From the IMG/VR virus record IMGVR_UViG_3300032006_001707, positions 1 through 27,705 of that record: a DNA stretch of 27,705 bases. One strand, 5' to 3'. The position numbers and the translations under genes were made by a program. Numbering within the stretch: position 1 is the stretch's first letter; every line of letters begins with the position of its first letter. Source of the stretch: a virus. This document shows, piece after piece, positions 1-27,705 of this stretch. The notes below the pieces were generated by a model. It was not told where the DNA came from, did not search any database, and worked only from the letters and a program-made list of their open reading frames with translations.

Positions 1-72
1 GATATTAGAAATGATACAAGGACTGATACAGAAATTCATCAGGTAAGAATGGGGCTTGATTGGAATTTATAA
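1..72 (+). CDS. C-terminal end of an unidentified gene (partial)
   Basis: Frame 1 is open from the first base to a TAA at 70-72, giving 23 residues that end in GLDWNL. The start lies outside the window. The next gene begins 20 nt later on the same strand with its own ribosome-binding site, which fits an end-to-end gene pair. The fragment is too short to assign a product, and it could be a chance open stretch. Confidence 0.5.
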   Translation, partial: DIRNDTRTDTEIHQVRMGLDWNL

Positions 73-92
73 ATTAAAATAAGGAATAAAAT

Positions 93-1079
93 ATGGAATT
101 AACTTTACTCTACATGGTCGTAGGATTTACTCTTGCGGCTTATTCAGTAGTGGCTAATGATAGTGTACAAACGTTAGGTACTTGGCTGGCATCTAATTCA
201 GATCAACCAGGCAATACAGAACCATCATTTCATTGGCGAACACTTTGGTTATCAGCGTCGGCAGTATTATTGTTTACGCTGTGGTATGGTTGGTACATTA
301 ATGGAGGAGATATATCGTTCGGTCGACTAAACAAAATACCCTTCCAAGAAGTACAATGGTATCATGCTTGTGCTCCAGCAATACTTTTATTGTTAACACG
401 AGTAGGTGTACCTGTATCAACTAGTTTCTTAGTTTTGTCAGCATTTGCTAGTACCTTTGTTTTAGAAAAGATGCTAGTAAAATCTATTATGGGTTATGCC
501 TTAGCGGCCATTGTTGCTTATGCTGTATGGATGATCATTGAAAGAATCATTGATGAAAAAGCAAACAAGGTTCCTGAGAAACATAAACCTTTTTGGAGAG
601 TTGGCCAATGGTGTACTACAGCATTTTTATGGTACACTTGGCTGTCGCACGATATGGCAAATATTGCAGTATTCCTTCCGCGGGCATTGTCCGTAGAATG
701 GATGATGTTTATATCGTTTATCTTTGTAGCCTTTTTAGGATACACCTTTTATGAACGAGGTGGTAAAATACAAAAGGTTGTTTTAGAAAAGACAGGTACT
801 AGATATGTTCGGTCAGCAACATTGATTGATTTAGTTTACGCATTTATATTGTTGTTCTTTAAACAGTACAACGATATTCCAATGAGTACTACTTGGGTCT
901 TTGTTGGTTTGTTATGTGGACGAGAACTTGCTATTTCAACACTTATGCAAAACTATAAGTTTAAATATGTGTTTCCAATTATCGGACGAGACTTCCTAAA
1001 AATGATGTTAGGATTAATTGTATCGGTAGGAATTGTATTAGCAATACATTACGTAATCATACCAAACAACTTACATTAA
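93..1079 (+). CDS. PiT-family (PHO4-like) inorganic phosphate permease, putative
   Basis: This is a 328-residue polytopic membrane protein with about eight to ten hydrophobic segments. It carries the duplicated PiT architecture in degenerate form. An N-terminal VAND motif lies at residues 20-23 with a PVST motif at 107-110, and a second SHDMAN motif lies at about 185-190 with a PMSTT motif at 263-267. These match the paired signature loops and the PVSTT re-entrant segments of PiT phosphate/cation symporters. Cellular PiT proteins are usually longer (about 400-500 residues), so this is a compact version. A likely role is phosphate uptake by the infected cell. The start follows an AAGGA site. 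The gene is convergent with the lipase gene, leaving one base between the stops. Family assignment is by motif only, and substrate and activity are inferred. Confidence 0.6.
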   Translation: MELTLLYMVVGFTLAAYSVVANDSVQTLGTWLASNSDQPGNTEPSFHWRTLWLSASAVLLFTLWYGWYINGGDISFGRLNKIPFQEVQWYHACAPAILLLLTRVGVPVSTSFLVLSAFASTFVLEKMLVKSIMGYALAAIVAYAVWMIIERIIDEKANKVPEKHKPFWRVGQWCTTAFLWYTWLSHDMANIAVFLPRALSVEWMMFISFIFVAFLGYTFYERGGKIQKVVLEKTGTRYVRSATLIDLVYAFILLFFKQYNDIPMSTTWVFVGLLCGRELAISTLMQNYKFKYVFPIIGRDFLKMMLGLIVSVGIVLAIHYVIIPNNLH

Positions 1080-1080
1080 A

Positions 1081-1917
1081 TTATCGCTCATACATATGAG
1101 CATAATTTTCGATGAATGATGGTTGATGGGCTTCTTGTCCGTCAACCATTTTCTTTATGTGTAAAATATATTGTTTAATATTATGATCAGCAATAGAGTC
1201 AAACTTACCTTTAGCTATACCTCTAAATATTCCACGCCAAGTATCCTTTGTTCTTTGCCAACCTGTTAAGTTTCTTAAGTTTCCGTAATGATTAAAGTAT
1301 TGACATTCGCCGTGATGTCTATAGCCCATTATATAAAATGGTACTCTAGGAACAATATCTGCATTGTTAACAAAACGATAATGTTTAAAAGGAAAGTTAT
1401 TAATGTAACTTGCCCAACCTACTCTAGGTGATCCAAAAGTAAACAACTCTTGTGGATTAACAATTGTTGTTTCTCCTCTACAGCGACTTGCTAATATTGT
1501 ACTCATTGCCGCTCCAAGTGAATGTCCTGTAAACCACACATCACGTTTAGCTTGTTCTCTAATGATATCTTCTTGTATCCTGTCCCATAGCTTATCAACT
1601 TCACCCTTAAAGCCACCATGTACTCTACCTATTGTCTCTGCAACAACAGGAAATGCTCTAGCATCTGCTTTAATATCATTATATTGTTTAGGTTGAGTTC
1701 CACGACAGGCAAAAACTATATCTCGCTTATTCATAAAGCGATATGCTTCTGCACCATCAATGTTATAAAATTCTACTGTAGTAAAGCCTAGCTTCTTGGC
1801 TAGTCGAGTGGCGTGATATTCTGTAAAATAAGCAACCCGGCTCAACTCTGCAAAGAGTAAAGCCCGGTTGTTAAAATCTAATTCAGTAATTTTATCTGTT
1901 AACTTATCACTAAACAT
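1081..1917 (-). CDS. Class 3 lipase (alpha/beta hydrolase)
   Basis: The 278-residue product has the lipase class 3 landmarks in order. These are a CRGT segment near residue 71, the nucleophile elbow GHSLG at 131-135 (Ser133), FGSPRVG at 161-167, NNADIVPRVP at 184-193 (Asp187) and ADHNIKQY at 243-250 (His245). This gives a complete Ser-Asp-His triad. The family hydrolyses acylglycerol or phospholipid esters. No signal peptide is visible, so it probably acts on the inner leaflet of the host membrane or on intracellular lipid. It is the last gene of the minus-strand cassette. An ATAAATAC motif lies about 32 nt upstream of the ATG and overlaps the previous gene's stop codon, which suggests late expression. 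The role in lysis or lipid scavenging is inferred. Confidence 0.85.
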   Translation of the reverse strand: MFSDKLTDKITELDFNNRALLFAELSRVAYFTEYHATRLAKKLGFTTVEFYNIDGAEAYRFMNKRDIVFACRGTQPKQYNDIKADARAFPVVAETIGRVHGGFKGEVDKLWDRIQEDIIREQAKRDVWFTGHSLGAAMSTILASRCRGETTIVNPQELFTFGSPRVGWASYINNFPFKHYRFVNNADIVPRVPFYIMGYRHHGECQYFNHYGNLRNLTGWQRTKDTWRGIFRGIAKGKFDSIADHNIKQYILHIKKMVDGQEAHQPSFIENYAHMYER

Positions 1918-1949
1918 TCATACTCACATATTGTTATTATTAATATGAG

Positions 1950-1956
1950 TATTTAT
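1950..1956 (-). promoter_or_regulatory. T4-like late promoter motif (ATAAATA) for the lipase gene
   Basis: The minus strand reads ATAAATAC here, one base short of the T4 late consensus TATAAATA. It lies 32 nt before the lipase ATG and shares bases with the TAA stop of the upstream gene (1956-1958). Confidence 0.5.
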
Positions 1957-2273
1957 TAGTTTGTGTTATTTTCTTTAGCGGCCTCTTGAAGTTCTTCTAT
2001 TTGCTTTTCTAACTGATTAAGTCGCATATTCTGTTCTGCGTCATCAGGTAAAGCACCTAACTCACCTCTTGGCCATTTAACTCTGAACTCGCTATTTTGA
2101 TCTACATGGACACCTTGCATTTCTAGATTATGTTCAAGAAATGAAATTCTGCCTGTAACGTTAAAGTAACCAGTTACAGCAAAGCCAACAGCTACGATAA
2201 TTGCAATTAAATTACGTAACGGTATGGATATTACCGATTGATCGTTTATTTCGTGTCTTTGTTCCTTCGCCAT
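1956..2273 (-). CDS. Small membrane-anchored coiled-coil protein (possible spanin-like or lysis accessory)
   Basis: The 105-residue product has a polar N-terminus, one hydrophobic segment at about residues 20-37 and a long charged C-terminus. The last 30 residues (MRLNQLEKQIEELQEAA) have coiled-coil character. This single-span plus coiled-coil layout resembles inner-membrane spanins, but no Cys or lipobox partner is visible, so the role is speculative. The start was set at 2273. A strong GGGAGG site at 2280-2285 abuts the alternative ATG at 2277-2279 with no spacer, whereas the ATG at 2271-2273 has a 6-nt spacer. The gene lies 22 nt downstream of the holin-like gene and upstream of the lipase. 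Confidence 0.7.
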   Translation of the reverse strand: MAKEQRHEINDQSVISIPLRNLIAIIVAVGFAVTGYFNVTGRISFLEHNLEMQGVHVDQNSEFRVKWPRGELGALPDDAEQNMRLNQLEKQIEELQEAAKENNTN

Positions 2274-2295
2274 ATACATCCTCCCTAACGTATAC

Positions 2296-2583
2296 TTAAA
2301 ATTTTATCTTATCTAGTATAGTTCCTTCTATCTTTGACATTATTCTAACACCTGAATAACCACAAATAAATGCTATGGCAAGTGCTACTTCAGTCCCAAA
2401 GCCAAAATGAGCCATCAAAGCTGGAATAAAAAATTCAGCCGCAACCCATCCTACTAATACAGAGATTAACAAATCTCTTACTGGAGTCTTTCTGCGTACT
2501 ATCGCATTACAGATTCCACCGGTACCAGCCGCGCCTATACAACACGCCTTAGCACCGAACATCGCTACTAATTCTGCTATCAT
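2296..2583 (-). CDS. Small hydrophobic holin-like membrane protein
   Basis: This 95-residue protein has about three hydrophobic segments: an N-terminal Gly/Ala/Cys-rich stretch (about residues 1-27), a helix at about 40-58 and a helix at about 63-80. They are separated by a basic RRKTPVRD turn, and the tail is charged (SKIEGTILDKIKF). Size and layout are typical of phage holins, and the neighbours (lipase, coiled-coil membrane protein) fit a lysis cassette, but no family signature was recognised. The start has a strong GGGAGGA site with about 5 nt spacing. That site lies in the 3' arm of a 10-bp hairpin (2589-2640), so translation may be controlled by RNA structure. Confidence 0.65.
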   Translation of the reverse strand: MIAELVAMFGAKACCIGAAGTGGICNAIVRRKTPVRDLLISVLVGWVAAEFFIPALMAHFGFGTEVALAIAFICGYSGVRIMSKIEGTILDKIKF

Positions 2584-2588
2584 GTGAG

Positions 2589-2640
2589 TCCTCCCTCAAT
2601 ATGACTTTTTGATCATATATTTAATGCTACTGAGGGAGGA
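2589..2640 (-). promoter_or_regulatory. Hairpin sequestering the Shine-Dalgarno site of the holin-like gene, with an internal late-type promoter
   Basis: TCCTCCCTCA and TGAGGGAGGA form a perfect 10-bp inverted repeat (2589-2598 and 2631-2640). In minus-strand mRNA the 3' arm is the SD of the gene starting at 2583. The loop holds a second 6-bp inverted repeat (ATATGA/TCATAT, 2599-2618) and a late-promoter-like TTAAATA (2618-2624). Readthrough RNA would hide the SD, while RNA started in the loop would lack the 5' arm. T4 genes such as e and I-TevI are known to use this early-off/late-on design. Its use here is inferred. Confidence 0.6.
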
Positions 2641-2655
2641 ATTAAAAGATTATTT

Positions 2656-2670
2656 AATTATGGACAGCCC
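2656..2670. repeat. 15-bp direct repeat, copy 1
   Basis: AATTATGGACAGCCC occurs here and again at 3400-3414. In both places it encodes the final Gly-Cys-Pro and stop codon of a minus-strand gene. Confidence 0.8.
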
Positions 2671-3368
2671 TGAATCCAAACTACCAACTTATCTATCAAA
2701 GGTTTAAACTCAGGCCACCCTGGATGTCCATTGTCCGGAAATGCCTTGCTACGAATCTGCATATCCATGATCTGATTGACCTTGTCCAACAGTTTGCGTT
2801 TGGTCTTGGGCTTGTCTGTGTTACGTGGATATATATTAAAACTACCATATGACCCTAGAAGCTGACTAGCATAGTAGTCTAATTCGCACTCTAATAGTGA
2901 TGCTCGCCAGTCCTTTATTGAGAAACTAGCACCCGTTACTACCGCATGACTATCATTTAAGGGACTCATACCTCCTATTGCCGCATACTGTGGATTACCT
3001 ATTGATCTGCGAAACTCACGCACATCCTCCTGCTGACGTTTTGTGATATGGTCAACAGCAGTAACAAGACTCCAAGAGGGTTTATCTTTCGTGTCATAGT
3101 CCTTGTACCAATCACGCAAGGCTTCAGTCCAAAACTGTATTATATGTGTGGGCGGATGTTCACCCTTGATTATAGCAGTCTCAATGATCCTAAGTGCATA
3201 GTCGTTGCCAATACCTCCACGACAGAGGTTTACTACATCCTGACTGTGTAAGCCAAGGCGTTGTGCTAGTGTGTGTTGTAGACCTTCACTAGGCTTACAG
3301 CCCTGCATACTAAAGGTTCCCCATTCATCACCCCAGCTGTCACCTATTATCCATATACGAGTACTCAT
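2658..3368 (-). CDS. SGNH/GDSL-type hydrolase-like protein
   Basis: The 236-residue product has an N-terminal IIGDSWG motif (block I, candidate nucleophile Ser11), a downstream GGIGND (block II-like) and, near the C-terminus, DNGHPGWPEF. The last resembles the DxxH block V of SGNH esterases. These enzymes are serine esterases or acylhydrolases, and the substrate here is unknown. The start was placed at the second Met (MSTRIW), and no clear SD is visible for either candidate. Codon and base use look richer in G+C than in the neighbours, suggesting later acquisition. The last three codons and stop (GCP) lie in a 15-bp sequence repeated exactly at the end of the next upstream gene. Confidence 0.65.
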   Translation of the reverse strand: MSTRIWIIGDSWGDEWGTFSMQGCKPSEGLQHTLAQRLGLHSQDVVNLCRGGIGNDYALRIIETAIIKGEHPPTHIIQFWTEALRDWYKDYDTKDKPSWSLVTAVDHITKRQQEDVREFRRSIGNPQYAAIGGMSPLNDSHAVVTGASFSIKDWRASLLECELDYYASQLLGSYGSFNIYPRNTDKPKTKRKLLDKVNQIMDMQIRSKAFPDNGHPGWPEFKPLIDKLVVWIQGCP

Positions 3369-3399
3369 ACACATATTTAACGAAATTAGTATGAGTCTA

Positions 3400-3414
3400 A
3401 ATTATGGACAGCCC
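3400..3414. repeat. 15-bp direct repeat, copy 2
   Basis: This is an identical copy of 2656-2670, at the 3' end of the VOC-protein gene. With copy 1 it brackets the SGNH gene. Confidence 0.8.
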
Positions 3415-3875
3415 CATTCAGGGTGCCCTGTAACATCAGCTAAAGGATTAGCTTCTGGATACGTTACTTCACTATCACTATAACTTTTAATTTCTAAAAT
3501 ATTACAATGTGGATCTTTAATAAAGAACGTTTCTTGTTCAAGCATTTTGCCTTCAAACCGTATAAAAGGTTTAAGCAAATAGCCAATGTTATGTTCTTCT
3601 ACACGTCTTTTAATCTCATTATAGGCACTACGACTTAAATGTACTCCGAAGTGAGGAACCATTACATCGTTCATAGTATCTACATGATGTGCTTCAAATT
3701 TAGGTTTTTTAGTTGGGTCACTTGAGTGAAGAGTTAATTCATTACCGAAGAAATTAATGTCAATCCAATTAGGAAGTTCTTTATCTGCTGATTCACAACC
3801 TAGCATATTAACATAGAAATTTACGGCTGAATCCATGTCTCCCACTTCAAGTGCTAAATGAAATGTCGAGCTCAT
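3402..3875 (-). CDS. VOC-superfamily (glyoxalase/bleomycin-resistance-like) protein
   Basis: The 157-residue product has the vicinal-oxygen-chelate layout of two beta-alpha-beta-beta-beta modules. The first begins FHLALEVGDMDSAVNFY (His6) and the second has HFGVHLS in the middle and KDPHCNILEIKSY at the end. The His residues and the final Glu match the usual metal-ligand positions of glyoxalase I-type proteins. The substrate cannot be predicted. The family fold ends near residue 132, followed by about 25 extra residues ending in HPEWGCP. That GCP end is shared at the DNA level with the next gene. A late-type ATAAATAC motif and a tandem repeat lie upstream. Confidence 0.8.
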   Translation of the reverse strand: MSSTFHLALEVGDMDSAVNFYVNMLGCESADKELPNWIDINFFGNELTLHSSDPTKKPKFEAHHVDTMNDVMVPHFGVHLSRSAYNEIKRRVEEHNIGYLLKPFIRFEGKMLEQETFFIKDPHCNILEIKSYSDSEVTYPEANPLADVTGHPEWGCP

Positions 3876-3885
3876 GCCCTGTCTC

Positions 3886-3950
3886 CTAGAAAAGAACTTT
3901 TTACTAGGTTTCTATCTAGAAAAAGAACTTTTTACTAGGTTCTATCTAGG
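3886..3950. repeat. Tandem 30-bp repeat with internal dyad symmetry
   Basis: Two 30-bp units (3886-3915 and 3916-3945) differ by shifting one base between an A-run and a T-run. A partial third unit (CTAGG) follows. Each unit has the dyad CTAG-AAAAAG...CTTTTT-CTAG. The array lies in the leader of the VOC gene, between its late-type motif and its ATG. Confidence 0.75.
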
Positions 3951-3959
3951 TATGAACAG

Positions 3960-3966
3960 TATTTAT
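3960..3966 (-). promoter_or_regulatory. T4-like late promoter motif (ATAAATA) for the VOC gene
   Basis: The minus strand reads ATAAATAC just downstream of tRNA-Gly and upstream of the tandem repeat. Transcripts from it would carry the repeat array as a 5' leader of the VOC gene. Confidence 0.45.
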
Positions 3967-3972
3967 TAAAAA

Positions 3973-4046
3973 TGGAGCGGATGGTCGGAATCGAACCGAC
4001 AGCATTAGCTTGGAAGGCTAAGGTATTACCACTATACGACACCCGC
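3973..4046 (-). tRNA. tRNA-Gly (TCC)
   Basis: A 74-nt cloverleaf reads 5' GCGGGTG, which pairs with CATCCGC near the 3' end, followed by discriminator T and an encoded CCA. The anticodon stem TTAGC/GCTAA carries the loop CTTCCAA, so the anticodon is TCC, reading GGA-type glycine codons. The T arm is GTCGG-TTCGATT-CCGAC. A consensus sigma70-like promoter ends a few bases upstream of the mature 5' end. Confidence 0.95.
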
Positions 4047-4054
4047 ATTATCTT

Positions 4055-4083
4055 ATTATATAATCTTATGTTGGAAAAGTCAA
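4055..4083 (-). promoter_or_regulatory. Sigma70-like promoter of tRNA-Gly
   Basis: On the minus strand, TTGACT (4083-4078) and TATAAT (4060-4055) are separated by 17 nt. Predicted transcription starts about 2 nt before the mature tRNA 5' end, so the host polymerase probably makes this tRNA early in infection. Confidence 0.75.
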
Positions 4084-4118
4084 CCGTTCAAGTAGCACTT
4101 CTATTTACTTAAAACATC

Positions 4119-4125
4119 ATAAATA
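4119..4125 (+). promoter_or_regulatory. T4-like late promoter motif (ATAAATA)
   Basis: ATAAATAC lies 19 nt before the ATG of the first gene of the structural block (4145). It is divergent from the tRNA-Gly promoter. Confidence 0.5.
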
Positions 4126-4144
4126 CAGTATAGGAAACGGAACC

Positions 4145-4411
4145 ATGAGAAAACGCACACGATCTATACTAGAAGAACTTAATAGCATACATAGAACTGC
4201 TGATAATGATGCTTTAATACAGTCTACAGGGCATAATTTAATAGAAAGTTCTATTAATTTGCTTAATAGGATTACTGAAAGCTATTCTACAGATACAGCT
4301 TCTGAATTAGAAAGACGCTTTATTAATAGTATAAGAAGCGGTGACCCACGCAAATTTAAACGTGGGATTGATAGAATTATTGAAAGTAAAAGGCAATCTG
4401 ATGATTCTTAA
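4145..4411 (+). CDS. Conserved-looking small protein of unknown function
   Basis: The 88-residue product is helical and charged. It begins MRKRTRSILEELNS, with a Leu/Ile-rich middle (SSINLLNRI) and a basic C-terminus (RKFKRGIDRIIESKR). No known family is assigned. The early ILEE sequence fits the [IL]-x-E prohead-protease signature seen in neighbouring genes, though it is weaker here. A purine-rich AGGAAACGG precedes the ATG. The end overlaps the next gene by 11 nt, suggesting translational coupling. Confidence 0.7.
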   Translation: MRKRTRSILEELNSIHRTADNDALIQSTGHNLIESSINLLNRITESYSTDTASELERRFINSIRSGDPRKFKRGIDRIIESKRQSDDS

Positions 4412-5105
4412 CGAAGGTGGTAACATATTCAAAACTGCAACTGGTGAACCAGCGACAGTTCGAATCAATAAAGCTGATGTTAAGCCTACGCTTAAATGGT
4501 TAGAAAAGATCACCAAATTAGATCATACAAATCATATGCTAGGTAGTACTGGTGTTAAAGATACTAGTGGAGACTTAGATGTTGCAATTGATAAAGAAAA
4601 AGTTGACAAAAACGAATTAGTAAGTATACTACAAGCCTGGGTAGTTAAAAATTACCCAAAAGAAGATCCAAAGCATTGGATTAAAAAATCAGGAATATCA
4701 GTACACTTCAAAACACCAATCAATGGTGATCCAAAGAATGGCTATGTCCAAACTGATTTAATGTTTGGCGATCAAAAATTTATGAAATTTGCTTTAGGAG
4801 GAATGGATGCAAAGAGTAATTTCAAAGGTCAACATCGTATGATAATGATTGCCTCTCTTGCTAAAGCTCAAGGTTACAAGTGGTCTCCTCAAAATGGATT
4901 AGTAGACAGATTAACTAACGAGCCTACAAAAAAAGCTAAAGACCCAGAATTCATTGCTAAAACTTTAATGGGACCAACAGCGACAGCAAAAGATCTACAA
5001 AGTGTAGAATCAATTAATAACAAAATTAAATCAGATCCTAACTACGAGGCTTTAGTAAAAGATGCTAAAGACTGGTTTGAGAAGGATGGACTAGAGCTAC
5101 CATAA
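4401..5105 (+). CDS. Predicted nucleotidyltransferase (pol-beta-like fold)
   Basis: The 234-residue product contains LGSTGVKDTSGDLDVAID (about residues 47-64), matching the G-S-x(n)-D-x-D signature of the polymerase-beta nucleotidyltransferase superfamily. YVQTDLMFGD, further on, could supply the third carboxylate. The transferred nucleotide and acceptor are unknown. An upstream in-frame ATG at 4341 is deep in the preceding gene with no ribosome site, so the ATG at 4401, preceded by AAAGG, was chosen. The stop overlaps the next ATG by one base. The N-terminus reads MILNE, a possible L-x-E cleavage site. Confidence 0.65.
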   Translation: MILNEGGNIFKTATGEPATVRINKADVKPTLKWLEKITKLDHTNHMLGSTGVKDTSGDLDVAIDKEKVDKNELVSILQAWVVKNYPKEDPKHWIKKSGISVHFKTPINGDPKNGYVQTDLMFGDQKFMKFALGGMDAKSNFKGQHRMIMIASLAKAQGYKWSPQNGLVDRLTNEPTKKAKDPEFIAKTLMGPTATAKDLQSVESINNKIKSDPNYEALVKDAKDWFEKDGLELP

Positions 5106-6622
5106 TGAGATTTTTTGAATTTAAACAAATTGTAAATGAAGTAGAAGCACGTATCCAACACGCAGAAGATGTTGTCTTCTGGGAAGGATCAGCTGGTGCA
5201 AAAAGAGCCTTAAAGGCATTATCTAATATGGCTAAAGGTGAAACTAAAGATGTTACAATTAAATGGGACGGCTCACCAGCAGTAATATTTGGACGTGATG
5301 ATAAAGGTAAATTTATTTTTACAGATAAGTCAGGCTTTGGAGCAAAAGGTTACGATGGTAGATCACAAAGCGGAGATGACTTAGAAAATATGTTGTTAGG
5401 CAGAGGCAAGGGTGGAGAAAAATCAGATAGTTATAAAGCATTTGCGGCCAACATGAAAGACGTGTTTGACGAATACGAAAAAGCAGTCCCTAAAAAACAT
5501 AGAGGATTTTTTAAAGGAGACTTATTATATTTTAATAAGCCACAAATAGTTGACGGTGCATATACTTTTAAACCCAATACTGTACAATACAAAGTTCAAA
5601 CAGACAGCGACTTAGGTAAAAGAGTAGGTAAAAGTAAAACAGGAATTGTTATTCACAGAGTTGTTGATGCTAATGGTACAGAAGGACCTTTAACAGATTC
5701 AGATATATTTGAAGGAAACGAAGTATTAGTATTACCGCCAGTAACTACACAAGCACCTCCACAAATAGATACAACTGGAATTAAAAACTTAGATTCTATT
5801 ATTAGTAAGAATGGAACGGCAATTGATGCTCTATTAAATCAAGAAACATTACGTAACATGAAAGTTAGTGACTTTCCTCAAATACTATACACTTATACAA
5901 ATAGATGTGTAGATGATAAATGTTTAGATAATTTAGGAAAAGATTTTGTACAATGGTTAAGTGGAAGTAAAGTTAGTAGAATTAAACAAGGTAAAATTAT
6001 TGAATACCTTAAAGCAAATATGCAAGGCGTAAACGCATTATGGCAAACTGTTTCAGGCATTATGAAAGTGAAAGACGACATTGTACAACAACTAGATCAA
6101 CAACCTGCTGATGTAAAAGCAACAATAGGTAACACACCAGGTGGTGAAGGTTATGTATTAGCCCACCCAGGTGGTGATTTAAAATTAGTTAACCGCAGTA
6201 ATTTTAGTGCGGCTAACAGAGCAATCAAAAGGGAGACTATTATGAGAGCAAGTGAATTCGACAAAGATGATGATTTCGAATTAATGAAAAAAGATAAAAT
6301 AGACCCTGCTGACATTGATGATGCTGGTATCAGTCCTGGATTTAAAAATGACACTATATTTGACCAACTAGGTAAAATATTAGATTCAGCTGGCAATCCA
6401 AATCCAAGAGATACTATAGTAACAGACGATAACAAAAAGTTTAAAGTTTCAGTACCACAAGCTAAAACATTAAGAATGATGCTTACTACTGATAAAGTTA
6501 AACCAGCTGTACGTTTTGAGTTTACTAAAGCTATTCAAAGTTCAGAAGGACTAGCACCATTTCTAAAGGTAAAAGATCCTAAAGAAATGATAAACATCTT
6601 TGCTGACAAATATATGAAGTAG
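5105..6622 (+). CDS. Large KxDG-motif protein (DUF6267-like), ligase/nucleotidyltransferase-like N-terminal domain
   Basis: The 505-residue product has TIKWDGSPAVIFGRD at about residues 48-62. This resembles motif I (K-x-D-G) of covalent nucleotidyltransferases such as DNA/RNA ligases. It is followed by a FKGDLLYF segment reminiscent of motif III and a GIVIHRVVD strand. From recall, similar proteins with this KWDGSPA core occur in T4-like marine phages as an uncharacterised family. The C-terminal half (from about residue 225) is unrelated and charged. The N-terminus MRFFEFKQIVNE resembles a T4 capsid-targeting leader. It is translationally coupled to the nucleotidyltransferase gene by a one-base overlap. 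The ligase activity is a hypothesis. Confidence 0.6.
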   Translation: MRFFEFKQIVNEVEARIQHAEDVVFWEGSAGAKRALKALSNMAKGETKDVTIKWDGSPAVIFGRDDKGKFIFTDKSGFGAKGYDGRSQSGDDLENMLLGRGKGGEKSDSYKAFAANMKDVFDEYEKAVPKKHRGFFKGDLLYFNKPQIVDGAYTFKPNTVQYKVQTDSDLGKRVGKSKTGIVIHRVVDANGTEGPLTDSDIFEGNEVLVLPPVTTQAPPQIDTTGIKNLDSIISKNGTAIDALLNQETLRNMKVSDFPQILYTYTNRCVDDKCLDNLGKDFVQWLSGSKVSRIKQGKIIEYLKANMQGVNALWQTVSGIMKVKDDIVQQLDQQPADVKATIGNTPGGEGYVLAHPGGDLKLVNRSNFSAANRAIKRETIMRASEFDKDDDFELMKKDKIDPADIDDAGISPGFKNDTIFDQLGKILDSAGNPNPRDTIVTDDNKKFKVSVPQAKTLRMMLTTDKVKPAVRFEFTKAIQSSEGLAPFLKVKDPKEMINIFADKYMK

Positions 6623-6630
6623 AAAACGTT

Positions 6631-7506
6631 ATGGACCTAAACTTTTTAGAAGAGATCTATGAAGCGAGGATGACTCGTAATTCAACAGACCAACGTCAGT
6701 TAACATATACTGATTGTAGTGAGCGTCTATATCTGTCTCTATTAATTCTAGAAGTTTTAAGGAAGTATCCTTCATTTACACCAATAGCAAATGGTTATGC
6801 ACGAAATACAGTAACCAATAATAACTACAAGCATTTTCGTATACACGCAACAGATTTATATAACTTAATATATTTTGTTAATGGTGACGAAGATGCAATG
6901 AATAAATTAAAAGACCCTGCATCAGCAGTGGCAATGCGTAAACGTACAAAACTTCCTATAATGCGACTTAATGGATATCTACATCAAGTAGCAAGTGGCT
7001 TTTCAGGAAGTAACTCCGAACTGTTTATTAATATAGAAAATGCTTTACGTATTAATAATTCTGAATACAAAGCAATTAGACGCCAAGTAGCTAATTTTAA
7101 GAGTCTTGGAATGTTAGATAAAAAGAAAGTTGTAACAAAACTTCTATTAGCTACAAGAGCCAAACTAAGAAATAGTGATTTAATTCCTCACTTAGAAGAA
7201 TTAGCCGCACAGAGAGATTTAGAAACAGGACAGGTTGCTGACAATGAACCAACTATTAGTACGCCTGATGCACTTCCAACAACTAATAAAGACTTAATGT
7301 TTTATAGATACATTGTTGGTCCTCGTAATTTAGTTGGTACTAAAAAGTTTTTAGATATGGCTAAACAAGGTAAAAGTGTACCTTCCCCATTCGTTCAAGC
7401 CTACTTACCAGCTATTCAAATGTTAGATGATATAGTAAAAGCTGGCCCAGGATACATCACAATGCTCAGAGCACTCCAAAAACGAGCAAAAATGAACACA
7501 AAGTAA
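6631..7506 (+). CDS. Unknown protein of the structural block
   Basis: The 291-residue product begins MDLNFLEEIYEARM and has a Tyr/Asn-rich first third and a helical remainder. No family was recognised. It starts 8 nt after the KxDG gene in the same direction and is probably cotranscribed with it. The start contains L-E-E and I-Y-E, both compatible with the prohead-protease signature. Codon use matches the neighbours, with no sign of transfer. Confidence 0.7.
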   Translation: MDLNFLEEIYEARMTRNSTDQRQLTYTDCSERLYLSLLILEVLRKYPSFTPIANGYARNTVTNNNYKHFRIHATDLYNLIYFVNGDEDAMNKLKDPASAVAMRKRTKLPIMRLNGYLHQVASGFSGSNSELFINIENALRINNSEYKAIRRQVANFKSLGMLDKKKVVTKLLLATRAKLRNSDLIPHLEELAAQRDLETGQVADNEPTISTPDALPTTNKDLMFYRYIVGPRNLVGTKKFLDMAKQGKSVPSPFVQAYLPAIQMLDDIVKAGPGYITMLRALQKRAKMNTK

Positions 7507-7593
7507 GCCAAAAACTCCAAAAAGACTAAATATATATAACTGACATACAAGAGAAACGTATGTTAAGTCATTAGAGAAAACAGGAGAAATAAA

Positions 7594-7932
7594 ATGGCTG
7601 GAGTAGCAAGAGTAACAGGAATAGGTCACGCACATCAGACCTTATATTCAACAGCAAACTTAGGTTTTTACGTAATCGACGCAGGCGGATCATTAGCAGG
7701 CGAAGGTGGAATCGGCAAAGCCTTAGAAGCAATTGCACAAGCAATTAACCCATTAGCTTTCAATTCTGAAGGTACAGCTGGATTAGTTAACGTAGTAGTT
7801 GACGATTCACAGTGGGACGCGGCGGCTTTACAAGCGGCAGTACGTCACCTAGGAACTACAGTAGGTTCTGGAGACTATGACGCAAGTGCGGCAACGGCAA
7901 CTGCTGGTGGACAATTTATAGTATCTGCGTAA
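7594..7932 (+). CDS. Small Ala/Gly-rich, probably abundant virion protein
   Basis: The 112-residue product is rich in Ala, Gly, Thr and Val. It begins MAGVARVTGIGHAHQTLYST and lacks Cys and Lys-rich tracts. It has a strong SD (CAGGAGA, 7-nt spacing), an 87-nt leader containing a weak late-type CTAAATA (about 7526-7532), and its own strong terminator. This monocistronic layout, together with an even, soluble beta-type composition, suggests a highly expressed structural or decoration protein. That role is inferred from context, as no domain was recognised. Confidence 0.7.
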   Translation: MAGVARVTGIGHAHQTLYSTANLGFYVIDAGGSLAGEGGIGKALEAIAQAINPLAFNSEGTAGLVNVVVDDSQWDAAALQAAVRHLGTTVGSGDYDASAATATAGGQFIVSA

Positions 7933-7965
7933 TTTAATTACACTTTACTATTAAACACTATAGAA

Positions 7966-7996
7966 AAGGGCTCAGTTTATACTGGGCCCTTTTTTT
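7966..7996 (+). terminator. Rho-independent terminator
   Basis: AAGGGCTCAG and CTGGGCCCTT form a 10-bp stem with one G.T pair and a 6-nt loop, running into seven Ts. It lies 34 nt after the stop of the small virion protein gene. Confidence 0.9.
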
Positions 7997-8019
7997 GTGG
8001 CCGATAAGTATAACTAATC

Positions 8020-8442
8020 ATGCAATCACTAGAAATTAAAACATTAGTAGATATTACACAAACTGGCCAAACCAAATTTAAAAGCCAAGATAGACTATTA
8101 ATTAACCAACAGGCAAATTGGAATACTTTCCTTCAAGTTTTAAGTATGCGTATAAATCCTATATTTGATGGTAGTCCAGTTAAAGTTACCCGTGCATTAG
8201 AGCCTGAAGAATTTGGTTCTGATTATAAAGAAAAAGAATACAATGTTTGGGAATTTAAATTCCAAAGTGAACGTGATGAAGCATTAACACCCGAAATGTT
8301 ACGTGAGGACTTCGATTTAATACCAGTTATTAAAGGACTAGAAGAATCTATAATAAATAATAGTGATGCGTTCCGAACTACTGGGATGGCACAAAATATT
8401 GTGTTTATGTATGCAGATAATAAAGAAAGTCTCGAGACATAA
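8020..8442 (+). CDS. Unknown protein of T4-like marine phages
   Basis: The 140-residue product begins MQSLEIKTLVDITQTGQ and has a strand-rich, acidic body with an EKEYNVWEFKFQSERD segment. No domain was recognised. From recall, proteins with a similar beginning are found in marine T4-like phages. It starts only 24 nt after the terminator hairpin and lacks an SD. A TATAAC hexamer at 8009-8014 ends 5 nt before the ATG, so if it is a promoter element the mRNA would be nearly leaderless. Confidence 0.7.
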   Translation: MQSLEIKTLVDITQTGQTKFKSQDRLLINQQANWNTFLQVLSMRINPIFDGSPVKVTRALEPEEFGSDYKEKEYNVWEFKFQSERDEALTPEMLREDFDLIPVIKGLEESIINNSDAFRTTGMAQNIVFMYADNKESLET

Positions 8443-8445
8443 ATA
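8439..8445 (+). promoter_or_regulatory. T4-like late promoter motif overlapping a stop codon
   Basis: ATAAATAT contains the TAA stop (8440-8442) of the preceding gene and lies 112 nt upstream of the gene at 8558. The intervening 115 nt hold no other recognisable gene. Confidence 0.35.
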
Positions 8446-8557
8446 TAATTGTGAAAGAGTTAAGTTAGATTGCTAGTTCACCAGGCACTTAAAAACATAT
8501 AGCAGGCGATTACATATTAGGCCCCTTCCACGATAATTAACGGAATGGAGAGATATA

Positions 8558-8806
8558 ATGGCGAAAAGTGCCATAGTAAAAAGTGACGTAGAAAAAGATA
8601 ACCTAGAAGCTCATGTGGCTCTTTGCCACCAACGCTATGAGAATCTAGAACGCAGATTAACTACAATTGAAGACAAAGTCGAACATATCCATACCGATAT
8701 AATCCACGGCAATAAATCAATGATGAAAGTAATAGTAGGAGCCACAGGTACTATTATAGCTGGCTTACTTTCCACCCTTGTTGTATTGCTCATGAATTTT
8801 AACTAA
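8558..8806 (+). CDS. Small coiled-coil, tail-anchored membrane protein
   Basis: The 82-residue product has a charged N-terminal two-thirds with heptad-like spacing (NLERRLTTIEDKVEHIHTDI). It ends in one hydrophobic helix (about residues 58-80, VIVGATGTIIAGLLSTLVVLLM). The layout resembles XhlA-like phage membrane-associated proteins, so a role at the host membrane during lysis or superinfection control is possible but unproven. It has a good GGAGAGA site 6 nt before the ATG and is probably monocistronic. Confidence 0.75.
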   Translation: MAKSAIVKSDVEKDNLEAHVALCHQRYENLERRLTTIEDKVEHIHTDIIHGNKSMMKVIVGATGTIIAGLLSTLVVLLMNFN

Positions 8807-8822
8807 TCCCCCTTACATTAAC

Positions 8823-8829
8823 ATAAATA
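8823..8829 (+). promoter_or_regulatory. Late promoter motif placed for a leaderless mRNA
   Basis: ATAAATAC ends exactly 5 nt before the ATG at 8835 if measured from the last A of ATAAATA. T4 late transcription starts about 6 nt after this motif, so the transcript should begin at or next to the ATG. No SD is present. Confidence 0.5.
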
Positions 8830-8834
8830 CACGT

Positions 8835-9224
8835 ATGCTGTTACGTGAACTCTATAATCATCTAGACGAGAAACAAATCTGGGGTAGATCCGGACAAAAA
8901 GTAGTACGGAAGTTCCGATGTACTGTAGGTCGTCGCAAAGGACGTATTGTTAAAAAAATTGCACAATGCTTTGCCTCGCCTAATATAAAAGCTAGAGTTA
9001 CAATGAAGCGTACTAGAGGCAGGGTTGGCGCTAAGATGATGCGTAAACGTCAAAAAACAATGCGTACAAACCCAGCATCAAAACGAGTACAAGCATTAAA
9101 CAAAGCTAGTGCTAAGAAGTCAACAGCTAAAAAGGCAGTAGCAAGAAGTTTTAGAAACTTTAAACCAGGTAGATCTTTACCAAAACCTCTTAAAACTTAT
9201 AAACCAAAGAAGGCTAAAAAGTAA
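8835..9224 (+). CDS. Very basic protein, paralogue 1 (possible internal head protein)
   Basis: The 129-residue product is extremely rich in Lys and Arg. The first 12 residues, MLLRELYNHLDE, end in an L-x-E signature. A conserved module starting QIWGRS follows, with KVVRKFRC and GRRKGRIV and two Cys, and then a histone-like basic tail (KKSTAKKAVARS). The QIWGRS module is shared with the next gene, so the two arose by tandem duplication. The composition suggests nucleic-acid binding, perhaps packaged with the genome. It has no SD and is probably leaderless. The stop overlaps the next ATG. Confidence 0.75.
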   Translation: MLLRELYNHLDEKQIWGRSGQKVVRKFRCTVGRRKGRIVKKIAQCFASPNIKARVTMKRTRGRVGAKMMRKRQKTMRTNPASKRVQALNKASAKKSTAKKAVARSFRNFKPGRSLPKPLKTYKPKKAKK

Positions 9225-9661
9225 TGAAGGTAGCTGAAATAACAGAAGGAATTCTTACTGAAGGTGTACAGCAAATTTGGGGTAGATCTAAAGGTAAAGT
9301 TGTTAAGAAATACAGATGCACTACTGGAACTAGAAAAGGACGTATTGTTGCATCACCTACAACTTGTAATGCTCCTAAAAAAATAAGTAGTATGATTACA
9401 ATGAAGAAAGCTAGAAGGTTACGTAACCCAGTACTTCAAGTAAAAGCTAGTAGGCGTAAAAGAGCAGGTGTGGCTTCACAACGTATTGCATCATTAAATA
9501 AACCATTAGGACAAAAAAGATATGGCAAAGCTCAATCTCGACGTAAATCTTTAGGTAAAGCAAGTAGAATTAAACCTAGACATACACAGGTATCACGTAA
9601 ACAATCTGCACCACAAAGAGGATTAAAAAAGAGAGCAAAGTCAACAAGAAAGAAAATTTAG
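9224..9661 (+). CDS. Very basic protein, paralogue 2 (possible internal head protein)
   Basis: This 145-residue paralogue of the preceding gene has a leader, MKVAEITEGILTE, that also ends in L-x-E. It continues QQIWGRSKGKVVKKYRC with a KGRIVASPTTC core, then a long Arg/Lys/Ser/Gln tail with no hydrophobic core. Homology between the two proteins begins directly after the predicted cleavage point, as expected if the leaders are removed in the prohead. DNA or RNA binding is likely from charge alone. Its start overlaps the previous stop (TAATG), so it is translationally coupled. Confidence 0.75.
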   Translation: MKVAEITEGILTEGVQQIWGRSKGKVVKKYRCTTGTRKGRIVASPTTCNAPKKISSMITMKKARRLRNPVLQVKASRRKRAGVASQRIASLNKPLGQKRYGKAQSRRKSLGKASRIKPRHTQVSRKQSAPQRGLKKRAKSTRKKI

Positions 9662-9662
9662 A

Positions 9663-9669
9663 GTAAATA
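9663..9669 (+). promoter_or_regulatory. Late-type promoter motif (GTAAATA) placed for a leaderless mRNA
   Basis: GTAAATAC ends 5 nt before the ATG at 9675, the same spacing as at 8835 and 21754. The first base deviates from the ATAAATA form. Confidence 0.4.
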
Positions 9670-9674
9670 CTATT

Positions 9675-10169
9675 ATGAGAGCTTACGAATTTACAAAACC
9701 TATAGAAGAAGCAAAAGTCGTAGAGATTGTTCCTACTAATGAAGCTACTCCAAATCTCGGAGCAGTTGCTGGTAGGGTCGGTCAAGCTATGGGAGATTTA
9801 GCGTCAAAAGGTGCAGGAGCGGCGGCGGCTATGGGACAAACATTAAACAAAGCTAAACAAGTAGGTTCCAAAGTGGCCAAATCGGCGAAAGCGGCAATCA
9901 AAAAAGGACAAGACAAAGTAGCCTCAGCAATCCTTAAAAAAGGATCACAATTAGCAATTCCAACAGACGGTGGAAAAGAAGAAGAATTCGATATCGTAGA
10001 TATTAACGGAGACGAAGTTACATTAAAGAACCCAGTACCCAAAAAGGGTGAACCACAAGGTTTCGTTTATAAAAAAGATGAACTAGATGCTATAGTAAAA
10101 GCTAAAGCAGATAAAGTTGCAGGAAGCGATCCTGCAGGCGGTGGTAATCCAGCAGGACAGGTAGTATAA
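9675..10169 (+). CDS. Ala/Lys-rich protein with histone H1-like middle (possible internal head protein)
   Basis: The 164-residue product begins MRAYEFTKPIEEAKVVE, resembling the T4 internal-protein leader, with an I-E-E cleavage signature. A Gly/Ala/Lys-rich helical middle (about residues 30-95) looks like bacterial H1-type DNA-binding repeats. A small beta-like domain (EFDIVDINGDEVTLKNP, about 105-121) and a Gly/Pro-rich tail follow. No enzyme motif is visible. Packaging with DNA and injection are inferred from leader and composition. The gene is probably leaderless and overlaps the next ATG by one base. Confidence 0.7.
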   Translation: MRAYEFTKPIEEAKVVEIVPTNEATPNLGAVAGRVGQAMGDLASKGAGAAAAMGQTLNKAKQVGSKVAKSAKAAIKKGQDKVASAILKKGSQLAIPTDGGKEEEFDIVDINGDEVTLKNPVPKKGEPQGFVYKKDELDAIVKAKADKVAGSDPAGGGNPAGQVV

Positions 10170-10375
10170 TGAAAATTAACGATCTCGTAGGAGAATTTAC
10201 AATAGCAATGAGTAATGAAGAATCAGAAGTTCTTAAAAAACTCGATAATCCATTACCATTACATTCTTTTCCCGAACGTGAGCAATTCGTTATTGAAGGA
10301 CTTATCCGTAAAGCACTGGTAAGTAAAGTACGCAATAACAATATGACGTTGGTAGTTGCTAATGAAGACTTCTAA
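10169..10375 (+). CDS. Small unknown protein
   Basis: The 68-residue acidic, helical product begins MKINDLVGEFTIAMSNEE. It is coupled to the previous gene through TAATG and overlaps the following gene by 14 nt. No family was recognised. The middle (PLPLHSFPEREQFVIEGLIRKALV) suggests a short helical scaffold. Its place in an uninterrupted overlapping run supports it as a real gene. Confidence 0.65.
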   Translation: MKINDLVGEFTIAMSNEESEVLKKLDNPLPLHSFPEREQFVIEGLIRKALVSKVRNNNMTLVVANEDF

Positions 10376-10787
10376 ACTAGCACAAGATTTAGATACTATT
10401 ATGGAAGCAGGACTTCAAGAAGTCTTTATTCCCTATGCTAAAGGTAATAGCATACGTATTAAGAATACTGTAATTAGACGTTCCAAGCAAGGATTTTTAA
10501 TATTTGACGTTAAAAACAGTAAACGTATAGCAGAAACATTTAGTAAGCGTGGAGCAATAGCTTATGCTCGTTGTATATCCAAAAATAAGGAAGATGAGCT
10601 TAATACTGTACTACATTTGGATCAAAAGCTAGGAAAGTACTATATGGATAGCTTATATGCTAAAAATACCATTGAAAAGACGTCAGATAGGTTTAGACAA
10701 GAGTCTGCTTTAACACTTTTTGATATAGCGAAGGACAAAACATACGAATATACGTGTCAACTTGACGACTATATCTTTGACGATTGA
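10362..10787 (+). CDS. Unknown protein with a capsid-targeting-like leader
   Basis: The 141-residue product begins MKTSKLAQDLDTIMEAGLQE. It has two [IL]-x-E sites (IME, LQE) and the same MKT start as the T4 capsid-targeting sequence. The mature part is mixed alpha/beta and ends acidic (QLDDYIFDD). The ATG at 10362 was preferred over a TTG six bases upstream. It overlaps the previous gene, so it is likely translated by coupling. No function was recognised. Confidence 0.65.
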   Translation: MKTSKLAQDLDTIMEAGLQEVFIPYAKGNSIRIKNTVIRRSKQGFLIFDVKNSKRIAETFSKRGAIAYARCISKNKEDELNTVLHLDQKLGKYYMDSLYAKNTIEKTSDRFRQESALTLFDIAKDKTYEYTCQLDDYIFDD

Positions 10788-10789
10788 TG

Positions 10790-10796
10790 ATAAATA
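10790..10796 (+). promoter_or_regulatory. T4-like late promoter motif (ATAAATA)
   Basis: ATAAATAA lies just after the preceding TGA stop and 30 nt before the ATG at 10827. A weaker sigma70-like pair, TTGACG (10777-10782) and TATAAC (10799-10804) with 16 nt between, overlaps it, so the gene may be read both early and late. Confidence 0.45.
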
Positions 10797-10826
10797 ACTA
10801 TAACACTTAGGATAGGAATATAAGAT

Positions 10827-11750
10827 ATGAAAATACATGAACTATCAAAACCATTAACAGCAAATGCGTTGAATGAAAGTCTTGGCAAAAATTTCGGGCA
10901 AAAGCTTCGACTAGAATCTTTTACTCTAGCACAACTGGAAGACGCACGAAACAGACTAAGAACTCAGTTAGCAGATGTTGAAACTAATGAGAGCTTTGAA
11001 ACTGTTCATAGTAGCGATGCTTACCAAAGAGGTAAATTATTCCTTGACACAATCAACAAAGAAATTGCTGAGCGTGATGAATGGGTCGTAGAAGCTGATA
11101 AAGACCCACAAACAGATTTTACTAAATGGCTTAAAGGTACTCACGATAAGTCCGTAAGAGAACTTAAAGGAAATGAGTACGTTAAAATGTCAAAAGAATT
11201 TCAGGCAAGCAAAAGCAAAAAAGATGAAGCTGTAGTTAAAGAAGGCGCAGAAGAATCAGCTCAACTAGTAATGGCCGCAAAGGACATGGTTGACAGAATT
11301 ACTGGCTGGATGGAAGATACAGCTGAAATGCAAACAGAGTCAATGCTAGAACTAGGCGATGCAATCCGCGACGAATTAGGCAGTGAAATGAGTGAACAAT
11401 TCATTGGTACTGTAAAGCCAGCATTAGAACAATTATATACGACTTTTGAAGGAACACGTGAAGCACTAACAGGTGGCGTAGCCATTATAACAGGCGAAGG
11501 TGGGCCAGAACCAATGCCAGGTGAAGAAGGCGGTGAGGTTCCTGCAGAGGACCCAGCGATGGAACCTGTCGACGATGGAACTGGTGAAGCAGGTGCTGAA
11601 GAACCAGTTGCTGATGAATTTGGCGCAAGTGAACCTGCTACAGGCGGTGAAGAAGTTGCAGACAGGGAAAAAAGAGAAAGCGTAGAAAGATCACGAAGAT
11701 TAGGAAACATCCTAAGTAGCGAAGAGGCTACTTCAAAAAAAAAGTCTTAG
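10827..11750 (+). CDS. Acidic helical virion/core-like protein; zero-frame product of a probable frameshift gene
   Basis: The 307-residue product has a leader MKIHELSKPLTANALNE ending in L-x-E and a long helical middle. The segment LVMAAKDMVDRITGWMED (about residues 148-165) looks conserved. A Gly/Pro/Glu-rich acidic linker (about 218-280) and a short basic tail complete it. Composition resembles scaffold or core proteins of T4-like heads, but no specific homologue is claimed. The ATG follows TAGGATAGGAA. The end is unusual: a 7-bp hairpin, an SD-like AAGAGG and an A9-G slippery run immediately precede the stop. A -1 slip there would join it to the next reading frame, giving a protein of about 416 residues. 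Confidence 0.75.
   Translation: MKIHELSKPLTANALNESLGKNFGQKLRLESFTLAQLEDARNRLRTQLADVETNESFETVHSSDAYQRGKLFLDTINKEIAERDEWVVEADKDPQTDFTKWLKGTHDKSVRELKGNEYVKMSKEFQASKSKKDEAVVKEGAEESAQLVMAAKDMVDRITGWMEDTAEMQTESMLELGDAIRDELGSEMSEQFIGTVKPALEQLYTTFEGTREALTGGVAIITGEGGPEPMPGEEGGEVPAEDPAMEPVDDGTGEAGAEEPVADEFGASEPATGGEEVADREKRESVERSRRLGNILSSEEATSKKKS
11714..11750 (+). promoter_or_regulatory. Probable programmed -1 ribosomal frameshift site
   Basis: The heptamer A-AAA-AAG (11738-11744) is in the correct zero-frame phase. It lies 10 nt after an SD-like AAGAGG (11722-11727) and just after a perfect 7-bp hairpin AAGTAGC/GCTACTT (11714-11733). The zero-frame stop TAG follows at 11748-11750. E. coli dnaX uses the same heptamer with an SD about 10 nt upstream. 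No strong downstream structure was seen. Confidence 0.6.
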
Positions 11751-11794
11751 AAGGCCAAACTCTTAAAACAGAATTAATCTCAATTTTTCGTAAC

Positions 11795-12076
11795 ATGATA
11801 GGCGGTGCTGATAATAAAAAACAGCCTGCCTATCTTTCTTTTCAAGCAATTAATAAAATAATGCTCAATACAGGGCATCCACAATTTGATTACAATGGAT
11901 TCAAAGCAGTTTATGATGCTAATCCAGACTTCCAAATGTATATTAAAAACTTTGACGATAAAGGTGTTACTCTAAATACTAAAGTTGAAGCACCTTCAGA
12001 TGCTCAAATTCCTCAAGATGCTGGCGGCGATACAGTAGACCAAATGGCAAAACGTGCCACTGCTAACGCTCAGTAA
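11795..12076 (+). CDS. C-terminal domain reached by -1 frameshift (or separately initiated small protein)
   Basis: From the ATG at 11795 this frame encodes 93 residues (MIGGADNKKQPAYLSFQ to ATANAQ). The frame is open back to the slippery run at 11738-11744, where it reads VLEGQTLKTELISIFRN directly into the ATG. This upstream part looks like continuous protein rather than leader. The ATG at 11795 has no SD. It is therefore best explained as the C-terminal part of a frameshift fusion with the preceding gene. A miscounted A-run in the assembly (A10 instead of A9) would give the same fusion without a frameshift. Function is unknown. The domain is helical with an FDYNGFKAVYDANPDF core. Confidence 0.65.
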   Translation: MIGGADNKKQPAYLSFQAINKIMLNTGHPQFDYNGFKAVYDANPDFQMYIKNFDDKGVTLNTKVEAPSDAQIPQDAGGDTVDQMAKRATANAQ

Positions 12077-12080
12077 TTAC

Positions 12081-12109
12081 TTGACATAATCAAAAAACTG
12101 TTATATACT
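12081..12109 (+). promoter_or_regulatory. Sigma70-like promoter of the oxygenase/NfuA operon
   Basis: TTGACA (12081-12086) and TATACT (12104-12109) have a 17-nt spacer. The predicted start of transcription (about 12116-12117) coincides with the ATG at 12117, so the first gene may be translated from a leaderless mRNA. Confidence 0.7.
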
Positions 12110-12116
12110 ATATGCT

Positions 12117-12692
12117 ATGAGTGAGTATAAATTCCTTCCCACTTTGATGTGGAAATATAATTATGAGGAAGGATTTGATTTAAAACCATTTAAAGATTGT
12201 TTGGATCGAACTGGAATCAGAGGACACTATGAATCCGACGGTGGCTTAACTACTGCTGGCATGGGAGAAAATCCTCACGAATGGCCTAGCCTAGTTCCAT
12301 TTTTAACTTGGCTACAACCAAAAATAGAGTTAACATTAAATGAATGGTGTATTAATTGGAATCAATATCATATTACTAAAAGTTGGGTCAATAGTCATGT
12401 CAAAGGCGGCCATACAAGGACTCATGATCATGGTAATACTCATATAGTTGTTTCGTGTTATATTAAACAACCCGAAAACAGTGGCCATGTAGAATTTGAA
12501 AATATCTTACGACATCATTGGGTACCTTATATGCGTAAAGACGAATCTAAAAATATGCACGACTATTATAGTGTAGTACCAATTAAACAAAATGATATAA
12601 TTATATTTCCAGGATTTTTATCACATCACTCACAAGTTAGTAATAGCGACGAAGAAAGGTTAGTTTATACTATAAACTATTTTGTAAATTAA
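12117..12692 (+). CDS. 2OG-Fe(II) oxygenase-like protein (TIGR02466-like), copy 1
   Basis: The 191-residue product has the double-stranded beta-helix landmarks of this group. These are HDHGN at 103-107, the first His ligand region, then VSCYIKQP, then the IIFPGFLSHHSQ strand with the distal His at 170-171, and ER (180-181) supplying the arginine that usually binds 2-oxoglutarate. The family uses Fe(II), O2 and 2-oxoglutarate to hydroxylate unknown substrates. No SD is present, as the promoter abuts the ATG. It is followed after 1 nt by a paralogue. Such genes are common in marine T4-like phages, though substrates remain unknown. Confidence 0.75.
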   Translation: MSEYKFLPTLMWKYNYEEGFDLKPFKDCLDRTGIRGHYESDGGLTTAGMGENPHEWPSLVPFLTWLQPKIELTLNEWCINWNQYHITKSWVNSHVKGGHTRTHDHGNTHIVVSCYIKQPENSGHVEFENILRHHWVPYMRKDESKNMHDYYSVVPIKQNDIIIFPGFLSHHSQVSNSDEERLVYTINYFVN

Positions 12693-12693
12693 T

Positions 12694-13344
12694 ATGTATG
12701 AAGTAAAAATAATACCAAATTTAGTTTTCAAATATAATTACGAACCTGGCTTCGATATTAAAAAATTTAACGAGCATCTCGACGAATGGGGTGTAAGTAG
12801 TAAAACAGTTTCTGAACGTGATGGTGGAATAACTACAGCTGGAAATAATGATAACCCACACTTCTGGCCATCACTAACACCATTTATGGATTGGCTTAAA
12901 CCTAAAATAGAAATTGCTCTTAACGAATGGGACGTTGCATACGACTCATGGTTTATGTCTAAGAGTTGGGTCAACCGACATACTAAAAACAGTTGGACAG
13001 ATGCCCATGAACATGGTTCAGGATCAGTAGTAGTTTCTTGTTATGTTAAGCAACCCTCTAACGGTGGTAATATTATGTTTGAAACATTATTACGTGAACG
13101 TTGGGTAGCTTATTCAAGAGAAGATAAACATAGTAATATTCATGATTATTGGAGAGAAGTAGCAGTAAATACAAATGACGTTCTTTTATTTCCAGGATGG
13201 ATAACACATAAAACACAAGCTAACCAAACAGATGAAGATCGCATTGTGTTTACAATTAATATAGGGGCTATCTTACAAGATGCAACATGGAAAGCTAGTG
13301 ATCTTCATATAGAAAAAAAGGTAGAACACAATGGACTTAGATAA
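12694..13344 (+). CDS. 2OG-Fe(II) oxygenase-like protein (TIGR02466-like), copy 2
   Basis: This 216-residue tandem paralogue of the previous gene shares the pattern GGITTAGNND...WPSLTPF, the AHEHGSG metal-site region, VSCYVKQP, LLFPGWITHKTQ with the distal His, and EDRIVFTINI with the 2-oxoglutarate Arg. It carries about 25 additional C-terminal residues. The gene starts one base after the previous stop and overlaps the following Fe-S scaffold gene by 14 nt. The two copies have diverged throughout, so the duplication is not recent. Substrate unknown. Confidence 0.75.
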   Translation: MYEVKIIPNLVFKYNYEPGFDIKKFNEHLDEWGVSSKTVSERDGGITTAGNNDNPHFWPSLTPFMDWLKPKIEIALNEWDVAYDSWFMSKSWVNRHTKNSWTDAHEHGSGSVVVSCYVKQPSNGGNIMFETLLRERWVAYSREDKHSNIHDYWREVAVNTNDVLLFPGWITHKTQANQTDEDRIVFTINIGAILQDATWKASDLHIEKKVEHNGLR

Positions 13345-13693
13345 AACAGTAGACTCAGAGGATAATACAGTTGATGCTGAAAAGACTGCGGCAGAAATTG
13401 AAGTAGCTATCGCAACTATCATTGAAGAAAAATTGCAACCTAGTGTTGCTATGCATGGTGGTGAGATTAGTTTAAAAGAATGGGACCATAAAAATGGTAT
13501 TGCAACTATTTTTATGTCAGGTGCTTGTTCTGGATGTGCTATGTCAACACAAACATTAAAGATGGGTGTTGAAAATACACTTAAACATTACATACCAGAA
13601 GTAAAGTCAGTACGTGGTGAAGAAGATATGAACTCAGGGGTTGATCCTTATATGTCTTACCAGGCATATAACCCATTCAGAAACGAGGAATAA
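13331..13693 (+). CDS. NifU C-terminal/NfuA-type Fe-S cluster scaffold
   Basis: The 120-residue product has an acidic N-terminal extension and one NifU-like domain. EKLQPSVAMHGGEISLKEW (about residues 33-51) is followed by SGACSGCAMS with the cluster-binding C66-x-x-C69 and TLKMGVENTLKHYIPEV. Proteins of this family bind a 4Fe-4S cluster between two subunits and pass it to client enzymes. It lacks the degenerate A-type domain of E. coli NfuA, so it matches stand-alone Nfu domains. Lying inside a run of four iron-dependent oxygenase-like genes, it may supply or repair clusters for phage-altered metabolism. That link is inferred. Confidence 0.85.
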   Translation: MDLDKTVDSEDNTVDAEKTAAEIEVAIATIIEEKLQPSVAMHGGEISLKEWDHKNGIATIFMSGACSGCAMSTQTLKMGVENTLKHYIPEVKSVRGEEDMNSGVDPYMSYQAYNPFRNEE

Positions 13694-13698
13694 CTTTA

Positions 13699-14277
13699 AT
13701 GGAAGGTAGTTGGCAGTTTACATCTGCACTTAACTTATGGATAGCTGAGACTTACTATCCTAAATGGAAGGATCTTGAAGAACTGTTTGAAGACAAAGGT
13801 CCTGATCAAAGTGCTGAAAAAACTACTTTCAATGGATGGCAATTTGATACAACTGAAAAAATAAAAAAATATAAATTAGACGAATGGTTCCAAGATATAT
13901 GTCGTAAACGTAAAATTCCTATTAAAAATATAAAAGTAAACCAATCCTGGTGTATATTATACGAAGATGGTGGCTACCAACATTTACATTGTCATGGTCC
14001 AACATTAATTAGTATGGTAATACATTTAGACTCACAACCAGAGCTAGAAGGTATGTTATATACAATAATACCTAAAGAAAATAATGAAATGATTATTAAT
14101 AACTATTTGCCGACCCCAGGGCAAACTATTATACTCGACGGCAGAGTATTTCACGGAGTATATCCTTGTAAAGCAGGCCGAAGAACTGTAGTTGTTGACT
14201 TTGATTTCGATTACTTACAGCCCAGTGAAACACACGATCAAGCAATATGGGGTTCACCCACTATTAATATGGAATAA
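13699..14277 (+). CDS. 2OG-Fe(II) oxygenase-like protein, copy 3
   Basis: The 192-residue product has a beta-helix core with YEDGGYQHLHCHG (His95, 97, 99) as the candidate metal site. PGQTIILDGRVFHGVYPCKAGRR follows, with the distal His152 and Arg161/162. The spacing and the final beta strand (TVVVDFDFDY) fit 2-oxoglutarate oxygenases of the prolyl-hydroxylase-like type. The second ligand looks like His rather than the usual Asp. It is closest to the next gene and less like copies 1 and 2. It starts 5 nt after the NfuA gene. Confidence 0.65.
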   Translation: MEGSWQFTSALNLWIAETYYPKWKDLEELFEDKGPDQSAEKTTFNGWQFDTTEKIKKYKLDEWFQDICRKRKIPIKNIKVNQSWCILYEDGGYQHLHCHGPTLISMVIHLDSQPELEGMLYTIIPKENNEMIINNYLPTPGQTIILDGRVFHGVYPCKAGRRTVVVDFDFDYLQPSETHDQAIWGSPTINME

Positions 14278-14292
14278 CCCGGATGAAAAAAT

Positions 14293-14913
14293 ATGACAGC
14301 GTCAATTAAAAATCATGTAGAATGGGACGAGTTTCTTAAAACAAGTAAAGCTGAAGACTTTACAGGTGACAATTATTATGGTACTAATACTAATCAATTT
14401 ATTATAGAAACTGTATATCCTTTTTGGGAGGAAATAAGTCATAGTGCATTTACAGAGTATGAAGAAAAAACTGACTATCCTGATCGTGTACAATACAGTA
14501 TTAATCCAAAGCAAATACCTGTAAAAATAACAAGTTGGTTTACTAAAAAAATAAAAGAACATTTAAAACATATTGATAACGTATATCCTTTTGAGTCGTG
14601 GGCAATTGACTATAAAGATGGAGGATATCAAGCAGTACATAATCATACTAAACAGCCTAGTTTAATTAGTATGATAATGTTTTTTGATACAATAACAGAT
14701 GCACAAAAAGTACAGCCAACGGATGGTTGTACATATACATTGATGCCTCATACTGATGGTGAGCAGATGTGTTCTCATTTTAATCCTTTTCCTGGAAAAG
14801 TTGTTATTTTTGATGGGAAAGTATATCACGGAACATATCCTTGTAAAGCACCGAGAAGGTGTTTTGTAGTTAACTTTAAGTATGAATATGTTACTATGGA
14901 GCCTAGAAAGTGA
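14293..14913 (+). CDS. 2OG-Fe(II) oxygenase-like protein, copy 4
   Basis: This 206-residue paralogue of copy 3 has YKDGGYQAVHNHTKQPSLIS with His116 and His118. It also has PGKVVIFDGKVYHGTYPCKAPRR with the distal His179 and Arg188/189, then FVVNFKYEY. The shared DGK/RV-H-G-YPCKA-RR block is nearly identical to copy 3, showing a second tandem duplication in this cluster. The substrate is unknown. The stop codon overlaps the GTG start of the nuclease gene (GTGA), so translation is coupled. Confidence 0.65.
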   Translation: MTASIKNHVEWDEFLKTSKAEDFTGDNYYGTNTNQFIIETVYPFWEEISHSAFTEYEEKTDYPDRVQYSINPKQIPVKITSWFTKKIKEHLKHIDNVYPFESWAIDYKDGGYQAVHNHTKQPSLISMIMFFDTITDAQKVQPTDGCTYTLMPHTDGEQMCSHFNPFPGKVVIFDGKVYHGTYPCKAPRRCFVVNFKYEYVTMEPRK

Positions 14914-15584
14914 TTACACAACGATTTGATTATACAACCCTTGACAAACAATCAATAGACGGAAAACGTTTATATGCTTGTCCTGACGGTAACCATGTTG
15001 CTAGTGTTACAACTATATTAAGCAAAACAAAAGACCAAACTGCTCTTAATGAATGGCGTAAAAGAGTAGGTGAACAAAAAGCAAACGAAATTACAACTGA
15101 AGCCGCAAGTGTTGGTACACGTATGCACAAATTTCTAGAAGATTATATAGATACTGGTGATTGGCCTGAAGCAGGCTCGAATCCTTATAGTCAACAAGCA
15201 AATGAGATGGCAAAAGTAATAAAAGAAGAAGCATTAACGTTTGTAAGTGAAATATGGGGTAGTGAAGTATCATTATACCATCCTAAGATATATGCAGGCA
15301 CTACAGACCTCTTAGGCGTCTTTAAAGGGTCGAATTGTATCATGGACTTTAAGCAAACAAATAAGCCTAAAAAAGACGAATGGGTTGATGACTATAAAAT
15401 GCAATTAGTAGCCTACGCCCTAGCACATAACGAATTATATGGTACTAAAATACAAGAAGGACACGTTTTTATGTGTTCTAGAGACCTTACATATCAACAA
15501 TTTGATGTTTATCCTGATACATTTAAAGAATGGGAGTCTAAATGGTGGGATAGAGTCTACCAGTACTATGACCGTTTCGCATAA
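14910..15584 (+). CDS. PD-(D/E)XK exonuclease-like protein (MGME1/Cas4-like)
   Basis: The 224-residue product has a GTRMHKFLE helix (residues 69-77, conserved His) and AGTTDLLGVFKGSNCIMDFKQT (129-150), in which Asp133, Asp146 and Lys148 form the D...DxK catalytic core. KMQLVAYA (163-170) follows with the conserved Gln. This layout is typical of RecB/Cas4/MGME1-type nucleases, which degrade or trim single-stranded DNA ends. It could act in phage replication, recombination or host DNA breakdown. The start is GTG with a GGAG site about 9 nt upstream. A late-type motif overlaps its stop codon. Confidence 0.8.
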   Translation: MITQRFDYTTLDKQSIDGKRLYACPDGNHVASVTTILSKTKDQTALNEWRKRVGEQKANEITTEAASVGTRMHKFLEDYIDTGDWPEAGSNPYSQQANEMAKVIKEEALTFVSEIWGSEVSLYHPKIYAGTTDLLGVFKGSNCIMDFKQTNKPKKDEWVDDYKMQLVAYALAHNELYGTKIQEGHVFMCSRDLTYQQFDVYPDTFKEWESKWWDRVYQYYDRFA

Positions 15585-15587
15585 ATA
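15581..15587 (+). promoter_or_regulatory. T4-like late promoter motif overlapping a stop codon
   Basis: ATAAATAC contains the TAA stop (15582-15584) of the nuclease gene. It lies 21 nt before the GTG of the tail protein gene, which has its own SD (AAGGAG). Confidence 0.5.
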
Positions 15588-15608
15588 CTAAAAACAAGGA
15601 GTTGAAAC

Positions 15609-17237
15609 GTGGCAATAGTACAGATTAGCCGAATACAAATTAGACGTGGACAAAAACTTACTGGTTCTGGTGTACCACAACTAGCAGGTGGCGAATTGGG
15701 CTGGGCAGTTGATACTCGAGAGCTTTATATAGGTAATGGCTCTGTATCAGAAGGTTCTCCAGCAGTAGGTAATTCAAAAATTCTAACAGAACACGATAAT
15801 TTATTCTCATTTGCCGATCAATATCAGTACCTAAAAGGCGAGTCAACAATGCTAACAGGTACTACACCTACAACACCTGTAACAAGAACATTACAAGATA
15901 GATTAGACGAAAGAGTTAATGTTAAGAGCTTTGATGTTAAAGGTGATGGAATAGATTGTACTACAAAATTTCAACAAGCTATCGATCAATTATATATTAA
16001 TACAGCAACTAAAGGAAGTACAACTAGCAGAGTAGTTCTTTATATAGATGCTGGTAGTTATACAATTTCTTCAAGTCTTAAAATTCCACCACACGCAAGT
16101 ATTATTGGATCTGGAGCAGATAAAGTTATTATAACACAAACTGGAAATGATCCTATTTTTGAAACTGTTAATAGTGGAAGTACTCCAGGTTCGCCAGCAC
16201 AAGATTCTACGAGTACAACATTAAATCAAGCAAGACATATTCATATTAAAGGAATGACGTTAAAACATAGTTCAACTAACGTAGGCTTAAAATTACAAAG
16301 TTGTCGAGAAAGTATTTTTGAAGACTTAATTATAGAAGGTGGTTGGACAAGTGGTTCGGCTCTTCTTGCTGATCAAATTGGTATTAGAATGAATTCTTTA
16401 AGTACGGCTGTTAATACAGTTAGGAATACTTTTAGAAATGTACAAGTAAAAGGATTTGCAAGAGCTATCGAATCTAAATATGATATAGAAAATAACTTAT
16501 GGGACAAATGTGTATTTGAAACATTAGGTTATGGGTTTGTATTTGGTGACGGTACAGTTATTAACAATGCAGGGATGTTAACTGGTCCTATTCATAACGT
16601 TATTCAAAATAGTAAATTTCAAGATATTGATAGAAATGCTATTTGGATACACACAGGTAATTTTAATACTAGTGATAATAATGTTTATGTAGATGTAGGA
16701 AACAATGGTGGTGTAGAAGCTAATGCGGCTCATCCAGTTATTAAATTTTCAGTTGGTACAGCATTAAGTAATGTATCAGCAGGCGACTACTTTAGTAGAA
16801 CACAACAATTATCATACGATCAATCATTAATGACAAGTTATCCATACATTCCAGAAATTGAAGGTGAATCTGTATACGATATGGAATTTTCTTATAGAAT
16901 TAATGTTGTTCAATACACATCATTCGTTAGGGTTCTTAGAGCTCCGGGTGACAGTGATCGAACAGTATATGTTGATTATATATACAGATCAACGTCTGTA
17001 GATGCAGTAAGACAAGGAACACTAGAAATTCTAGTTAATAGATCATTAGGTACAGCTACTTTAACTGATGACCATTCCTATTTAGGTAGCTCACTTTATG
17101 AACCAAATATCACATTTAGAGCATCAGTAACTGATGAAAATGGCGACACAATAGTTGACACAATAGTCATTGAGATGTTAAACTTAACTAGTGCTGATAC
17201 AGGTACAATATTATTTAAAGTGAAATATAAATCATAG
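15609..17237 (+). CDS. Tail fibre/tailspike-like protein with pectate-lyase-type beta-helix
   Basis: The 542-residue product starts with QIRRGQKLTGSGVPQLAGGELGW and DTRELYIGNGS, a pattern common at the N-terminus of marine-phage receptor-binding proteins. A beta-helix entry motif follows (VKSFDVKGDGIDCTTKFQQAID, about residues 100-121), then repeated short strands to about residue 360. The C-terminal region (about 375-542) is beta-rich and may be a trimerising receptor-binding domain. No catalytic motif for a depolymerase could be read. It begins with GTG after AAGGAG. It probably decides adsorption specificity. Its stop overlaps the next GTG start. Confidence 0.8.
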   Translation: MAIVQISRIQIRRGQKLTGSGVPQLAGGELGWAVDTRELYIGNGSVSEGSPAVGNSKILTEHDNLFSFADQYQYLKGESTMLTGTTPTTPVTRTLQDRLDERVNVKSFDVKGDGIDCTTKFQQAIDQLYINTATKGSTTSRVVLYIDAGSYTISSSLKIPPHASIIGSGADKVIITQTGNDPIFETVNSGSTPGSPAQDSTSTTLNQARHIHIKGMTLKHSSTNVGLKLQSCRESIFEDLIIEGGWTSGSALLADQIGIRMNSLSTAVNTVRNTFRNVQVKGFARAIESKYDIENNLWDKCVFETLGYGFVFGDGTVINNAGMLTGPIHNVIQNSKFQDIDRNAIWIHTGNFNTSDNNVYVDVGNNGGVEANAAHPVIKFSVGTALSNVSAGDYFSRTQQLSYDQSLMTSYPYIPEIEGESVYDMEFSYRINVVQYTSFVRVLRAPGDSDRTVYVDYIYRSTSVDAVRQGTLEILVNRSLGTATLTDDHSYLGSSLYEPNITFRASVTDENGDTIVDTIVIEMLNLTSADTGTILFKVKYKS

Positions 17238-17662
17238 TGCTTTTAGATGATTATACAGTAAAATTAAGCCAGTGGCAATGGTTACGCAACAGGCTTGAAA
17301 CTAGTATTAACCCTTACCAGGAAGTAATAAACTACTATAACGCACAAAAAAAGTGCAAATTGAGTACCGATCCGTGGAATAAAGCTATTTGGCCTAACCC
17401 ATGGGAACTTTTAGATTTCAATTTGTACTGTGATTTCACTTTAACACTTGGTACGTGTTACACTCTACAGTTAACCGATAGGTTTAAGGATTGTAAATTT
17501 GAGATACATATCAGTATAGACAAAGTAAATGAAGAATTATTATACCCTTTATACGTCGACGATAAAATTTTGTGTTATAATTATAATGAAGTTATTCAAA
17601 AAAACGAATTACCCACAACGATTATATCACAACGAATTTACAAGATGCCTCGGTTACAATAA
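17237..17662 (+). CDS. Unknown Trp/Tyr/Cys-rich protein after the tail gene
   Basis: The 141-residue product is aromatic- and Cys-rich: it begins LLDDYTVKLSQWQWLRNRLE, has WNKAIWPNPWELLDFNLYC in the middle and YPLYVDDKILCYNYNE near the end. No family was recognised. The GTG start shares a base with the previous stop (TAGTG), implying translational coupling to the tail protein. It may therefore be a tail accessory or chaperone, which is only positional inference. A late-type motif overlaps its stop codon. Confidence 0.7.
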   Translation: MLLDDYTVKLSQWQWLRNRLETSINPYQEVINYYNAQKKCKLSTDPWNKAIWPNPWELLDFNLYCDFTLTLGTCYTLQLTDRFKDCKFEIHISIDKVNEELLYPLYVDDKILCYNYNEVIQKNELPTTIISQRIYKMPRLQ

Positions 17663-17665
17663 ATA
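17659..17665 (+). promoter_or_regulatory. T4-like late promoter motif before nrdA
   Basis: ATAAATAC contains the TAA stop (17660-17662) of the preceding gene and lies 45 nt before the nrdA ATG. Expression of a nucleotide-metabolism gene from a late-type motif would be unusual, so this site needs transcript data. Confidence 0.35.
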
Positions 17666-17710
17666 CAATATCATTTACTAATAAGAACAGTAACATAGTA
17701 GGAGATTTCA

Positions 17711-20044
17711 ATGTCAAACGGCGTAGGAATACACATTAGAAAAAGAGACGGCAGACTAGTACCCTTAAATATAGATAAAATTCATTTTGTAGTAGAAGAA
17801 GCAGTAGATGGACTCGCGAATGTAAGTGCTTCACAGATAGAAATGAACGCTAACATTCAATTTTATGACGGAATGAGTACACAAGAAATTCAAGAAATTT
17901 TGATCAAGTCTGCAAACGATTTAATTTCTTTAGACATTCCTAATTACCAATACGCCGCGGCAAGATTACTTTTATATCCAATTTATAAAGAAGCATTTGG
18001 TCATTTCAAACCAATTACATTACAGGAAATGATTGATAAAAATATTAAACGTGGAGTGTATGATCCTGCAATCCTAGAAAAATATTCTGTTGAAGAAATT
18101 AAAACATTGGACAAGTACATTAAACATCAACGAGATGAAAATTTTACTTACGCAGGACTAAGACAAATTGTAGACAAGTACCTTTGCCAAGATAGAAGTA
18201 GCGGAGAAATTTTTGAATCGCCACAATTTATGTATATGATGATTGCGGCAACATTGTTTGCAAACTATCCAGAGAAGAATCGTTTAAATTATGTAAGGAG
18301 ATATTATGATGCGACCTCACTTTTTAAAATCAATATCCCAACGCCAGTCATGGCTGGGGTCCGTACCCCTGTTCGACAATTTGCTTCGTGCGTTCTTGTT
18401 GATAGTGATGACACCCTTGATAGTATTTTTGCTAGTGATATGTCAATTGGTAGATATACTGCCCAAAGGGCCGGCATCGGAATCAACGCAGGTAGAATAA
18501 GAGCTATCAATTCTAAAATTAGAGGAGGAGAAGTTGCACACACAGGCATAATTCCTTTTCTAAAAAAGTTCGAGTCAACTGTAAGGTGTTGTACTCAGAA
18601 TGGTGTACGTGGTGGAAGTGCTACAACCCATTTCCCTATTTGGCACTTAGAGATTGAAGATATTTTAGTCCTAAAAAATAATAAAGGAACTGAAGATAAT
18701 AGAGTTCGTAAATTAGATTATTCAATTCAAATTAATAAACTAATGTACGAACGATTATTAAAGAACGAAGATATTACTCTTTTCTCACCTCACGACGTGC
18801 CAGATTTATATGAAGCATTTTTTACTGACCAAGAATTATTCCAAGAACTTTACGAAAAATATGAACGAAAGACTTCTATTAGAAAAAATAAAATTCCTGC
18901 AATGACTCTTTTTTCATCTCTAATTAAAGAACGAGCAGAAACGGGTCGCATTTATATTATGAACGTTGATCATTGTAATACACATAGTTCTTTTAAAGAT
19001 ACTGTTTATATGAGCAACTTATGTCAAGAAATTACATTACCTACAAAACCATTACAACATATTGATGATCCTAATGGAGAAATAGCATTATGTATTCTTT
19101 CTGCAATTAATGTAGGTAAAATTAATCAACTAGAAGAATTAGAAGGGTTATGTGATTTAGCTGTTAGGTCTTTAGATGAAATTATTGATTACCAAAGATA
19201 TCCTGTAAAGGCGGCTGAAATAAGTACAAAAGCACGTAGATCTTTAGGTGTTGGCTATATTGGCCTAGCACATTATCTAGCAAAGAATCAAGTAAAATAT
19301 ACTGATAAAAAAGCATTAACAAAAGTACATGAATTAACTGAAGCATTTCAATATTATCTTTTAACTTCATCAAATAATCTTGCAATCGAAAAAGGTAAGT
19401 GTGAATACTTCGAGCGTACTAAATATTCTGAAGGGTTACTGCCCATCGATACTTATAAGAAGGACCTAGATGAAGTATGCAGTATTACATTAAAATATGA
19501 CTGGGATGATCTTCGTAGAAGCATTAAGGATCATGGCCTACGCCACTCCACATTGTCCGCACAGATGCCATCGGAGAGCAGTTCGATTGTGTCAAATGCC
19601 ACAAACGGAATTGAACCACCTAGAGGATACTTGTCCATTAAGAAGTCCAAAAAAGGGCCTCTTAAGCAGATTGTTCCACAGTATCAAGCATTAAGAAATT
19701 ATTATACGTTACTATGGGATATGCCTAGTAATGAAGGATATATTAATATTGTTGCAGTAATGCAAAAGTTTTTTGATCAAGCAATTAGTGGTAACTGGAG
19801 TTATAATCCAACCCATTATGAAAACAATGAAGTACCAATGAGTGTAATGATACAAGATATGTTAATGACTTATAAATTAGGATGGAAGACATCATATTAT
19901 CAAAACACTTATGACCTTAAAATTGATGATACAGAATCAATACAAGAAGTTCGTTCCGAAAGCACACCTAACTCATACGAACCTGAAATAGAAAAAACAA
20001 CTGATAAATTAGAAGAAGAAGATTGTGAAAGTTGCGTTATATAA
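17711..20044 (+). CDS. nrdA: Class Ia ribonucleotide reductase, large subunit
   Basis: The 777-residue product matches the full-length class I alpha subunit, which reduces ribonucleoside diphosphates to deoxy forms. An ATP-cone domain covers about residues 5-95, so allosteric activity control may be retained. The active site is intact: Cys227 in FASCVLVDSDD, N436-x-C438-x-E440 in SNLCQEI and Cys461 in ALCILSAINVG. A YYQNT pair near the C-terminus carries the radical-transfer tyrosines. The tail cysteines are C772-E-S-C775, and this C-x2-C spacing is tighter than the C-x4-C of E. coli. It starts after TAGGAGA and forms an operon with nrdB and glutaredoxin, supplying dNTPs for phage replication. 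Confidence 0.95.
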   Translation: MSNGVGIHIRKRDGRLVPLNIDKIHFVVEEAVDGLANVSASQIEMNANIQFYDGMSTQEIQEILIKSANDLISLDIPNYQYAAARLLLYPIYKEAFGHFKPITLQEMIDKNIKRGVYDPAILEKYSVEEIKTLDKYIKHQRDENFTYAGLRQIVDKYLCQDRSSGEIFESPQFMYMMIAATLFANYPEKNRLNYVRRYYDATSLFKINIPTPVMAGVRTPVRQFASCVLVDSDDTLDSIFASDMSIGRYTAQRAGIGINAGRIRAINSKIRGGEVAHTGIIPFLKKFESTVRCCTQNGVRGGSATTHFPIWHLEIEDILVLKNNKGTEDNRVRKLDYSIQINKLMYERLLKNEDITLFSPHDVPDLYEAFFTDQELFQELYEKYERKTSIRKNKIPAMTLFSSLIKERAETGRIYIMNVDHCNTHSSFKDTVYMSNLCQEITLPTKPLQHIDDPNGEIALCILSAINVGKINQLEELEGLCDLAVRSLDEIIDYQRYPVKAAEISTKARRSLGVGYIGLAHYLAKNQVKYTDKKALTKVHELTEAFQYYLLTSSNNLAIEKGKCEYFERTKYSEGLLPIDTYKKDLDEVCSITLKYDWDDLRRSIKDHGLRHSTLSAQMPSESSSIVSNATNGIEPPRGYLSIKKSKKGPLKQIVPQYQALRNYYTLLWDMPSNEGYINIVAVMQKFFDQAISGNWSYNPTHYENNEVPMSVMIQDMLMTYKLGWKTSYYQNTYDLKIDDTESIQEVRSESTPNSYEPEIEKTTDKLEEEDCESCVI

Positions 20045-20064
20045 CGTAGGATTATAAATTAACA

Positions 20065-21171
20065 ATGGTAAAGACAGTATTTAATAGAGACAAAGTTGAT
20101 TTCACTAAACAATATATGTTTTTTGGAAAAGACCAGAACACACAAAGATATGATGTATTTAGATTTCCAGAGTTTGATAAGCTCAATCAAACAATGCTTG
20201 GATACTTTTGGCGACCTGAAGAAGTAAGTTTACAAAAAGATCGTTCAGACTATGCAAACTTTAGACCAGAACAAAAACATATCTTTACAGCTAATTTAAA
20301 ATATCAAACACTATTGGATAGCGTACAAGGTCGAGGACCAGCGTTAGCTTTCTTACCTTATGTATCTTTACCAGAACTTGAAGGGTGCATTGTTACTTGG
20401 GACTTTTTTGAAACAATCCATTCTCGTTCTTATACACACATTATGAAAAATGTTTATGCAGATCCGTCAGAAGTGTTAGATAAAATCTTAGATGATAAAG
20501 AGATTTTAAAACGAGCTGTAACAGTTACTAAACATTATGATAACTTTACTAGTGTAGCTAATAAGTATTACCATAATAAAAAAGGTACAATGCGTGAAGT
20601 TAAAAAGAAATTATTTCTAGCAATGATGAATGTTAATATTTTAGAAGGCTTACGTTTTTATGTATCATTTGCTTGTACATTTGCATTTGGTGAATTAAAA
20701 ATGATGGAAGGCTCTGCTAAAATTATTTCTTTAATTGCTAGAGATGAAGCAACACATTTAAATCTTACAAATCATATTCTTAAAAATTGGATGAAGGGTG
20801 AAGACGATCCTGAAATGAAAAAAATTGTTAAAGAATGTGAAAATGAAGTTTATGATATGTGGCGAGCCTGTGTCGAGGAAGAAAAAGCGTGGACTAACTA
20901 TCTATTTAAAGATGGAACTATCATCGGATTAAATGAAAATTTATTACACGCTTACGTAGAATATATTGCTAACCGTAGATTAAAAGGACTAGGATATGAT
21001 ACATTATTTCCAGATCGTCCTTTAAATACAAATCCTCTACCATGGACACAACATTGGTTATCAAGCTCAGGAATGCAAGTAGCACCACAAGAAACCGAAG
21101 TTGAGTCATATATCGTAGGTGGCATCAAACATGATGTTTCTGAAGATGCACTAAAAGGATTTAAACTATGA
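20065..21171 (+). CDS. nrdB: Class Ia ribonucleotide reductase, small subunit
   Basis: The 368-residue product is the diiron-tyrosyl radical subunit. Visible landmarks are LLDSVQGRGP (first Asp ligand), TWDFFETIHSRSYTHI (Glu116, His119 and radical Tyr123), MMNVNILEGLRFYVSFACTF (third ligand) and ARDEATHL (final Glu and His ligands). The retained Tyr indicates a class Ia/Ib-type radical rather than a Tyr-less class Ic. The C-terminus (EDALKGFKL) would dock on NrdA. It follows nrdA by 20 nt and overlaps glutaredoxin by 4 nt (ATGA), so the three are cotranslated. Confidence 0.95.
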   Translation: MVKTVFNRDKVDFTKQYMFFGKDQNTQRYDVFRFPEFDKLNQTMLGYFWRPEEVSLQKDRSDYANFRPEQKHIFTANLKYQTLLDSVQGRGPALAFLPYVSLPELEGCIVTWDFFETIHSRSYTHIMKNVYADPSEVLDKILDDKEILKRAVTVTKHYDNFTSVANKYYHNKKGTMREVKKKLFLAMMNVNILEGLRFYVSFACTFAFGELKMMEGSAKIISLIARDEATHLNLTNHILKNWMKGEDDPEMKKIVKECENEVYDMWRACVEEEKAWTNYLFKDGTIIGLNENLLHAYVEYIANRRLKGLGYDTLFPDRPLNTNPLPWTQHWLSSSGMQVAPQETEVESYIVGGIKHDVSEDALKGFKL

Positions 21172-21431
21172 CATCGGTAATTTACAGTAAACCAAATTGT
21201 CCTTACTGTGATAAAGCAAAAGCATTATTAAACAAAACACAAATAGAATGGCGAGAAGTAGTAATAGGAAAAGACATAACAGTAGAACAACTGTTTGAAG
21301 AATTTAGATTAAACAATCAACCACAACCGAAATCAGCACCACAAATTATTTTACATGGTAAGTATGTTGGAGGGTATAACGAACTCCAACAGTATTTTGA
21401 AAACTGTGACTTAGGAAGAAGCGATACATAA
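21168..21431 (+). CDS. Glutaredoxin
   Basis: The 87-residue thioredoxin-fold protein has the dithiol active site C11-P-Y-C14 in KPNCPYCDKAK. It also has a SAPQIILHGKYVGGYNEL segment containing the cis-Pro and glutathione-binding GG. It overlaps nrdB by ATGA and so probably reduces the C-terminal cysteines of NrdA after each turnover, the role of nrdC-type glutaredoxins in T4-like phages. The length is normal. The next gene starts on its last base. Confidence 0.92.
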   Translation: MTSVIYSKPNCPYCDKAKALLNKTQIEWREVVIGKDITVEQLFEEFRLNNQPQPKSAPQIILHGKYVGGYNELQQYFENCDLGRSDT

Positions 21432-21742
21432 TGTTAATTGAAAAAACTTATAAAATTAATGATATAGTTACTATTAAACTAAAATCTGGTGAAGAACTAG
21501 TTGGCAAACTTGAAGCTGAAGATGATAAAGATATTAAAGTTCATATGCCGTTAACACTTGTAGCGAGTGAGAAAGGTATAGGATTACAGCAATTTTTATT
21601 TACAGCTGATATAACTAAATCTTATACTATTAAGCACGAAGCTATTACATTAATTGCACCAACTAAATCAGAATTTGCTGAAGGTTATACTAAACAAACA
21701 TCATCTATAATTACACCCCAAAAGCCTAGTATTATTACATAA
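21431..21742 (+). CDS. Small beta-rich, Sm-like-fold candidate
   Basis: The 103-residue product begins MLIEKTYKINDIVTIKLKSGEELVGKLEAEDDKDIKV when read in parts. The pattern I-V-T-I-K-L-x-S-G-E-E-L-V-G-K-L followed by acidic residues resembles Sm motif 1. The second motif is not clear, and a disordered Ser/Thr/Pro tail follows residue 80. RNA binding is possible but not shown, and a different small-barrel fold would fit equally. It is coupled to glutaredoxin by a one-base overlap (TAATG), so it is expressed with the nucleotide-reductase operon. Confidence 0.7.
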   Translation: MLIEKTYKINDIVTIKLKSGEELVGKLEAEDDKDIKVHMPLTLVASEKGIGLQQFLFTADITKSYTIKHEAITLIAPTKSEFAEGYTKQTSSIITPQKPSIIT

Positions 21743-21748
21743 TAAATA
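21742..21748 (+). promoter_or_regulatory. Late promoter motif placed for a leaderless mRNA
   Basis: ATAAATAC begins on the last base of the preceding stop codon and ends 5 nt before the ATG at 21754. No SD lies between them. Confidence 0.5.
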
Positions 21749-21753
21749 CTAGT

Positions 21754-22923
21754 ATGGCAGATGTACATAGAAATACAGATACTCGTGTTTGTGGAGCGAC
21801 TACAACTGTAGTCGGCAATATCGATGTCTTTGCTAACAATTTACTAGTATCTGTTAACGGCGATCCTAATTCACATGGTGCAGGGGAACTAATAGCCCAT
21901 TCAAATGAAGTATATGCCGATAACATTCTTACAGTAAATCATACACCAGATACAGCCAATGCAGATAATAAATGCCCTGTTCCACCACATTGTGCTCCAG
22001 AAACAGCTAAAGGATCTCCAAACGTATGCTCAGGAGATCCAAAAAAAGCCCCAATAGTTGTCCTACCACCACCTGTAGTAGCTAAAATAGAATTACAAGT
22101 TGAAACCTATCTTGCTGAGCCATATGTTCGTCCTCCAGGATATGTCCCTACTGAAGATGAAAAGCAACAGATGGAGGAAAATTTAGACGATACAGTAGAT
22201 GTTGAAGAAGGTGGAGATATAATTGCTGAAGAAGAACATCAAGTATATGAAGACGTGTGTCATCCATTTGACGGAGTATTAGATCAACATCTTTTAGAAT
22301 CATCAAAAGACTTATGGGATGAAACAGGTATGGATGCAAAATACATTGGTACATATCCTAATGGAGCATACGAGAACCCAAGTAATCCTAAAATTTTAAA
22401 GATATGGGATGATATAGGATTTAGAGGTAGCAAAGTTTGGGAAACTGATCAAACTGCATGGTGTATGGGTTATGTTAATTATGTTTTAAAGATGGGAGGC
22501 TACCAATGGTTCCAAACTTCTACGGCACTTCATGCTGATATAAAGAGAGATAAATTTGGATTTACAGAAATACCTTACGAAAACTGGGATGAAGCAAAAT
22601 GTGGTGATGTATGCCTTTGGAAATTTCCTAAAAAAAGGAAGACAAAGGGAAAGTGGGTAATTATACCAGGAGAATTTTCTTATCACGTAAACTTTCTTTA
22701 TACAAATAAAAACCAACGTATGTCATTTGTTGGTGGTAATCAAAAAGATGCGGCAAGTAGTGATAACAATCCATCAGGAGGAGCAGTAACTCATTCTTGG
22801 AGAGGATCAGCTGAAAGTCCTTTTAATAAAAAAGGCAAAAAAGATGGACTTGGTGATTATTTTTACAAAACTCGTGGACACGATACCAACTTAATTAAGA
22901 TTTTTAGACCAAAAAAGATATAA
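21754..22923 (+). CDS. PAAR-like tail-tip protein fused to a CHAP/NlpC-P60-type peptidoglycan hydrolase
   Basis: The 389-residue product has three parts. The N-terminus (about 1-95) resembles PAAR spike-tip proteins: short Gly/Asn/Val repeats (VNGDPNSHGAGELI) and scattered His/Cys (His75-79 region, Cys74, 80, 92) that could bind the apex metal. A Pro-rich acidic linker spans about 96-168. The C-terminal domain is a Cys-His hydrolase: TAWCMGYVNYVLK (Cys237), CGDVCLWK, YHVNFLYT (His311) and SFVGGNQ (324-330). This matches TIGR02594/CHAP-like proteins. It probably caps the baseplate spike and cuts peptidoglycan during entry. It would be late and leaderless. Confidence 0.72.
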   Translation: MADVHRNTDTRVCGATTTVVGNIDVFANNLLVSVNGDPNSHGAGELIAHSNEVYADNILTVNHTPDTANADNKCPVPPHCAPETAKGSPNVCSGDPKKAPIVVLPPPVVAKIELQVETYLAEPYVRPPGYVPTEDEKQQMEENLDDTVDVEEGGDIIAEEEHQVYEDVCHPFDGVLDQHLLESSKDLWDETGMDAKYIGTYPNGAYENPSNPKILKIWDDIGFRGSKVWETDQTAWCMGYVNYVLKMGGYQWFQTSTALHADIKRDKFGFTEIPYENWDEAKCGDVCLWKFPKKRKTKGKWVIIPGEFSYHVNFLYTNKNQRMSFVGGNQKDAASSDNNPSGGAVTHSWRGSAESPFNKKGKKDGLGDYFYKTRGHDTNLIKIFRPKKI

Positions 22924-22945
22924 TGGCGAAGTAAATAGCCATTTT
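22922..22945 (+). terminator. Weak terminator-like hairpin
   Basis: AATGGC and GCCATT form a 6-bp stem with a 10-nt loop followed by TT. It overlaps the stop of the PAAR-CHAP gene. The T-run is short, so function is uncertain. Confidence 0.35.
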
Positions 22946-23022
22946 AGGCGTTTTAAAGCCACTTTCTGCATTAAATAATATTAATAACTATACATAATTA
23001 TACAAACAGGAGATTAAACATT

Positions 23023-23199
23023 ATGTCAACTCATGAAGAAATTGTTCAAGCATATGAGTCTTACTTAAAAGAATCAGAATCATTTGAACAGAAAAATGTT
23101 AAAGCCGCGGCGGCTAGGGCACGTAAGGCATTAGGTAACTTGGGCAAATTAGCAAAAGGTCGTAGAAAAGAAATTCAAGATCGAAAAAATTCCCTTTAG
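23023..23199 (+). CDS. Small basic helical protein
   Basis: The 58-residue product begins MSTHEEIVQAYESYLKESE and has a Lys/Ala/Arg-rich C-terminal half (NVKAAAARARKALGNLG, KGRRKEIQDRKN). It is probably a helical nucleic-acid-binding or scaffold peptide, but no family is certain. The start has a good CAGGAG site 10 nt upstream. The gene stands alone between the PAAR-CHAP gene and a large inverted repeat that begins 9 nt after its stop. Confidence 0.75.
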   Translation: MSTHEEIVQAYESYLKESESFEQKNVKAAAARARKALGNLGKLAKGRRKEIQDRKNSL

Positions 23200-23207
23200 A
23201 CTATAAT

Positions 23208-23253
23208 TAACACAAATATAGCATAGGTAGTCAACTTGTGCTATATTGTGTTA
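23208..23253. repeat. Large imperfect inverted repeat between the basic-peptide and cold-shock genes
   Basis: TAACACAAATATAGCA (23208-23223) pairs with TGCTATATTGTGTTA (23239-23253) over 15 bp with one bulged A and a 15-nt loop. No T-run follows, so it is not a classic terminator. TATATTGTGTTATA at its end (23242-23255) also occurs in the tmRNA promoter (24438-24451). Confidence 0.75.
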
Positions 23254-23282
23254 TATCTGTATTAAATTTCACACAATTGTTG

Positions 23283-23289
23283 ATAAATA
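23283..23289 (+). promoter_or_regulatory. T4-like late promoter motif for the cold-shock gene
   Basis: ATAAATAT lies 54 nt upstream of the cold-shock ATG. It is followed at 23294-23318 by a perfect 9-bp hairpin (TATAAACAA/TTGTTTATA, 7-nt loop) that would form the 5' end of the leader. Confidence 0.4.
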
Positions 23290-23293
23290 TTTC

Positions 23294-23318
23294 TATAAAC
23301 AAGTTCAATTTGTTTATA
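23294..23318 (+). promoter_or_regulatory. Leader hairpin of the cold-shock gene
   Basis: A 9-bp AT-rich perfect stem lies 25 nt upstream of the ATG. Cold-shock gene leaders are often structured and temperature-responsive, but whether this one acts that way is unknown. Confidence 0.45.
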
Positions 23319-23343
23319 ACTACACAAGGACAACATAATACAT

Positions 23344-23568
23344 ATGAGTAAGATGACTGGAAAATTAAAATGGTTTGACGCCAAAAAGGGCTATGGGTTT
23401 ATAACACCTGATGATGGTGGCAAAGACGTTTTTATTCACATCTCTGCATTTGAGCAGGCACACATAACTAACATTCGTGATAAGATGGTTTTAGAATATG
23501 AGCTAGTAGATAATCGCGGGCGTGAGATTGCTGGCAATATAACCCAACCCGATAATTTCAATAGATAA
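23344..23568 (+). CDS. Cold-shock domain protein (CspA-like)
   Basis: The 74-residue single-domain protein has [16 protein letters not shown] with RNP1 (KGYGFI), followed by KDVFIHIS with RNP2 (VFIHI). The OB-fold ends at EIAGNITQP. It is full length for the CspA family, which binds single-stranded nucleic acid and melts RNA structure. The ATG at 23344 has an ACAAGGACA site upstream. It may act as an RNA chaperone supporting phage mRNA translation and lies close to bL12, tmRNA and tRNA genes. It converges with a minus-strand gene after 4 nt. Confidence 0.93.
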
Positions 23569-23572
23569 TAAT

Positions 23573-23761
23573 CTAATCGCAATTAATACTACGAAATGGA
23601 ATTGGCTTACCTTCTGAGTCAACTATTAATTCATCGTTAGCTGAACCGCATAGTAATTTCTTACCATTGGTGCTTACAAACATCGTTGGTTTAATCTCAT
23701 GACCATTTAAGTATCGTTTGTTATTAACGGAAACGAACCCTCGTTTTTTAATTCCTGCCAT
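23573..23761 (-). CDS. Small unknown protein
   Basis: The 62-residue product begins MAGIKKRGFVSVNNKRYLNG and has a beta-rich pattern with repeated Asn-Gly/Lys turns (STNGKKLLCGSAND, DSEGKPIPF). Two Cys are present. No family was recognised. The start is supported by AGAGGG 4 nt before the ATG on the minus strand. It is 15 nt downstream of bL12 and is probably cotranscribed with it, so it may share a ribosome-related role. That is only positional inference. Confidence 0.7.
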   Translation of the reverse strand: MAGIKKRGFVSVNNKRYLNGHEIKPTMFVSTNGKKLLCGSANDELIVDSEGKPIPFRSINCD

Positions 23762-23776
23762 TTGCCCTCTTTTTCT

Positions 23777-24157
23777 TTATTTCAGTTCAACAGTTCCACC
23801 AGCTTCAACTAAAGCAGTTTTACACGCTTCAGCTTTATCTTTGTCTACTTCTTCTAGTACAGCTTTTGGTCCTTCTGCACAACCTTCAACAAAGTTTTTG
23901 GCTTCTAATAACCCTAGGTCCATAAACTCTCTGACCTTTTTAAGAACAGCAATTTTCTTATCAGCGGCAAACCCTGTTAACATTACCGTTGCTGTATCTT
24001 TGACTTCTTCGACTGGTGCTTGTACTTGAGCTGGTTGGCTCATTAAAGCATCTAAGTCTAGCCCCCATGCCTTTTCTAACTTCTTAGCTAGTTCGCCAGC
24101 TTCAACAACATTTAAGTTGCCCAACTGTTTTACTAATGTATCTAAATCACTTGACAT
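23777..24157 (-). CDS. rplL: Ribosomal protein bL12 (L7/L12)
   Basis: The 126-residue product is a complete bL12. It has the N-terminal dimerisation/L10-binding helices (TLVKQLGNLNVVEAGELAKKLEKAWG, read in parts, residues 7-32), a Gln/Ala/Pro/Val hinge (about 40-52) and the C-terminal factor-binding domain. The latter has KKIAVLKKVREFMDLGLLEAKNFV (helices alpha4-5) and ends in VEAGGTVELK. Host bL12 forms the ribosomal stalk that recruits EF-Tu, EF-G and IF2. Because the N-terminal domain is intact, the phage copy could replace host L12 on ribosomes. Viral bL12 genes have been reported in marine phages. The SD is AAGGA. It is oriented away from the tmRNA gene. Confidence 0.93.
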   Translation of the reverse strand: MSSDLDTLVKQLGNLNVVEAGELAKKLEKAWGLDLDALMSQPAQVQAPVEEVKDTATVMLTGFAADKKIAVLKKVREFMDLGLLEAKNFVEGCAEGPKAVLEEVDKDKAEACKTALVEAGGTVELK

Positions 24158-24192
24158 TGGATCCTTTTTAATGTATAGTTATCCATATACGA

Positions 24193-24199
24193 ATAAATA
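24193..24199 (+). promoter_or_regulatory. T4-like late promoter motif
   Basis: ATAAATAC lies in the divergent region between bL12 (minus) and two tiny plus-strand genes, 34 nt before the ATG at 24234. Confidence 0.4.
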
Positions 24200-24233
24200 C
24201 TGGTGAAATTAGATGTACAACCGGAGATTTGAT

Positions 24234-24302
24234 ATGGAAATTGAATTTATAGAGGCTCGAGATGAAGAGCCTGCGAGTATGGTGCAAAGGGAAATTGGCT
24301 AA
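24234..24302 (+). CDS. Tiny acidic peptide (22 residues)
   Basis: The peptide begins MEIEFIEARDEEP and ends at TAA 24300-24302. It has a good SD (CCGGAGA, 6-nt spacing) and lies downstream of a late-type motif. It overlaps the start of a small membrane protein in another frame, so it may serve as a coupling leader peptide. It is too short to be certain. Confidence 0.45.
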   Translation: MEIEFIEARDEEPASMVQREIG

Positions 24303-24417
24303 AGTTAAACCTTTGATGCCCTGGATGTTAAGAGCTTATATACTTTGGAGTATAATAGCCGACCTTACCCTCTTGGGTGGAATACTGTATCTTGCCATTT
24401 ACGGTGTACCTTTCTAA
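24262..24417 (+). CDS. Small single-span membrane protein (51 residues)
   Basis: The product has a basic N-terminus (MKSLRVWCKGKLAKVK) and then one long hydrophobic stretch (WMLRAYILWSIIADLTLLGG, continuing ILYLAIYGV) consistent with one or two membrane helices. It ends GVPF. The start is inside the preceding tiny ORF with only a weak GAGG upstream, so translation is probably coupled. The stop is 7 nt before the tmRNA promoter. Such small basic-hydrophobic peptides are common phage-host takeover or toxin-like proteins, but no family is known. Confidence 0.55.
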   Translation: MKSLRVWCKGKLAKVKPLMPWMLRAYILWSIIADLTLLGGILYLAIYGVPF

Positions 24418-24424
24418 TCGGCAC

Positions 24425-24455
24425 TTGACCTTTCTATTATATTGTGTTATAAATA
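24425..24455 (+). promoter_or_regulatory. tmRNA promoter (sigma70-like, overlapping a late motif)
   Basis: TTGACC (24425-24430) and TATAAA (24448-24453) are 17 nt apart. The -10 extends to TATAAATA (24448-24455), a perfect match to the T4 late promoter consensus. The tmRNA could therefore be made both by the unmodified host polymerase and by a late-modified one. Confidence 0.7.
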
Positions 24456-24522
24456 CACTTGTTAACGTTGAAGCTACACAAAGCTAAACAAGACGCGGGT
24501 TCAATTCCCGCCACCTCCACCA

Positions 24523-24568
24523 AATTGGAGCATCCGCGGAGTATATATTTTCCGCAAGTATACAGTCC
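24523..24568 (+). other. Excised spacer of the permuted tmRNA
   Basis: These 46 nt lie between the encoded CCA of the acceptor piece and the first G of the coding piece. They contain short complementary segments (TCCGCGGA; GTATA/TATAC), suggesting a folded precursor loop. It is expected to be removed by the tRNA-processing nucleases that make the mature CCA and 5' ends. Confidence 0.75.
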
Positions 24569-24806
24569 GGGGGTGAACTGGGATCGATTGGTAGTGTATA
24601 GTGTACGTGGAGTTGCCCGTAAGACACGACGGCCTCAACCTAGCGGTTGTTGGAATTAGTTCGAACACTATAAATGCTAACTTAAAAGCATCAGGTAATG
24701 TAACCTTTGTTGATTTCAAAGCGAAATTACCGACAAATGAACAGGTGTTTGCCTTAGCGGCATAGCTTGTACGGAGTTTGACCTACTTGGCAACAGGACA
24801 GGTTGG

Positions 24807-24834
24807 GATTGGGCCTTCGGGCCCAATCTTTTTC
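24807..24834 (+). terminator. Rho-independent terminator of the tmRNA
   Basis: GATTGGGCC-TTCG-GGCCCAATC is a perfect 9-bp stem with a UUCG tetraloop (24807-24828), followed by TTTTTCTT. Confidence 0.95.
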
Positions 24835-24863
24835 TTGACATCCTCTAAATTTTATATTATTAT
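24835..24863 (+). promoter_or_regulatory. Possible sigma70-like promoter behind the tmRNA terminator
   Basis: TTGACA (24835-24840), a 17-nt spacer and TATTAT (24858-24863) follow the terminator directly. Its transcript would run antisense through the minus-strand gene 24869-25117 before reaching the HNH gene. Confidence 0.45.
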
Positions 24864-24868
24864 AACAG

Positions 24869-25117
24869 CTACTTTTTTAAATGGTCTTTAGCTATGTCGT
24901 ACCAATACACACCACTATCGCGAAGCAGTTCATTAGCAGTACGTAATTTTTCTAATCGTCTACATAAAACACCAAGTTTATATTCACTTAATGGTTTATC
25001 GTCTTCGCATAATATCGTTAGTCTTTTTAGAACATCATCAATTGCAGGGCAAGTGATGTCAGGAACTTTTGGCGCATTTCTTTTAAGTCTACGCCACTCA
25101 GCGTTAGTAAGGGTCAT
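24869..25117 (-). CDS. Small unknown helical protein
   Basis: The 82-residue product begins MTLTNAEWRRLKRNAPKVPD, is rich in Leu, Arg and Asp, and contains KLRTANELLRDSGVYWYDI near the end. Two Cys lie in the middle. No family was recognised. The start is well supported by a strong AAGGAGGG site 4-5 nt before the ATG on the minus strand. It is opposite to its neighbours and lies between the tmRNA terminator and the HNH gene. A plus-strand promoter-like sequence at 24835 would make antisense RNA to it. Confidence 0.75.
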   Translation of the reverse strand: MTLTNAEWRRLKRNAPKVPDITCPAIDDVLKRLTILCEDDKPLSEYKLGVLCRRLEKLRTANELLRDSGVYWYDIAKDHLKK

Positions 25118-25204
25118 AGCACCCTCCTTTAGGTTTGCATTATTATTTAAAACCAGTTGTAAACAACTTATGTACTCTTATTATTAAATAATTTGGAGAT
25201 TAGA

Positions 25205-25594
25205 ATGATAGATCATAATAATAGAATTTGTATTGAAAAAGGATGTGATAAGTTAGGACAACACATGGGGCTCTATCTAAAAGATGGTACTCCTAGACGT
25301 AGAAACAGATGTGACATACATCATAAGATTAATATTCAATACGGTGCTGGATTATATATGGGCCATCGAAAAACCTACTGTGAAAATAAAGATAAACGGT
25401 TAGGATTTAAATGTACAACTAATGTTATTTGGCAAGGAATGTTAGATGTAGATCATATAGATGGAAACCATAATAATAATCATCCAGATAATTTGCAAAC
25501 ACTTTGCAAATGCTGTCATGCGTATAAAACTATTATAAATGAAGACTGGAAAAAATCGGTTGACAATAACTTCGAAAAGTTATATAATGCTTAA
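25205..25594 (+). CDS. HNH endonuclease
   Basis: The 129-residue product has the HNH core LDVDHIDGNHNNNHPDNLQTLC in two parts, with the catalytic His in DHIDG and Asn/His at NHNNNHPDN. It also has paired cysteine knuckles (CIEKGC, YCENK, LCKCCH) suited to zinc binding. The ATG at 25205 has GGAG 6 nt upstream, so an upstream TTG at 25193 was rejected. Free-standing HNH enzymes in T4-like phages often act as homing endonucleases, and its location between RNA genes fits a mobile insertion. No intron is evident. Its last codons contain the tRNA-Ala promoter. Confidence 0.85.
   Translation: MIDHNNRICIEKGCDKLGQHMGLYLKDGTPRRRNRCDIHHKINIQYGAGLYMGHRKTYCENKDKRLGFKCTTNVIWQGMLDVDHIDGNHNNNHPDNLQTLCKCCHAYKTIINEDWKKSVDNNFEKLYNA
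25560..25588 (+). promoter_or_regulatory. Perfect sigma70 promoter for tRNA-Ala/tRNA-Asp
   Basis: TTGACA (25560-25565), a 17-nt spacer and TATAAT (25583-25588) match both consensus hexamers. It lies inside the 3' end of the HNH gene. Predicted transcription starts about 9 nt before tRNA-Ala. Confidence 0.85.
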
Positions 25595-25603
25595 ATAATG
25601 AAT

Positions 25604-25679
25604 GGGGCTGTAGCTCAGTTGGGAGAGCATCTGATTTGCATTCAGAGGGTCGCAGGTTCGACTCCTGTCAGCTCCACCA
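25604..25679 (+). tRNA. tRNA-Ala (TGC)
   Basis: A 76-nt cloverleaf has 5' GGGGCTG paired with CAGCTCC, including the G3.U70 alanine determinant, discriminator A and encoded CCA. The anticodon stem TCTGA/TCAGA carries TTTGCAT, giving anticodon TGC at 25637-25639. The T arm is CGCAG-GTTCGAC-TCCTG type. It shares its amino acid with the phage tmRNA. Confidence 0.97.
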
Positions 25680-25689
25680 TGTATTTTAC

Positions 25690-25765
25690 GGTCCGGTAGT
25701 AAAGCGGTTAATACGCCCGCCTGTCACGCGGGAGATCATGGGTTCGATTCCCATCCGGACCGCCA
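25690..25765 (+). tRNA. tRNA-Asp (GTC)
   Basis: A 76-nt cloverleaf has acceptor GGTCCGG paired with CCGGACC, discriminator G and encoded CCA. The anticodon stem CCCGC/GCGGG holds CTGTCAC, giving anticodon GTC at 25723-25725. It lies 10 nt after tRNA-Ala, so the two are cotranscribed. Its GC-rich stems stand out against the AT-rich genome. Confidence 0.97.
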
Positions 25766-25782
25766 AATAATTCGAGGTTGTT

Positions 25783-26154
25783 ATGAAACAACTAAATTTT
25801 AACAAAGGTGATGTAATTTTAAAAGAAGGTGAAATTAGCGACAATGCTTTTATTGTATTGGACGGTGCAGTTTCAGTAACAAAAGCTATGCCTGATGGAA
25901 CCGAAAAAGAATTAGCTATTCTAGAAAAAAATTCAATTTTTGGTGAGTGTGGATTAGTAGACTCATTACCTAGAACGGCAACGTGTCGAGCACACACAAA
26001 TAATTTAATAGTTGGAGTTGTAACTAAAGAAAATTATGCCCAACTTGTTAAACACAAACCCGACTCTCTTTTACCAATCTTACGTATTATCACGCAACGA
26101 ATGAGAGATACATTAGAGTTTGTAGACCAGATATACGGTACAATAAAGAAATAG
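25783..26154 (+). CDS. Stand-alone cyclic-nucleotide-binding (CRP/cNMP) domain protein
   Basis: The 123-residue product is a single cNMP-binding beta-roll. FNKGDVILKEGEISDNAFIVLDG (in parts, residues 6-28) is followed by the phosphate-binding cassette FGECGLVDSLPRTATCRA (53-70), with Glu55 and Arg64 in the positions that contact the cyclic phosphate and ribose. A helical tail (about 95-123) follows. There is no DNA-binding helix-turn-helix and no kinase or channel part. It could sense or sequester a cyclic nucleotide. Whether it binds cAMP, cGMP or a defence signal is unknown. It starts 17 nt after tRNA-Asp with a weak GAGG upstream. Confidence 0.85.
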   Translation: MKQLNFNKGDVILKEGEISDNAFIVLDGAVSVTKAMPDGTEKELAILEKNSIFGECGLVDSLPRTATCRAHTNNLIVGVVTKENYAQLVKHKPDSLLPILRIITQRMRDTLEFVDQIYGTIKK

Positions 26155-26172
26155 TCAGAAGGAACATAAATC

Positions 26173-26631
26173 GTGCTACGAGACAACCCAATCGGTGTGA
26201 TTACGGATCAAAGGTATTATAACCCTACCGAACGTATCTTTGACGCCCTTGAACGAGTTGCTATTGATAGTGAAGGACTTGCTGGTCGTTTTAAACTAGC
26301 TAGTGCAATAGTGTATAGAAAAAATATTATTACTATTGGAACTAACAGTTATAAAACACATCCTATAATGAATGAGTACGGAGTAAACGATTCAGCAATT
26401 TATCTTCATGCAGAAATAGATGCTCTTAATAAAGCATTAAGATTTGTACAAGAAGATCAACTTGCAAAATGTGATTTATATGTATTGCGAGTTAAACGTG
26501 AAGATGGATTTGGTTCTGCATGGATTCGCGGCCTAGCAAAACCCTGCGACGGCTGTATGAAAGCTATAGAACGATATAAAATTAAGAATGTTTACTATAC
26601 CAAAGATTATATAATGCAAATAAATAACTGA
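26173..26631 (+). CDS. Cytidine/deoxycytidylate deaminase-family protein
   Basis: The 152-residue product has the zinc deaminase signature H79-A-E81 in LHAEIDAL and P-C125-D-G-C128 in KPCDGCMKA. This gives the complete His/Cys/Cys site and the proton-shuttle Glu. The first strand pair (FKLASAIVYRKN, IITIGTNSYKTHP) matches the fold. It is closer to the dCMP-deaminase branch in the PCxxC spacing, but the substrate cannot be assigned. A role in pyrimidine dNTP supply beside nrdAB is plausible. The GTG start is preceded by AGAAGGAA. A late-type motif lies in its last codons. Confidence 0.75.
   Translation: MLRDNPIGVITDQRYYNPTERIFDALERVAIDSEGLAGRFKLASAIVYRKNIITIGTNSYKTHPIMNEYGVNDSAIYLHAEIDALNKALRFVQEDQLAKCDLYVLRVKREDGFGSAWIRGLAKPCDGCMKAIERYKIKNVYYTKDYIMQINN
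26620..26626 (+). promoter_or_regulatory. T4-like late promoter motif for the thermonuclease gene
   Basis: ATAAATAA lies in the last codons of the deaminase gene, 29 nt before the thermonuclease ATG, which has an AAAGGAA site. Confidence 0.35.
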
Positions 26632-26655
26632 GTAGTTAATCGAAAGGAACTATTC

Positions 26656-27090
26656 ATGTACGAATATAGATGTAAAATTTTAAGAGTAGTAGATGGTGAT
26701 ACTGTAGATGTGGACATCGATTTAGGTTTCGGTGTATGGATGCACAAAGAACGTGTAAGAATTTATGGACTTGATACACCTGAGTCACGTACACGTGATA
26801 AGGTCGAAAAGGTGTTTGGTAACTATGCTAAACAAATTGTTAAGGATTGGCTTCCTACAGGTAGTATTCAAAAATTAGTAACTGAAAAAGATAAGTCAGG
26901 TAAGTATGGCCGTATACTAGGACGTTTTAAAATCTTCGATGCTGAAACAGATAGAGAAATGTATATGGAAGAATGGATGATTAGTAAAGGAATCGGTGTA
27001 GCTTATACAGGACAAAGTAAAGAAGAAATCAAAGAAGCTCACTTGGCTAACAGAGAACGACTAATTAAAGAAGGAAAAGTAAAACTATAA
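26656..27090 (+). CDS. Staphylococcal-nuclease-like (thermonuclease) protein
   Basis: The 144-residue single SNase domain has VVDGDTVDVDI (residues 11-21, metal-binding Asp), RVRIYGLDTPE with Arg35, Asp40, Thr41 and Glu43 at nearly the staphylococcal numbering, and KSGKYGRILGRF with the second catalytic Arg86. All active-site residues are retained. These calcium-dependent enzymes cut DNA and RNA. No signal peptide is present, so it acts in the cytoplasm or virion, perhaps in host nucleic-acid recycling. It precedes the SET-domain gene by 1 nt. Confidence 0.9.
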   Translation: MYEYRCKILRVVDGDTVDVDIDLGFGVWMHKERVRIYGLDTPESRTRDKVEKVFGNYAKQIVKDWLPTGSIQKLVTEKDKSGKYGRILGRFKIFDAETDREMYMEEWMISKGIGVAYTGQSKEEIKEAHLANRERLIKEGKVKL

Positions 27091-27091
27091 T

Positions 27092-27403
27092 ATGTACAGA
27101 CCATTACCAGACGGATTAACAATAAAAGAGTCCAACGTACAAGGATTAGGATTGTTTGCAACACAAAACTTTGATCCAGATACTGTTCTGGGAATTGTAC
27201 ATATTAATAATAAGAATTTCCCGCATGGTTATATTCGAACAGCTCTTGGAGCCTTTTATAATCATTCGGAAGATCCTAACTGTAAAACATTAAAAGGATT
27301 TTGGCACCAAATACCGGTTGTTTATCTAGTAACTAAAAAGAGCATTAAAAATGGTGATGAACTTACGGCAAAATATACTTTGTACAGCGATTTTGACTAC
27401 TAA
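27092..27403 (+). CDS. Small SET-domain protein (putative protein lysine methyltransferase)
   Basis: The 103-residue product carries the SET hallmarks in order: GLGLFATQNF (18-27), a GAFYNHSEDPNC motif (53-64) matching the N-H-S-x-x-P-N pseudoknot core that binds S-adenosylmethionine, and IKNGDELTAKYTLY (about 85-98), the final catalytic Tyr region. It is near the minimum size for the fold and lacks pre- and post-SET parts. The target is unknown and could be a ribosomal or histone-like protein. Genes are adjacent (1-nt gap to the thermonuclease), with coupling likely since no clear SD lies upstream. Confidence 0.75.
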   Translation: MYRPLPDGLTIKESNVQGLGLFATQNFDPDTVLGIVHINNKNFPHGYIRTALGAFYNHSEDPNCKTLKGFWHQIPVVYLVTKKSIKNGDELTAKYTLYSDFDY

Positions 27404-27478
27404 CGCCCCGCCTATAGTTATCAGAGTATAAAATTACACCCTAATTTAGTATTAAATATTATTAGTTAAGGAATTTAT

Positions 27479-27705
27479 ATGCCTAGATGGGTACTAGGGT
27501 TTGTGTTCCTCTTTACGTTTATTGGAACAAGTGTATTGGCGGCAGAATTATACACAAGAGAACAAGAACCCGAATTATATTGTTTAGCAGAAAATATTTA
27601 TTGGGAATCACACCCGGATAACCTTGCGGGCCGAGCCGCGGTTGCTGACGTGGTTCTTAATAGAGTAGAAGATCCTCGATTTCCAAATACCATTTGCAAA
27701 GTAAT
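27479..27705 (+). CDS. SleB/CwlJ-type cell-wall hydrolase, 5' part (runs off the window)
   Basis: At least 75 residues are present. A signal-like N-terminus (MPRWVLGFVFLFTFIGTSVLAA, read in parts) with a likely cleavage after the Ala pair is followed by LYCLAENIYWESHPD and LAGRAAVADVVLNRVED. The catalytic Glu in LAENIYWE and the AVADVVLNRV block are typical of the SleB/CwlJ hydrolase_2 family, which cuts peptidoglycan. The presence of a signal peptide suggests export through the host Sec system, as in some endolysins. The SD AAGGA lies 7 nt before the ATG. The remaining domain lies outside the window. Confidence 0.85.
   Translation, partial: MPRWVLGFVFLFTFIGTSVLAAELYTREQEPELYCLAENIYWESHPDNLAGRAAVADVVLNRVEDPRFPNTICKV

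Follow-up and report, generated by a model that had tools for sequence, protein, structure and literature searches.

A complete circularly permuted tmRNA gene with a long, motif-bearing tag in a phage genome fragment

The window analysed here, i.e. the whole linear stretch of 27,705 nucleotides of marine viral DNA, carries genes for NrdA and NrdB, a glutaredoxin-like ORF, tRNAs and what may be a baseplate hub/lysozyme-like protein, a set that fits a T4-like myophage with ties to phages of the cyanophage type. In it lies a circularly permuted tmRNA gene, complete in all its parts, which are given below with the basis for each in parentheses, followed by the neighbouring genes.

24425-24834, + strand: complete circularly permuted tmRNA gene, in the order promoter, acceptor piece, spacer, coding piece, terminator
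24425-24455, + strand: promoter, with TTGACC at 24425-24430, 17 nt, and TATAAATA at 24448-24455 (sequence)
24448-24453, + strand: -10 hexamer TATAAA (sequence)
24460-24522, + strand: acceptor (3') piece, including the 3' strand of P2, the inter-piece helix; 5' end approximate (RF04321 alignment, sequence, duplex test)
24495-24511, + strand: T arm, perfect, within the acceptor piece (RF04321 alignment, sequence)
24512-24518, + strand: acceptor 3' strand CACCTCC (sequence)
24519, + strand: A73 (sequence)
24520-24522, + strand: CCA end of the acceptor piece (sequence)
24523-24568, + strand: intervening segment of 46 nt between CCA and G1, removed in a two-piece tmRNA (position)
24569-24834, + strand: coding (5') piece (RF04321, sequence, pairing)
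24569-24575, + strand: acceptor 5' strand GGGGGTG (sequence)
after the 5' strand, + strand: D-loop-like AUCGA, P2 5' strand, PK1 hairpin CCGU/ACGG, tag and terminal hairpins (RF04321, pairing)
24636-24649, + strand: small hairpin CAACC-UAGC-GGUUG, downstream of PK1 and upstream of the tag (sequence comparison)
24676-24765, + strand: tag frame ANLKASGNVTFVDFKAKLPTNEQVFALAA and stop, 29 aa, with resume codon GCT at 24676-24678 (ARAGORN, purifying selection in relatives)
24703-24717, + strand: codons of T-F-V-D-F, the motif inside the tag, pattern [TS]FV[DN]F (alignment and pattern searches)
24805-24834, + strand: UUCG tetraloop terminator with T-run, the stem-loop at 24805-24830 being followed by T's (terminator scan, compensatory pairs)
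23777-24157, - strand: phage gene for ribosomal protein bL12 (L7/L12), with both of its domains recognised, in divergent orientation to the tmRNA gene
24869-25117, - strand: small helical protein of 82 aa adjoining the tmRNA, with family motifs APKxPDITCPxID and LRxxNxxLR
25193-25594, + strand: HNH endonuclease, following closely on the tmRNA region
27092-27403, + strand: phage SET-domain protein (PF00856, 43 bits)

The 82-aa protein belongs to a family present in 175 viral contigs and is predicted to be all-helical (pLDDT 84.7), with no match in Pfam, PHROG or cultured phages and no convincing fold match in the PDB. A tmRNA is carried by 62 of the 79 records with this 'APKVPDITCP' protein, in 59 cases within 3 kb (median 559 nt). 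Controls weakened the idea of a dedicated tmRNA partner: 32 of 50 records selected by NrdB have a tmRNA, and the protein occurs in only one of these 32 tmRNA regions. As the reverse link fails, we regard the protein as a case of synteny within a subclade and deduce no function from it. A linkage between bL12 and the tmRNA was also rejected, with tmRNA in only 8 of 49 bL12-carrying records. The SET-domain protein adjoins a cytidine/dCMP-type deaminase and an SNase-like nuclease, and in L004, a near relative, a similar HNH gene starts after the tmRNA.

The Rfam model tmRNA_permuted (RF04321), merged from RF01849 (alphaproteobacterial) and RF01850 (betaproteobacterial), matches positions 24470-24765, scoring 78.2 bits where the cut-off is 47, with an E-value for the window of 1.2e-13, a result that answers the covariance-model check proposed in an earlier, sequence-only reading of this DNA. 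ARAGORN likewise calls a permuted tmRNA with a 29-aa tag, at 24429-24856. The gene order is the permuted one, positions 24512-24522 coming before 24569-24575 with the 46-nt spacer between them; the 3' half, the gap and the 5' half were thus all found where that reading had placed them. The two acceptor strands pair over 7 bp including G3·U70 and are accompanied by A73 and CCA, and the tag frame at 24676-24765 runs from an alanine resume codon to a stop with a hydrophobic -AA end (FALAA). With RF01850 alone the score of 55 bits falls short of that model's cut-off (84), so the gene is not assigned to the betaproteobacterial clade; the covariance-model scores leave an alpha- versus betaproteobacterial origin unsettled. 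Chance is excluded by the model score together with the conservation and compensatory changes in relatives. These data support a phage-borne, complete, permuted tmRNA gene in which alanine identity appears to be kept, and two mature RNA pieces, alanine charging and partnership with SmpB are predicted from its anatomy.

Permuted tmRNAs are already known from marine phages, and this gene is of that published kind, which answers the earlier question of whether relatives have been described. Melnitz, a phage of OM43 (Methylophilales), was described in 2022 as carrying one, and in the same work ARAGORN suggested 53 two-piece structures in a phage genome database (PMC9004378); a tmRNA database of 2025 lists 79 phage sequences (PMC11915505). 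We found matches above the RF04321 cut-off in Melnitz (113.4 bits), Pelagibacter phage HTVC008M (90.6 bits) and Caulobacter phage CcrPW. The 32 of 50 NrdB-selected phage records mentioned above also exceed this cut-off with a permuted tmRNA, so such genes are common in this phage clade. At the sensitivity used, cultured phages gave no similar tmRNA or tag, only short T-arm matches.

Melnitz and HTVC008M resemble the window in that they are marine T4-like myophages with the acceptor piece first and a tag ending in ALAA. However, their tags are shorter (14 aa, ANDNYVPVDYALAA, in Melnitz and 10 aa, ANFNEYALAA, in HTVC008M) and both are without the internal motif. The Melnitz gene was reported with a glutamine riboswitch (PMC9004378), whereas an Rfam model search found no riboswitch family in the window. 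Bacterial permuted tmRNAs (RF01849, RF01850) have in common with the window the gene order, G3·U70, the T arm, the PK1 hairpin and a last hairpin with UUGGCAACAG, but the tags sampled from them are mostly of 10-13 aa, as opposed to 29 aa. The AUCGA D-loop is also present in alphaproteobacterial permuted loci. The longer variant AUCGAUU, whose exact pattern had 0 matches in 84,980 genomes, was rejected as a phage-specific feature, since alphaproteobacterial tmRNAs carry AUCGACG.

The four near relatives L004, L050, L008 and L041 retain the gene with scattered changes. The small hairpin at 24636-24649 is shared by the window with L008 and L041 and is absent from L004 and L050. Over about 160 related viral loci, which include related records and are not independent samples, the acceptor stem takes more than 10 different sequences (GGGGGTG/CACCTCC, GGGGATG/CATCTCC, GGGGTGG/CCACTCC, GGGCCTG/CAGGTCC and others), nearly all of them with 7 bp in a screen that required at least 6 of 7 pairs. 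G·U at position 3 was not required in this screen, and G3·U70 and A73 are found in every row but one, a weak second match in CcrPW that looks like a chance hit. Thus the acceptor pairing with G3·U70, earlier described for the window as intact alanine identity, co-varies in sequence and is yet kept in related phages.

Pairing between the two pieces was also assessed in 23 divergent phage lineages, each coding piece being folded with all of their acceptor pieces in turn. The cognate P2 duplexes sum to -394, versus -288 ± 14 for shuffled partners, and none of 20,000 shuffles equalled this value; inter-piece pairing co-varies across the 23 lineages. For the window itself the cognate acceptor ranks sixth of 23 candidate partners, so its own P2 is only moderately supported, and by eye the second part of P2 is weak in L008. 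Two further loci, L020 and L099, have an almost identical tag and 3' end and clearly different tmRNA 5' regions, a pattern that suggests possible recombination within phage tmRNA genes. The HNH endonuclease downstream might mobilise the tmRNA locus.

The promoter and tetraloop terminator that had been proposed to bracket the pieces are both present, as TTGACC/TATAAA at 24425-24453 and the UUCG stem-loop at 24805-24830. The promoter, predicted to be sigma-70-like, has 10 of 12 consensus bases when counted by eye, and it was missing from the scanner's list because its second hexamer is without the final T. It is kept in all four near relatives. Homology of the window to L008 and L041 begins at the -35 element and the sequence further upstream differs, which indicates that the promoter travels with the gene. 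The 46-nt spacer is nearly invariant across the four relatives, and the terminator hairpin shows two compensatory pairs between the window and L004. The -10 region at 24448-24455 (+ strand) is the only copy in the window of TATAAATA, the T4-type late-promoter sequence, versus 5.4 expected in shuffles.

The most distinctive feature of the gene is its long tag with an internal conserved motif, TFVDF, upstream of the ending EQVFALAA. Length alone was rejected as distinctive: most of the bacterial permuted tags sampled have 10-13 aa, but a few alphaproteobacteria, such as L258, reach 20-29 aa. In the NrdB-selected phages short and long tags occur side by side in one clade, the short ones being ANDNYAPEMAMAA, ANENFALAA and similar, and most of the long ones sharing an internal [TS]FV[DN]F and an ending near NEDFALAA. 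Tags of the motif-bearing group have 28-31 aa and keep both the motif and the terminal FALAA. Long tags of other kinds, ANKKALGFADLTVGMSELRLAA and ANAFKPEVTVPVSIFADAELVAA among them, occur in other groups of phages. A search of 2.9 million viral contigs with a pattern of the motif, a fixed gap and an EDF-A-x-AA ending gave 80 places with 25 distinct tags, all 80 with a permuted acceptor structure upstream (again with at least 6 of 7 pairs required). The same tag patterns had no match in 385 alphaproteobacterial genomes. The tag of the window, which ends in EQVFALAA, was reached through its relatives and not through this pattern.

In a codon alignment of 14 tags, all have the same F, V and F in the motif but differ in the codons used for them, D and N interchange within the motif, and the stretch from the motif to the ending varies freely. 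Tag lengths differ by whole codons. Mean pS is 0.52 and mean pN 0.29, with pN below pS in 89 of 91 pairs; the tag frame is open and under purifying selection. The invariance of F-V-F is partly a product of how the sequences were selected, since the 14 tags were collected by the motif itself, of which 9 come from the NrdB-selected set, where tags were read with no motif requirement; the synonymous codon change is unaffected by this. Such synonymous change under F-V-F is most simply read as selection that acts on the peptide and not on the RNA. We infer that the internal [TS]FV[DN]F may serve as a second site of recognition, whether by an adaptor or by a further protease (Lon or FtsH, for example). 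Searches of open-access literature gave no paper on this motif, which is weak evidence of novelty, and the tag variant appears to be undescribed so far.

Transcription, cleavage, alanine charging, SmpB-dependent rescue and tagging are established for tmRNA. We consider it very likely, from the anatomy of the locus, that this gene specifies a functional two-piece phage tmRNA that works with SmpB, AlaRS and processing enzymes of the host and has a FALAA tag with a putative second tag site. It would be transcribed from its own sigma-70-like promoter as far as the terminator, and host tRNA-processing enzymes would excise the 46-nt spacer, with RNase P cutting at G24569 and 3' trimming reaching the CCA at 24522. 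The acceptor stem and P2 would then hold the two pieces together, host AlaRS would charge the molecule via G3·U70, and during infection host SmpB would deliver it to ribosomes that have stalled on broken mRNA. Ribosomes would thereby be recycled and the stalled chain tagged, and the FALAA end, as the usual Clp-type degron, would be acted upon by a host protease. The sequence-only reading had proposed that the virus could run its own ribosome rescue; the complete phage tmRNA agrees with this, but no gene for SmpB, alanyl-tRNA synthetase or the protease was recognised within the window. These proteins and the processing enzymes would have to come from the host, unless the remaining phage genome supplies some of them.

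The role of the tmRNA in infection could also be conceived differently. The authors of the Melnitz study suggested that a phage tmRNA mainly tags and destroys host proteins early in infection, recycling amino acids rather than rescuing ribosomes; their tmRNA follows an early promoter (PMC9004378), and the promoter in the window is sigma-70-like too. Trans-translation, however, acts on stalled ribosomes and not on finished host proteins, and we regard this as an unlikely main function, even though sequence cannot separate its effects from those of rescue. The phage RNA might instead enter host ribosomes or bind SmpB as a decoy, mainly blocking host trans-translation, for which the tag-less tmRNA of phage DS6A, cited in PMC11915505 as inhibiting host tmRNA, is a precedent. 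Since a decoy would need no tag, the intact frame of the window, ending in FALAA and a stop and under purifying selection, makes this very unlikely.

That the gene is a functionless passenger or remnant from a host, left for example when an element that had integrated in ssrA was excised imprecisely, finds some backing in the fact that ssrA is a common integration site with fragments in prophages (PMC9004378) and in the short T-arm matches that are all that cultured phages show. This is hardly probable for a gene that is complete, has its own promoter and terminator, and is frequent in its clade, as seen in the NrdB-selected records. Moreover, compensatory changes and selection on the tag persist inside the phage lineage, and the listed ORFs of the window include none recognised as an integrase.

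For the functional phage tmRNA, a lengthened tag has a parallel in Mesoplasma florum, where a long SsrA tag is read by Lon (PMC9382460), and its altered recognition element is a precedent for a change of protease. The M. florum tag has the ending NYAFA and accompanies a lack of active ClpXP, whereas the window retains FALAA and its extra motif is internal. We tentatively propose, as a possibility rather than an expectation, that a group of marine T4-like phages reprogrammed the tag, so that in infection the selected [TS]FV[DN]F upstream of FALAA directs tagged chains to another adaptor, another protease or another binding partner.

Permuted phage tmRNAs are known, and a phage-specific tag with a second selected signal in it would allow the question of why a phage keeps one to be put to the test. 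Long-tag and short-tag tmRNAs coexist in one phage clade. If the reading of a second selected tag signal is true, some partner is predicted to recognise the motif, and in infected cells the fate of chains tagged by the phage would differ from that of chains with the host's tag.
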